62,445 nucleotides of DNA from an uncultured Porphyromonadaceae bacterium (GTDB taxonomy: Bacteria > Bacteroidota > Bacteroidia > Bacteroidales > Muribaculaceae): NCBI GenBank assembly GCA_947178305.1, contig CAMWXV010000003.1, forward strand, positions 1 to 62,445. The letters run 5' to 3'. The notes below the pieces were generated by a model, which saw only the letters and a list, made by a program, of their open reading frames with translations, was not told the origin of the DNA and did no database searches. Below, piece after piece: positions 1 to 62,445 of the stretch; positions within the stretch are counted from its first letter, which is position 1, and every line of letters begins with the position of its first letter. The position numbers and the translations under genes were made by a program.

Positions 1-24
1 ATCGTTGTTTCTCAAAAGCGAGTG

Positions 25-56
25 CAAAGGTACACCCTTTTCTCTTTCCCTCCAAA
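25..56 (-). promoter_or_regulatory. Bacteroidota-type promoter firing leftward out of the window (TTTG-N20-TACCTTTG)
   Basis: Plus strand CAAAGGTA (25-32) and CAAA (53-56), spacer 20; reads as -33 TTTG / -7 TAnnTTTG on the minus strand. Confidence 0.65.
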
Positions 57-217
57 TTTTTTCTGAATTATTTTTTGAGGTTTTTTGAGCCATTTCTATC
101 ATCTTACACAATATCAATAATTTAACACAATAAAAAATTTTCATTTAAATTTCATAATATTTGCCTCTTGAAAGTTTTTACGTATTTTCGTGTCCGAAAA
201 ATCAACAAACAAGACTT

Positions 218-1084
218 ATGATTTCAATAGCTAAAAAGCATATTACATGTGCTACCCTATCTATAATATGTGCAATCAATGCGCATGGAATCGCTCCAGG
301 AGAGATAAGATGGGGCAATGAATGTTCCGACACGACTACGATAACCACTATGCTTGTGAATGCTGCTACAATTCACTCGGATAAATCAGCCGACCTCGTG
401 GCTCCTATAGGCCGAATGTTACTTGACACACCTTATGCAGCGGGCGGCATTGAGGGAGAACCGGAAATGCTGACTATAAGACTTGACTCACTGGACTGCA
501 CAACATTTGTGGAAACTGTGCTCGCTGCTGCAAAAACAACATACATGGGGCGAACGTCATGGCGCGATTTTGCTCAAACTTTAATGGAAATGCGGTATCG
601 TGGAGGCAATGTTAACGGATATGGCTCACGATTGCATTATTTCAGCGACTGGATTGTAGAAAATTCACATCATGGCGACATTAAGGATGTGACAGACAGA
701 ATAGGTAAGGCTGATTACATCGTGAAGACTCTGGACTTCATGAGTAGAAATCGCAATAAGTATCCAGCCCTACAAGACGAAAACAGCTATAACGCAATTA
801 AAAATGTAGAAGTCGGCTACCGCTCACACAGATTTGCATACATAAAACCTATCAACATAAAATCGGCTGCGCTAAAAGAGGGCGATGTGATTGGCATCGC
901 GACTTCCATTCCGGGGCTTGATGTCACACACATGGGCATTGTTGTAATAATAAATGACACACCACATCTGTTACATGCTTCGTCAGCGAAAGGCAAAGTA
1001 ATAGTGGATAATCTGCCGTTGATTGATTATGTTAAACGCAACCGCAAGGCTATAGGCATACGCGTACTAAGGCTCAAAGAGTAG
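218..1084 (+). CDS. DUF1460 / N-acetylmuramoyl-L-alanine amidase-like protein
   Basis: ORF with DxLDCTTFVETVLA motif and late HMGIVV/HASSAKGKV motifs typical of DUF1460; start placed at MISIAKK with a signal-like N-terminus. Confidence 0.7.
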   Translation: MISIAKKHITCATLSIICAINAHGIAPGEIRWGNECSDTTTITTMLVNAATIHSDKSADLVAPIGRMLLDTPYAAGGIEGEPEMLTIRLDSLDCTTFVETVLAAAKTTYMGRTSWRDFAQTLMEMRYRGGNVNGYGSRLHYFSDWIVENSHHGDIKDVTDRIGKADYIVKTLDFMSRNRNKYPALQDENSYNAIKNVEVGYRSHRFAYIKPINIKSAALKEGDVIGIATSIPGLDVTHMGIVVIINDTPHLLHASSAKGKVIVDNLPLIDYVKRNRKAIGIRVLRLKE

Positions 1085-1117
1085 GTCCCTGCCCTACCAA
1101 TTTTTTCGTCTCAGACA

Positions 1118-1167
1118 AAACAAAAAAAACAGGAGTCCGGATGTCCGGGCTCCTGTTTTTTGTTTTA
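1118..1167. terminator. Bidirectional intrinsic terminator between convergent genes
   Basis: A-run, CAGGAGTCCGG-ATGT-CCGGGCTCCTG hairpin, T-run. Confidence 0.85.
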
Positions 1168-1184
1168 TGCTTTTAGAATAAATA

Positions 1185-2573
<1,389 letters not shown>

Positions 2574-2599
2574 TCACTTAACAATTTTTTCTTTTGCGC

Positions 2600-2639
2600 A
2601 AAAAAATTGTCCCGAACACCCAATGGGTATACGGGACAA
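2600..2639 (-). terminator. Intrinsic terminator after rplQ
   Basis: Minus strand TTGTCCCG...CGGGACAA followed by a T-run. Confidence 0.8.
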
Positions 2640-2687
2640 CGTGTTATTGGCATATGCGCTGTAAAACAGCACTCATTGCTAACGTAA

Positions 2688-3158
2688 TTATTCTGCGGCA
2701 GGTGCTTCGGTTGCAGGAGCCTCAGTCTTGGCTTTTGAGCCACGACGTGAACGGCGAGTGCGACCTTCTTTCTTGGCATCGCCAGACTTGAGCATGTTTT
2801 CGTTGTAATCAACGAGCTCAATAAAACAAGTCTTGGCATTGTCACCCAAACGATTACCTGTTTTAAGAATACGAGTGTAGCCACCGTTGCGTTCTGCAAT
2901 TTTTTGAGCCACTTCACGGAAAAGTTCGGTCACGGCCTCCTTATTCTGAAGGTAGGAGAACACAAGACGACGATTTTCCATAGAATCGTTTTTGGCACGG
3001 TTGATAAGGGGCTCAGCATAGATGCGAAGAGCTTTAGCCTTGGCTAATGTAGTGAAAATGCGCTTGCGCATGATCAATGAGATAGTCATATTGGCGAGCA
3101 GAGCATCGCGGTGAGCCTTTTTACGGCCGAGATGGTTGAATTTTTTATTATGTCTCAT
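2688..3158 (-). CDS. rplQ: 50S ribosomal protein L17
   Basis: [24 protein letters not shown]. Confidence 0.98.
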
Positions 3159-3166
3159 CGTAGTAA

Positions 3167-4159
3167 TTACTCTTTATCTAATTTATACTTGGAAATGTCC
3201 ATCCCGAACGAAAGTCCGAGGTTGGCAAGTAGCTCATCAAGTTCAGTGAGCGACTTCTTACCGAAGTTACGGAACTTGAGGAGATCGTTGCGGTTGAACA
3301 CCACAAGCTCGCCAAGGGTTTCCACTTCAGCGCTCTTGAGGCAATTGAGAGCTCGCACCGACAAGTCCATATCCACAAGTTTGGATTTAAGAAGCTGACG
3401 CATATGAAGCACTTCTTCATCAAATTCTTCGTTCTCTTCTGTGTCGGAGGTCTCAAGAGTGATTTTCTCGTCAGAGAAGAGCATGAAATGATAAATAAGT
3501 ATCTTGGCAGCTTCCTTAAGCGCGTCCTTGGGAAGTATAGAACCGTTGGTGGTTATTTCAAGTGTCAACTTATCGTAGTCGGTTTTCTGATCTACGCGGA
3601 AGTTTTCAACAGTATACTTAACATTTTTGATGGGTGTGTATATGGAGTCAATAGCAATAACGTGAATATCGTCAATACCAACGGCATTCTCGTCTGCAGG
3701 AGTCCAACCACGGCCCTTGTTTATTGTAAGCTCAATTGAGAAACTTGCTCCGGGATCCAGATGACAGATGACCAGGTCGGGATTGAGCACTTCGAAACCG
3801 GTGAGCACTTTGGAGATGTCGCCGGCGGTGAACACTTCCTGACCCGACACATTGATGAGAGCCTTTTCGCTATCAGTGTCTTCGACTATTTGTTTGAGAT
3901 CAACTTTCTTGAGATTTAGGATGATATTTGTTACATCTTCCTTTACGCCCGCTATGGTGTCAAATTCATGCTTTACGCCGTCAATCTTAATAGATGAGAT
4001 TGCATAGCCTTCAAGCGATGACAAGAGAATGCGACGCAACGCATTACCTATGGTAATACCATAGCCAGGCTCCAATGGCTTGAACTCAAACTTGCCGAAG
4101 CGATTATCGGCTTCCAACATCAACACCTTATCGGGTTTTTGAAATGCTAATATAGCCAT
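3167..4159 (-). CDS. rpoA: DNA-directed RNA polymerase subunit alpha
   Basis: Start at [33 protein letters not shown]-terminal alpha-CTD. Confidence 0.97.
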
Positions 4160-4178
4160 GTGGATCTGAATTAAGTGA

Positions 4179-4784
4179 TTACTTAGAATACAACTCAACG
4201 ATGAGCTGCTCTTTGATGCTCTCGGGGATGTCCTCACGTGCAGGTACATGCAGAAGCTTACCGGCCTTGAGGCTTTCGTCCCATTCAAGCCAAGGATATT
4301 TGGAGTGGTTGAAGCCTGCCAATGCATCGGCTATCACTTCCAAAGATTTAGATTTTTCGCGAACACCTACAACATCTCCGGGCTGTACGGCATAAGATGC
4401 GATATTTACAACTTGGCCGTTAACAGTGATGTGGCGATGAAGAACGAGCTGACGAGCAGCTGCACGTGTAGGAGCTATACCAAGACGGTACACGATGTTG
4501 TCCAAACGTCCTTCAAGAAGCTGCAAAAGCACTTCACCGGTGATACCTTTGGTGCGAGCGGCTTTGTTGAAGAGATTGTGGAACTGCTTTTCAAGTACGC
4601 CATAAGTATACTTGGCTTTCTGCTTCTCGCGGAGCTGAGTACCGTACTCAGAGGTTTTACGATGCTTGTTGGCACCATGCTGACCCGGTGGGAAGTTTTT
4701 CTTAGCCAGCACCTTGTCTTCGCCAAATATGGGTTCGCCAAACTTACGGGCGATTTTTGATTTGGGGCCTGTATATCTTGCCAT
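4179..4784 (-). CDS. rpsD: 30S ribosomal protein S4
   Basis: [21 protein letters not shown]. Confidence 0.98.
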
Positions 4785-5003
4785 TGTTAGTTTTGTCTAT
4801 TGAAATTGTTGATGCAACACTTAAAAAAACAAAGAAAAGCAGGGGCGGTGTAGTGCAGCCGCGACCATAGAGAGGTGAATAAGATATGATCAAAATCACA
4901 TTGCCGCCATGCTTGATTCTTTTGTAAAAGCGCTGCGTTTATAAAAACAAAATATTAACGCGTGTGATTGCAGTCAAAAAGTTTCCAAGCGCAATCGCTA
5001 TGA

Positions 5004-5393
5004 TTATACGCGACGACGCTTCGGAGGACGACAACCGTTATGGGGCAGCGGAGTAACATCAATGATTTCTGTTACTTCAATACCTGCACCATGCACGGTG
5101 CGGATAGCGGATTCACGACCGTTACCGGGACCCTTGACATAGGCTTTCACTTTGCGCAGACCGAGGTCGTAAGCGACTTTGGCGCAATCCTGAGCGGCCA
5201 TCTGAGCTGCATAGGGAGTGTTTTTCTTGGAGCCACGGAAGCCCATTTTACCAGCGCTTGACCATGAGATCACCTGACCTTCGGAATTGGCTAAGCACAC
5301 AATAATGTTGTTGAAAGAGGAGTGAACGTGAAGTTGGCCAGCGGCATCAACTTTAACATTTCTCTTCTTAGCTGCGACTGTTTTTTTTGCCAT
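5004..5393 (-). CDS. rpsK: 30S ribosomal protein S11
   Basis: [18 protein letters not shown]...[13 protein letters not shown]. Confidence 0.98.
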
Positions 5394-5402
5394 ATCAGTT
5401 TA

Positions 5403-5783
5403 TTATTTTGTAGCTTTCTTCTTGTTAGCAACTGTTTTCTTGCGTCCCTTACGGGTACGAGCATTGTTTTTAGTGCTTTGGCCACGCACGGGCAGACCGT
5501 TACGATGACGGATGCCACGATAGCAACCGATATCCATCAGTCGCTTGATGTTGAGCTGGATTTCGCTGCGGAGATCACCCTCCACTTTATAGTCTGCGCC
5601 AATCACTTCACGCACTTTGGCTGCCTGATCGTCGGTCCAGTCTTTTACTTTGATGTTTTTGTCAACGCCAGCTTTCTCAAGAATAGAGTTGGCTGCGCTG
5701 CGGCCTATGCCGAATATATAAGTCAAGGCTATTTCACCTCTTTTGTTTTGGGGGAGGTCAACTCCCACTATACGTACTGCCAT
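5403..5783 (-). CDS. rpsM: 30S ribosomal protein S13
   Basis: [27 protein letters not shown]. Confidence 0.98.
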
Positions 5784-5820
5784 ATATGTTGACTAAATTT
5801 TTTGCAAAAGTAATAAAAAT

Positions 5821-5937
5821 TTATCCTTGACGCTGCTTGTACTTCGGATTTTTCTTGTTAATTACATAAAGGCGACCTTTGCGACGCACAATTTTGCTGT
5901 CCGGGGTGCGCTTCTTGACTGAGGCTCTTACTTTCAT
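5821..5937 (-). CDS. rpmJ: 50S ribosomal protein L36 (38 aa, absent from the supplied ORF track)
   Basis: Hand translation [38 protein letters not shown], between infA and rpsM. Confidence 0.95.
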
Positions 5938-5964
5938 TGTATTTCGTTTTTTTTGTTTTTTTGA

Positions 5965-6183
5965 TTATTTGTATCTGTAAGCTATGCGCCCTTTAGAGAG
6001 ATCATAGGGCGACATTTCCACACGAACTTTGTCACCGGGAAGAATCTTGATATAATGCATGCGCATTTTACCGGAGATATGGGCAGTGATTTCATGCCCG
6101 TTTTCCAGTTCTACGCGAAACATTGCATTACTCAACGCTTCCACAATCACACCGTCTTGCTCTATTGCAGCTTGTTTTGCCAT
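5965..6183 (-). CDS. infA: Translation initiation factor IF-1
   Basis: [32 protein letters not shown]. Confidence 0.98.
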
Positions 6184-6209
6184 AAAAAGTGGTTACCGTA
6201 TTTTGGGTA

Positions 6210-6992
6210 CTAAATGAATCTATCTTTGAGTGCTTCTTCAATCGGGAGATAAGATGTAAGAATCTCCGCCTTGCCGTCTATGATCGCAACTGTATGCTCA
6301 TAATGGGCAGAAGGTTTGCGATCACGTGTGCGGCAAGTCCAGCCGTCACGCTCTATCACAATATTCTTGCTGCCGAGATTGATCATTGGCTCTATGGCCA
6401 GACACATACCATCACGCAACAATGGACCTGTTCCGCGACGACCATAATTAGGCACTTCAGGATCTTCATGCATCTTGCGTCCAATGCCGTGACCACACAT
6501 CTCACGCACTACGCTGTAACCGCGCTTCTCGCAATATGTTTGGATAGCAGAGGATATATCTCCGAGTCTGTTGCCTGCTTTGCAGACTTCAATACCCTTG
6601 TAAAGCGACTCCTTGGTGGTTCGGCACAAAGCCATAACTTCGGGAGCAAGCTCACCTACCGGAAATGTATAGCACATATCCGCATTGAATCCTTCAACCT
6701 CCACTACCGTATCAGTGCCTATGATGTCACCTTCGCGCAGAGTGTAGTTTGACGGAAATCCATGCACAACCACTTCATTGACTTCATAGCACACAGCGGC
6801 AGGAAAACCGCCGTAGCCAAGACAAGAGGCTTTACCACCATTGTCGTGAATGAATTCACGAGCAATGGTTTCAAGCTTATTGGTTGTAACGCCCGGAGCC
6901 ACCCACTTGGCTATTTCGCCAAGTGTGCGGCTCAGCAGCGCTGCTGCATTTCGCATATGAGCTATTTCTTCAGGTGTCTTGAGATAAATCAT
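6210..6992 (-). CDS. map: Type I methionine aminopeptidase
   Basis: MIYLKTPEEIAHMRNAAALLSRTL; CGHGIGRKMHEDPEVPNYG. Confidence 0.96.
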   Translation of the reverse strand: MIYLKTPEEIAHMRNAAALLSRTLGEIAKWVAPGVTTNKLETIAREFIHDNGGKASCLGYGGFPAAVCYEVNEVVVHGFPSNYTLREGDIIGTDTVVEVEGFNADMCYTFPVGELAPEVMALCRTTKESLYKGIEVCKAGNRLGDISSAIQTYCEKRGYSVVREMCGHGIGRKMHEDPEVPNYGRRGTGPLLRDGMCLAIEPMINLGSKNIVIERDGWTCRTRDRKPSAHYEHTVAIIDGKAEILTSYLPIEEALKDRFI

Positions 6993-7032
6993 TTATCAAT
7001 ATTCTGATTATGTATCTACAATTACTGAATTA

Positions 7033-8382
7033 TCAATAGGCACTGCCGGTGGTGCGACCTTTGATTTTACCATCCTTCATAAGTCCGTCGTAATGGTGCA
7101 TCATGAGGTGACTTTCTATTTGCTGAAGGGTGTCAAGCACTACGCCCACAAGAATCAACAGTGAAGTACCACCGAAGAACTGAGCGAAGTTTTGGCTTAC
7201 ACCAAAGAATCTAGCAAATGCAGGAAGTACGGCCACGATACCCAGGAACAAAGACCCTGGAAGAGTGATACGCGAGAGCACTGAGTCAAGATATTCAGCG
7301 GTTTTTTTGCCAGGCTTCACACCGGGAATAAATCCGTTATTGCGCTTGAGGTTTTCAGCTATATCCATAGGACGCACAGTGATGGCGGTATAGAAATAGG
7401 TGAAAGCAACAATCATTATGAAGTACACGGCGTTATACCAAAATCCATTGATGTCGGAGAAGGCAGCCACGAATCCGCCAGTGGATTCGTTTGCACCGAA
7501 ACCGGCAAGGGTAATGGGTATGAACATGATGGCTTGTGCGAAGATGATAGGCATAACACCAGCAGCATTCACTTTCAAAGGAATGTACTGTCTGGCGCCG
7601 CCATACTGGCGATTGCCCACGATACGCTTTGCATACTGCACAGGCACTTTACGAGTGCCCTGAACCAAGAGCACGGCGCCTACTGTTACAGCAAAGAGCA
7701 GAATGATTTCAACTACGAACATGATCAAACCGCCTTGTGATCCGGTGGCTCCAGGCATGCGGGAAGTGAATTCGTAGATGAGAGCGTTCGGGAGTCGGGC
7801 AATAATACCCACAAGGATAATAAACGAGATACCGTTACCGATACCACGGTCAGTGATACGCTCGCCAAGCCACATGATGAACATTGAGCCGGCAGCAAGT
7901 ATCACAGTGAGATAAGCCACAGTCCAAACTGTCATAGACGAGGCCGCTCCCGCAGCACTAACCTGCATCTGTAGGTTATACAAATAAGCAGGTCCCTGCA
8001 AAACCAGGATAAACACTGTAAGGTATCTTGTGTACTGATTTAGTTTCTGGTGACCGCTTTCGCCCTCTCTTTGCATTTTCTGAAAAGAGGGAAGCACCAT
8101 ACCCAACAACTGTATCACGATGGATGCAGTGATGTAGGGCATGATACCAAGAGCGAATATCGAGGCCTGAGAGAAAGCTCCACCGGAGAACATGTCAAGA
8201 AGCTGCATAAGGCCGCTTTTGTTGGTGAAATTTGACAATGCATCCAGGTCGGCGGGGCTGATTCCGGGAAGCACCACATAACAACCCAAACGGTAGATGA
8301 GTACCAAAAGGGCAGTTATGAGGAGGCGCTTACGGAGTTCCTCGATGGTCCAGATATTTTTCAGGGTTTCAAAAAATCGCAT
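7033..8382 (-). CDS. secY: Preprotein translocase subunit SecY
   Basis: MRFFETLKNIWTIEELRKRLLITALLVLIYRLGCYVVLPGI. Confidence 0.97.
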   Translation of the reverse strand: MRFFETLKNIWTIEELRKRLLITALLVLIYRLGCYVVLPGISPADLDALSNFTNKSGLMQLLDMFSGGAFSQASIFALGIMPYITASIVIQLLGMVLPSFQKMQREGESGHQKLNQYTRYLTVFILVLQGPAYLYNLQMQVSAAGAASSMTVWTVAYLTVILAAGSMFIMWLGERITDRGIGNGISFIILVGIIARLPNALIYEFTSRMPGATGSQGGLIMFVVEIILLFAVTVGAVLLVQGTRKVPVQYAKRIVGNRQYGGARQYIPLKVNAAGVMPIIFAQAIMFIPITLAGFGANESTGGFVAAFSDINGFWYNAVYFIMIVAFTYFYTAITVRPMDIAENLKRNNGFIPGVKPGKKTAEYLDSVLSRITLPGSLFLGIVAVLPAFARFFGVSQNFAQFFGGTSLLILVGVVLDTLQQIESHLMMHHYDGLMKDGKIKGRTTGSAY

Positions 8383-8387
8383 TATTC

Positions 8388-8834
8388 TCAAATTTTGGAG
8401 ATGGAACCGCCGGCTTCAACGATAGCCTTTTCAGCGGCTTTGGAAAACGCGTTGGCTTCCACTGCGAGAGCACGGGTGATGGCACCATTCGCAAGAATTT
8501 TCACCAAATCCTTGCCTGAAACGAAACCAGCTGCGCGAAGATCAGCAATAGTGATCTTGTCCAGATTTTTGCTTTCAGCAAGAATCTGGAGTACTTCAAT
8601 ATTGATGGCCTTGTATTCTACGCGATTGATGTTTTTGAAGCCAAATTTGGGCAAACGACGCTGAAGCGGCATCTGACCACCTTCAAAACCCACTTTATGC
8701 TTGTAGCCAGAGCGGGATTTAGCACCCTTGTGACCACGGGTGGATGTTCCGCCTTTACCGGAACCCTGGCCACGGCCAATACGGGTTTCACGAGTGACGG
8801 ATCCTACTGCAGGATGGAGATTATTTAGTTCCAT
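8388..8834 (-). CDS. rplO: 50S ribosomal protein L15
   Basis: MELNNLHPAVGSVTRETRIGRGQGSGKGGTSTRGHKG. Confidence 0.98.
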   Translation of the reverse strand: MELNNLHPAVGSVTRETRIGRGQGSGKGGTSTRGHKGAKSRSGYKHKVGFEGGQMPLQRRLPKFGFKNINRVEYKAINIEVLQILAESKNLDKITIADLRAAGFVSGKDLVKILANGAITRALAVEANAFSKAAEKAIVEAGGSISKI

Positions 8835-8853
8835 AACTTTAGTATTGAAAAAT

Positions 8854-9033
8854 TTAAGCGTTAGTCACTTCAACAAGATGACGAACTTTGTTAACCATAC
8901 CCATCACAGAGGGGGTGTCTTCTTTCACCACTGTGTGGTTCATTTTCTTAAGGCCGAGAGCGTCAAGAGTGCGTTTCTGCACTGCGGGACACTTGATACG
9001 GCTCTTTATTTGAGTGATTTTAATCTGTGCCAT
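8854..9033 (-). CDS. rpmD: 50S ribosomal protein L30
   Basis: MAQIKITQIKSRIKCPAVQKRTLDALGLKKMNHTV; track ORF start corrected. Confidence 0.96.
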   Translation of the reverse strand: MAQIKITQIKSRIKCPAVQKRTLDALGLKKMNHTVVKEDTPSVMGMVNKVRHLVEVTNA

Positions 9034-9046
9034 AAGGAAAGATTGA

Positions 9047-9565
9047 TTAGCCGTTAAACACTTTGTCCACAGAGATACCACGGTGCTGGGCAACCTGGGC
9101 GGGCGAACGCATTTCACCGAGAGCCTCAATAGTTGCTTTCACGAGGTTGTGGGGGTTAGAGGATCCCTTGCTCTTGCAGAGCACGTCAGTGACACCAACG
9201 CTCTCAAGTACGGCACGCATAGCACCACCGGCTTTAACACCGGTACCGTGAGACGCGGGCTTGAGAATCACGCGAGAACCACCGAATTTGGCTTCCTGCT
9301 CGTGAGGAATAGTGCCTTTATGAACGGGAACGCGAATAAGATTCTTTTTAGCAGCTTCTACGCCCTTAGCGATAGCAGCCTGCACTTCATTGGCTTTTCC
9401 AAGACCCCAGCCAACGATACCGTTGCCGTTGCCCACTACCACGATGGCAGCGAAAGTGAATGTGCGACCACCTTTGGTAACTTTAGTAACACGATTGATG
9501 GCAACCAAACGGTCCTGAAGCTCTATATCGTTGGTGGATTTAACTCTATTGTTCTTTATAGCCAT
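9047..9565 (-). CDS. rpsE: 30S ribosomal protein S5
   Basis: [35 protein letters not shown]. Confidence 0.98.
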
Positions 9566-9570
9566 AATAG

Positions 9571-9912
9571 TTAGAATTTAAGACCGCCATTGCGAGCGGC
9601 GTCAGCCAATGATTTCACACGACCGTGGAACAAAAAGCCGTTACGGTCAAACACTACTTCAGTGATGCCAGCAGCAATAGCTTTCTGCGCAATAGCCTCA
9701 CCTACTTTGGCAGCGATTTCGCTCTTGGTACCGCCCTCGAGCCCCTTGGAAGAGGCTGCTACGAGGGTTTTACCGGCGAGGTCATCAATGAGCTGCACGT
9801 AAATTGCCTTGTTAGAGCGGAACACGCTCATGCGGGGACGGGCTGCAGTGCCGGAAATCTTACCGCGGATGCGTGCTTTGATTTTATTTCTTCTTTGTAT
9901 CTTGGAGATCAT
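9571..9912 (-). CDS. rplR: 50S ribosomal protein L18
   Basis: [20 protein letters not shown]. Confidence 0.97.
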
Positions 9913-9929
9913 GATTCGTTCAGTTAAAA

Positions 9930-10484
9930 TTATTTAGCACTTGCCGATTTTCCTGACTTGCGGCGGATAACTTCGCCCACGAACTTGATACCTTTACCCT
10001 TGTAAGGCTCGGGCTTGCGGAGAGAGCGTATCTTGGCGCATACTTGACCAAGAAGCTGCTTATCGTCGCTTTCAAGAATGATGAGCGGGTTTTTGTTACG
10101 TTCGCTCTTGGCTTCAACCTTGACCTCCGGTGGGAGCTTGATATATATTGCGTGAGAGAAACCGAGCGAGAGTTCCAGCACCTGGCCGGTAGCTGCTGCA
10201 CGATAACCTACACCTACTAATTCCATTTCCTTGCGATAGCCTGTGCTCACGCCTACTACCATATTGTGGATAAGGGCGCGGTACAACCCATGCTGGGCGC
10301 GGTGCTCGCGGTCGTCAGAAGGACGAGTCACGTGAATGTGACCGTCTTCAACAGCAACTGTGAGATCGGGGTTGAAGGACTGAGAAAGTTCACCTTTGGG
10401 ACCTTTCACGGTAACTATGTTATTATCCACCTTAACGGTCACACCGGCGGGGATAGCAATGGGAGCTTTACCTATTCTTGACAT
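9930..10484 (-). CDS. rplF: 50S ribosomal protein L6
   Basis: [17 protein letters not shown]...[11 protein letters not shown]. Confidence 0.98.
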
Positions 10485-10503
10485 AATCTGTTACCTCCTA
10501 TCA

Positions 10504-10902
10504 TTAATATACATAACATAGCACTTCACCACCTACTTTAAGGTCGCGTGCCTTTTTGTTGGTCATCACACCCTGAGAAGTAGACAGGATGGCGATACCT
10601 AGACCGTTCAACACTCGCGGCATATCTTTGTAGCCGGTATACTGGCGCAGACCCGGACGAGATACACGCTCAAGCTTCTTGATAGCGTTCACGTGATCAA
10701 CGGGGTCGTACTTAAGGGCAATCTTGATGATGCCCTGGGGATTTTCACCCTCTATAAACTTGTAGTTAAGAATATAGCCTTGTTCAAAAAGAATCTTTGT
10801 GATTTCTTTTTTCAAGTTTGAGGCGGGAACTTCCACCACACGGTGGTTAGCCTTGATAGCGTTCCTCAATCTTGTAAGATAATCTGCTATAGGATCAGTC
10901 AT
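10504..10902 (-). CDS. rpsH: 30S ribosomal protein S8
   Basis: MTDPIADYLTRLRNAIKANHRVVEVPAS. Confidence 0.98.
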   Translation of the reverse strand: MTDPIADYLTRLRNAIKANHRVVEVPASNLKKEITKILFEQGYILNYKFIEGENPQGIIKIALKYDPVDHVNAIKKLERVSRPGLRQYTGYKDMPRVLNGLGIAILSTSQGVMTNKKARDLKVGGEVLCYVY

Positions 10903-10981
10903 TTTATTTATTGTTTAAATTGATTCGGTGTTTCCGAACAATATTTAATACTCACTGTGTTATATTCACACGGGGCAGAGA

Positions 10982-11251
10982 TTACCAGCTTGCTTTCTTC
11001 ACGCCCGGAATCAAACCGGCAGAAGCCATTTCACGGAACTGGATACGAGACAATCCGAACTGGCGCATGTAGCCTTTGGGACGACCAGTGATCTTGCAGC
11101 GGTTGTGCAGGCGAACAGCAGAAGCGTTCTTGGGCAGCAACTGCAGGCCTTCGTAGTCGCCGGCAGCCTTAAGGGCAGCCTTCTTGGCAGCATACTTGGC
11201 CACGAGTTTGGCGCGCTTAACTTCGCGAGCCTTCATTGATTCTTTAGCCAT
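10982..11251 (-). CDS. rpsN: 30S ribosomal protein S14 (zinc-free long form)
   Basis: [24 protein letters not shown]...[11 protein letters not shown]. Confidence 0.97.
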
Positions 11252-11253
11252 AA

Positions 11254-11805
11254 TTATTTTTTAGCGTTTTTGAAGGGCAAGCCGAATTCCTTGAGCAGCG
11301 CGTAGCCTTCCTCGTCGGTGTTGGCAGAAGTCACGAAAGTGATGTTCATACCAAGAAGCTTGCTGATGTTGTCAATGTTGATTTCAGGGAAGATAATCTG
11401 CTCAGTGATGCCAAGAGTGTAGTTGCCACGGCCATCGAGCTTGCTTTCAATGCCCTTGAAGTCGCGGATTCGGGGCAGAGCCACACGAATCAGACGCTCC
11501 AAAAATTCGTACATTTTGTCACGACGGAGTGTGACCATAACGCCGATAGGCATTTTTTTACGAAGCTTGAAGTTAGAAATATCCTTGCGGGAGAGAGTCG
11601 CAACGGCTTTCTGACCTGTAATAGCTGTCAACTCATTGATAGCTGTTTCAATGATTTTCTTATCTTGAGTTGCTTCGCCGAGACCCTGATTGATAACAAT
11701 TTTCTTCAGGCGGGGAACCTGCATTACAGTATCATAATTGAACTGCTTCATGAGAGCGGGAACAATGCGCTCAGTGTAGTCTTTTTTGAGTGTTGTGGTG
11801 CTCAT
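11254..11805 (-). CDS. rplE: 50S ribosomal protein L5
   Basis: [31 protein letters not shown] homology. Confidence 0.98.
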
Positions 11806-12125
11806 TACTTAATCTCCTCTCCTGATTTTTTAGCGTAACGTACTAATTTACCATCCTCGTTCAAGCGACGACCGATACGAGTGGGTTTGCCGCTTTTGGG
11901 ATCGAGAAGGCTGAGGTTGGAAATGTGGATGGGAGCTTCCATCTTCACAAGGCCGCCCTGGGGATGTTTGGCGCTGGGCTTGGTGGCTTTGGTCACAATG
12001 TTGACGCCTTCAACAATGGCGCGCTGCTTGGTGACGAGCACTTTAAGCACACGGCCAGATTTGCCGCGATCCTCGCCAGCGAGCACATACACTGTGTCGC
12101 CTTTCTTTATATGTAACTTGCTCAT
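11805..12125 (-). CDS. rplX: 50S ribosomal protein L24
   Basis: [29 protein letters not shown]. Confidence 0.97.
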
Positions 12126-12151
12126 TATTTAATAAGTGTTTGCTGGATTTA

Positions 12152-12517
12152 TTAAAGAACTTCGGGAGCCAGTGACACGATTTTCATGTTAGTGGCGCGG
12201 AGTTCACGTGCAACAGGTCCGAAGATACGTGTGCCACGAAGCTCGCCTGCGTTGTTAAGAAGCACGCAAGCATTGTCGTCGAAACGAATATAGCTGCCGT
12301 CGGCGCGACGGATTTCTTTTTTTGTGCGCACGACTACTGCTTTGCTCACAGTACCTTTCTTAACATCAGACGAAGGGATGCAGCTCTTAACGGACACTAC
12401 TATGATGTCGCCTACAGAGGCATAGCGACGGCCGGTGCCACCGAGCACGTGTATGCACAATGCTTCTTTGGCTCCGCTGTTGTCAGCTACGGTTAAACGG
12501 CTTTCAGTCTGTATCAT
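12152..12517 (-). CDS. rplN: 50S ribosomal protein L14
   Basis: [27 protein letters not shown]. Confidence 0.98.
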
Positions 12518-12520
12518 AAA

Positions 12521-12781
12521 TTACTTAACTTTTTCGATTATTTCTACTAATCTCCATCTTTTGGTTTTGCTGAGGGGACGAGTTTCCATCAGGCGAACGG
12601 TATCTCCAACAGAGCATTCGTTTTTCTCATCGTGAGCATGATATTTTTTGGTTTTGTTCACGAATTTGCCGTAGATGGGGTGCTTTTCTTTCCACTTCAC
12701 AGCTACTGTGATGGTTTTGTCACCCTTGTTGCTCGACACAACCCCAATGCGCTCTTTTCTTAGGTTTCTCTTTATTTCCAT
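12521..12781 (-). CDS. rpsQ: 30S ribosomal protein S17
   Basis: [34 protein letters not shown]. Confidence 0.97.
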
Positions 12782-12789
12782 GATCGGGA

Positions 12790-12987
12790 TTATTTGATGT
12801 TTAGTTCACGCGCACGCAATTCTGTCTTTACGCGGGCAATCATTTTACGTTCAGCTGTGATTTTAGCGGGATTGTCCAAAGGCGAGATCGAGTGATTGAT
12901 CTTGAGCTGGGCATATTCCTGCTCCATCTGCTCGAGGCGATCCTTGAGATCCTGCGTGCTAAGCTCTTTGATTTCTTCTTTCTTCAT
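12790..12987 (-). CDS. rpmC: 50S ribosomal protein L29
   Basis: [43 protein letters not shown]. Confidence 0.97.
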
Positions 12988-12993
12988 AACAGA

Positions 12994-13425
12994 TTACACG
13001 TTTTGGGTTGGATCATAGTCGCGACGCACGATGAATTTAGTGGTCACGGGCAATTTTTGTGCTGCAAGACGCAGAGCCTCTTTAGCGATGTCAAAGCTTA
13101 CACCTTCCACTTCAATGAGGATACGGCCGGGAGTAACGGGAGCCACGAATCCTTCGGGTGAACCTTTACCTTTACCCATGCGGACTTCGGCAGGTTTCTT
13201 GGTGATGGGCTTATCGGGGAATATGCGAATCCATATCTGACCCTGGCGCTGCATATAGCGGGTCACAGCCACACGAGCAGCCTCGATTTGACGGCCTGTG
13301 ATCCACTTTGACTCAAGAGTCTTTATGCCAAACGAACCGAAGGCCAACTGATTGCCGCGCTGGGCAATACCTTTCATACGGCCCTTTTGCGCGCGGCGGA
13401 ATTTGGTTTTCTTAGGTTGTAACAT
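12994..13425 (-). CDS. rplP: 50S ribosomal protein L16
   Basis: [25 protein letters not shown]. Confidence 0.98.
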
Positions 13426-13445
13426 TGTGATGTCGTTGAGTTGGT

Positions 13446-14177
13446 TTAACGGTTAGTTTTAGGTTTGCGGCTCAGTCCGGCTCCATTGCGACCGCCACGC
13501 TGACCGCGGCTTTCTTTGGAGTTGTTGGTGAACTGGGGAGCGAGGTCACGTTTGCCATATACTTCGCCACGGCAAATCCATACTTTCACGCCGAGCACAC
13601 CCACTTTGGTGTGAGCTTCAACAAGAGCGTAGTCAATGTCGGCACGCAGAGTGTGAAGCGGAGTACGACCTTCCTTGAACATTTCAGAACGAGCGATTTC
13701 AGCGCCGTTCAAACGTCCGCTAACCTGTACTTTGATACCTTCAGCACCGCTGCGCATAGTGGAAGCGATGGCCATTTTAACGGCACGACGGTATGCGATT
13801 TTGCCTTCGATCTGACGAGCGATAGTGCTTGCTACGATTTCTGCATCAAGTTCGGGGCGTTTCACTTCATAGATGTTGATTTGAACATCCTTGTCAGTGA
13901 TTTTTTTCAACTCTTCCTTGAGCTTGTCCACCTGGCTGCCGCCTTTTCCGATAATCAAACCGGGACGAGAAGTGCACACAGTGATGGTGATGAGCTTGAG
14001 GGTACGTTCAATTACGATACGCGACACGCTTGAGTTAGCAAGGCGCACATTGAGATATTTGCGGATCTTGGAGTCCTCGAGGATGGTATCGCCGTAGTTC
14101 TTACCGCCATACCAGTTTGAGTCCCATCCACGGATCACGCCTAAGCGGTTGCTTATTGGATTAACTTTCTGTCCCAT
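13446..14177 (-). CDS. rpsC: 30S ribosomal protein S3
   Basis: [28 protein letters not shown]. Confidence 0.98.
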
Positions 14178-14179
14178 TG

Positions 14180-14590
14180 TTATGCCTTAGTTTTAGCGTT
14201 ATCAATAGTGTCCACGATCAATGTCACATGATTGGCACGTTTGCGAATTCTATAGCCGCGGCCTTGAGGAGCGGGACGCAGACGTTTGAGCATCGGGGCA
14301 CAGTCAACGAAGATAGTGCTGATGCAGAGCATGCCGCTTTCGGCTTTCTGCTCGTTTTTAGCTTCCCAGTTGGCGATAGCGGAGCGGAGAAGTTTTTCAA
14401 CGCGGGCAGCAGCCTCCTTGTTGGAGAACTTGAGAATGCCCAGAGCGCGGAACACTTCTTTGCCACGCACCATGTCAGCGACAAGGCGCATTTTGCGAGG
14501 GGAAGTGGGAACGTTATTCAACTTGGCAAAAGCCGAGTTCTTACGTTCTTCCTTTATTATTTCGGCGGATTTTCTTTTTCTTACACCCAT
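14180..14590 (-). CDS. rplV: 50S ribosomal protein L22
   Basis: [21 protein letters not shown]. Confidence 0.98.
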
Positions 14591-14636
14591 TGTATTTAAT
14601 TCTTTTTTTGTCTAAAAAAATATATTTGGGTCCCGA

Positions 14637-14903
14637 TTATTTCTTATTGCCGGCGTGTCCACGGAAGTTACGTGTCGGAGCGAATTCACCGAGCTTGTGA
14701 CCTACCATGTTTTCGGTAACATAAACCGGAATAAACTTATTACCATTGTGAACAGCAAAGGTGTGACCCACGAATTCGGGAGCAATCATTGAAGCGCGGC
14801 TCCAAGTTTTGATAACCGACTTCTTACCGCTCTCATTCATGGCGTTAACCTTCTTATCAAGCTTCACGCTGATAAAGGGGCCTTTTTTTAATGAACGACT
14901 CAT
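14637..14903 (-). CDS. rpsS: 30S ribosomal protein S19
   Basis: [19 protein letters not shown]. Confidence 0.98.
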
Positions 14904-14924
14904 AAGTTTAGCTTAGTTTTTTGA

Positions 14925-15752
14925 TTACTTTTTCCTTCTTTCAATAATGTACTTCGAAGAAGCTTTCTTCGGTGCACGAGTCTTCAGGCCCTTAGCGTAA
15001 AGACCCTTGCGCGAACGAGGATGACCACCGGAGCTGCGGCCTTCACCACCACCCATGGGGTGATCCACAGGGTTCATAACAACACCACGGTTGTGGGGAC
15101 GACGGCCAAGCCAACGAGAACGACCGGCCTTACCGCTGCGTTCAAGAGAATGCTCGCTGTTTCCAACCACGCCCACAGTTGCCTTGCATGAAGCAAGAAC
15201 CTTGCGAGTTTCGCCAGAAGGTAATTTAATAATCGCATAGTCGCCTTCACGAGAGATGAGCTGAGCGAAAGTACCGGCGCTACGTGCCATGAAAGCACCC
15301 TGACCGGGACGAAGCTCAATAGCGTGGATAAGAGTACCCACGGGGATTTTGCTCAATGGAAGAGCGTTACCCACTTCAGGAGCGGCATCGGGTCCGCTGA
15401 CTACAGTGGTGCCAACTTGTAAGCCGTTGGGTGCAATGATGTACGCTTTCGCGCCGTCCACGTAGTAGAGGAGTGCAATGCGAGCAGAACGGTTAGGATC
15501 GTACTCAATTGACTTAACTACTGCGGGCACACCGTCTTTTGTTCTCTTAAAGTCAATCATGCGGTATTTGCGCTTGTGACCACCGCCAAGGTAACGAGTG
15601 GTCAAGTGACCTTCGGCATTGCGGCCGCCGGTGCTCTTTTTACCGACTGTAAGAGATTTTTCTGGCGTAGTAGCAGTGATGGTACCTTTGAATACGCCAA
15701 TAATTTTGTGTCTTTGCCCCGGTGTTGTGGGCTTGAATTTTCTTACTGCCAT
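14925..15752 (-). CDS. rplB: 50S ribosomal protein L2
   Basis: [16 protein letters not shown]...[21 protein letters not shown]. Confidence 0.98.
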
Positions 15753-15758
15753 TTTCTA

Positions 15759-16049
15759 TTATATATTGCTGTAAAAGTCAATGGTTTGACCCTCACCAAC
15801 GGTTATGAAGGCTTTTTTGTAAGCCGATGTTTTACCGCGGAGAAGGCCGCTCTTGGTCCAGCGGGATTTGTTTTTACCGCGAACCACAGCTGTGTTCACA
15901 TTCACCACTTTAACCCCATAAAGCTTCTCAACCATCATTTTGATCTGATATTTGTTAGCTTCAGGAGATACGCGGAAAGTGTAGCGGTTAAGCTTTTCAG
16001 AAAGCTTAGTGGCTTTTTCAGTAACGATAGGCTGAATTGTTATGTCCAT
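15759..16049 (-). CDS. rplW: 50S ribosomal protein L23
   Basis: IQPIVTEKATKLSEKLNRYTFRVSPEANKYQIK. Confidence 0.97.
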   Translation of the reverse strand: MDITIQPIVTEKATKLSEKLNRYTFRVSPEANKYQIKMMVEKLYGVKVVNVNTAVVRGKNKSRWTKSGLLRGKTSAYKKAFITVGEGQTIDFYSNI

Positions 16050-16069
16050 GATTGGTTATCTCCTTGTGA

Positions 16070-16690
16070 TTAAAGTTTATTAATAACATCAAGGCTACTC
16101 TCCGTAAGGACAATAGCGTTGGCGTGCATAATCGCATAGGTATGGATATCAGAGGCAGTGATGACTCTGGTATCGGGCACATTGCGAGCTGACAAATTTA
16201 CGTTATTATTCCGGTCTGCTAAAACGAGAAGGAGCTTTTTGCCGTCAACTTTAAGATTTTTAGCAAAATTTACAAAATCTTTAGTTTTTGGAGCCTCAAA
16301 AGTGAAGTCTTCAACAACGGTTATTTGATTATCCTGCACCTTGTAAGTGAGAGCAGAGCGACGAGCGAGCTGCTTAACTTTCTTGTTCAACTTGAAGCGA
16401 TAATCGCGAGGACGGGGACCGAATACGCGACCACCACCAACGAGCACCGGAGAATTTATATCACCGATACGGCTACCGCCGCCACCTTTCTGCTTGTGCA
16501 GCTTACGAGTGGAACCGGAAACTTCGCTACGTTCCTTGGACTTGTGAGTTCCTTGACGCTGGTTAGCGAGGAACTGCTTAACATCGAGATACACAGCGTG
16601 TTCGTTTGCCTCAATTGCAAACACTTCATCGCTAAGAACTACTTTGCGACCGGTGTCTTCACCTTTAATGTTGTATACTGCGATTTCCAT
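16070..16690 (-). CDS. rplD: 50S ribosomal protein L4
   Basis: [32 protein letters not shown]. Confidence 0.97.
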
Positions 16691-17310
16691 TATTTCTCTA
16701 CAATTACGATTGAACCTTTACTTCCGGGTATGCTACCCTTTATCAACAACAGGTTGTGTTCGGGCATCACCTTGATAACCTGAAGGTTCTGTACGGTGAC
16801 ACGTTCGTTGCCCATTTGGCCAGCCATACGCATGCCTTTGAACACTTTTGCGGGGTACGAGCAAGCACCTACCGAACCGGGGGCGCGAAGACGGTTGTGC
16901 TGACCGTGAGTGCTTTGGCCAACACCGCCGAAGCCGTGACGCTTAACAACACCCTGGTAACCTTTACCTTTGGATGTGCCCTGAATGTCCACGAAGTCGG
17001 AGTCGTTGAAGATGGAGTCAACCGTAATGGTGTCACCCAGCTTGTATTCGCCATCAAAACCCTTGAACTCGGCCAAGTGTCGCTGCGGAGCTACGCCTGC
17101 CTTTTTGAAGTGACCGGCCATAGGTGCAGTTGTATGCTTCTCTTTCTTTTCCTGGAAGCCAAGCTGCAGAGCTTCGTAACCGTCAACCTCGACAGTTTTA
17201 ACTTGTGTAACCACGCAAGGACCTAATTCGATAACAGTGCACGGCACGTTTTTGCCGTCGGCACTGAAAACGGAAGTCATTCCGATTTTCTTTCCTAATA
17301 ATCCTGGCAT
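16690..17310 (-). CDS. rplC: 50S ribosomal protein L3
   Basis: [19 protein letters not shown]. Confidence 0.98.
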
Positions 17311-17388
17311 TTCTTTAAGTTTTTTAAGATTAAATGTTTACTTTTTTTGATCGATTGAAATTTCTTACGTTCTTGTCGGTGACCTGCA

Positions 17389-17694
17389 TTACACCTTGAT
17401 TTCTACTTCTACGCCGCTGGGGAGCTCAAGCTTCATGAGAGCGTCCACGGTTTTGGCGGTAGAGTTATAGATGTCGATCAAACGCTTGAACGAAGAGAGC
17501 TGAAATTGCTCACGGCTCTTCTTGTTTACAAACGTAGAGCGGTTCACAGTGAAGATACGCTTGTGTGTGGGCAGAGGTATGGGACCACTGATCACCGCAC
17601 CGGTAGCCTTGACAGTCTTAACAATCTTCTCTGCCGATTTATCGACCAGATTGTGATCGTAAGATTTCAATTTGATTCTGATTTTTTGGCTCAT
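17389..17694 (-). CDS. rpsJ: 30S ribosomal protein S10
   Basis: [25 protein letters not shown]. Confidence 0.98.
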
Positions 17695-17716
17695 ATTTTG
17701 TTGAATGAAAGTTTAT

Positions 17717-19843
17717 TTACTTCAATAAGTCCACACGACCCTGGCACTCTGTGAGCACATTACGTGCAATAGAGCTGCTTACCTCTGAGTAGTGAGAGAA
17801 TGTCATTGTGCTGGTGGCACGTCCGGAAGTGATGGTACGGAGAGCGGTTACATAACCGAACATCTCAGCGAGAGGAGCTTTAGCTTTAACCACGCGGGCA
17901 CCTGAGCGAGATGTTTCCATGCCCTCGACCTGACCACGACGTTTGTTAAGGTCAGAAATCACGTCACCCATGCTTTCTTCAGGTGTTACCACCTCAATCT
18001 TCATGATCGGCTCCAAAAGCACAGGACCTGCTTTTTCAGAAGCTTTCTTGAACGCCTGGATTGCGCAAAGTTCAAATGACAACTGGTCAGAGTCAACCGG
18101 GTGGAATGAACCGTCAATCACAGTTACCTTGAGCTGTTCAACGGGATAGCCAGCGAGCACACCATTCTTCATAGCGTTGGTGAAACCTTTTTGAATGCTG
18201 GGGATGAATTCCTTAGGAATGTTACCACCCTTAACCTCGTCAACAAACTGAAGGTTGCCTTCAAATCCTTCGTCAATAGGCTCTACACGTACAATGATGT
18301 CGGCGAACTTACCACGACCACCGGTCTGCTTCTTAAATACCTCACGGAGTTCAACAGGTTTGGTGATAGCCTCTTTGTAAGTAACCTGAGGACGACCCTG
18401 ATTACACTCTACTTTAAATTCGCGTTTCAGACGGTCAATGATTATGTCAAGGTGAAGCTCACCCATACCGGAGATAACGGTCTGACCTGTTTCTTCGTTT
18501 GTCTGAACACGGAATGTGGGGTCTTCTTCAGCGAGTTTCTGAAGGCCTACTCCAAGTTTATCAAGGTCTTTCTGAGTTTTGGGCTCAACAGCGATACCGA
18601 TAACGGGTTCAGGGAAGTCCATAGACTCAAGAACGATAGGAGCATCCTCGGCACAAAGAGTGTCACCGGTGCGGATATCCTTAAATCCTACGCCAGCGCC
18701 TATATCACCGCAATCAATTTGCTCTTTTGCATTCTGCTTATTAGAGTGCATCTGGAAAAGACGAGACACACGTTCCTTCTTACCGGAACGGCTATTGAGA
18801 ACGTATGATCCAGCAATCATGTCACCGGAATAAACACGGAAGAAGCTCAAACGGCCAACATACGGGTCAGTTGCAATCTTGAATGCAAGAGCGCAAAGAG
18901 GAGCTTCGCTTGAGGGCTCACGAGTTTCCACTTGATCGGGGTTGCCAGGAGCGTAACCTTCAATAGCACCAGTGTCTACCGGGCTGGGGAGATAAGCGCA
19001 CACGTTGTTAAGCAAGGGCTGAACGCCTTTGTTCTTGAACGAGCTACCGCAAGTCATAGGCACAATCTCCATCTTGATGGTAGCGTTGCGCAAAGCACGA
19101 CGGATTTCATCTTCGGTGATGGTAGAAGGATCATCAAAATATTTTTCCATGAGAACATCGTCAAATTCGGCGATCTTCTCAAGCATTTTGTCACGCCATT
19201 CCTCAGCTTCGGCAAGAAGATTTTCAGGAATCTCCTCAGCAACGTAATCAGCACCCATTGCATCATCCGGCCAGAAAAGAGCTTTCATAGTAACGAGGTC
19301 AACCACGCCTTTGAATGTTTCTTCAGCACCGATAGGAATCTGAATGGGGCAAGGATTAGCACCGAGCACGTCCTTAAGCTGACGCACTACTTCAAAGAAG
19401 TTGGCACCGCTGCGGTCCATTTTGTTAACGTAACCGATACGAGGCACGTTGTACTTATCGGCCTGACGCCATACGGTTTCAGACTGAGGCTCTACGCCAC
19501 CTACTGCACAGAATGTGGCAACAGCACCGTCAAGCACACGCAAAGAGCGCTCTACCTCCACGGTGAAATCCACGTGTCCCGGAGTGTCTATAAGGTTGAT
19601 TTTGTATTTGTCGCCAGCGTAGTTCCAAAAAGCGGTAGTGGCGGCCGAGGTGATAGTGATACCGCGTTCCTGCTCCTGTTCCATCCAGTCCATGGTAGCA
19701 GCGCCATCGTGTACCTCACCAATTTTGTGAGTAAGACCCGTGTAGAAAAGTATACGCTCGGATGTGGTGGTTTTACCAGCATCAATGTGAGCCATAATAC
19801 CGATATTACGGGTATATTTCAAATGTTCGTCAGATTTTGCCAT
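17717..19843 (-). CDS. fusA: Translation elongation factor G
   Basis: [25 protein letters not shown]. Confidence 0.98.
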
Positions 19844-19892
19844 TATAATAAGGTATCTGTCAATGAAAAATTGTGTTTATAAACTCCTGTGA

Positions 19893-20369
19893 TTAGAAAC
19901 GGAAGTGAGCGAAAGCGCGGTTTGCTTCGGCCATCTTGTGCATATCTTCCTTGCGCTTGAATGCGCCGCCCTGATCATTGAATGCGTCTACGATTTCGGC
20001 AGCGAGCTTTTCAGCCATAGTCTTGCCACCACGCTTGCGGGCATACAGAATAAGGTTTTTCATTGAGATAGATTCCTTGCGGTCAGCGCGGATTTCAGTG
20101 GGCACCTGGAAAGTGGCACCACCCACACGGCGTGACTTAACCTCCACTTGGGGAGTTACGTTCTCAAGGGCTTTCTTCCAGATCTCAAGAGCTGTTTTCT
20201 CTTCATTGGGCATTTTAGCTTTCACGAGCTCAAGAGCGCTGTAGAAAATAGTATAAGAGGTGTTTTTCTTGCCATCGTACATCAAATGATTGACGAACTT
20301 AGACACTCTTACATCGTTAAAAACGGGATCGGGCAATACAATCCGTTTTTTTGGTTTAGCCTTTCTCAT
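19893..20369 (-). CDS. rpsG: 30S ribosomal protein S7
   Basis: [30 protein letters not shown]. Confidence 0.98.
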
Positions 20370-20593
20370 TTTTTTGTCAAATTGTCGTTTTTAGTTTGCT
20401 TGGTTGCTGCTTCTTTTGTCTTCAACTCAATGTTCTCCAACACCTCGTTTACTCAACCATAAATATGTCTTGAATTAGCCTTCCAATAAATCAAAAACGA
20501 AGTTTGTTAAATCAAATTTTAATTAACTTTTGTTTTTGTGCCCGGCTTAAGCCAAGGCTCATTGGGGTTAAGTAAGAATCCGGCAGCTTTTAA

Positions 20594-20977
20594 TTACTTC
20601 TTAGCTGCTTTAGGACGCTTCGCACCGTATTTTGAACGACGCTGAGTGCGATCTTTCACACCGGAGGTATCCAGAGTACCACGCACAATGTGATAGCGCA
20701 CACCAGGGAGGTCTTTAACACGACCACCGCGCACCAACACAATTGAGTGCTCCTGCAGGTTATGACCTTCACCGGGGATATAAGAGTTCACTTCCTTGCC
20801 GTTGGTGAGGCGCACACGAGCCACCTTACGCATTGCCGAATTAGGCTTCTTAGGGGTGGTGGTGTACACACGCACGCACACGCCGCGACGCTGCGGACAT
20901 GAATCCAAGGCAGGTGACTTGCTCTTATCCTCAAGAGTCACACGTCCTTTTCTTACTAATTGCTGAATTGTAGGCAT
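20594..20977 (-). CDS. rpsL: 30S ribosomal protein S12
   Basis: [12 protein letters not shown]...[18 protein letters not shown]. Confidence 0.98.
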
Positions 20978-21123
20978 CTTAGTCTGTTTTTACGTTTCGT
21001 TGATTAATTTATCTTTGTTATCTCTATTTTTCTTTGCATTCACACGCACCTACACGCCGACTACTCCATTGTGTATCAACACATTGGCAGCAATCAGGCA
21101 TGCGCGCATGCTTAAAAGCGTTG

Positions 21124-21155
21124 CAAAATTACTAACTAATTTTCTAACTACCAAA
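21124..21155 (-). promoter_or_regulatory. Promoter of the rpsL (str/S10) supercluster
   Basis: Plus strand CAAAATTA (21124-21131) and CAAA (21152-21155), spacer 20 = TTTG-N20-TAATTTTG on minus. Confidence 0.75.
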
Positions 21156-21226
21156 CATTTTAGACTTTTTCTCTTGCCTCTTCACGGAGATACAATCAGG
21201 CAAAAAGCAAGTGAAAACACCCATCA

Positions 21227-21772
21227 TTAAAATGGCTCTATTTCCGCCATTCCAACTCCTCTCAAATCCTTCGGACTCAGCATCAATTCATCATGCGGAA
21301 GCCGCCAATCAATACCCAAAGCAGGATCATCATAGCGCAATGTACATTCCGACTGAGGAGCATATACGTTGTCAACTTTGTATTGGAACTGCGCTCTATC
21401 ACTCAAAACCACAAATCCGTGAGCAAAACCACGCGGCATAAAAAGCTGCAACCCATTATCCTGACTCAATTCAACCGCTACATGCCGTCCGAACGTAGGC
21501 GAGTCTTTGCGCAGATCCACGGCCACATCCAATACAGCTCCCTGCGACACCCTCACAAGCTTTGCTTGAGAAAACTCACCTTTCTGAAAATGCAATCCAC
21601 GAAGGACACCGCGAGTAGACACAGATTCGTTATCCTGCAAAAATACAACATTACCCACATTAGCCTGAAACTCACTGAGTTTGAACGACTCCATAAAATA
21701 CCCTCGTGCATCTCCGAAACGCATTGGCTCTATAAGCCATACACCCGGAATGGATAGTTGTGTAAACTTCAT
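21227..21772 (-). CDS. rfbC: dTDP-4-dehydrorhamnose 3,5-epimerase
   Basis: PGVWLIEPMRFGDARGYFMESF; MPRGFAHGFVVLSD. Confidence 0.93.
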   Translation of the reverse strand: MKFTQLSIPGVWLIEPMRFGDARGYFMESFKLSEFQANVGNVVFLQDNESVSTRGVLRGLHFQKGEFSQAKLVRVSQGAVLDVAVDLRKDSPTFGRHVAVELSQDNGLQLFMPRGFAHGFVVLSDRAQFQYKVDNVYAPQSECTLRYDDPALGIDWRLPHDELMLSPKDLRGVGMAEIEPF

Positions 21773-21793
21773 ACCATAATTGAATTAATAGCA

Positions 21794-21825
21794 CAAACCT
21801 ACAAAAATAGCATGAGATACACAAA
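21794..21825 (-). promoter_or_regulatory. rfbC promoter (TTTG-N20-TAGGTTTG)
   Basis: Plus strand CAAACCTA (21794-21801) and CAAA (21822-21825). Confidence 0.7.
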
Positions 21826-21927
21826 TCCCCGTTAATGACTTTCAACAAGCACACAATATTTGCCTCCGTATGGTCATTCAGACTCGCCAAACTCATAAGT
21901 TTTCGCCACAAAATTATTACTTTTGCC

Positions 21928-23118
21928 ATGAAAAAAAGCAAATCACCAATGATCAATATCATACTTCACGACGAAAGCCAAACGCGTACCAACCTGCTGC
22001 CACTCACGTTCACACGCCCAACTGGCGACTTGCGATGCGGAATACTAACCATTGCAAAAAAATGGGAAACAATGCTCGATGCATCTGTCAGCTATGCCAC
22101 AGAAGAATACCTTAGCGAGCTATTTCCTGCATACCACACTTCCGAATCAATCAACATAGCAGGCCATATCATCCCCTCCCCTGCCATGGCCGAAGCTGTG
22201 AAGAAATTGAAACAAGGGGAAGTTCTGATGCTTGAGAACGAACCGGTGGCATGGCTCTCATGCACTACCGATATAGCCTCTGCCACGCAGCTACCATGCC
22301 CCGAGCCTATAGGTTCGCTACATTACACACATAATATCTTCACCCTCAACCACGCCGCATTGCAAGCCGACTTCCAATTACTCACAGCCGGGAAAAAAAG
22401 TTGTGAACCACACGAATCCTGCACTGTAATCGGGCCAAAAGAGAATCTGTTCATAGCCCCGGGAGCATCCGTACTCGGATGCTCACTTAACACCACCGCC
22501 GGCCCAATCTACATTGGACAGCATGCACAAGTGATGGAAGGAAGCCATCTAAGAGGCCCGGTTGCCGTATGTGAACACGCCATAGTCAATATGGGCACAC
22601 GTATATATGGCGCCACAACAATAGGCCCATATTGTAAGGTAGGAGGCGAAATCAACAATGTTGTGATGCAAGCATATTCCAACAAAGCCCATGACGGATT
22701 TTTGGGAAATGCTGTAATAGGAGAATGGTGCAACCTCGGAGCCGGATGCGTGGCGTCCAATCTCAAAAACGACTACACCGAAATCAAACTTTGGAACTAT
22801 GGCGCTAACCGTTTTTTGCGCACCGGCCTACAATTTTGTGGTTTGATTATGGGCGATCATTCAAAAGCGGGCATCAACACCATGTTCAATACCGCAACAA
22901 CCATCGGCGTAGGCGTAAACATCCACGGTACAGGATTTCCACGCAATTTTGTGCCATCTTTCTCCGAAGGGTCACCCGGAGCCGGTTTCGGAGATGTCTC
23001 CCTAAGCAAATTTTTCACCACTGCCGAGAAAGTGATGGCCCGACGCGACATAAAGTTCACAGAAGCGCACCAACGCTTGTACACCACCATCCATAATCTT
23101 ACCGAACAATACAAATAA
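21928..23118 (+). CDS. Alternative bacterial GlmU-like bifunctional sugar-phosphate nucleotidyltransferase/acyltransferase
   Basis: Start MKKSKSPMINIILHDESQTRTNLLPLTFTRPTGDLRCGI; left-handed beta-helix hexapeptides (GPVAVCEHAIVNMGTRIYGATTIGPYCKVGGEINN). Confidence 0.85.
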   Translation: MKKSKSPMINIILHDESQTRTNLLPLTFTRPTGDLRCGILTIAKKWETMLDASVSYATEEYLSELFPAYHTSESINIAGHIIPSPAMAEAVKKLKQGEVLMLENEPVAWLSCTTDIASATQLPCPEPIGSLHYTHNIFTLNHAALQADFQLLTAGKKSCEPHESCTVIGPKENLFIAPGASVLGCSLNTTAGPIYIGQHAQVMEGSHLRGPVAVCEHAIVNMGTRIYGATTIGPYCKVGGEINNVVMQAYSNKAHDGFLGNAVIGEWCNLGAGCVASNLKNDYTEIKLWNYGANRFLRTGLQFCGLIMGDHSKAGINTMFNTATTIGVGVNIHGTGFPRNFVPSFSEGSPGAGFGDVSLSKFFTTAEKVMARRDIKFTEAHQRLYTTIHNLTEQYK

Positions 23119-23246
23119 TTATTAAATATTTTATGGAAATTTGATTGCAGATTCATGTATTATATGTAATTTTGCAACAAATAAACACCACAATCAAGCA
23201 TTTTGTCAAAATAACACAACTTCACACATAGTTTTTATACAAAAAA

Positions 23247-24587
23247 ATGAAAGCATCAGAATTAATAGCCGATCTCACACGACGATTTCCCAATGAGCCG
23301 GAATATATCCAGGCCGTTGAAGAAGTGGTAACATCTATTGAAGATGTATACAACGAGTATCCTGCATTTGAGCAGCTCAACCTTATGGAGCGACTCTGCA
23401 TGCCCGATAGGATAATTTCATTTCGCGTGAGCTGGGTAGACGACAAGGGACGTGTGCAAAACAATATGGGCTACCGCGTGCAGCACAACAATGCCATAGG
23501 CCCGTACAAAGGAGGCATACGTTTCCATTCTTCCGTCAACCTCTCCATACTCAAGTTCCTGGCATTTGAACAAACTTTCAAAAACTCACTCACCACATTG
23601 GCCATGGGTGGCGCCAAAGGTGGTAGCGACTTCTCTCCACGAGGCAAAAGCGACATGGAAGTGATGCGTTTCTGCCAAGCGTTCATCACAGAACTTTATC
23701 GCAATCTCGGCCCCGACACTGACGTTCCTGCCGGCGATATAGGCGTAGGCGGACGTGAGGTTGGCTACATGTTTGGTTGGTACAAAAAAATGACCCGCGA
23801 ATTCACCGGCACATTCACCGGCAAGGGAATGGACTTCGGAGGTTCCTTGATGCGTCCAGAAGCCACAGGTTATGGCAACGTATATTTCCTGCTAAACATG
23901 CTTGCCACACGCAACATTGATCTTAAAGGTAAACGAGTTGCCATCTCCGGATCAGGCAATGTAGCTCTCTATACCGCAAAAAAACTTCTTGAATTGGGTG
24001 CTATTCCTGTATCAATGAGCGATAGCGATGGTTCCATATATCTGCCAGACGGTATGACCCAGGAACATTTTGACAAGATTTTTGAGCTTAAAATGGCTTA
24101 CCGCGGTCGCATACGCGAATTCGCCGAAGAAACACCGGAATGTCAATACTTCCCCGGGGAACGCCCTTGGAAACACGTGAAATGCGACATTGCCATGCCA
24201 TCGGCAACACAAAACGAACTTGACGGTGATGATGCAAAAGCATTACTTGCCCAAGGATGCTTCGCTGTGAGCGAAGGAGCCAACATGCCTTCTACACGCG
24301 AGGCTGTACATGCATTCCTTGATGCACATATTCTTTACGCCCCTGGCAAAGCAGCCAATGCAGGCGGTGTATCTGTTTCAGGCCTTGAAATGGCACAGAA
24401 TGCACAGATGCTGCCTTGGTCGGCCGAAGAAGTGGATCAGAAACTTCAACAGATAATGAAAGACATTCACACCCAATGCGAAAAATATGGGCGTGAAGAC
24501 AACGGATACATTAACTATGTGCGCGGAGCCAACACCGCCGGATTCATGAAAGTGGCGCGTGCCATGCTTGCCCAAGGCATAAGCTAA
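23247..24587 (+). CDS. gdhA: NADP-specific glutamate dehydrogenase
   Basis: GYRVQHNNAIGPYKGGIRFHSSVN; MGGAKGGSDFSPRGKSD. Confidence 0.96.
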   Translation: MKASELIADLTRRFPNEPEYIQAVEEVVTSIEDVYNEYPAFEQLNLMERLCMPDRIISFRVSWVDDKGRVQNNMGYRVQHNNAIGPYKGGIRFHSSVNLSILKFLAFEQTFKNSLTTLAMGGAKGGSDFSPRGKSDMEVMRFCQAFITELYRNLGPDTDVPAGDIGVGGREVGYMFGWYKKMTREFTGTFTGKGMDFGGSLMRPEATGYGNVYFLLNMLATRNIDLKGKRVAISGSGNVALYTAKKLLELGAIPVSMSDSDGSIYLPDGMTQEHFDKIFELKMAYRGRIREFAEETPECQYFPGERPWKHVKCDIAMPSATQNELDGDDAKALLAQGCFAVSEGANMPSTREAVHAFLDAHILYAPGKAANAGGVSVSGLEMAQNAQMLPWSAEEVDQKLQQIMKDIHTQCEKYGREDNGYINYVRGANTAGFMKVARAMLAQGIS

Positions 24588-24620
24588 GCCACGTTCACAC
24601 ACTTTTTTTCAAATACGCAC

Positions 24621-24652
24621 AGGAAGGCTACCTTGTTTCAGGTGGCCTTCCT
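24621..24652 (+). terminator. Hairpin downstream of gdhA
   Basis: AGGAAGGCTACC...GGTGGCCTTCCT, weak T-tract. Confidence 0.5.
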
Positions 24653-24841
24653 TGTCGTTATTATATGTTTTCAACGCTTGATTAAGATTCACAAGCCTAA
24701 AGCGTGGCAACCTGTCCAAGCCCCATGTCCATTTTTGTTATAACCTTGCTCAAATCCATAAGCTTACGCAACACCTGAGTCCGCAAAGTATTAACGGATT
24801 CTGCCAATCACAGTGGACACCGAACTTTCACAACTCATATA

Positions 24842-24886
24842 TCAAAAAAACAAACATCCGCCAGCAAATGCATGCAAGCGGATGTC
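24842..24886 (-). terminator. Terminator after gldN
   Basis: Minus strand ACATCCGC...GCGGATGT followed by TTGTTTTTTT. Confidence 0.8.
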
Positions 24887-24903
24887 TCAATATTTAGCTA
24901 AAT

Positions 24904-26076
24904 TTATTTACGTCTGTTACGGACAGAGCGAGCAGCACCGGAGTTAGCGGCTGCTTTTGGTGCTTTAGCGCGCTTTACCTTTGTCGGCTTAGACTTTTTC
25001 TTGGTTTCCTTTTTTGTTGAAGAACGACGAACCGAAGATCTCCGGGTATTCTTTTTGGTATCGTCAGCTTTCACCTCCTCACCATTAGCCACAGCCTCTT
25101 CGGCTGCAGCTTTCTCTTCAGCCTCTATCTCAGCCTGTTCTTTGGCCTCACGAATCGCCGCCAACTCTTCAAGCGACGGTACCCACAATTTCTTTCCAAA
25201 GCCGTCAAGACGCTGTTGAATACTGTCTTGGGCTCTTTTTAAATCTTCAGGATCGGGATACAACTGAGCCATTGACTTGTTGCGCAAATTGCGTGTCTTG
25301 TATATATCACCTTCGTAAAGACCAAGTTGAAAAAAATCATCGTAAGTACAAGTGGCCAAGTTATTATCATCGGACGTGAAGATATTCTGAGTGGAAAGGA
25401 ATGGTCTCAAATCATCCATCTTTATCCAAAACATAGGATACTTCACAGCCTCGGCACCAAAGTCATCCGTGCGATGGAGCACCGGACAGATAGCCTCTAC
25501 GCGCGTACGCATACGGTTTCGGCGATTGTCAAACTCATATCGCTCAATTATATAATAGCTTAAAACCTCATTGGCCGGCACATCGCTCTCCTCTATATTA
25601 AACTTGGGGTGCTTTTCACTGCTGCCTTTAGCATCGGAATAGTAAATATGGAAGCGATCAAGCATGTCACGCACCTTTATACGATACTGATCTGTGAACA
25701 ATTCACGTCCATCCAGATATTCATATGCCAACAATTGGTCATTTGCAAGCAAACGCATTATGATTCGAAACAAACTCTCCTGTCCCTCAGTAGGTTCCTC
25801 AGGGAAATAAAGAGGTGTGTTCTTGTCTTTTGTAAGGTCAAGCTGACGATAAATCACACGCATCCACGACAAATCGGCATCGCTTGTAGGAGTTTCTGCC
25901 ATACGTGCCTGCATACGCTCTGTAACATTGTTTTGGGGTGTCGTGCCTTTATTGCGGTCACGGCCGCCACCACGCCTCATCACCGATGTGGACGATGAAG
26001 CGTCCTGCGCCATGGCTCCCATAGCCATAGCTGAGGCTGTCAGCACCAATAATATATATTTATACAACTGTTTCAT
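24904..26076 (-). CDS. gldN: Gliding motility / type IX secretion protein GldN (PorN)
   Basis: LSWMRVIYRQLDLTKDKNTPLYFPEEPTEGQESLFRIIMRLL; position after gldM. Confidence 0.9.
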   Translation of the reverse strand: MKQLYKYILLVLTASAMAMGAMAQDASSSTSVMRRGGGRDRNKGTTPQNNVTERMQARMAETPTSDADLSWMRVIYRQLDLTKDKNTPLYFPEEPTEGQESLFRIIMRLLANDQLLAYEYLDGRELFTDQYRIKVRDMLDRFHIYYSDAKGSSEKHPKFNIEESDVPANEVLSYYIIERYEFDNRRNRMRTRVEAICPVLHRTDDFGAEAVKYPMFWIKMDDLRPFLSTQNIFTSDDNNLATCTYDDFFQLGLYEGDIYKTRNLRNKSMAQLYPDPEDLKRAQDSIQQRLDGFGKKLWVPSLEELAAIREAKEQAEIEAEEKAAAEEAVANGEEVKADDTKKNTRRSSVRRSSTKKETKKKSKPTKVKRAKAPKAAANSGAARSVRNRRK

Positions 26077-26106
26077 TGCTCATGTATAATAAGAGTATAA
26101 GATTTA

Positions 26107-27672
26107 TCAGTTAACTATCACCTCCACCGGGTTCAACACTCGCTCCACACCGTCGGGACCTTTGGCCCTAATGCGCGATATGTAGAACCGTTTGCCTCGT
26201 GAAAGCCTGCGGAACGAATCCATCTGGCGCTGGGAGAATTGTGCGCCGTTGCTCACTTCAGGGATAGCATTTCCCATGGAATCAAAAAATACCGTTTCAA
26301 AACTCAGCACCTTGAAGTCAATATTAAGCATATCGTCATCAATAGCTGCGTCAATACCTTTCGCGCCCATCAGAGTGGCTTTAGATATGGGTTTGCCTCC
26401 TTTGTATCGTTCAGTCACGCCATTTGCTCCGGCATAAGATATGAAAGCTACAGGATCTGGCAACTTGCGAACACGAAATTTGGTAGTATTCACAGTCTGT
26501 GCCTTGCCGTCAATAGTGGCTGTAACCGTCACCACTGCCTCAGCACCCACCTTGGCTGGACGAGCCACAAAATGATCACCGCTTTTTGTCAACGAACCGT
26601 TGGTCATAGTGGCGCTGACAGCATTTTGTGGAACACCAGGCACAGATATGCTTATAGGGTTTTCAATTCCTGCATACAAAACATTCATCATGGTGGCGCT
26701 GACGGTAGCACTCGGCTCCATCACCACATAGCTGGAGCTGAACGGATGACGAGTAATACTGCCATCGCCATGAGGCACTTCAAGATAACCGGAATAATCA
26801 AACGAACCTGTCTGACCTGTGGCAATTTCATAATGACCGTTGCTGTCGGCAAGTTGCTTGCCATTTATATATATTGCAGGGCGCGCAGTAGTATCCACAG
26901 CCGCCAGCACAATATCGGCCACATAGCGACCTCCCCGCATCACCATGCGGCTTTGGGGAATAACAAACGCATTTATCTCGTTTACACGCACATCTCCTGC
27001 ATCCACCTGATTGAGAAGATGAGCCAATGCTTCTCCTTCGGCATAACGAATATCATTCTGCAACTTTGTCAAAAGAGTTATAGCCGCGACCACAGGTTGA
27101 TTATCAAATTTTGATTCCTCCCATAATTCAGCCATGGCTGCACCTTTTCGCTTAAATGGGTCGGTGTTAAGTGCCGCCGAAATTGAGGCACGCTTCACGC
27201 TGTCGGTCACATATTGCTCAACAAATTTTCTATAGCTTTCAATTCTCTGGCGCAATTTAGCTCCATTTTTAGTCGTGGGATTAAGCATGATAACCGCAGC
27301 CGCCTCTAAATCATCACGACTCAAAATATCGTTTGGATCGGCATCTTTGCCATCAGCCTTGCGTACAATGGCGAGTTTCAATGAATCAACCAAAGAAAAC
27401 AAAGATTGAGATTCGTTACGCACCTGCGAAGCCTTATCGTACCATACCTTACCCTTTTCGGGATTTTGAGCACTGAATGCCTCCAACTCAGCATATATGG
27501 CACTATTGCGCTGAGCCACACTCTCGTTAGTGCGCATCAAACCGTCCTGCACCTGAGTGAATCCGTCAAGCACATCGCTTGACACATTGAGGGCAAGCAT
27601 TGCCGTCAGAACAATGTACATCAGATTGATCATCTTCTGACGGGGTGAAAGTTTTTTATTGCCTTGTGACAT
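26107..27672 (-). CDS. gldM: Type IX secretion motor protein GldM (PorM)
   Basis: LSPRQKMINLMYIVLTAMLALNVSSDVLDGF. Confidence 0.95.
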   Translation of the reverse strand: MSQGNKKLSPRQKMINLMYIVLTAMLALNVSSDVLDGFTQVQDGLMRTNESVAQRNSAIYAELEAFSAQNPEKGKVWYDKASQVRNESQSLFSLVDSLKLAIVRKADGKDADPNDILSRDDLEAAAVIMLNPTTKNGAKLRQRIESYRKFVEQYVTDSVKRASISAALNTDPFKRKGAAMAELWEESKFDNQPVVAAITLLTKLQNDIRYAEGEALAHLLNQVDAGDVRVNEINAFVIPQSRMVMRGGRYVADIVLAAVDTTARPAIYINGKQLADSNGHYEIATGQTGSFDYSGYLEVPHGDGSITRHPFSSSYVVMEPSATVSATMMNVLYAGIENPISISVPGVPQNAVSATMTNGSLTKSGDHFVARPAKVGAEAVVTVTATIDGKAQTVNTTKFRVRKLPDPVAFISYAGANGVTERYKGGKPISKATLMGAKGIDAAIDDDMLNIDFKVLSFETVFFDSMGNAIPEVSNGAQFSQRQMDSFRRLSRGKRFYISRIRAKGPDGVERVLNPVEVIVN

Positions 27673-27695
27673 TATAGCTAATGTTTAGTGTGGGT

Positions 27696-28703
27696 TCATG
27701 CCTGAGGCGCATCCTGATCAGGAACAGACGGAGCCTGCTGAGGAGTCTGCTGTGATCTCATTCCTGCTGGCATGGGATGATACATATTGATGGTCATAGC
27801 CTGAAGCATCTGTGCATATACATTATTGAGCTGCTGCATATAATAAGCCATCTTTTCGCTTTCTTCACAGTATCTGGCACTTTGATTGGCAGAATTCTCA
27901 TACATTGAGCTGATTTCCTTTATACCGCGATTCACCCTGTCTATGGCATCAAGCTGTGACGATACGCTGCGAAGCTGAATTTCATATATAGTGTTGAGTC
28001 CGGAGATATTACGGTTGAGATTCTGCATCTGCTCAACATACCCATGCGAACTGGATGTTATATTTTCGGAATTCTCGGTAATGGCTCGATAGCTATCCAG
28101 GAGCACCTCACTTACAGAATTGAGGCTTTGGGTTGTTTCTTTGAGCTGCTGCATTTGCTCGGCAATGGCCGCCATTTGCGATAAATACTCCTGGGTAGCA
28201 GTTGTAAGTTCGGCCATTCGGCTAAGCTGATCGCTTGCCGCCGCCATCTTTGCAATACTTTCGCTCAAAGAGCGTGAATCAGCATCGCTGAGTTCAATGT
28301 CGGCAGGCACCCCCACAGCACGGCGAGCTTGAGCGTCAGTTACCATAGGAGCAGACACGCCTCCTGACACCACATTGCCTCCACCCCCATTAATGATCAC
28401 ACCTGTGCCGGATGTAAAATCAGGACGATCCTCGGGATTTTTGGTTTCAAGAACCGGAAACACCTGTTCCCAATTATAGTCACGCCCCGGGCGGTCAAAA
28501 GCCGTGAGTACAAACATTAGCACCTCAGTACCCATACCTATGGAAAGCAGCGTGTTACCTCCAGGAAGATGGAGAATCTTGAACAGAGCTCCCCATATCA
28601 CAATAGCAGCGCCTATAGAATAAGCAAAATTGAAAAAGCGTTGGCCTGATTCTCCGGAGAGAAATTTCTCAATGCTGTTTTTATATCTTTTGATTTTTCC
28701 CAT
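27696..28703 (-). CDS. gldL: Type IX secretion motor protein GldL (PorL)
   Basis: FNFAYSIGAAIVIWGALFKILHLPGGNTLLSIGMGTEVLMF. Confidence 0.95.
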   Translation of the reverse strand: MGKIKRYKNSIEKFLSGESGQRFFNFAYSIGAAIVIWGALFKILHLPGGNTLLSIGMGTEVLMFVLTAFDRPGRDYNWEQVFPVLETKNPEDRPDFTSGTGVIINGGGGNVVSGGVSAPMVTDAQARRAVGVPADIELSDADSRSLSESIAKMAAASDQLSRMAELTTATQEYLSQMAAIAEQMQQLKETTQSLNSVSEVLLDSYRAITENSENITSSSHGYVEQMQNLNRNISGLNTIYEIQLRSVSSQLDAIDRVNRGIKEISSMYENSANQSARYCEESEKMAYYMQQLNNVYAQMLQAMTINMYHPMPAGMRSQQTPQQAPSVPDQDAPQA

Positions 28704-28730
28704 TGTTGGTAATCTATATAATGTCTGTAA

Positions 28731-30173
28731 TTATTTTTTAGCTTTCTGTCCTTTTGCAAATCCTATCTGGGAACGCACACATCGGAAACCAATGTAGGAG
28801 CGTTGCTCGTTCTGATATTCCCACATGCGGATATCGGAACGGATGTTATGGGCCACATCTTTCCACGAACCACCACGAACAATCTTGCGCTTCATTTTAT
28901 AGGGATCCTCCTTGGCCGCATCATAACGGTACTCGGGATTCATGTCCGATGTCAACTTGCTCACACTCTCATTGAATGCCGTTGAAGTCCACTCGCTTAC
29001 ATTACCAGCCATATCATATAAGCCGAAATCATTTGGCGAATATGTGCCCACGCGCGCCGTGATAAGATGGCCGTCCTGCACATAATTGCCGTCTTGCGGC
29101 TTGAAATTGGCATAGAAACATCCCTTTTCCTCGGTAAGCGGCAAGTCGCCCTCCCATGGATATTTATTTTCATTCACACCGGCACGTGCGGCATACTCCC
29201 ATTCGGCCTCGGTAGGCAGTCGGTAAGGTTCCACATACACGCCCTGCCGGCCGAGTGAACGGCGGAGGAACTCAGTACGCCAGTTGGCAAAAGCATTGGC
29301 CTGCTCCCAGCTCACACCCACCACCGGATATTCGCTATAACCTCCGTGACTGAAATACATACGTACATAAGGCTCGTTGTATGCATTCTCAAAGTCATTT
29401 ATCCAAGCTGTGGTGTCAGGATACACATTCACAATATATGTATTGAGAAAATCGTAGTCCCCTGTCAAGCCACGTGTTATTGTTTCGCGCATTATTTCAC
29501 CATTGTCGCTAATCCATGCCGTATCTTTGGATATTACAGGTATATCAGTCGGCACCGGCTTGTCAGTGTTGTACTCGCGACGAGCCGGATTCAAACGATG
29601 CTTGCGCTTGGCCGCTTCAGTGTGGTTGAATATCTCGTAACGATAATTCATTTGTTCCGGGTCAAGCTCCTTAACACCTGTGATAGGATTGATACGATAC
29701 ACACTCTCTATGGCACGTTGCTCATCTTCGTTTGCATTGCGCCAAGGTATAGGCTTGCTCCAGTTCAAATGAGGTTTGATGGGATTACCTTCCTTATCTT
29801 CCTCAATCTTAAACTCTTCATTACCGCCATACGCAGGATCAGCCAAACGCTCGCGGATAATGGAGTCTCTTACCCAAAACACAAACTGCTTGTACTTGGA
29901 GTTTGTCACCTCGGTTTCATCCATCCAAAAAGCATCAACACTCATACCACGACTGTCAGCACGAAGGTTCCACAGACTATCGGCTTCTTTCGGACCTATT
30001 TCCATAGAACCACGGCTCACCAGCACCATGCCATAAGGTTGAGGCTCATTCCAAGCTGTACCACCCACTCCGGTCACTTCTCCACCGGAAGAGTTTCTTG
30101 CGCCGGATGCACAAGATGTCACCACGACAGCGGCTATTATGATATTAAGGAGATAAATCGATAGCTTTTTCAT
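28731..30173 (-). CDS. gldK: Type IX secretion lipoprotein GldK (PorK)
   Basis: Lipobox VVTSC; FGE/sulfatase-modifying domain (VVGVSWEQANAFANWR, LPTEAEWEYAARAG, GLYDMAGNVSEWT, VRGGSW). Confidence 0.94.
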   Translation of the reverse strand: MKKLSIYLLNIIIAAVVVTSCASGARNSSGGEVTGVGGTAWNEPQPYGMVLVSRGSMEIGPKEADSLWNLRADSRGMSVDAFWMDETEVTNSKYKQFVFWVRDSIIRERLADPAYGGNEEFKIEEDKEGNPIKPHLNWSKPIPWRNANEDEQRAIESVYRINPITGVKELDPEQMNYRYEIFNHTEAAKRKHRLNPARREYNTDKPVPTDIPVISKDTAWISDNGEIMRETITRGLTGDYDFLNTYIVNVYPDTTAWINDFENAYNEPYVRMYFSHGGYSEYPVVGVSWEQANAFANWRTEFLRRSLGRQGVYVEPYRLPTEAEWEYAARAGVNENKYPWEGDLPLTEEKGCFYANFKPQDGNYVQDGHLITARVGTYSPNDFGLYDMAGNVSEWTSTAFNESVSKLTSDMNPEYRYDAAKEDPYKMKRKIVRGGSWKDVAHNIRSDIRMWEYQNEQRSYIGFRCVRSQIGFAKGQKAKK

Positions 30174-30176
30174 ATG

Positions 30177-31187
30177 TTACATTATGCGTATACTCTTGTG
30201 TTTATTCTTGTTCTTGTCTGAGAAGTCAAGTTTCAGGCTGTAGCCTGCCATTATTTCATGGCTTCCGCTGGAGGCTTTTGATATGGCGCTAATAGGATAA
30301 TCATAACTATATCCCACATAGAAGCCTTTGTATTCCGCAGCCAATATTGCACTGACAGCGTCATCATATCTGTATGCCACACCGGCTGAAAGGAATTTTT
30401 TCCACCGGACACGTCCGGTAACCTCTGCCCGCCAAAAGTTGAAATCAGTTTTAAACATCATGGAGGGCATCACTTCAAATAACGTATTTTTTATAGGAAT
30501 ATTGCCACCGGCTATAAAATAGAGCGTGCGATCAAACGTGAACTGGTACTTTTTAGGCCCCTCGTCACCGTCCGAGGATCCACTGCCTCCAACAATGCCA
30601 TCACTGCCGTCTTCACTCTGGAATGTAACCGTTGGCGAATTCACATGCTGACACGAAACACCCACCCACCATTTAGGTTTGGTATAGAACACCCCCACTC
30701 CAAGATCCAAGGCATTACCGCTCACATCAGTCTTGGGTATGGCATCATCGGTTGGTTGATGATATTCATTGTCGTCCGGAATAAACACTTCAGAACCCTT
30801 AAACACCTCATTGGCAAAGCCTATCTGCACAGCACCGGTAAACTCGCCTTTCAATAGACGCACCTTATAACCAGCCTGAATACCGATATTGAGTGTTCTG
30901 AACAAACCGGCACTTTCGCTTGATGCCACAACACCAACGCCTATACGTTTGCCAAACAGTTTCAATGGCGAATCTGCCGTAAGAAGAAACGTGCGTGGAG
31001 CATTATCCACACCAATCCATTGCATACGACTACCGGCTCGGATACGCACAAAATCAGTGTTGCCTATCGCAGCAGGATTATAATATGTGGGAACAGCAAA
31101 ATATTGGGTGAGCTGACCATCGGTCTGCGCAACGGCACTCACGCCAAACAACAATACCGCAACGAGAAATAATAACAGCTGCTTCAT
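30177..31187 (-). CDS. porP: PorP/SprF family type IX secretion membrane protein
   Basis: DGQLTQYFAVPTYYNPAAIGNTDFVRIRAGSRMQWIGVDNAP. Confidence 0.9.
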   Translation of the reverse strand: MKQLLLFLVAVLLFGVSAVAQTDGQLTQYFAVPTYYNPAAIGNTDFVRIRAGSRMQWIGVDNAPRTFLLTADSPLKLFGKRIGVGVVASSESAGLFRTLNIGIQAGYKVRLLKGEFTGAVQIGFANEVFKGSEVFIPDDNEYHQPTDDAIPKTDVSGNALDLGVGVFYTKPKWWVGVSCQHVNSPTVTFQSEDGSDGIVGGSGSSDGDEGPKKYQFTFDRTLYFIAGGNIPIKNTLFEVMPSMMFKTDFNFWRAEVTGRVRWKKFLSAGVAYRYDDAVSAILAAEYKGFYVGYSYDYPISAISKASSGSHEIMAGYSLKLDFSDKNKNKHKSIRIM

Positions 31188-31906
31188 TCAAAATAAAATG
31201 TTAACACCACCAATTGTGACTTAGCTTTGGTGATGGATTCTGTAAATTTCAACTTATCAGGCTCTTCAATCAAGTCCGGACGCTTATGCTGTATTATATC
31301 CGAAAGCCCGAAACAAAACTTTATTTCAGGATTAAGTTTAAAGTACGGAAGATAAAAATCGCACCCAAACCCCACGGTAAGATACAAGTCGGTGGTTTTC
31401 AGCTTTAAATAATCGCTTCTCTTCTTGTTCACATCAAATGCAGGCATCACACCGGCCACAACATACGGCCGCGCATTACGATACCTTTGCGACGCAAATT
31501 TCAAATCTATGGGCGTAACCACAAATGTTGATTTCAGATTCTGCTTTTCATTGGCTCCTGTGACAGCATCGTGCATCTTTATTTCACGATTTCCAAAATA
31601 AAGTCCGGGGGTGAATCGCAAACTAAAATACGTATTCAAACGCCATTCCAATAAGCCATTGACACAAAATCCCGGAGAAAACCCTGGTTGCTCCATAAAC
31701 CACGACTCACCTTCAGGGGTGACATTGCCATTATGTGTAAATGTTATGTCCTGAGTATGAACGCCAACAGAAAAACCCAAGTGCCATTGACGGTTATCGG
31801 CATAAGGACGATTGAGCAACTTGTCATTAAGTCGCTGCGCCGACACCGACGAAGCTCCACACAACGCCACTATCAACAGTATGAGTATCCTGTGTATTTT
31901 ATTCAT
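31184..31906 (-). CDS. porT: PorT-family outer membrane protein of the type IX secretion system
   Basis: HLGFSVGVHTQD; RLNTYFSLRFTPGLYFGNREI; FGCDFYLPYFKLNPEIKFCFGLSDI. Confidence 0.85.
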   Translation of the reverse strand: MNKIHRILILLIVALCGASSVSAQRLNDKLLNRPYADNRQWHLGFSVGVHTQDITFTHNGNVTPEGESWFMEQPGFSPGFCVNGLLEWRLNTYFSLRFTPGLYFGNREIKMHDAVTGANEKQNLKSTFVVTPIDLKFASQRYRNARPYVVAGVMPAFDVNKKRSDYLKLKTTDLYLTVGFGCDFYLPYFKLNPEIKFCFGLSDIIQHKRPDLIEEPDKLKFTESITKAKSQLVVLTFYFE

Positions 31907-31933
31907 TACTTATCTAACGATAAGCCTCTGCCA

Positions 31934-32830
31934 TTATTGCCCTGCAATAAGTGTTTTATGAAGCAACGATGTGAACTGGTAATTCTTAAGTCCCCAACGC
32001 GGAGATATGAGCAATTCCGACGGAGATTGCGATACAAACCGCTCTATAGCTATATCCGCGCGCAATGTTCGCACTATCTCACAACACAGCTCCACATACT
32101 CCTCCACACTGAAGTGCGGCACGTCATAAACACCGTTTTGTACATCATGAGCCATACGTGTGCCCCGGACAAGCTGAAGCTGATGTATCTTAACTACATC
32201 TACAGGCAATGCGTTGATAGCCCTGATGGTTTCAAGCATATCTTCACGTGTTTCACCAGGTAAGCCCATGATTATATGCAAACCCACAGGCAAACCGGCG
32301 GCATGTGTCCTGACAACAGCCTCTACAGTCTGGCTCCATGTGTGACAACGGTTCACAAGCTCCAATGTGCGGTCATGCGCCGACTCTGCACCATACTCCA
32401 CCATCACCCAATGAGTACGATGCAGCTCTGACAGATAATCCAACAGAGGCTGCGGCATACAATCCGGACGAGTACCTATGATAATGCCATCAACACCGTC
32501 AACCGTCAATGCCTCCTCATATAATGCCTTAAGTCGCCGTAGCTCAGCATGGGTATTGGTATATGCTTGAAAATAGGCAAGATACCGCATTTCTGGATAT
32601 TTGCGGGCAAAAAACCGCTTAGCCTCTTCAAGTTGCTCTTTAACACTCAGTTGCGCCAAAGCAAATGCAGGCGAAAAACTCTGATTGTTGCAATAAGTAC
32701 ACCCGCCACGCCCGAGTGTCCCATCACGGTTGGGACACGACAATTGCGTATTGACAGTGAGTTTCTGCATCTTGCCCTTGAAATACTGGCGAAGAAACGC
32801 GGAAAAATCCTTATATAATGGCTCGTTCAT
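31934..32830 (-). CDS. TIGR01212 (YhcC)-type radical SAM protein
   Basis: [44 protein letters not shown]. Confidence 0.9.
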
Positions 32831-33921
32831 GACATTCGTCTTATAAATGGAGTCTCAGCCTTGGCCAACAACCACATATCCAAAATCGTGACGGCAGCCA
32901 TGGCCTCTACCACAGGAACAGCCCTCGGCAACACACATGAATCATGTCGTCCCCGAGCATTGATCATACATTCCCGACCGTTGACATCCACAGTGCGCAA
33001 TGTTCTTGACATAGTAGCCACAGGCTTGAATGCAACTCTGAAATATATATCTTCACCATTGGAGATACCTCCTTGGATGCCTCCGGAATGATTGCTCACG
33101 ACAGAGACTCCACCATTCCCATCAGACACAAACTCATCCACGACTTCACTTCCAAGAGAAGACACTCCGTCAAACCCCATTCCGTAATCAAACCCCTTTG
33201 CCGCATTGATGCTCATCATCGCCAATGCAAGCCGTGCTTGAAGTTTGTCCATAACAGGCTCACCAAGTCCGGCCGGACATCCTGTAATCACGCCTGTGAT
33301 CACACCGCCTAAGGTATCGCAAGAATCCTTGGCCTCAAGTATGAGTCTCTGCATTCGTTCGGCGGTTTCAGCGTCAGGACATCGCACATCGTTACAATCC
33401 ACCATTTCCTGTGAATAATGCTTATATGAATATGGCACAGAAATATTCCCCACCTGCGATGTATATGCCCACACGCTTATTCCCACATGCTTGAGAGCCT
33501 GCATGGCAAAAGCACCGGCCACCACTCTCACTACAGTTTCTCGGGCTGACGAACGCCCACCGCCTTGATAATCCCGAAAACCATATTTGGCATCATATGT
33601 ATAATCGGCATGCGAAGGACGATATTTATTTTTTATCTCAGAATAATCAGAACTTCGCACATCGTTATTTCTTACAATAAAACCAATGGACGCACCTGTG
33701 GTCCACCCTTCAAAGACACCTGAAAGCACCTCAATTTTATCGCATTCATTACGAGAAGTGCCCAATCTGCTCTGCCCCGGGCGACGGCGGTCAAGCTGCG
33801 CCTGAATCTGATCCATGTCAATCGGCACACCTGCCGGCATACCATCAATAACTCCACCCACAGCAGAACCATGCGATTCCCCAAACGAAGTGAACCGATA
33901 TATCAATCCAAAACTGTTCAT
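32827..33921 (-). CDS. aroC: Chorismate synthase
   Basis: [39 protein letters not shown]. Confidence 0.97.
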
Positions 33922-34427
33922 ACGTCATTCTCAGAGTTAGATATCACTATATCAACGGTCTTACCGTTAACAAAACCCACAAGATCCGAAGGTGAAATCC
34001 TAAGTTGCAGCCCCCTTATCCCCGCACTCACATACACATAGCTAAAATTCATTACCGAATTATGGAAAAACACAGGAAAAGGCTTCTTCATGCCCACAGG
34101 CGAGCACCCGCCCCGAATATACCCGGTCAACGGAAGCAATTCCTTAACCGGTATCAGATCTGCTTTCTTTGCTCCGGCTGCTTTTGCCGCCTTTTTCAAA
34201 TCCACTTCGGCATCCCCGGGCACCACGCAAACAAAATGCTCTCCCGCAGTGGAGCACAGGACCAAAGTTTTGAACACTTGTTTTATATCTTCACCCAACT
34301 CCTCGGCTACATGAGTGGCAGCAAGATTGTTCTCGTCCACTGTGTAAGGAATAAGCTCATATGAAATATGTGCGCGGTCAAGCAAACGCGCGGCATTGGT
34401 CTTGGTTATTTTTCCGGGATGTGCCAT
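33918..34427 (-). CDS. ybaK: YbaK/EbsC-type Cys-tRNA(Pro) deacylase
   Basis: [60 protein letters not shown]. Confidence 0.93.
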
Positions 34428-34517
34428 AATGGTACAAATTTACAACAAAGTAAAACAATTTAGCATATCCCTCCGTTAAGAATTATAAAGTCGTAACCAA
34501 AATCAAGTTAACTAACA

Positions 34518-35039
34518 ATGAAAAAGTATCTATTGGCTCTCGTTGCCGCCGTTGGCATGGCCTTCGGCGCAAACGCACAGAAAATGAACATCAGCGCAAG
34601 CTATGGTGGTTTCACAATAATGGACGCATGCAACTATCATGACAGCTGGCACGGAGTAAACAACGCATGGGGCGCTTTGAACCTCGGGTTCAATGTAAAA
34701 GTGCTTCCCAAATTATGGATAGGCCCATCCTACACCTACTCATCAGCAACCACCAAAGGCCCGAACAGCAGCAAGGTGGCCTATCACGTGATTATGTTCA
34801 ACGGACGATACGACTATTTCTCCAACCGTATTGTAACCTTGTATGCACACCTTGGTGTCGGTGCCGATATCTCACATCTCATGCCTCGCCATGGCGATTC
34901 CTACAACAAAGGATACTTTGCCATGCAGCTTTCTCCAATCGGAGCCGATGTGGATCTCAACCGCAACTTCACCATATTCGGAGAACTCGGATTCGGAGCC
35001 CAGGGCTTACTGCAAGTTGGCGCCCGATACAATTTCTAA
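34518..35039 (+). CDS. Small outer-membrane beta-barrel-like protein
   Basis: Signal peptide MKKYLLALVAAVGMAFGANAQ; alternating beta strands; C-terminal aromatic VGARYNF. Confidence 0.65.
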   Translation: MKKYLLALVAAVGMAFGANAQKMNISASYGGFTIMDACNYHDSWHGVNNAWGALNLGFNVKVLPKLWIGPSYTYSSATTKGPNSSKVAYHVIMFNGRYDYFSNRIVTLYAHLGVGADISHLMPRHGDSYNKGYFAMQLSPIGADVDLNRNFTIFGELGFGAQGLLQVGARYNF

Positions 35040-35059
35040 AACATAACACATCAACACAC

Positions 35060-35099
35060 AAAGTGACCAATCCTATATGGATTTGGTCACTTTGTTTTT
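35060..35099 (+). terminator. Intrinsic terminator after the small OMP gene
   Basis: AAAGTGACCAA...TTGGTCACTTT then TGTTTTT. Confidence 0.85.
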
Positions 35100-35121
35100 A
35101 TTCTGCAAAGAACTATCTTTG
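35091..35121 (+). promoter_or_regulatory. Promoter of the Crp/Fnr gene (TTTG-N19-TATCTTTG)
   Basis: TTTG 35091-35094, TATCTTTG 35114-35121; -33 overlaps the upstream terminator tail. Confidence 0.75.
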
Positions 35122-35129
35122 CATTCAAC

Positions 35130-35717
35130 ATGGCAGCAAACATACAGGACATACCAAACATAGTGAACTTCATCCGTCAGGCATGGCCTGTTGGCAATGA
35201 GTCTTTGAACCTATTGGCAGCACATATGTTACCAAAGAAATTTCCACGTCGCCATAAGTTGGTTAGCGAAGGGCACATGGAGCATATGGTATGGTTCTTG
35301 GAAAAAGGAATGACCCGAAGCTACTGGCTTGTGGACGGCGAAGAAATCACCACATCTTTTTCTATAGCCGGATGTGTGGTGTTCAGTATGGACGAGGTGT
35401 ACTACTCACGACCAAGCATGGAGTTTGTGGAAAGCATTGAACCAATGGAAGCCTATGGAGTGTCCATCAAATCACTCATGACCCTTATTGCTGACAATAT
35501 TGAGCTATGCAATTGGTGGAGAGTGATACATCAAAACGAATACCGACGTCTACACCAATCACACAAGGAGCGACTCACCCTTGATGCGGCAGAAAGATAC
35601 AAGGAGTTTTTTCGTCAATTTCCTGAGGTGTGCCGCCGGGCACGACTCACCGACATTGCCTCATACCTGGGCATAGCGCCGGCAACACTCAGCCGCATAC
35701 GTCGCCACAAAATTTGA
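35130..35717 (+). CDS. Crp/Fnr-family transcriptional regulator
   Basis: cNMP-binding-like N-terminal region plus C-terminal HTH RARLTDIASYLGIAPATLSRIRR. Confidence 0.85.
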   Translation: MAANIQDIPNIVNFIRQAWPVGNESLNLLAAHMLPKKFPRRHKLVSEGHMEHMVWFLEKGMTRSYWLVDGEEITTSFSIAGCVVFSMDEVYYSRPSMEFVESIEPMEAYGVSIKSLMTLIADNIELCNWWRVIHQNEYRRLHQSHKERLTLDAAERYKEFFRQFPEVCRRARLTDIASYLGIAPATLSRIRRHKI

Positions 35718-35730
35718 CCTATGTCAAATT
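35711..35730. promoter_or_regulatory. Perfect inverted repeat AATTTGAC-CTAT-GTCAAATT, candidate regulator site
   Basis: 8-bp perfect arms, 4-nt spacer, overlaps the stop of the Crp/Fnr gene, upstream of a TAATTTTG -7 box (35750-35757). Confidence 0.6.
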
Positions 35731-35764
35731 CTGTATCCATTTCATTGCGTAATTTTGTGGCCGC

Positions 35765-36886
35765 ATGAAAACAACAACCATTCAACCACGATTTGACATT
35801 CTTGACGGCCTCCGAGGTGTGGCCGCAATACTTGTGATATGGTATCACTTCTTTGAAGGTTTTGCCACTTCACCTACAGACCAAATGATGAACCATGGGT
35901 ACCTGGCCGTGGATTTCTTCTTCGTATTGTCGGGCTTTGTGATAGGTTATGCCTATGACAACCGATGGAAAAACGGCAGAATCACCACTTCCGGATTCAT
36001 GCTACGCCGCGTTATCAGGCTTCATCCAATGGTGGTGCTCAGTGTGATTCTCGGTGCTCTCGCGTTTTGGCTACAAGGCAGCGTGAAATGGGACGGCACA
36101 CCGGTGTCCGCGTCCATGCTTCTTCTCGCATTGGCTCTTGGCCTAATTCTTATACCAGTGCTTCCCGGAACCGAATTCGATGTAAGAGGCAACGGGGAGA
36201 TGTTCCCTCTGAACGGCCCATCATGGTCTCTGTTTTTTGAATACATCGGCAGTATACTTTATGCCGTGGTATTGCATAAGCTGAATCGCCGTGCGCTCAC
36301 ATGCGTAGTCTTATTGTCGGGAATTGGGCTTACTGCCTGCGGTTTAGGCAACATGTCCGGAGCATACCACCTTGGAATGGGATGGAGCATTGCTGACAGT
36401 GGATGGTTGGGCGGATTCCTACGAATGATATTCTCGTTCAGCATAGGCCTGCTGATGACACGCATGTTCCGTCCACGTCACATCAAAGGTGCATTCTGGA
36501 TATGCAGCATTCTTATATCCGCCATATTGGCATGCCCTTATGTAGGAGGAACAAATCCGGTGATAACCAACGCTGTTTACGACCTTATATGCACACTGTT
36601 CATATTTCCGGTAATAGTATATATAGGAGCTTGCGGTGTCACTACCGACCGATTCTCCACTTCTGTATGCAAATTCATAGGACAACTGTCATACCCGGTA
36701 TATATAATTCATTATCCCGTAATGTACCTTTTCTACCATTGGGTATGGTCAAACAATCTGTGTTTCAATAAAATATGGTGGGTGTGCTTTCTTCTGCTCA
36801 CAGGTATCATAGCTATGGCATGGGCGGCTCTCAAACTATATGACGAACCTGTACGCCGCCGTCTCAGCACCCGCTTTTTGCAATAA
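35765..36886 (+). CDS. Acyltransferase family 3 membrane protein
   Basis: FDILDGLRGVAAILVIWYHFFEGF; LAVDFFFVLSGFVIGYAYD. Confidence 0.92.
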   Translation: MKTTTIQPRFDILDGLRGVAAILVIWYHFFEGFATSPTDQMMNHGYLAVDFFFVLSGFVIGYAYDNRWKNGRITTSGFMLRRVIRLHPMVVLSVILGALAFWLQGSVKWDGTPVSASMLLLALALGLILIPVLPGTEFDVRGNGEMFPLNGPSWSLFFEYIGSILYAVVLHKLNRRALTCVVLLSGIGLTACGLGNMSGAYHLGMGWSIADSGWLGGFLRMIFSFSIGLLMTRMFRPRHIKGAFWICSILISAILACPYVGGTNPVITNAVYDLICTLFIFPVIVYIGACGVTTDRFSTSVCKFIGQLSYPVYIIHYPVMYLFYHWVWSNNLCFNKIWWVCFLLLTGIIAMAWAALKLYDEPVRRRLSTRFLQ

Positions 36887-36997
36887 AGCCCGTCAAGACA
36901 CACAATCAACATTATTTTTGTCCAACATAGCCATCCTCAATGGATAAATGAACGAGATTTTATTTGTACCTTTGTGGCAACATATCATCATCTCATT

Positions 36998-38011
36998 ATG
37001 AAAGTAGCTATTGTGGGCGCAAGTGGCGCCGTGGGACAAGAATTCCTCCGAGTGCTTGAAGAGCAAAATTTTCCTATTGACGAACTGCTGTTGTTCGGAT
37101 CAAGCCGCAGTGCAGGTCGCAAATATACATTTCGCGACAAGGAAATCGTCGTCAAAGAGCTTATGCACAACGACGACTTCAAAGGCGTGGACATAGCTTT
37201 CACCTCGGCAGGAGCAGGTACTTCCAAAGAATATGCAGAAACCATAACCAAGCACGGAGCCATAATGATTGACAACTCCAGCGCTTTCCGCATGGACTGT
37301 GATGTGCCATTGGTTGTGCCGGAAGTCAATGGAGATGACGCATTCAATACTCCACGTAACATAATAGCCAACCCCAACTGCACAACCATACAGATGGTTG
37401 TGGCACTCAAACCCATCAACGATATATCACCAATAAAGCGTGTGCACGTGGCCACATATCAGGCCGCAAGCGGAGCAGGAGCAGCAGCCATGCAGGAACT
37501 TGAAACCCAATATGCCGAACTTCAGCGCGGAGACAAACCTACCGTGGAAAAATTCGCATATCAATTGGCATACAACGTGATACCGCATATTGATGTGTTC
37601 CTTGACAACGATTACACCAAGGAAGAGATGAAAATGTATCACGAAACAAAAAAAATAATGCATGCACCGGATTTGCAGGTAAGCGCTACTTGTGTGCGAG
37701 TACCGGTGATGCGCGCACATAGTGAGTCAGTATGGGTGGAAACAGAATCGCCAATATCTCCGGAACAGGCTCGCGAGGCTTTCACTGCAGCCGAAGGTAT
37801 TGTTGTGGTGGACAATCCGGCCTCAAAAGAATATCCCATGCCACTTGACATTGCCGGCAAGGATCCTGTATTTGTAGGACGCATACGCAAAGACATAACC
37901 TCAGACAACGGTCTTACTTTTTGGGTAGTTGGCGACCAAATCAAGAAAGGCGCGGCACTAAACGCCGTACAGATTGCACAGTACCTTATAGCACACGGCA
38001 AAAAATTCTGA
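36998..38011 (+). CDS. asd: Aspartate-semialdehyde dehydrogenase
   Basis: [37 protein letters not shown]. Confidence 0.96.
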
Positions 38012-38026
38012 TTTTCACGACAAGAG

Positions 38027-40207
38027 ATGCTTTTGTCGCTTGCCATCCCTTCAGTTCACCCGCTCATCACCTCGCCGGTAGCGATATTCTTGGTGGTGCT
38101 GCTTATCATGTTGTGCGCTCCGTTAGTGCTCAACAGACTTAAAATCCCCCATGTGATAGGTCTGATACTGGCAGGTATCATGGTTGGGCCACACGGCTTC
38201 AATCTGCTTGCCCGCGACATGAGCTTTGAAGTGTTTGGCCAAGTGGGAATACTTTATCTAATGTTCCTTGCAGGACTTGAGATAGATATGTATCACCTCA
38301 AACGCAACATTGGACGCGGCGCCGTATTCGGGCTATACACATTCTTCATACCATTGATTTTAAGTGCGGCAGGAGCATACTTGTTTCTTGACCTTGATTT
38401 GCTCACTTCCACGCTGCTGGCCAGTATGTTTGCCGCGCATACATTACTTGCCTATCCTATCATATCGCGATTAGGATTGAGTAAAAATCCGGCTGTTATA
38501 ATTGCCATCGCAGGCACTATATTCACCGTTCTCGGCTCGCTCACAGTGCTTGCAGGAGTCGTGGGAGCATGTCACAATGGTGAATTCTCCATACTTGGCA
38601 CACTAAAACTGCTTGGAATGCTGATTGCATACTGCGCACTTACGGTATACATCTTTCCTCGTATCGCCCGCTGGTTTTTCAAGCGCCATAGTGATGGCGT
38701 AATGCAATTCATATTCGTGCTCGCAGTAGTATTCATAGCAGCCCAAAGCGCCGTGGCCATAGGTATTGAAGGAGTATTCGGAGCATTTATTGCCGGGCTT
38801 GTGCTCAACCGTTACGTACCGGCACGCTCTCCGCTCATGAGCCGTATAGAGTTTGTTGGCAATGCCATTTTCATACCATATTTCCTTATCGGAGTCGGCA
38901 TGCTTATTGACATCAGTGTACTGCTAAAAGGATGGACCACCATATATGTAGCCATAGTAATGTCTACTATGGCCATGGGCAGCAAATGGCTCGCCGCTTA
39001 TGTCACACAGCGCACATACAAACTCAGTTCCCTTGACCGCTCTGTGCTTTATCAACTTACCAATGCACATACCGCTGTGGCTTTAGCTGTGGTCATGATT
39101 GGATTCAACATGCATATCTTCGGAGAGGAAATACTCAACGGCACGATCATAATGATACTTGTCACCTGCACTGTGTCCACCATAGGCACATCACGTGCCG
39201 CCACCCAGCTCAAAGTGCTTGAGATGAGCGACAGCAATATGGAAAAGGCAGCCAGAAGCGAACGCAACAAACCTGTCAACACCCTCATTGCTGTAGGCAG
39301 CCCGCTTACAGCTCCGGAACTTGTGAATTTAGCCGTATTGATGCGCGGTACCGTAAGCAAACGCAGCAACCTTTACGCTCTTCATGTACGTAACGACAAT
39401 TCTGCATCATCTCGCGCTGTAAGCCGAAACTCACTTGACGTAGCAGAACAGACTGCGGCAAGCGCTGATGTGAAAATCAATCCGCTTGAACGATACGACA
39501 TGAATTTTGTCACAGGTGTAATAAACACCATTGAAGAAAGGGATGTGACAGATGTTGTAATAGGACTCCACCGCCGCAATGCTTTGATTGACTCGTTTTT
39601 CGGAGACAAACTAAATAGACTGCTCCGAACCACAAACAAAATGGTTGTGATTTCACGCTGCTTCATTCCGGTCAACACAATCACACGCATAGTGGTTGCC
39701 GTGCCTGACAAGGCTGAATATGAAACAGGTTTTGTTCGTTGGGTCAGTTCATTGGGCAACCTTGCCCGAGAAATTGGTTGCCGCATTATATTCTGCTGTC
39801 ACCCGACAACCAAACAAGCCATACAGGTTGTGCTCAGTCACGGAAAATATGACATACGCTCCGAGTATCGCCTGATAGAAGCCTGGGATGACTTCATATT
39901 ACTAAGCAATAAAATCTCATCGGACGATCTGTTTGTTGTTATCAACGCACGACGTACCTCTGTGTCGTTCACATCGGAATTGGACACCTTACCACAATTC
40001 CTACAGCGTTATTTCTCAAATAACAATCTATTGGTGATTTATCCTGAGCAGTTTGGTGATGAATCTCCTGTACCTACCATGGCCGAAACCTTGTCTGCCG
40101 ATGTTTCCGCCACGCCATCTCCATTGTGGCTCAATATGACCAAGCGCTTCAGAACATTGATTTTTGATCGCGAACGCTCTTCACGCCGCCATAAGATTGA
40201 CCTATAA
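38027..40207 (+). CDS. Cation:proton antiporter (CPA2/KefB-like) with C-terminal cytosolic extension
   Basis: LGLILAGIMVGPHGFNLL-like core (HVIGLILAGIMVGPHGF), FLAGLEIDM; soluble C-terminal region. Confidence 0.88.
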   Translation: MLLSLAIPSVHPLITSPVAIFLVVLLIMLCAPLVLNRLKIPHVIGLILAGIMVGPHGFNLLARDMSFEVFGQVGILYLMFLAGLEIDMYHLKRNIGRGAVFGLYTFFIPLILSAAGAYLFLDLDLLTSTLLASMFAAHTLLAYPIISRLGLSKNPAVIIAIAGTIFTVLGSLTVLAGVVGACHNGEFSILGTLKLLGMLIAYCALTVYIFPRIARWFFKRHSDGVMQFIFVLAVVFIAAQSAVAIGIEGVFGAFIAGLVLNRYVPARSPLMSRIEFVGNAIFIPYFLIGVGMLIDISVLLKGWTTIYVAIVMSTMAMGSKWLAAYVTQRTYKLSSLDRSVLYQLTNAHTAVALAVVMIGFNMHIFGEEILNGTIIMILVTCTVSTIGTSRAATQLKVLEMSDSNMEKAARSERNKPVNTLIAVGSPLTAPELVNLAVLMRGTVSKRSNLYALHVRNDNSASSRAVSRNSLDVAEQTAASADVKINPLERYDMNFVTGVINTIEERDVTDVVIGLHRRNALIDSFFGDKLNRLLRTTNKMVVISRCFIPVNTITRIVVAVPDKAEYETGFVRWVSSLGNLAREIGCRIIFCCHPTTKQAIQVVLSHGKYDIRSEYRLIEAWDDFILLSNKISSDDLFVVINARRTSVSFTSELDTLPQFLQRYFSNNNLLVIYPEQFGDESPVPTMAETLSADVSATPSPLWLNMTKRFRTLIFDRERSSRRHKIDL

Positions 40208-40298
40208 ATCAAGCCTGTGCTTTGTTTTCAACAGCGATAGAACAAACACAAATGATTAACAATTCGTGATTTAAGATAAAACCAATATTGTTTCTACC

Positions 40299-42716
40299 AT
40301 GAATCTTTCACATTTCTTTGTTGCAACACTTATACTTTCAAGCTGCTTGACTCTGTCAGCCCGTGACATATTATGGTTTGACACCCCTCCAACAGTGAAG
40401 ATTGAAAAGCCGTGGCAGATACACGATATGAGCAGAGACTACAGCAATCCCGACACCATATGGGAGCGCCAGTCATTCCCCATAGGCAATGGAGCTTTCG
40501 GTGCGTCTATCACAGGAGAAGTGGCTCGTGAAAGAGTGATACTCAACGAAAAATCATTGTGGCGCGGAGGTCCGGCAACCGGTGTTGAACGATACTGGGA
40601 TATGAACCGCGATGTTGCCCCATCTGTAATAGAAATCACTCGTCAACTGCTACGCCACGGCAATTATCAAACAGCCGACAGTATCATCTCAGCTGAATTC
40701 CGAGGTAAAACCGACTACACAGCAGATGTGTTCGGTTCGTTTACCGTACTTGGAGAAGCATATGTCAACACAGGTTTATCGGAGAAAAAGGTCAAGAATT
40801 ATTGTCGCGAACTAGCTTTGGACAGCGCTTATGTAGCTGTTAGTTTCAATATTGGCAAGAACAAATATAGTCGCACATATTTTGCTTCTTATCCCGACAG
40901 CGTGCAGGTGTGGCGTTACACCAGCTCAAAAGCTAAACAAGATCTCACATTCACATTTTCCACTCCACAGCAACTGCAAAACGTGACAGCCGAAAATGGC
41001 GGACTACTATGGCAAGGCAAACTTGAAAACAACGGCATGCGCTGGGCCTTACGAGTCATGGCACGAGCCATTGGTGGAGGCAATGTCTCATCCAATCCTG
41101 CCACAGGTGAAATCAAGGTGACAGGAGCCAAAGACGTGGAGTTCATATTGGCCGCAGCCACTGACTATGCCGTCAATTACAATCCTGATTTTTCTGACCC
41201 AAATGCATATGTTGGAGCAAATCCCGTTCCGGTTGTGAACAACCGCATAGAAGCCGCTTCGCACCTTTCGTGGCCACAGCTTTACAACAACCATTTCAAC
41301 GACTTCAACTCCCTGTATAGCAGAGTAGAACTACAACTGAACCCGGAAGATGAAATATGCACACTCTCCACACCGAAACGGCTGGCTCTTTACCGCAACG
41401 GCAACTCAGATGTGAATCTGGAGCAAACATATTTCAATTTCGGCCGTTACCTGCTTATAGCCTCATCGCGTCCCGGCTCGTTACCGGCCAACCTGCAAGG
41501 ATTGTGGCACAACAATGTGGACGGACCCTGGCATATGGACTACCACAACAATATTAATCTACAGATGAACTATTGGCCAGCCACATCCACCAACCTGCTT
41601 GAATGCATGGAACCATTTGTAGAATATGTGCGTAGCCTCGTAGTACCCGGACGTGTAACGGCGCAAAAATATTACAAGGCTCGCGGGTGGACAGCCGAGG
41701 TAAGCACAAATGTATTCGGCTTCACAGCGCCGCTGTCATCGCCGGACATGTCATGGAACTATAACCCAACCGCAGGCCCTTGGCTCGCTGCTCAAGTTTG
41801 GGACTACTATGATTTCTCACGCAACAAAGATTGGTTGCGTGAAAAAGGGTACCCACTAATCAAAGAAAGTGCCGATTTTGCCGTAGATCTGTTATGTAAG
41901 GACGGAGACGGATACTATGTCTCGGCTCCTTCTTATTCGCCGGAGCACGGCACCGCCGATATGGGCACCACCTATGCAAATGCCGTAACACGCGAAATTC
42001 TTAATGCAGCCATATCTGCAGCCAAGACACTTGACACCGACTCGAACAAAATTGAAGAATGGCAAAGTTACCTAAAACGTATGATGCCATATCAGATTGG
42101 ACACTTGGGACAACTGCAAGAGTGGAGTCGCGACATTGACGATCCTAACGACAAACATCGCCATACCAACCATCTGTTCGGTTTGCATCCCGGATCCTCA
42201 CTGGATGTAAAGAGAATGCCCGCGTTGGCCAATGCAGCCAAACGCACCCTTGACCAACGCGGAGACGAGGCCACAGGGTGGTCCATGGGATGGAAACTGA
42301 ACCATTGGGCACGCCTTCTTGACGGCAACCATGCCCACACACTCCTACGCAATCTCCTTAGCCAAGGCACAGCCACAAATATGTGGGACATGCACCCGCC
42401 ATTTCAAATAGACGGCAACTTCGGTGGCACTGCAGGTATCGCCGAAATGCTGCTCCAAAGCCACAACAGCCGTATAATGCTACTCCCAGCCCTTCCCGAT
42501 GAATGGATTGACGGAAATGTATCGGGACTGCGTGCCCGCGGAGGTTTTGAGGTAAGCATCAATTGGCATGACGGCACATTAATCAATGCCGAAATCCGCT
42601 CACTCAAAGGAGAACCGTGCCATGTAGTTTACGGTGGGTTGGAAACAACTTTCGCTACTGTAGCCGGCAACACTTATACCATCACTCCACAAAATGGTTC
42701 GCTGACAGTTAAATGA
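40299..42716 (+). CDS. Glycoside hydrolase family 95 (alpha-L-fucosidase-like)
   Basis: [67 protein letters not shown]. Confidence 0.93.
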
Positions 42717-43756
42717 GCCGCCTCTTACTATACAATCCTGAAAACGATCTGGCTCTCGCGTCAAACGCCTTAAGCTATACACCAACCATGGCGGCCAAAG
42801 CCATGCGACAAAGTGGCGTACTGTTACCTCTATGGTGGAGCGAAGCTGACGATGAGGTTATCGTGCCAACAGACCTGATACCTCAGGCAGAATCCATGTG
42901 CCAAAAATGGAATCTACTTGGGAAACCTGTCTCTGTCACAACCGCTGATTGCGCTATGCCATGGGGATGGAGCAGGTCTACAAAGCGCGAACTGCAATCT
43001 CTCGGTATCAAAAATCTGCCAACAGACGAGCAAGTGCAAACAATTCGCAATCTATCGCACCGTCGCACATCCATAGAACTCCTTGAAATGCTTGGCACAG
43101 ATGAAAATATGCTACCAAAAGAGCATCACAATATTGACGATGCACTTTGTGCCATTGACAATATGGGTGATACCGTTCTGAAGATGCCGTGGAGCGGAAG
43201 CGGAAGAGGTGTATTTCACTCCAACCATATTTCACGCACCATGCTTGAAAAAACGGTTCAAGACGTGATCAATCGCCAAGGAAGCATTATTCTTGAACAT
43301 GAATTACGCAAAAAACGTGACTTTGCCACTCTATATTACTCCGATGGCAAAAGCGTGACTTATCGTGGGCTATCACTGTTCATCACCGACAACCATGGGC
43401 ATTATCAAGGCAACCACCTCATGCCACAACCACTGCTCACAGAGAATCTTGGCGTAGATATAACAGAACTTGCCGAACGCGTGGCCAAGCATCTTACATC
43501 AATAATAGCCCCTCACTATCAAGGATGGCTCGGTGTGGACATGATGCTTTACTACGACCATAACGGCAACACAGCCATTTGGCCATGCATAGAAATCAAT
43601 CTCCGCCTAACCATGGGGGTATTGGCTCTGTATTGCGCCAAACATATAAACACTACAGGAAAACTGTTAGTAACCAAACAACCGGTCAGCACGGAATGTA
43701 TCAATCTTTCACCGGCTTCAAGTCCTATACATTATGTGATTATTATTGACAAATGA
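42713..43756 (+). CDS. Conserved protein of unknown function, ATP-grasp-like
   Basis: [30 protein letters not shown] loop; [13 protein letters not shown]...[11 protein letters not shown] resembles ATP-grasp metal/ATP motif. Confidence 0.6.
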
Positions 43757-43757
43757 A

Positions 43758-44354
43758 TCACACCTTTTGTGCCAGAAGTTGATAGAGGCGATGTGTAGGC
43801 AACCCCATTACATTGTAAAACGATCCTTGAATAGAGCTGATACCTATGCACCCTATCCATTCCTGAATACCGTAGGCTCCAGCCTTGTCCATTGGACGGT
43901 AACGCTCAACATAATAATCAATCTCCGAATCCGTCAACGATGCAAAGGTCACTTGCGTAGACACACTGATAGTGCTTATTTCTCTCAAATCAGCACATAC
44001 ACTCACACCGGTCACCACTTGATGTGTACTACCCGACAGCATACGAAGCATTTTGACTGCATCCTCTTTTGACACAGGCTTGCCAAGCACCCTGCCTTGC
44101 GCTATCACAACAGTATCGGCAGTTATAACCAATTGACCGGACTGCATCAAGTTATCGCGATAATGACGAGCTTTGAGTTCTGACAGATACGGAGCCACAT
44201 CTTCCGGAGCCAAGTGTTCAGGATATGTTTCATCCACATCCACACTGCGCACATCAAATTCCACACCCATCATTGCAAGCAACTCGCGTCTGCGAGGCGA
44301 ACCGCTCGCCAACACCACGGAATATTTTTTAAGATTTTCCAAAGGATTTTCCAT
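43758..44354 (-). CDS. maf: Maf-like nucleotide pyrophosphatase
   Basis: VVLASGSPRRRELLAMMGVEFDV; TADTVVIAQGRVLGKP. Confidence 0.95.
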   Translation of the reverse strand: MENPLENLKKYSVVLASGSPRRRELLAMMGVEFDVRSVDVDETYPEHLAPEDVAPYLSELKARHYRDNLMQSGQLVITADTVVIAQGRVLGKPVSKEDAVKMLRMLSGSTHQVVTGVSVCADLREISTISVSTQVTFASLTDSEIDYYVERYRPMDKAGAYGIQEWIGCIGISSIQGSFYNVMGLPTHRLYQLLAQKV

Positions 44355-44878
44355 CACCATCCAAAAGCTTTTTCATCAAGCACCCACAAACCCTTGGCAC
44401 GCAGTATCTGCTCCAACAAATCGCGAGCTACCCCATAACCACCATTGACCGGACTTATATAGTTGGCAATCTGCCTTATGTCCCAAGCAGCATCAGCAGG
44501 AGCCACTCGCAGACCCACCATGCGCATCGGTTCAAAATCAGGCACATCATCACCCACATAAGCCACGTTCTCAGCTTCAAGACCTTGCTTTCTCATCCAC
44601 TCTTCCAGCACAGGAGCCTTGTGCCCTGCTCCTGTGAATATATCCGTGATACCAAGCGCGCCATAACGAATGCGCACCGCTTCAGTAGCCGCGCCTGTTA
44701 TTATGGCGAGCTTAAGACCACACTTCACCGCCAGCTGCAAAGCATAACCGTCCTTGATATTGGCCATACGGCGCGGAACTCCATCACTGCCCATAGGGAT
44801 AGTTGACGGCGACAAAACTCCGTCTACATCAAACACTACGGCCTTTATCAGCTTCAAATCATAGTTTATCGAGCTCAT
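44354..44878 (-). CDS. HAD phosphatase, KdsC-like (KDO-8-phosphate phosphatase)
   Basis: AVVFDVDGVLSPSTI; YVGDDVPDFEPMRMVGLRVAPADA. Confidence 0.9.
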   Translation of the reverse strand: MSSINYDLKLIKAVVFDVDGVLSPSTIPMGSDGVPRRMANIKDGYALQLAVKCGLKLAIITGAATEAVRIRYGALGITDIFTGAGHKAPVLEEWMRKQGLEAENVAYVGDDVPDFEPMRMVGLRVAPADAAWDIRQIANYISPVNGGYGVARDLLEQILRAKGLWVLDEKAFGW

Positions 44879-45674
44879 ACTGATTCATTATTCGTTGTGA
44901 CAAATAATCATACAAAGCAGCATCTGCCGATGACAACATACCTTTATGACGCTCCATCACCGCAGTGTCTCCACGACGCGCCGGACCGGTCTGCGCCAAT
45001 TTGGGAGCCACAGTCATAGCCTTGCGCAATGTCTCTTTAAGCAACGGTTCCAAATATGTGATGTCAAGTCCCGGATGAACCTTCAAAATATCATCGGCCA
45101 CAGCCCAAAGATGGTTTGTGAAGTTACATGCAAAAACGGCCGCGCAATGTAGTCGGCCACGTAACGCACTGTCGGCATACTCCACACTCTTGGTCACCGT
45201 CTCGGCCAATTCTCGGATAAGCCCCGAAGTACGACTGTTGCTACCCTCCACAAACAATGGCACACAATCCATGCTCACATCCACACCTTTGGAGAATGTT
45301 TGCAACGGATACAACACACCATAGTTTGGTGACAATGAAGCAAGAGCCTCAGCCGGCACACCGCCCGAAGTATGCATCCATACCGAATCATTATGTGGAA
45401 ATTGCTTTACGATAGTTGGTATGGCATCATCTTTCACAGACACCAAATAAACATCTGCCTCAACAGTCACCTGATCAATAGAGTCAACAGCCCTGGCACA
45501 AAGCAATCTACCAGCCAAAAATGCTGCATGGTCAATATTGGGGCTATACACCTGATGCCATTCAACCTTGCCGCCACGTTCCAATGCCGGTGCAAGAGCA
45601 GAAGCAACCGCCCCGCTACCAATCAACACACCGCGCAACGGAGTGTTTACTCTTGATGCTGTTGTGGGTTCCAT
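44859..45674 (-). CDS. Rossmann-fold DUF2520-containing protein
   Basis: GVLIGSGAVASALAPALERGGKV; HCAAVFACNFTNHLWAVADDIL; start likely MEPTTASRV. Confidence 0.85.
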   Translation of the reverse strand: MEPTTASRVNTPLRGVLIGSGAVASALAPALERGGKVEWHQVYSPNIDHAAFLAGRLLCARAVDSIDQVTVEADVYLVSVKDDAIPTIVKQFPHNDSVWMHTSGGVPAEALASLSPNYGVLYPLQTFSKGVDVSMDCVPLFVEGSNSRTSGLIRELAETVTKSVEYADSALRGRLHCAAVFACNFTNHLWAVADDILKVHPGLDITYLEPLLKETLRKAMTVAPKLAQTGPARRGDTAVMERHKGMLSSADAALYDYLSQRIMNQYELDKL

Positions 45675-46195
45675 GAGCCGATATGAACCTTTTCCCAAAG
45701 TAATTTGTCAGGATTTGCCGGTTTACGCTCCTCATCTTTATGTCCGAAAGTCACGATACACAACACCGACATAGTTTCGGGAATACCCAATAGCTGCTGA
45801 ACATATTCCTCGCTCGGAATACCATCGGCCGTAAATCGTCCACGCACCTGAATCCAACATGATCCAAGCCCCAAATCAGCAGCCTGCAGTTGCATGAAAG
45901 CTGCTGCGATAGAACAATCTTCAACCCAAGGGTCGGTAGCTGTGCTGTCTCCGCACACCACCACTGCCATAGAACAACCTTTTACAGGAAGTGCCCCAGC
46001 CGGTTTGCATTCAGCAAGACGCTGCAACATTGACGGTTCATCCACAGCCACAAACTGCCAGGCACGAGAATTCTTGGATGTTGGCGACAACAATGCCGCT
46101 TCAAATATAAGTTTCACATCGTCAGCGTTCAAAGGCTCAGATGTGTAACGACGAATGGAGCGACGCTCCAACAACAATTGATGCAAATCAGTCAT
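45647..46195 (-). CDS. Nitroreductase family protein
   Basis: LLLERRSIRRYTSEPLNADDVKLIFEAALLSPTSKNSRAWQFV. Confidence 0.92.
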   Translation of the reverse strand: MTDLHQLLLERRSIRRYTSEPLNADDVKLIFEAALLSPTSKNSRAWQFVAVDEPSMLQRLAECKPAGALPVKGCSMAVVVCGDSTATDPWVEDCSIAAAFMQLQAADLGLGSCWIQVRGRFTADGIPSEEYVQQLLGIPETMSVLCIVTFGHKDEERKPANPDKLLWEKVHIGSWNPQQHQE

Positions 46196-46198
46196 ATA

Positions 46199-47149
46199 TT
46201 ATTTACAATACACCCACGCGTCAGGATGACGGCGGACAAAATCAGGATTGTTATCCTTATAGCTTGCAGCCTCTTCTGTGGTACGTCCGGCAGACACATA
46301 TACACGATAACGACCGTTACGCTCTAAAATTTTGAGCCCGCTCTCCCCGCTTTGTGCAATATATTTTTCAGCACCGCGACGAGTTTCACAAGAAGCTATC
46401 ACCAAAAAGCATCTTGGCTCTGACACCACTTTGGGTTTCACGGCAAGACTTGTGCTATCTGCAACAGAAGGGAGACAGAATGTAAGAGTGCTGTCTATAG
46501 GAGATGTCAACTCACGAACCAAAGTCTGCGCAGACTTTGGCGCTGAAATTTTTGGTGTCACAACCGAAGCAAAATCCATATTGGAATCGTCCACAAGCAC
46601 CGGAGTGCTCAACAGTGTACCCATGCCAAGCAACGCGACTATAGATGCTGCTACTTTTCCTAACGCAAGAATACGTGAAGCATATGGTATATGCAACTCT
46701 TTTTGCTCCTCTTCCGGTTCGTCAACTCCAACAACTTGAACACCGACAGTGGGCAATCCGATATATGCAGTAGACACTATAGGTGCATCTCTATCAGGTT
46801 CAAACACAATGGCTCCATTATTGGATTTCAGGAACTGCCCGATTCGTGGCATCACAAGTTCTCCCAGCACATCCACACGATGGAAATAGATACTTACCTC
46901 GTTTGCAATCAAGGCAACAGCGGCATCATAGCTAATTCCTTCTCTGCGCGCTATTCCTGAAGCCAACAGACCATCGTTATGCGCCACGTCAGAATTGAAC
47001 GCAAGCACACGAGTTGGGGGCAACAGCTTTGAGCCATCAGCCGACAAACGCGCACCAACGTACTGCGACACAAACGCACCCCAACCTGGCACTATCACAC
47101 ACTCGTGGCACGTAAGAAGGTATCTTATATGTTCGGTTACTGAAATCAC
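46199..47149 (-). CDS. HU-like (CCDC81-type) DNA-binding domain protein with TM segment and C-terminal SPOR domain
   Basis: YLLTCHECVIVPGWGAFVSQY; TM VAASIVALLGMGTLLST; SPOR-like RCFLVIASCETRRGAEKYI...YRVYVSAG; GTG start. Confidence 0.8.
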   Translation of the reverse strand: MISVTEHIRYLLTCHECVIVPGWGAFVSQYVGARLSADGSKLLPPTRVLAFNSDVAHNDGLLASGIARREGISYDAAVALIANEVSIYFHRVDVLGELVMPRIGQFLKSNNGAIVFEPDRDAPIVSTAYIGLPTVGVQVVGVDEPEEEQKELHIPYASRILALGKVAASIVALLGMGTLLSTPVLVDDSNMDFASVVTPKISAPKSAQTLVRELTSPIDSTLTFCLPSVADSTSLAVKPKVVSEPRCFLVIASCETRRGAEKYIAQSGESGLKILERNGRYRVYVSAGRTTEEAASYKDNNPDFVRRHPDAWVYCK

Positions 47150-47210
47150 GGTTACAAATTTACTGATTTTTTAATTAACGCCGATACTGCTGTAACAAGT
47201 TTTTTTAACT

Positions 47211-49139
47211 CTACAAAAACAAATCGGCAAGTTTCTCCGAGCTGATCATACTGATTATCAACAACCCGTCAGGTGTGTAATTTGGAGCGGGCAGCGCAAA
47301 CAAATCTGCCAAAAGCTGCTCACGCTCAGATGCGCTCAATGGCGTACCTGTTCTTACAGCCTCGGCTCGCGCCATACTCAATGCCACCCTGCTGTGCAAT
47401 GCCTCAGCCGAAGCATCTCCCCCATGCTCTGCCGCTTCAAGCATCTGCACAACTGTTTCCACCGGATTGGCATGGCTCAACACCGACGGCACACTGCTTA
47501 TACTCCAGTCGTTATCTCCCAGCGGAGTGAGATCAAACCCTATAGAGGCAAGATCCGACACCAGATCCACCAACAATGCGTTTTGCGAAGCAGTGAGGCG
47601 AAGCACCTCCGGAAAAAGCAGGTTCTGTCCCACAAAACCGTTATTCTGCCACAATTCCATATAACGCTCGTACAACACTTTGACATGAGCACGATGCTGC
47701 TCCACCACCATAACACCACTCTTGGCAGGAGTAAGTATGTAACGGTTCTTAACCTGTATACCGGCTCCATCTCCTGGCTGATATAACGGCTGAGAAGAAT
47801 CCATCTCCGGAAGAGACACATAAGGTTCATCTCCGTTCACAAAATCATTAAGCGCACTACCCCTGATGCCTTCTGTCGCAGAATCTGGCATATCGGAAAC
47901 AACCGACTCTCCGCGTCGCGAAGTAAAATCGGCATACATTTTTTCCCAATCCGGAAGCGACGAGGCTACCCTTCCGACATTTGAGATACCCGACGATGCT
48001 TGTCGCGCAGGTTCAAGGTCATCATCTACCGGCATGTCAAACGGATTATAAGCCGAGTCCAGCTCAATATTGACCGTTGCTTGTGCGGTAGGGTCAAAAA
48101 CAGGAATCTCAGGAGCATCGTCCACATCAAAGTCTATTCCAGGCATAGCATTATAACGCCCCAGCGCCTCTTTTACCGCAGCAATAATTATCTGCCATAT
48201 GGCAGCTTCATTCTCAAATTTTATTTCATTTTTGGTCGGATGGATGTTAACATCAATTGTGTCAGGGTCAACGGTAAAATAAAGAAAATAATTGGGCTGT
48301 TCATCGCTCTTCACAAGCGCTTCGTAACATTGCATCACAGCCTTGTGAAAATAAGGATGACGCATATGGCGTCCGTTGACAAACAGATATTGCAATACAT
48401 TTCGTTTCCTTGCATGCTCAGGCAATCCCACAAACCCATCTATGCGCACTATTGACGTATCAGTATTGACCGGCAACAACTGACGATCCAAAGAATGACC
48501 AAAAAGATCCACAATGCGCTGCTTTAACGCTCCACCACGCATTTTATGGAGTACCGAATCATTATGCACCAAAGAAAAATCTATGGTATGATTCACCAAT
48601 GCCAATCGTTCGAATTCACGTAAGATATTACTTAGTTCCACCGAATCCTTTTTGAGGAATTTACGACGTGCCGGAACATTGAAAAAAAGGTTCTTCACCA
48701 TCATATTGGTTCCAGGTGCACAAGCTTCGGGCTGCTGACTCTCAACCTTGCTTCCGTTAACAATCAAACGAGTGCCAATATCCGAATCTTTTTGCATAGT
48801 GCGCAAATCCACCTGAGCTACCGCCGCAATGGATGCCAATGCCTCACCACGAAACCCCATGGTATGAAGCGAGAACAGATCGGCGGCACTCTGAATCTTG
48901 GAAGTTGCATGACGCTCAAAAGCCATACGCGCATCAGTATCGCTCATCCCCTTGCCATTGTCTACCACTTGCACAAGTGTGCGTCCGGCATCACGAATTA
49001 TAATCTGAATATCGGTTGCCCCGGCATCAACAGCATTCTCCACCAGTTCTTTCACTACCGAAGCTGGTCGCTGAATAACCTCGCCGGCAGCAATTTGATT
49101 GGCCACAGAATCAGGAAGAAGTCTTATAATGTCGCTCAT
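47211..49139 (-). CDS. mutL: DNA mismatch repair protein MutL
   Basis: IIRLLPDSVANQIAAGEVIQRPASVVKELVENAVDAGAT; start at MSDIIRLL. Confidence 0.96.
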   Translation of the reverse strand: MSDIIRLLPDSVANQIAAGEVIQRPASVVKELVENAVDAGATDIQIIIRDAGRTLVQVVDNGKGMSDTDARMAFERHATSKIQSAADLFSLHTMGFRGEALASIAAVAQVDLRTMQKDSDIGTRLIVNGSKVESQQPEACAPGTNMMVKNLFFNVPARRKFLKKDSVELSNILREFERLALVNHTIDFSLVHNDSVLHKMRGGALKQRIVDLFGHSLDRQLLPVNTDTSIVRIDGFVGLPEHARKRNVLQYLFVNGRHMRHPYFHKAVMQCYEALVKSDEQPNYFLYFTVDPDTIDVNIHPTKNEIKFENEAAIWQIIIAAVKEALGRYNAMPGIDFDVDDAPEIPVFDPTAQATVNIELDSAYNPFDMPVDDDLEPARQASSGISNVGRVASSLPDWEKMYADFTSRRGESVVSDMPDSATEGIRGSALNDFVNGDEPYVSLPEMDSSQPLYQPGDGAGIQVKNRYILTPAKSGVMVVEQHRAHVKVLYERYMELWQNNGFVGQNLLFPEVLRLTASQNALLVDLVSDLASIGFDLTPLGDNDWSISSVPSVLSHANPVETVVQMLEAAEHGGDASAEALHSRVALSMARAEAVRTGTPLSASEREQLLADLFALPAPNYTPDGLLIISMISSEKLADLFL

Positions 49140-49165
49140 AGGAGATAGGTTTGAGTTTAGCAGTG

Positions 49166-49197
49166 CAAAATTACCACCGGTACCCAATTACAGCAAA
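49166..49197 (-). promoter_or_regulatory. mutL promoter (TTTG-N20-TAATTTTG)
   Basis: Plus strand CAAAATTA 49166-49173 and CAAA 49194-49197. Confidence 0.7.
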
Positions 49198-49323
49198 TCC
49201 TTTTATCCACAACACCGACAACGGTTGTCAACAATATGTCAATAACCTGTTGATAACTTTACAACACACCTGATAACCAACCACATCAATACGCTTTAAT
49301 CGGCATTTCAAACCTTATACCAA

Positions 49324-52300
49324 CTACTTTTTTTGAGTATTTTGTAGACAAACAGGAACAATCTCGTTAGTGTCCACATACCAAACAAAAGCACGAAGAT
49401 TGGCATATCCCATCTTGGCAAAAAGGCGCATATAGTTACGGAGCTGACGGGCATGAGCCGCAGGCCGCTCAGCCCCAAACTTATAATCCACAATATCTAT
49501 ATATCCATCTGCGGTCCACACCACACGGTCGGGGCGATAGTGGTCACCGGACGCAGTAGTTATCGACCGCTCGCACAACACTTTCTTATATCCCGAAAAC
49601 CATCGTTTAGTATCAGTATGGCTCACACGATCCATAAGCAACGATTCCAATTGCGAAGCCTCTTCACGAGATATGATATGACGACGCACAGCTCTCTCCA
49701 CTGCCGCATGCACCGTAGATACATCCTTGACCATAGCAAGCAGATTGTGCAAAGCTGTGCCTCGCATAATGGCCTCTGCTCGTTCAGGATCAAAATCCAC
49801 TTGAGTCTGATTCCACACCGCTGATCCGTCCTGCACCTCATACGGCAACATATTGACAGAGTCATGCGGATCAAGAGCCGTGTTCTGCTCTGCTTTACGC
49901 ACCGGCACAGTATCGGGCGTGCCATTTACATAGCCTCCGCTTTCCGCTCCCGAATACTGAGGCAACCGAGATGCCATATCCTCCAACAACGATCCGACGG
50001 AGCCACTTTTTCCGGCTCTATAAGAAGCGATGAGCTCTTGGCCAGCACGAGTGAACGCCACATAAAGCACATTAAGCTCATCCAAAAGCTGCTCACGGAC
50101 AATCCTGTCAAACTGAACACCAAAAGCTGTTTTCTCCAATATTCTCCCCGGCACTATCGGAAGCATCGGAGGTATTATTTCAGGATCTATTCCCGGTAAC
50201 GTCTGCGATTCAAACCATTGATGACTGCGGAATTTAAGCACATCATAGTCAAGAAACGGAATATGGGTACACTTGAATTCCAATCCTTTGGCCTTGTGGA
50301 TTGTCATTACACGAATAGCCATGGAATCCATGGGAGCAGACACCGTGAAACGCGACGAAGACAAATCCCACCACTTCACAAATCCACCAACATCAGGAGT
50401 TGACGTGGCACAATAGTCGCAAACTATATCCTGAAAGGCGGATATAAACATATTCTGGTTCTCACGTTCTTGAGGTGAGATACGATGTTGAATGATATAC
50501 TCAACGAGCGATGGCAGATTAAAACACTCCATACTCGGCAAATCCGACCGGGCATCCCATCTGCAATCGGAGTCCGACAACGCAAGCTCCAAAGCCTGTA
50601 CTGACGAATTTCCAAGCCCCGAAAAATGATTGAAGCGGTTAAGCATATCCAACAATTCAGCACGAGAATGGAATTTGGCAGGAGTTCTGTCCTCTCTATC
50701 ATCCTGATTGCGAGAACGCGGGCTGGCAAACGCCCGCAATGTGCTTATAATTATTCTCACAGCAGGAGAACTTGATAGCATCATTGCATCGTCCGATATC
50801 ACATTGGCTTTGCTAAGTAACGGATACTCGCAGTCAGGCATTCCGGCCGTATGGGCAATCTCCATCAACCGCTCTATCACAGGAGTACCTTCTCTGCGGT
50901 TGCGGACAAGCACACACAATTCACTATAGTGATATCCATTGCGCAACTGACGCTCCATTTCATCCGTCATCCGTTTCAATGTGGCCTCTTCAAACTCTTC
51001 TGCCGATTTTGCCTCTATCGGCATCACTGACACATAACCGGAATACGGCTTGCCTCTATCCGGTATGCCCTGGCGCACATTGGCGTATATATTGCCCACC
51101 CCGACATACGATGACAATACAGCAAACAAGTCATTATTAAATTCCACCACCTGAGGAGCACTGCGCCAATTGGTATTATCATCGGCAGCATTGCCGCTCA
51201 CTGTGGTACGCCCCGGAAAACAACTCTGCACCTGAGATTGCAACAATGTGGGATCGGAATCTCGAAAACGGTATATACACTGCTTTTCATCACCGATAAT
51301 CAAACTATCGGAATCATTAGCCATACTTTCATTCAGCAACGGCTTTATATTAAGCCATTGCATACGTGAAGTATCCTGAAATTCATCAATCAGGAAATGC
51401 TTAAGCCACAAGCCCACTCGCTCATATACAAACGGAGCATCGCTCTCGCCAATTATCTCATGCAGCAACGAGTTGGTATCCGACAGCAGAATCGTATTGT
51501 TTTCCTCTCGGAATTTTTCTATGAAATCATATACCTTGTCAATCAAACCAAGCACAAAAAGACTGTCACGAATCTGCTCAAACAGTTTTATGGTGTCGGC
51601 ATGCTCCACTATACATCTACATGCATCCGTGATAGCGGCATCAAGATCAGGAGCACCCCCACTCTTGGCAAAATACTTTTTACGCTCAGCGGTATAAGCC
51701 TTTTCAATGTTTTCGTACACACTGTAAGGTGTAGACGACAGTTTGGACGCCAACACATCTCGCGGATTCTGAGCATATTTGACAAACGCTTTTTCAAGAT
51801 TGCTCCCCACCTTTCCCGGTTCGGAAGCATGTACCGCTATGGTACGCAACGCCACGTCACAACCTGTATGGATTTCCTGCAGCATAGAATCTATGCATTC
51901 AGTCAACGACGCAGAAAATTTACTCAACCTATGTGGAGTAGAGCGCAGATAATCCATGATTTCATCATAGTGAAGCGCAAATGTATCATTGGATATACCG
52001 GTAATAAGTTTAGTGAAGTTTGCGTGCATCTTGCTACTACGGTTAAACAACTTCACATCCTTTCCCAAATGCAACTGCTGCACCAAATATCTTGTAATCC
52101 ACTGAACCACACGGTCTGCTCCGGGAGCGTCAGGTTCGGAATTAAGCCACGAAAAAAGCTCGTTTACACCAAAATCAATAGCACGGTCATTATCCAGCTC
52201 CAGCTCATAATTACCCATCAACTCAGCCTCCCGTGCAAATGTGCGCAGCACAACCTGAAAAAAGGCATCTATGGTGCTGACATTAAAATAGCTGAAATCC

Positions 52301-52641
52301 ATCAGAAGGCTTTTAAGAGCACGTTCACTGGCTCTGCTCACTTGCTCTTCGGTAGCTGAGAAGTCAGCACACAGCCTATCTATATATGGTGACTGCTTTA
52401 CCCATCCAGGCTCCATATGCGCCAACACTGCAAGTTCATGCAATATACGGCGTTTCATCTCTTCAGTAGCCTTGTTGGTAAATGTTATAGCCAATATAGA
52501 TCTATGACTCTCGCCTCGTGCAGATGTGTTCAGACGATACCGACCATCAGGCTGCTTGACACCAAGCAACATTTTAATATATTCATAAGCCAAGGTAAAT
52601 GTTTTACCCGAACCGGCAGAAGCCTTATAGAGATGAAGCAT
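49324..52641 (-). CDS. UvrD/RecB/AddA-like helicase-nuclease
   Basis: MLHLYKASAGSGKTFTLAYEYIKML (Walker A); FLIDEFQDTSRMQW; C-terminal YIDIVDYKFG...QLRNY nuclease motif. Confidence 0.9.
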   Translation of the reverse strand: MLHLYKASAGSGKTFTLAYEYIKMLLGVKQPDGRYRLNTSARGESHRSILAITFTNKATEEMKRRILHELAVLAHMEPGWVKQSPYIDRLCADFSATEEQVSRASERALKSLLMDFSYFNVSTIDAFFQVVLRTFAREAELMGNYELELDNDRAIDFGVNELFSWLNSEPDAPGADRVVQWITRYLVQQLHLGKDVKLFNRSSKMHANFTKLITGISNDTFALHYDEIMDYLRSTPHRLSKFSASLTECIDSMLQEIHTGCDVALRTIAVHASEPGKVGSNLEKAFVKYAQNPRDVLASKLSSTPYSVYENIEKAYTAERKKYFAKSGGAPDLDAAITDACRCIVEHADTIKLFEQIRDSLFVLGLIDKVYDFIEKFREENNTILLSDTNSLLHEIIGESDAPFVYERVGLWLKHFLIDEFQDTSRMQWLNIKPLLNESMANDSDSLIIGDEKQCIYRFRDSDPTLLQSQVQSCFPGRTTVSGNAADDNTNWRSAPQVVEFNNDLFAVLSSYVGVGNIYANVRQGIPDRGKPYSGYVSVMPIEAKSAEEFEEATLKRMTDEMERQLRNGYHYSELCVLVRNRREGTPVIERLMEIAHTAGMPDCEYPLLSKANVISDDAMMLSSSPAVRIIISTLRAFASPRSRNQDDREDRTPAKFHSRAELLDMLNRFNHFSGLGNSSVQALELALSDSDCRWDARSDLPSMECFNLPSLVEYIIQHRISPQERENQNMFISAFQDIVCDYCATSTPDVGGFVKWWDLSSSRFTVSAPMDSMAIRVMTIHKAKGLEFKCTHIPFLDYDVLKFRSHQWFESQTLPGIDPEIIPPMLPIVPGRILEKTAFGVQFDRIVREQLLDELNVLYVAFTRAGQELIASYRAGKSGSVGSLLEDMASRLPQYSGAESGGYVNGTPDTVPVRKAEQNTALDPHDSVNMLPYEVQDGSAVWNQTQVDFDPERAEAIMRGTALHNLLAMVKDVSTVHAAVERAVRRHIISREEASQLESLLMDRVSHTDTKRWFSGYKKVLCERSITTASGDHYRPDRVVWTADGYIDIVDYKFGAERPAAHARQLRNYMRLFAKMGYANLRAFVWYVDTNEIVPVCLQNTQKK

Positions 52642-52675
52642 CTATAGAATCAAGATAGTGGCAACGTGACAACAA

Positions 52676-53011
52676 TTATATAATGCGAGCCTTGTATCCC
52701 ATAGCAGTGAGTCTGTCAAGCACCTCGGCTCTGCGATCTCCTTGAATCAGAATGTCACCACCACGCGCCGACCCACCGGTGCCAAGCGAGGATTTAAGTT
52801 TAGACGCAATTTCCAAAAGCTCATCCTGTGAGCAAACCCATCCTGTGACAAGAGTTGCCGTTTTGCCTCCACGTCCTTTGCGCTCAATAAAAATATCCAG
52901 TCGGGGTTGCGCCTTATGAGTATTCTCAAGTTCAGAATCAGGCATATCCGGACCCTCAGGCAAATCAGGGTTGGCATCACGAAATGCCTTAAGCTGTTCA
53001 GTCCAATCCAT
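52676..53011 (-). CDS. SUI1/eIF1-like translation factor (YciH family)
   Basis: RKGRGGKTATLVTGWVCSQDELLEIASKLKSSLGTGGSARGGDILIQGD. Confidence 0.92.
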   Translation of the reverse strand: MDWTEQLKAFRDANPDLPEGPDMPDSELENTHKAQPRLDIFIERKGRGGKTATLVTGWVCSQDELLEIASKLKSSLGTGGSARGGDILIQGDRRAEVLDRLTAMGYKARII

Positions 53012-53017
53012 TACACT

Positions 53018-53479
53018 TCAATTAATCAATAATGAGTCAGCCGACAAAGAATCCGCCGGCACAAGTTCATTGACCTCAAAACCCAATGATGTGTCACGAG
53101 GCTGAACCAAAGCTCGCAACATCATGGCATATGGCATATGCTCAGGCGACAATGTTGCATAGAACTCAGACGCAGAATCGCTATTAGCCTCATAAGCCAT
53201 CCGATAACAATTGGCAGCCAGCCCAACATTATCCTCCCTGTCAAGAGAATCAGCCATCTGCATATATATCAGCGACAATCTTGCAAGCTGCTTTGTGTCA
53301 AGTTCGGAAAAATGCTCAGAACCGGCCAAATGCCTGACAACACTTTCTGCCGCCTGCATATCTCCGTTGGCAATAGACATTTCCGCTGTGCGCAAATCCT
53401 CGTCCACAGACCCCTCTGAAGAGCACGCTGAGAACATAGCGGCAAGAGGCAGAATAAACAAATATAATATATATTTCAT
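53018..53479 (-). CDS. Predicted lipoprotein, TPR-like helical repeats
   Basis: Signal plus lipobox AMFSAC; helical A-rich repeats. Confidence 0.65.
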   Translation of the reverse strand: MKYILYLFILPLAAMFSACSSEGSVDEDLRTAEMSIANGDMQAAESVVRHLAGSEHFSELDTKQLARLSLIYMQMADSLDREDNVGLAANCYRMAYEANSDSASEFYATLSPEHMPYAMMLRALVQPRDTSLGFEVNELVPADSLSADSLLIN

Positions 53480-53482
53480 AAA

Positions 53483-53899
53483 TCAATCTTTAGTTTGACC
53501 ACGGCGCAGATACACATATTGTACGCCATCATATTCCAGGGTAAGGTTTGTTCCATTGAAATCCACTACTGATTTTTTCAATGTCAGCGGTATGTTACCC
53601 ACCAAGGTTGAGTCACCCTCTGTGACAAGACCCGATGGATCAAGCTCCACAATAAGTGAATCATTGAGCACATTCCAAGTTCCGGGCACACTCATTGTAA
53701 GCACACCAGGCTTCACTGCCCGAATCACACAACTGCCATTGGCATTAAGCTCCATCAGTGGATCATCCTGCGACACTTCCGGAATAAAATAACAACCCAC
53801 CATCTCCTTAGCCTCAGACGACAAATGTGAACACCCACTCAATATGGAAGCGAATGTCATCAAAGCAGTAGCAATAATGGAAATGTAAATGGTTTTCAT
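53483..53899 (-). CDS. Predicted small lipoprotein, beta-rich (lipocalin-like size)
   Basis: Lipobox ILSGC; overlaps dnaX stop by 4 nt. Confidence 0.65.
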   Translation of the reverse strand: MKTIYISIIATALMTFASILSGCSHLSSEAKEMVGCYFIPEVSQDDPLMELNANGSCVIRAVKPGVLTMSVPGTWNVLNDSLIVELDPSGLVTEGDSTLVGNIPLTLKKSVVDFNGTNLTLEYDGVQYVYLRRGQTKD

Positions 53900-55647
53900 G
53901 ATAGTTTGAGTTTGAATTCATCAATAAGCATCTTCATATGAGGATGCTCCTCACATAATTTTGCGGTCAGTTCTGCATCATTGAGAGTGCGGCGAGATGG
54001 CGCACCTTGATTAATCTCCATCTCCAACACCAAATCATCATTTTGCAGCATATTGCGCATGTATTGCAACAACACAGGCTTGGCATCGTGCATATGCTGA
54101 AGCTGTATCTCATTCTCCACAGCCACAAGCAAGGTTGTGGGTCCGAGACGCTTTGGACGCGACGCCCGCATAGTGTTGATCAGAATCACAGCAGTTCGGT
54201 TGCTGGCCATGAAAGAATCCCATGCAGAATCCATAGCCTCATCCGAGAATGGCTGCGAACGATGCTGCTGTCCTTGCTGAACCGAAGCCATCGCAGATGC
54301 GTCTGCTGACGAATGTAATATACCATGCTTTATTGACACCTTCGGTGTATGAAGCATATGGGCGGTGCGTCCTGCAGCTGAAGCCGGTTTTGGAGGTATT
54401 GCATGAGCCACCGGAGCAGTACCGGTTGGCACCACAATGGCAGAAGGAGAGGAAACAGGCTTGGCAGCAATGACAGGAGATGCACTTTCAGGTATGGCGG
54501 CGGGAGCTATACGCTTCAACTGCCCCTTCCCGGTGCCGTCGTTATTGCGGGAGGGGCTGAGTGGTTGGCATATCTTGGCGAGTGTCAGCTCAACAAGAAA
54601 CTGCTTTGACGAAGCGGTACGATAGTTCAAGTCTGCATCATTACACAGACTCATTGCCTGAAACAAAAACTCGGGAGTAACACCTTGTGCACGCTTGCGC
54701 ATCTCCTCAGCCACATCAGCCGTAACTTCAAGCAACGAGGCTGTTGACTCATTGCGCGCAGCCATCAGATCACGAAAATAAGCGGCAAGTCCGTTCACAA
54801 AAAACAGAGAATCAAATCCTTTGTCCCGCACCTCTTTATATATCATCCACGAACCGAGCACATCATTTGCCGTAAAGCAGTCCATTAATCGGTTGTAATA
54901 TGTGGAATCAAGCACATTTAGATTATCAATAGCAGCCTGGTATGTAAGTTTGCCTCGCGACGACGCTGCCACCTGATCAAATATTGACAAAGCATCACGC
55001 ATAGCGCCATCAGCCTTTCGCGCTATCACATTAAGAGCCGCAGGTTCGGCTTCTATCCCCTCCTGACCTGCCACGTATGCCAAATGATTCACAATATCCT
55101 GAATAGTGATCCGATGAAAGTCGTAAATCTGACATCTTGACAATATGGTGGGTATTATTTTCTGTTTTTCGGTTGTTGCCAGAATAAACACCACATATGC
55201 CGGGGGCTCCTCAAGAGTCTTGAGAAATGCGTTGAACGAAGCCTGAGTGAGCATATGCACCTCGTCCACAATAAACACACGGTATCTTCCCTGTGCCGGT
55301 GGCACCTGCACCTGCTCAATAAGGTTACGCACATCTTCTATACCGTTATTGGATGCAGCGTCAAGCTCTATTATATTCATTGACGTACCCTCATTGAAGG
55401 CACGGCACGAATCACACTCATTGCAAGCCTCACCCTCGGCAGTACGGTGCTCACAGTTTATGGTTTTAGCAAAAATACGAGCACAGGAAGTCTTGCCAAC
55501 ACCTCGCGAACCGCAAAACAGATAGGAGTGGGCAAGCCTTCCGGTATCCACCGCATTGCGCAGTGTGGCCGTAAGAGCAGCCTGCCCCACCACCGACCTA
55601 AAGGTTGATGGCCTGTATTTGCGAGCCGATACTATATATTGTTCCAT
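53896..55647 (-). CDS. dnaX: DNA polymerase III subunit gamma/tau
   Basis: RPSTFRSVVGQAALTATLRNAVDTGRLAHSYLFCGSRGVGKTSCARIFAKTINC. Confidence 0.95.
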   Translation of the reverse strand: MEQYIVSARKYRPSTFRSVVGQAALTATLRNAVDTGRLAHSYLFCGSRGVGKTSCARIFAKTINCEHRTAEGEACNECDSCRAFNEGTSMNIIELDAASNNGIEDVRNLIEQVQVPPAQGRYRVFIVDEVHMLTQASFNAFLKTLEEPPAYVVFILATTEKQKIIPTILSRCQIYDFHRITIQDIVNHLAYVAGQEGIEAEPAALNVIARKADGAMRDALSIFDQVAASSRGKLTYQAAIDNLNVLDSTYYNRLMDCFTANDVLGSWMIYKEVRDKGFDSLFFVNGLAAYFRDLMAARNESTASLLEVTADVAEEMRKRAQGVTPEFLFQAMSLCNDADLNYRTASSKQFLVELTLAKICQPLSPSRNNDGTGKGQLKRIAPAAIPESASPVIAAKPVSSPSAIVVPTGTAPVAHAIPPKPASAAGRTAHMLHTPKVSIKHGILHSSADASAMASVQQGQQHRSQPFSDEAMDSAWDSFMASNRTAVILINTMRASRPKRLGPTTLLVAVENEIQLQHMHDAKPVLLQYMRNMLQNDDLVLEMEINQGAPSRRTLNDAELTAKLCEEHPHMKMLIDEFKLKLS

Positions 55648-55695
55648 TGGATATAGTAATTTGTAATCTGAATTACAGTATTATTTCAAAATTCA

Positions 55696-57852
55696 TTATG
55701 CAGTAGGGATAGTGAATGTAAAGCGGGCGCCACCGCGATATGACTTATCCACATTCACCTCTCCGCCAAGCAACTTGGCAACAAGGCGACATATAGGCAG
55801 TCCAAGTCCAACACCCTGACTGTATTTATCGCCCTTATAGAAGCGTTCAAAAATCTTTTCGGCCTCATTTTCACCTATACCGGGACCGGTGTCTGTGACA
55901 GTGAATGTTATTAGGGATCTGTCATGGTTGAAATCATATCGCAGGCTCACGATGCCCTCTGATGTGAATTTCACACCGTTGCTCACAAGGTTGATCAAAA
56001 CCTGCTCCACACGCAAGCTATCCGTGGTGATAGTGGCAGTATCATCCGAATCAGCATTCTCAAACACTACTTTCACTCCGGGTTGAGCATGTTTTTTCTC
56101 GGTTTCAACAGCCATTGTACAGAGTTCCTTTGCCGACACCGGCATACGTTTTATTGAAAGCAATCCACTGTCAATAGAGTTAATCGTGAGCACATCATTG
56201 ATAATGGTCTGAAGCAAATCGGCACTGAGAGTCACGATGCTTGCAAACTTCATCAAATACTCTTTTTTATCCTCAGCCACAGTGTCAACAATCAGCTGCG
56301 AATATTCTACGATAGCGGAAAGCGGAGCCTCCACCTCATGACTCATGTTGTTTATAAACTCTGTCTTTAGGTTGTCAGCAGAATTTGCCCTGTCGCGGGC
56401 AGCTATAAGATCACGTTGTGTGCGCCGCAAATTTTCACTTTCGCTCGTAAGTCGGTCATTGGTCTCAGACAAATGTCTTGACAGCAGCATAGCCCTGCGA
56501 TACATCACCACGAGAAAAGCAATGAGAATCAAAAGCAACACAATACTCACCACAGCTACAATAAGGATATTGCGGTGATATGCACTCATAGCTTGAGTTT
56601 GGGAAGCCACAAGCTCCGCATTTGCACTTTTGAGCTGATTGACATCATACATGACCTGAAGTTCACGATACCGCTCATGTGAACGCGACTCCACATACTC
56701 TTCCAACGAGGACACATATTCCAAGGTGGCATCAAGAAGCACCTTCTTATTGTCTGTAGCCTTGGCTGCGACCATAAGCATTCGCAACAGATGCACAGGA
56801 TGCTTGGTACGATATGCACGGTTACGCTCCTCAAGCATCAGATCAATAGCCTCATTATATCGTTTTGTGGCCATGAGATAATAAATCTGGGCACGCTGCT
56901 TAGAATTAAACTCGGCGGCCACATCCGGATCAAGCTTGGCAAGCCTGACGCACTCAGCATAATATGTTTCAACCTCTTCAGGCGACAACGCCTCATAATT
57001 ACTCAATATGCGACGATAACTATGATACAGGTTCACATTATAATTGCGGAAACTGCGTCCCTCACGAACAAAACTGTTACGCATTCTCTGGAAATTACGT
57101 ACCAGTCTTTTGTCAGCCTCTATTGATTTCTGTTTCTCACCAATGTAAGCATATGTGGTAGCCATTTGGATATAATACATATTCTCAATGGCGTCAAGTC
57201 GCTTCGGCAACCTGCGTATAAGCCGCCCGAATTCGTCAAGATACGATGTCAGCAACTCACCTTGGCTCATCTGCGCCAAATAAGTACATATGGTGTTGAT
57301 GCGGTCCAATCTCTCATATAAGTCATCATCGTTAATCTCTTTGTCATTGTCAAGCTCGGCATGTTTCTTTATGATTTCCGTAAGATGACGCTGGCGCTCG
57401 TCTTCAGAGGCAACAGCTGCATTAGCCTTGGTTATAAACATCCGCACAAAAAGTTCCGTTGCCCTTTGCTCATCGCTTGGAGGCACACGCAATGTTTCGC
57501 GTAACACTATGTTTAGCAGCGAATCATTATCATCGGTCACATTGGCCATTTGACGCAATATGCCGAGTCGGGCCACATTGCTGTTCATACGCGTGGCCAT
57601 GTTGTATATCTCAAGCCCCTTGTCAAATTGTTGAGACCGAGGTGACAAGTCAAATATATCATACATCATCCTAAGACTGTCCGCAGCCGTCGTGGCTCCG
57701 GCGAGACGATGCTGCACACTATCGCTAAGAGCCTTGCGCATATCGCCGGATGGAGGCTCAGGCACAAGCGAACGTCCCGACGCACTTACACCCAACAGAC
57801 ACATCAGACACATAATGATCAGTTTATGCATACTATCAACAGGATGATTCAT
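55696..57852 (-). CDS. Membrane sensor histidine kinase with TPR-like periplasmic sensor
   Basis: FINNMSHEVEAPLSAIVEYSQ H-box; NLVSNGVKFTSEG, DTGPGIGENEAEKIFERF, GLGLPICRL; TM IVAVVSIVLLLILIAFLVV; start may be 57831. Confidence 0.9.
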   Translation of the reverse strand: MNHPVDSMHKLIIMCLMCLLGVSASGRSLVPEPPSGDMRKALSDSVQHRLAGATTAADSLRMMYDIFDLSPRSQQFDKGLEIYNMATRMNSNVARLGILRQMANVTDDNDSLLNIVLRETLRVPPSDEQRATELFVRMFITKANAAVASEDERQRHLTEIIKKHAELDNDKEINDDDLYERLDRINTICTYLAQMSQGELLTSYLDEFGRLIRRLPKRLDAIENMYYIQMATTYAYIGEKQKSIEADKRLVRNFQRMRNSFVREGRSFRNYNVNLYHSYRRILSNYEALSPEEVETYYAECVRLAKLDPDVAAEFNSKQRAQIYYLMATKRYNEAIDLMLEERNRAYRTKHPVHLLRMLMVAAKATDNKKVLLDATLEYVSSLEEYVESRSHERYRELQVMYDVNQLKSANAELVASQTQAMSAYHRNILIVAVVSIVLLLILIAFLVVMYRRAMLLSRHLSETNDRLTSESENLRRTQRDLIAARDRANSADNLKTEFINNMSHEVEAPLSAIVEYSQLIVDTVAEDKKEYLMKFASIVTLSADLLQTIINDVLTINSIDSGLLSIKRMPVSAKELCTMAVETEKKHAQPGVKVVFENADSDDTATITTDSLRVEQVLINLVSNGVKFTSEGIVSLRYDFNHDRSLITFTVTDTGPGIGENEAEKIFERFYKGDKYSQGVGLGLPICRLVAKLLGGEVNVDKSYRGGARFTFTIPTA

Positions 57853-58003
57853 GATTACTCATAACAATTGCCAAAGATACGAATAAGTGAGAGCATAAGC
57901 AAGCATTGGCTTGATTTTGCCAAAGACAACGAATAAGTTTTGAAAACGACAACACACATAGAGTTTGAAAGGCTGGATAAAGTTAGTTAAAAAATCAAGC
58001 AAT

Positions 58004-58035
58004 TTTGATTATACAGCCTAAAAAAGGTATATTTG
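58004..58035 (+). promoter_or_regulatory. Promoter of the GH25 gene (TTTG-N20-TATATTTG)
   Basis: TTTG 58004-58007 and TATATTTG 58028-58035. Confidence 0.7.
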
Positions 58036-58039
58036 TGGT

Positions 58040-58771
58040 GTGAATAAATCCATACGCATTACAGGAGTGTGGGTCGCGGTAGTACTGACCGTGGCCACAA
58101 TAGGCGTTGGATTGTGGATTTGGTTGCGCCCCGCACCCGGATCAGCACCAAAAGTGAGCCATTTTCCGGTTAAAGGTCTTGATTTATCAGCACACAACGG
58201 AGATGTGGATTTTGACAAAGTACGCCTTGCCGGCTACGAATTCGTATACCTGAAATCATCAGAAGGAACCGGATTCAAGGACAGCAGATTTGAAAGAAAT
58301 GCGGCCGCTGCACGCAAAGCCGGACTAAAAGTCGGAGCTTACCACTTCTTTCGTTTTGACTCACCGGCCTACATGCAGGCTTTAAATCTGATTCACACCG
58401 TGAGAATGCAACAGTTGGACTTGCCATTAGTCATAGATATTGAGCAATGGACCAACCCCACCGGTCATTCTGCCGACAGCGTTTTACACCATGCCGCCCA
58501 AATGGCCAAATTCCTTGAAGGACAAGGCCACAAAGTAATGTTCTACACCAACAAGCGAGGTCAAGCCAGATGGGTTAGACGAGAACTTAAAAAATACCCA
58601 CTATGGCTTTGCTCTCTGACAAACCTTGACAACCCTGAAGTATGTGCCATATGGCAACACAGCCACACAGGCAAAGTGGACGGGATAAAAGGCAATGTTG
58701 ACCTCAACGTATTTTGCGGTACACGCGACCAATGGTCCTTCTGGCTACAACAGCAAAAACAACAGCAATAA
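58040..58771 (+). CDS. GH25 lysozyme-like muramidase with N-terminal TM anchor
   Basis: GLDLSAHNGDVDFDKVRLAGYEFVYLKSSEGTGFKDSRFERN; GTG start. Confidence 0.92.
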   Translation: MNKSIRITGVWVAVVLTVATIGVGLWIWLRPAPGSAPKVSHFPVKGLDLSAHNGDVDFDKVRLAGYEFVYLKSSEGTGFKDSRFERNAAAARKAGLKVGAYHFFRFDSPAYMQALNLIHTVRMQQLDLPLVIDIEQWTNPTGHSADSVLHHAAQMAKFLEGQGHKVMFYTNKRGQARWVRRELKKYPLWLCSLTNLDNPEVCAIWQHSHTGKVDGIKGNVDLNVFCGTRDQWSFWLQQQKQQQ

Positions 58772-58813
58772 ACAACTATTTCCAGCGTTATAAAAAAGTA
58801 CCACAGCACTTTT

Positions 58814-61800
58814 ATGACCAAAAATATACGTATCATATTCACTGCTATATCAGCACTGCTTGTCACTGTTTGCCCAATGGCAACACAAGCTTTTGACATT
58901 GACACTTACACCACCGAATCGGCATTGTCTTCTGGACGATGGATCAAAGTGAGCGTAAGCTCTACCGGCATACACTTCATACCTGCATCATCACTCAAAT
59001 CGTGGGGATTTTCTGACATAGACGCAGTAGCCGTATATGGCTACGGAGGTGAACGCATCCCCGATCTGCTCAACAACAAAACATACATTGACGACTTACC
59101 CAAGGTACAGGCAATCACCACATCCGATGGCATATATTTCTACGCCAAAGGACCGGTAAAATGGACTCGCAGCTCCGACAATCGCTTCACCCACTCGCTA
59201 AATCCGTTCAGTACCGTAGGATATTATTTTTTATCCGACAGCGGCAGTCCCGAAAAACGGCCTATAGAACTTGAAGGCGAAGCTATTGAAAACACCACAG
59301 CCGCAACCACCTACACCGCCAAACTACATCACGAACAAGACCAAGTGTACCTGAGCAAATCGGGACACATGATGTTTGGAGAAGAGTTCCGTTACACTCC
59401 TTCACGCACCTTTGATTTCACTTTAACATCAAAAACAGACGACTCCAAAGTGTGGATGAACCTTTCATTCGCTGCCAAAAGTTCATCTGCCGGACACCTG
59501 GATCTCACCGCCAACGGAACAGACATAAACGGTTCAAACCGCATCAATATAGGAGCCACTTCCGGCAAAAACTCAGCATCACGTATCGCAGCCCGAAGAG
59601 AATTTTCATTTGATGGAACCAATCTGCAACTTGGCATAAAATACAGCAATTCAGGTGTAGTCAGCGCAGCCCACCTTGATGCCATTGACATCAATTACAA
59701 AGCTAAACTGGAGATGATTGGCAATCAAACCCATTTTTCACTCAACTCCACTTCTGCAAAACTTGCCAATGCCGATGCAAATGTGAAAATTTGGGACGTG
59801 ACAGACCCTCTTGACATTGTGGAAATGAACACCATTGCCACTAATGACGGTTCTCTTGCATGGAAAAACCATTACACCGGATGGCGCAACTATATAGCAT
59901 GGTCTCAATCCGGCTCTTTTCCACAACCCTCATATGTGTGCTCCGTACCAAATCAAAACCTGCATGGTATAACAGACACCCCGGACATGCTGATTCTAAC
60001 CGCTCCCATTCTGGCAAGCCAAGCCGAACGAATAGCCGACATGCATCGCAACGGCCCGTTTAAACTCAAGGTACTTGTGGTAGACCACAATCTTGTGTTT
60101 GACGAATTCACATCCGGCATGCGCGATGTCAACGCCTACCGCCGTTTTGCAAAAATGCTCTACGACAGAGGAAAGGCATCAGGACAACCGCTACGCTATC
60201 TCCTGCTTATGGGACGCGCCACATTTGACAACCGTGGCCTTGACACAGAAATGCAAAACCTTAATTATCCGTCTATGCCCACTTGGCAAACCGAAGACGG
60301 CATGTATGAGAGCCTCACTTTCTGCTCCGACGACATAATGGCTTTTTTGGAAGACGGCTCCGGAGACAATCCGGCCGGCGACTATTATTCAATAGCCATA
60401 GGGCGCATCCCGGCCCGCAATGCTCAAGAAGCATCCAACTATGTGGACAAAATGATTTATTATCAAAACAGTTCCGAACGCGATCTTTGGCGAAACAAAG
60501 TAATGCTCGTTGCCGACAATGGCAATCTGGGAGTACATATGGAGCAGTCCGAATGGTTCCAAAGCGCAGCCTTGGCCTCCACAAACGATGGAAAAAACCT
60601 GTTTTTTGACAAAGTGTACATTGATGCATTTCCTTTGGTAGGAGGTGTGTGTCAGGATGCTCGTAAACGCCAGTTCCGCCTATTGGACAACGGTGTGATG
60701 TGGTGGGCCTACGTAGGACACGGAGCACCGGAGCGACTGTCAAGCGAAGGCATACTGTCATACACTGACATAAACAATATGTATCAGAGTAAATATCCTG
60801 TGATATATGCTGCCACTTGCTCTTTCCAAAGCTGGGACGGCCCGGCTCAAAGTGGTGCGGAGATCATGGCTTTCACTCCCCGCGGAGGAGTGATCGCATC
60901 CATATCTGCCACACGTTCGGCTTTGATTACCGAGAACGGACGTTTGACACGCGCTATGGGGCAACAGATAATGCGTCGCGACGACTCTGGCCTGATGCTA
61001 CCATTAGGCGAAATTCTTCGTGGTGCCAAAAACATAATACGCTCCACATCCGGAGGTTCCGACAACCGAACTCGCTATGCCCTCCTCGGAGACCCAGCCA
61101 TGAGACTTATCATGCCCAGCAACCGTGTGATTCTTGAAACCATCAACGGAGAAACAGTCAACACACAAAACCAAGTAACAATAATGGCTCGTCAAACCAT
61201 TACCGCACGAGGATATGTGGCTGACCACACCGGATCAAGAATAACTGATTTTAACGGCTCTCTGATGCTTAATGTATACGATGCCGAATACTCCACCACA
61301 TCCACAGGTGTGTTTGCCGATGACACAGAAGGTAAACCCGTGACTTTTGACGAACAAGGCTCCATGCTGTACGCCGGACGCACCAATGTTACAAACGGCG
61401 AATGGGAAATAACATTTACCATGCCATCGGAAGTTACCCACAACTTCCGACCGGCGGCCATGAATCTATATGCCACGACCGAGGATAAAAGCAAAGACGC
61501 CATTGGTTGCAACCGTGACTTTTTTGTGTACGGATTTGACACCTCCGCCGCCCCGGACGATTTAGCCCCGATTGTGGAATATGCATATCTCAATCATCCT
61601 TCTTTCTACAATGGAGCCACAGTCAACGAAGAACCCATGTTCATGGCCAAAGTCAGCGACGATATCGGCATTAATTTGTCATCAGCAGGAGTTGGACACC
61701 AAATGACACTCAAACTGGACGACAGCCGCTCATATTCCGATGTATCACTCTACTACACACCGTCATCCGACGGCTCTGCATCCGGCACCATAAACTACCC

Positions 61801-62221
61801 GCTGCCGACATTGTCAAACGGCAACCATACACTCACACTGCGGGTATGGGACACCTCCGGCAACAGCACATCACATACCCTTGACTTCTTTGTGAAAGAA
61901 GGTGCAAGACCACAGCTGTTTGATATTTACACCGATGCCAACCCTGCTGTCACTGCAGCCAACTTCTATATCTCTCACGATCGTCCTGATGCGCTGGCCT
62001 CAGTCACACTTACCATCTACGATATGATGGGACGCATGATATGGAGCGCATCCGACTCCAATCGCAGCAATCTATCCTCAACATCACCTATCACATGGAA
62101 CCTCACAGACTTAGGTGGAAACCGCGTGCCACGAGGCATATACTTGTATCGTGCAACTGTGACAATAGACGGAGAAGAGATTACATCCGAAGCCAAGCGC
62201 ATTGCCGTGACCGGAAGATAA
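58814..62221 (+). CDS. porU: Type IX secretion system sortase PorU (C25 gingipain-like peptidase)
   Basis: C25 catalytic His/Cys context YVGHGAPERLSSEG and IYAATCSFQSW; C-terminal T9SS-like domain PRGIYLYRATVTIDGEEITSEAKRI. Confidence 0.92.
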   Translation: MTKNIRIIFTAISALLVTVCPMATQAFDIDTYTTESALSSGRWIKVSVSSTGIHFIPASSLKSWGFSDIDAVAVYGYGGERIPDLLNNKTYIDDLPKVQAITTSDGIYFYAKGPVKWTRSSDNRFTHSLNPFSTVGYYFLSDSGSPEKRPIELEGEAIENTTAATTYTAKLHHEQDQVYLSKSGHMMFGEEFRYTPSRTFDFTLTSKTDDSKVWMNLSFAAKSSSAGHLDLTANGTDINGSNRINIGATSGKNSASRIAARREFSFDGTNLQLGIKYSNSGVVSAAHLDAIDINYKAKLEMIGNQTHFSLNSTSAKLANADANVKIWDVTDPLDIVEMNTIATNDGSLAWKNHYTGWRNYIAWSQSGSFPQPSYVCSVPNQNLHGITDTPDMLILTAPILASQAERIADMHRNGPFKLKVLVVDHNLVFDEFTSGMRDVNAYRRFAKMLYDRGKASGQPLRYLLLMGRATFDNRGLDTEMQNLNYPSMPTWQTEDGMYESLTFCSDDIMAFLEDGSGDNPAGDYYSIAIGRIPARNAQEASNYVDKMIYYQNSSERDLWRNKVMLVADNGNLGVHMEQSEWFQSAALASTNDGKNLFFDKVYIDAFPLVGGVCQDARKRQFRLLDNGVMWWAYVGHGAPERLSSEGILSYTDINNMYQSKYPVIYAATCSFQSWDGPAQSGAEIMAFTPRGGVIASISATRSALITENGRLTRAMGQQIMRRDDSGLMLPLGEILRGAKNIIRSTSGGSDNRTRYALLGDPAMRLIMPSNRVILETINGETVNTQNQVTIMARQTITARGYVADHTGSRITDFNGSLMLNVYDAEYSTTSTGVFADDTEGKPVTFDEQGSMLYAGRTNVTNGEWEITFTMPSEVTHNFRPAAMNLYATTEDKSKDAIGCNRDFFVYGFDTSAAPDDLAPIVEYAYLNHPSFYNGATVNEEPMFMAKVSDDIGINLSSAGVGHQMTLKLDDSRSYSDVSLYYTPSSDGSASGTINYPLPTLSNGNHTLTLRVWDTSGNSTSHTLDFFVKEGARPQLFDIYTDANPAVTAANFYISHDRPDALASVTLTIYDMMGRMIWSASDSNRSNLSSTSPITWNLTDLGGNRVPRGIYLYRATVTIDGEEITSEAKRIAVTGR

Positions 62222-62254
62222 CATAAAACATATACAGCATCCCCATTATACAAG

Positions 62255-62302
62255 AATGAGCCGACTACGTTATTTGATAGCCGGCTCGGCTCATTTTTTT
62301 TT
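62255..62302 (+). terminator. Intrinsic terminator after porU
   Basis: AATGAGCCGA...TCGGCTCATT perfect arms plus T-run. Confidence 0.9.
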
Positions 62303-62314
62303 GGAAACAAAGAT

Positions 62315-62345
62315 TTTGTCACCCAAAAAAAGATTTGTAACTTTG
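62315..62345 (+). promoter_or_regulatory. tRNA-Ser promoter (TTTG-N19-TAACTTTG)
   Basis: TTTG 62315-62318, TAACTTTG 62338-62345. Confidence 0.75.
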
Positions 62346-62363
62346 CCTCCGTAAACACCGCAT

Positions 62364-62445
62364 GGAAAGATGCCGGAGCGGTCGAACGGGACGGTCTCGA
62401 AAACCGTTGTACCCTTACGGGTACCCAGGGTTCGAATCCCTGTCT
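62364..62445 (+). tRNA. tRNA-Ser(CGA), truncated by window end
   Basis: GGAAAGATGCCGGAGCGGTCGAACGG; anticodon stem-loop ACGGT-CTCGAAA-ACCGT; long variable arm GTACCC/GGGTAC; GGTTCGAATCC T-arm; 3' acceptor lies beyond the window. Confidence 0.93.

Follow-up and report, generated by a model that had tools for sequence, protein, structure and literature searches.

Regulators of the CRP/FNR superfamily combine an N-terminal double-stranded beta-roll with a long dimer helix and a C-terminal helix-turn-helix, and their canonical activation position is -41.5. In CRP, cAMP is contacted by E72, R82 and S83 of the phosphate-binding cassette, and in the oxygen sensor FNR a [4Fe-4S] cluster is held by four cysteines. 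The nearest known system to the case below is the local HcpR or HcpR2–hcp regulon, known from Bacteroides, Porphyromonas, deltaproteobacteria and cyanobacteria (PMC1274295). The regulator adjoins its target, the predicted regulon is a single gene in most Bacteroides, and the site is TTGAC-N4-GTCAA in HcpR1 and the cyanobacterial cases, a sequence that goes with Ser or Pro at CRP position 180 (PMC1274295). As to the core promoters of Bacteroidota, Bacteroides fragilis promoters carry TTTG at -33 (PMC7366714), and start-site mapping in Flavobacterium places TAnnTTTG at -12 to -5 (PMC9723704).

Here, we describe a regulator and an acyltransferase gene that probably form a local CRP/FNR activator system closest in logic to HcpR/hcp; our literature search found no paper on the pair. 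Like HcpR and HcpR2, the regulator lies beside its predicted target, lacks the FNR cysteine motif, has Ser/Pro at CRP position 180 and, as far as scanned, would have a one-gene regulon; with HcpR1 it also shares the TTGAC-N4-GTCAA site. It differs in its target, an acyltransferase instead of hcp, and linkage to hcp was not found. HcpR2 in particular has the site GTAAC-N4-GTTAC and also binds heme in Bacteroides and Porphyromonas (PMC13370916, PMC12040651); our comparison with these groups is one of sites, targets and regulator features. Compared with the class II promoters (-41.5) of E. coli FNR and CRP, the fold and the predicted geometry are the same and, as for FNR, quasi-palindromic TTGA-type half-sites are separated by a 4-nt spacer; however, the promoter belongs to another sigma factor and has another core (TAnnTTTG at -7, no -35), and the regulator lacks the cAMP-contact residues and the Fe-S cysteine set. 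The nearest solved relative by sequence is 3DN7, a "cyclic nucleotide binding regulatory protein" of Cytophaga hutchinsonii with the same short architecture (194 aa), but the identity is about 20% and its database entry names no target or site.

Results

The locus and its proteins

The locus lies within a 62,445-nt stretch of a contig from an uncultured Porphyromonadaceae bacterium, referred to as the window. Its elements are as follows:

35114..35121, + strand: -7 box TATCTTTG in the promoter of the regulator gene itself, from a sequence scan and orthologue comparison
35130..35717, + strand: CRP/FNR-superfamily regulator, 195 aa, of an orthologous group spread over Bacteroidales (AlphaFold2, Foldseek, 3DN7 profile match, orthologues)
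35711..35730, no strand: predicted regulator binding site, core TTTGAC-CTAT-GTCAAA at 35713-35728, predicted centre -41.5, regulator stop codon inside
35750..35757, + strand: -7 box TAATTTTG of a sigma-A (sigmaABfr) promoter, exactly 21 nt past the site core, box position after PMC9723704
35762, + strand: predicted transcription start, from the box position (PMC9723704), with a leader of about 3 nt
35765..36886, + strand: acyltransferase-3 membrane protein, 373 aa, predicted target, from PF01757 and co-linear orthologues

Re-reading of the window sequence agreed with the first-pass annotation, which had reported a perfect 8+4+8 palindrome overlapping the stop codon of the regulator: AATTTGAC-CTAT-GTCAAATT spans 35711-35730 with the TGA at 35715-35717 inside it, and the -7 box TAATTTTG at 35750-35757 is followed by the acyltransferase ATG at 35765. 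On comparative sequence grounds, we consider it probable (about 0.86) that the palindrome is the operator of the adjacent CRP/FNR-type regulator and serves class II activation of the acyltransferase promoter.

The regulator is recognised weakly by Pfam and NCBIfam, with 17.9 bits to Pfam cNMP_binding under the cut-off of 27.5. Its profile matches 3DN7 of Cytophaga at E = 2e-22, and its AlphaFold2 model (pLDDT 96.4, pTM 0.89), which has MtbCRP (E about 1e-12), FNR (1e-10) and 3DN7 among its Foldseek matches, shows the predicted protein to have the CRP/FNR fold. At the positions of CRP E72, R82 and S83, the 62 orthologues have S86 and S96 without exception and mostly E97; none of their cysteines is invariant, and the window protein has other residues in the two columns where N-terminal cysteines are most common. 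As the cAMP contacts and invariant cysteines are missing, the regulator is neither a CRP nor an FNR in ligand terms, and sensing by cAMP or an Fe-S cluster was rejected. The residues at CRP positions 180 and 181, mostly P/L/Q and S/P/A and never R/E, are in line with the Ser/Pro-180 rule for TTGAC-N4-GTCAA (PMC1274295).

The downstream protein matches PF01757 at E = 9.8e-32 and 110.7 bits, well over the curated cut-off of 31. It carries the motifs R-x10-H (RGVAAILVIWYH) and RRVIR, and given its family membership it presumably modifies an envelope glycan or lipid. The gene linked to the regulator is a PF01757 acyltransferase in nearly all regulator orthologues.

Several further elements were seen around the pair. 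Just before the regulator's own -7 box, at 35058-35095, a perfect 13-bp stem with a T tract behind it probably serves as the terminator for the outer-membrane-like gene upstream. This box is itself overlapped by a second perfect 8+4+8 palindrome, TGCAAAGA-ACTA-TCTTTGCA at 35104-35123, whose conservation was not seen in orthologues. An 11-nt perfect inverted repeat, GCCACAAAATT / AATTTTGTGGC (35704-35714 and 35751-35761, 36 nt apart), joins the end of the regulator gene to the -7 box region; it is probably due to chance because, by eye, it was not seen in the orthologous sequences. Autoregulation was considered and rejected, as no related site was found near the regulator's own promoter and the -7 boxes of such promoters are not conserved in orthologues.

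Conservation of the site

Perfect 8+4+8 repeats occur six times in the window against a mean of 1.15 in shuffles, and with six such repeats present we rejected perfect symmetry alone as a sign of significance. The evidence that stands for a binding site is conservation, not palindromy. Orthologues of the regulator, found at 51-66% identity in family genomes and named genomes across Bacteroidales, form a conserved pair with the acyltransferase-3 gene, in most cases co-linear behind the regulator. TTTGAY-N4-RNCAAA or a close variant lies between the genes wherever they are adjacent in the family sample (27 of 27 pairs) and in 61 of 62 adjacent pairs of a second, order-wide sample that partly overlaps the first, the exception being Coprobacter secundus. 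Loss of the palindrome in relatives keeping both genes, which the first-pass annotation had named as evidence against its reading, is thus not what we observed. Against a consensus relaxed after the first sites had been seen, four of the 61 order-wide sites score 14 and the rest 15 or more. The perfection of the palindrome holds for the window copy and not for the family, in which the consensus TTTGAYRTAGGACAAA is a quasi-palindrome; the window core is the exact inversion of TTTGACATAGGTCAAA, a perfect variant carried by several relatives.

The aligned logo shows two conserved blocks, the site and the -7 box, and weak conservation elsewhere, with the T-rich stretch 3' of the site also conserved to some degree. 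In 60 aligned loci, T, A, T, T and G of TAnnTTTG are at 100% and the third T of TTTG at 96%. The gap between the core and TAnnTTTG is 21 nt in 26 of the 27 family pairs and 22 nt in the other, and in the order-wide sample 21 nt in 60 and 22 nt in one, despite a stop-to-ATG distance ranging from 47 to 157 nt in the family pairs.

A symmetric sequence overlapping a stop codon might instead be an RNA element that terminates the regulator gene or forms a 3'-end hairpin. The window copy folds at -5.9 kcal/mol and a T-rich tract stands behind many copies, yet the median MFE is only -2.5 kcal/mol and the complementarity of the arms equals the expectation from independent columns, giving no sign of compensation. 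Among conserved sites, the distance to the stop codon varies from -23 to +80 nt while that to the -7 box is fixed, and acyltransferase promoters keep the site even at a long distance from the regulator gene. Since the half-sites vary independently, we favour a DNA site over an RNA hairpin; the RNA reading, whose arms lack co-variation and whose position tracks the promoter and not the stop codon, was rejected as highly improbable.

Promoter geometry

With a 21-nt gap and the box at -12 to -5 (PMC9723704), the centre of the site is predicted at -41.5, the classical class II position. This agrees with the first-pass annotation, which had put the centre about 40 nt upstream of the predicted start and suggested a class II activator, and the 21-nt gap was found to be nearly invariant in both the family and order-wide samples. 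The expectations for a class II promoter, a centre at -41.5 and fixed spacing to the core promoter, thus agree with the locus, the start being a predicted one. The predicted leader of the acyltransferase mRNA (35757-35765 region) is about 3 nt, and about 1 nt in one orthologue (L002), leaving room for near-leaderless translation in some species; the leader is 20-100 nt in many other orthologues.

Measured against Bacteroidota sigma-A promoters, the promoter has TAnnTTTG at -7 and lacks TTTG at about -33: no TTTG was found 18-22 nt upstream of the -7 box in the window, and the right half of the site occupies the position that the -33 TTTG has in Bacteroides fragilis promoters (PMC7366714). The first-pass annotation had taken the absence of this element to make activator dependence plausible. 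The absence itself was confirmed, with TTTG at about -33 in 0 of 30 promoters with the regulator, but it is weak evidence for an activator because only 2 of 22 boxed acyltransferase promoters without the regulator have it; as the other 20 also lack TTTG, we rejected the missing element as proof of activator dependence. On the aligned sequences, the argument for activation lies in the invariant spacing, not in the absent -33 element.

The overlap with the -33 region could also suit a repressor, as a bound dimer of the linked regulator might exclude RNA polymerase. Base-exact spacing is not needed for repression, yet nearly every site keeps the 21 nt as the flanks drift; the same 21 nt recur in other regulator groups of the superfamily, and -41.5 is where CRP/FNR proteins canonically activate. 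We therefore regard repression as unlikely, though the least improbable of the alternatives, and retain class II activation as the preferred reading.

Site, regulator and target in natural comparisons

Composites of core, gap and -7 box score 14-18 of 18 in all 31 family genomes with the regulator. In 32 acyltransferase genomes without a regulator match, defined as no match at E <= 1e-25 in genomes that are partly incomplete, the score is 10-14 with a median of 11, as against a shuffle mean of about 11. The single borderline case among these (L084, score 14) has a sequence that looks like a decayed site. In the acyltransferase tree, regulator presence switches about 10 times, and all six independent comparisons on well-supported branches match site presence (sign test p = 0.031, with a site/no-site threshold that omitted two borderline rows of score 14). 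The site thus co-occurs with the regulator.

These data also bear on the idea that a CRP/FNR protein other than the linked one binds the site. Genomes contain several CRP/FNR paralogues, TTGAC-N4-GTCAA is a site type common within the superfamily (PMC1274295), and a handful of exact composites are found at other genes with no linked regulator close by. However, the site tracks the linked orthologue (31/31 when it is present, no more than 1/32 when it is not, and 6/6 independent pairs), and paralogous regulator groups own differing adjacent sites, which leaves binding by another family member quite improbable.

Separation of the genes shows which of the two the site belongs to. In four genomes, the acyltransferase lies apart from the regulator (12 kb, 3 kb, 7 kb and divergent, and on a different contig). 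Each of the four has the site at its acyltransferase promoter, again with a gap of 21 nt, and none has it behind the regulator gene. The site stays with the target gene, not with that of the regulator. The first-pass description of a self-contained regulator/target pair therefore holds for most genomes, where the genes are adjacent, but not for these four, in which any action would be in trans. Two cases of gene decay fit this picture, as the site is kept in one genome with a broken regulator (L113) and in another with a broken acyltransferase (L114). In two further genomes it stands in front of a different acyltransferase-like gene, the orthologous one being missing in L208 and a second such gene having been inserted in L152.

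Extent of the regulon and the 21-nt spacing elsewhere

Genome-wide counts were obtained by pattern searches. The scan for TTTGAC-N4-GTCAAA suggested in the first-pass annotation returned the window copy as the sole exact core in the 1.96-Mb genome. The composite of core, N21 and TAnnTTTG matches once exactly and never with a single mismatch; when up to three mismatches are allowed, the two strands together give 18 matches, compared with 8 for a reversed control, 17 of the 18 having two or three mismatches. A larger regulon in this genome was rejected for want of a second exact or one-mismatch composite and with few matches at 2-3 mismatches, and the regulon would, as far as scanned, be a single target. 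Across 397 family genomes, a slightly degenerate composite has 20 exact matches against none for the reversed control pattern, and 13 of the 20 are the acyltransferase promoter of the pair.

The other matches and the paralogous regulators show the same spacing with other sites and targets, the gene names at non-acyltransferase composite matches being assigned by eye and the small multidrug-resistance (SMR) transporter label judged from sequence only. The exact TTTGAC-N4-GTCAAA-N21-TAnnTTTG lies between another CRP/FNR-like gene and a large secreted-looking protein (~800 aa) in two loci (L220, L223) and before similar secreted-looking proteins, with the CRP/FNR-like gene not in view, in two others (L221, L222). 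Three copies of one site, TTTGATTyAAATCAAA, are found at the 21-nt gap, two of them about 70 nt before a hexosaminidase-like gene (L224, L226) and one at a contig end (L225). Paralogous regulators with the helix GITQQSLSRIR have the dyad TTTAACATAGGGTAAA at the same gap, and those with GITQVSLSRIR the dyad TTTATCAAATGTAAAA, before SMR-like transporter genes. Several of the CRP/FNR paralogues L017-L028 diverge from an SMR-like transporter gene, with TTTATC-N4-GTAAAA 21 nt from the transporter's -7 box on one side and 25 nt from the box of the regulator on the other.

This arrangement is seen in at least five groups that differ in site or target: the acyltransferase, the L015/L016/L029 group, the SMR-type transporter group, the secreted proteins beside another CRP/FNR gene and the hexosaminidase-like gene. 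Changes in the recognition helix match those in the half-site: CRP position 180 is mostly P or L with TTTG and Q with TTTA. We see about even odds that TTTnnC-N4-GnnAAA, exactly 21 nt and TAnnTTTG form a general class II grammar of Bacteroidota that exposes the targets of orphan CRP/FNR proteins.

Discussion

In the preferred reading, a dimer of the regulator would bind TTTGAC-N4-GTCAAA (centre -41.5) in the acyltransferase promoter, cover the place of the -33 element and contact RNA polymerase directly, as in class II activation. Responding to some non-cAMP signal, it would turn on one membrane acyltransferase, which presumably acylates an envelope glycan or lipid. Binding by the linked regulator, activation, the non-cAMP signal and the acyl substrate are all inferred.

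The pair is present in cultured species, namely Bacteroides faecis, Phocaeicola plebeius, Parabacteroides gordonii and Parabacteroides goldsteinii, and is thus testable in anaerobic laboratories, with natural controls on offer in the separated genes, the regulator-less genomes and the broken regulator. In gut Bacteroidales, binding site and promoter position have been defined for few transcription activators, and the promoters of these bacteria are unlike the E. coli model; here, comparative data fix a site to a base-exact position and link it to one regulator and one target. The 21-nt rule in paralogous groups offers a cheap means of predicting targets for other orphan CRP/FNR proteins and, if the grammar is true, the targets of many such regulators could be read from sequence.
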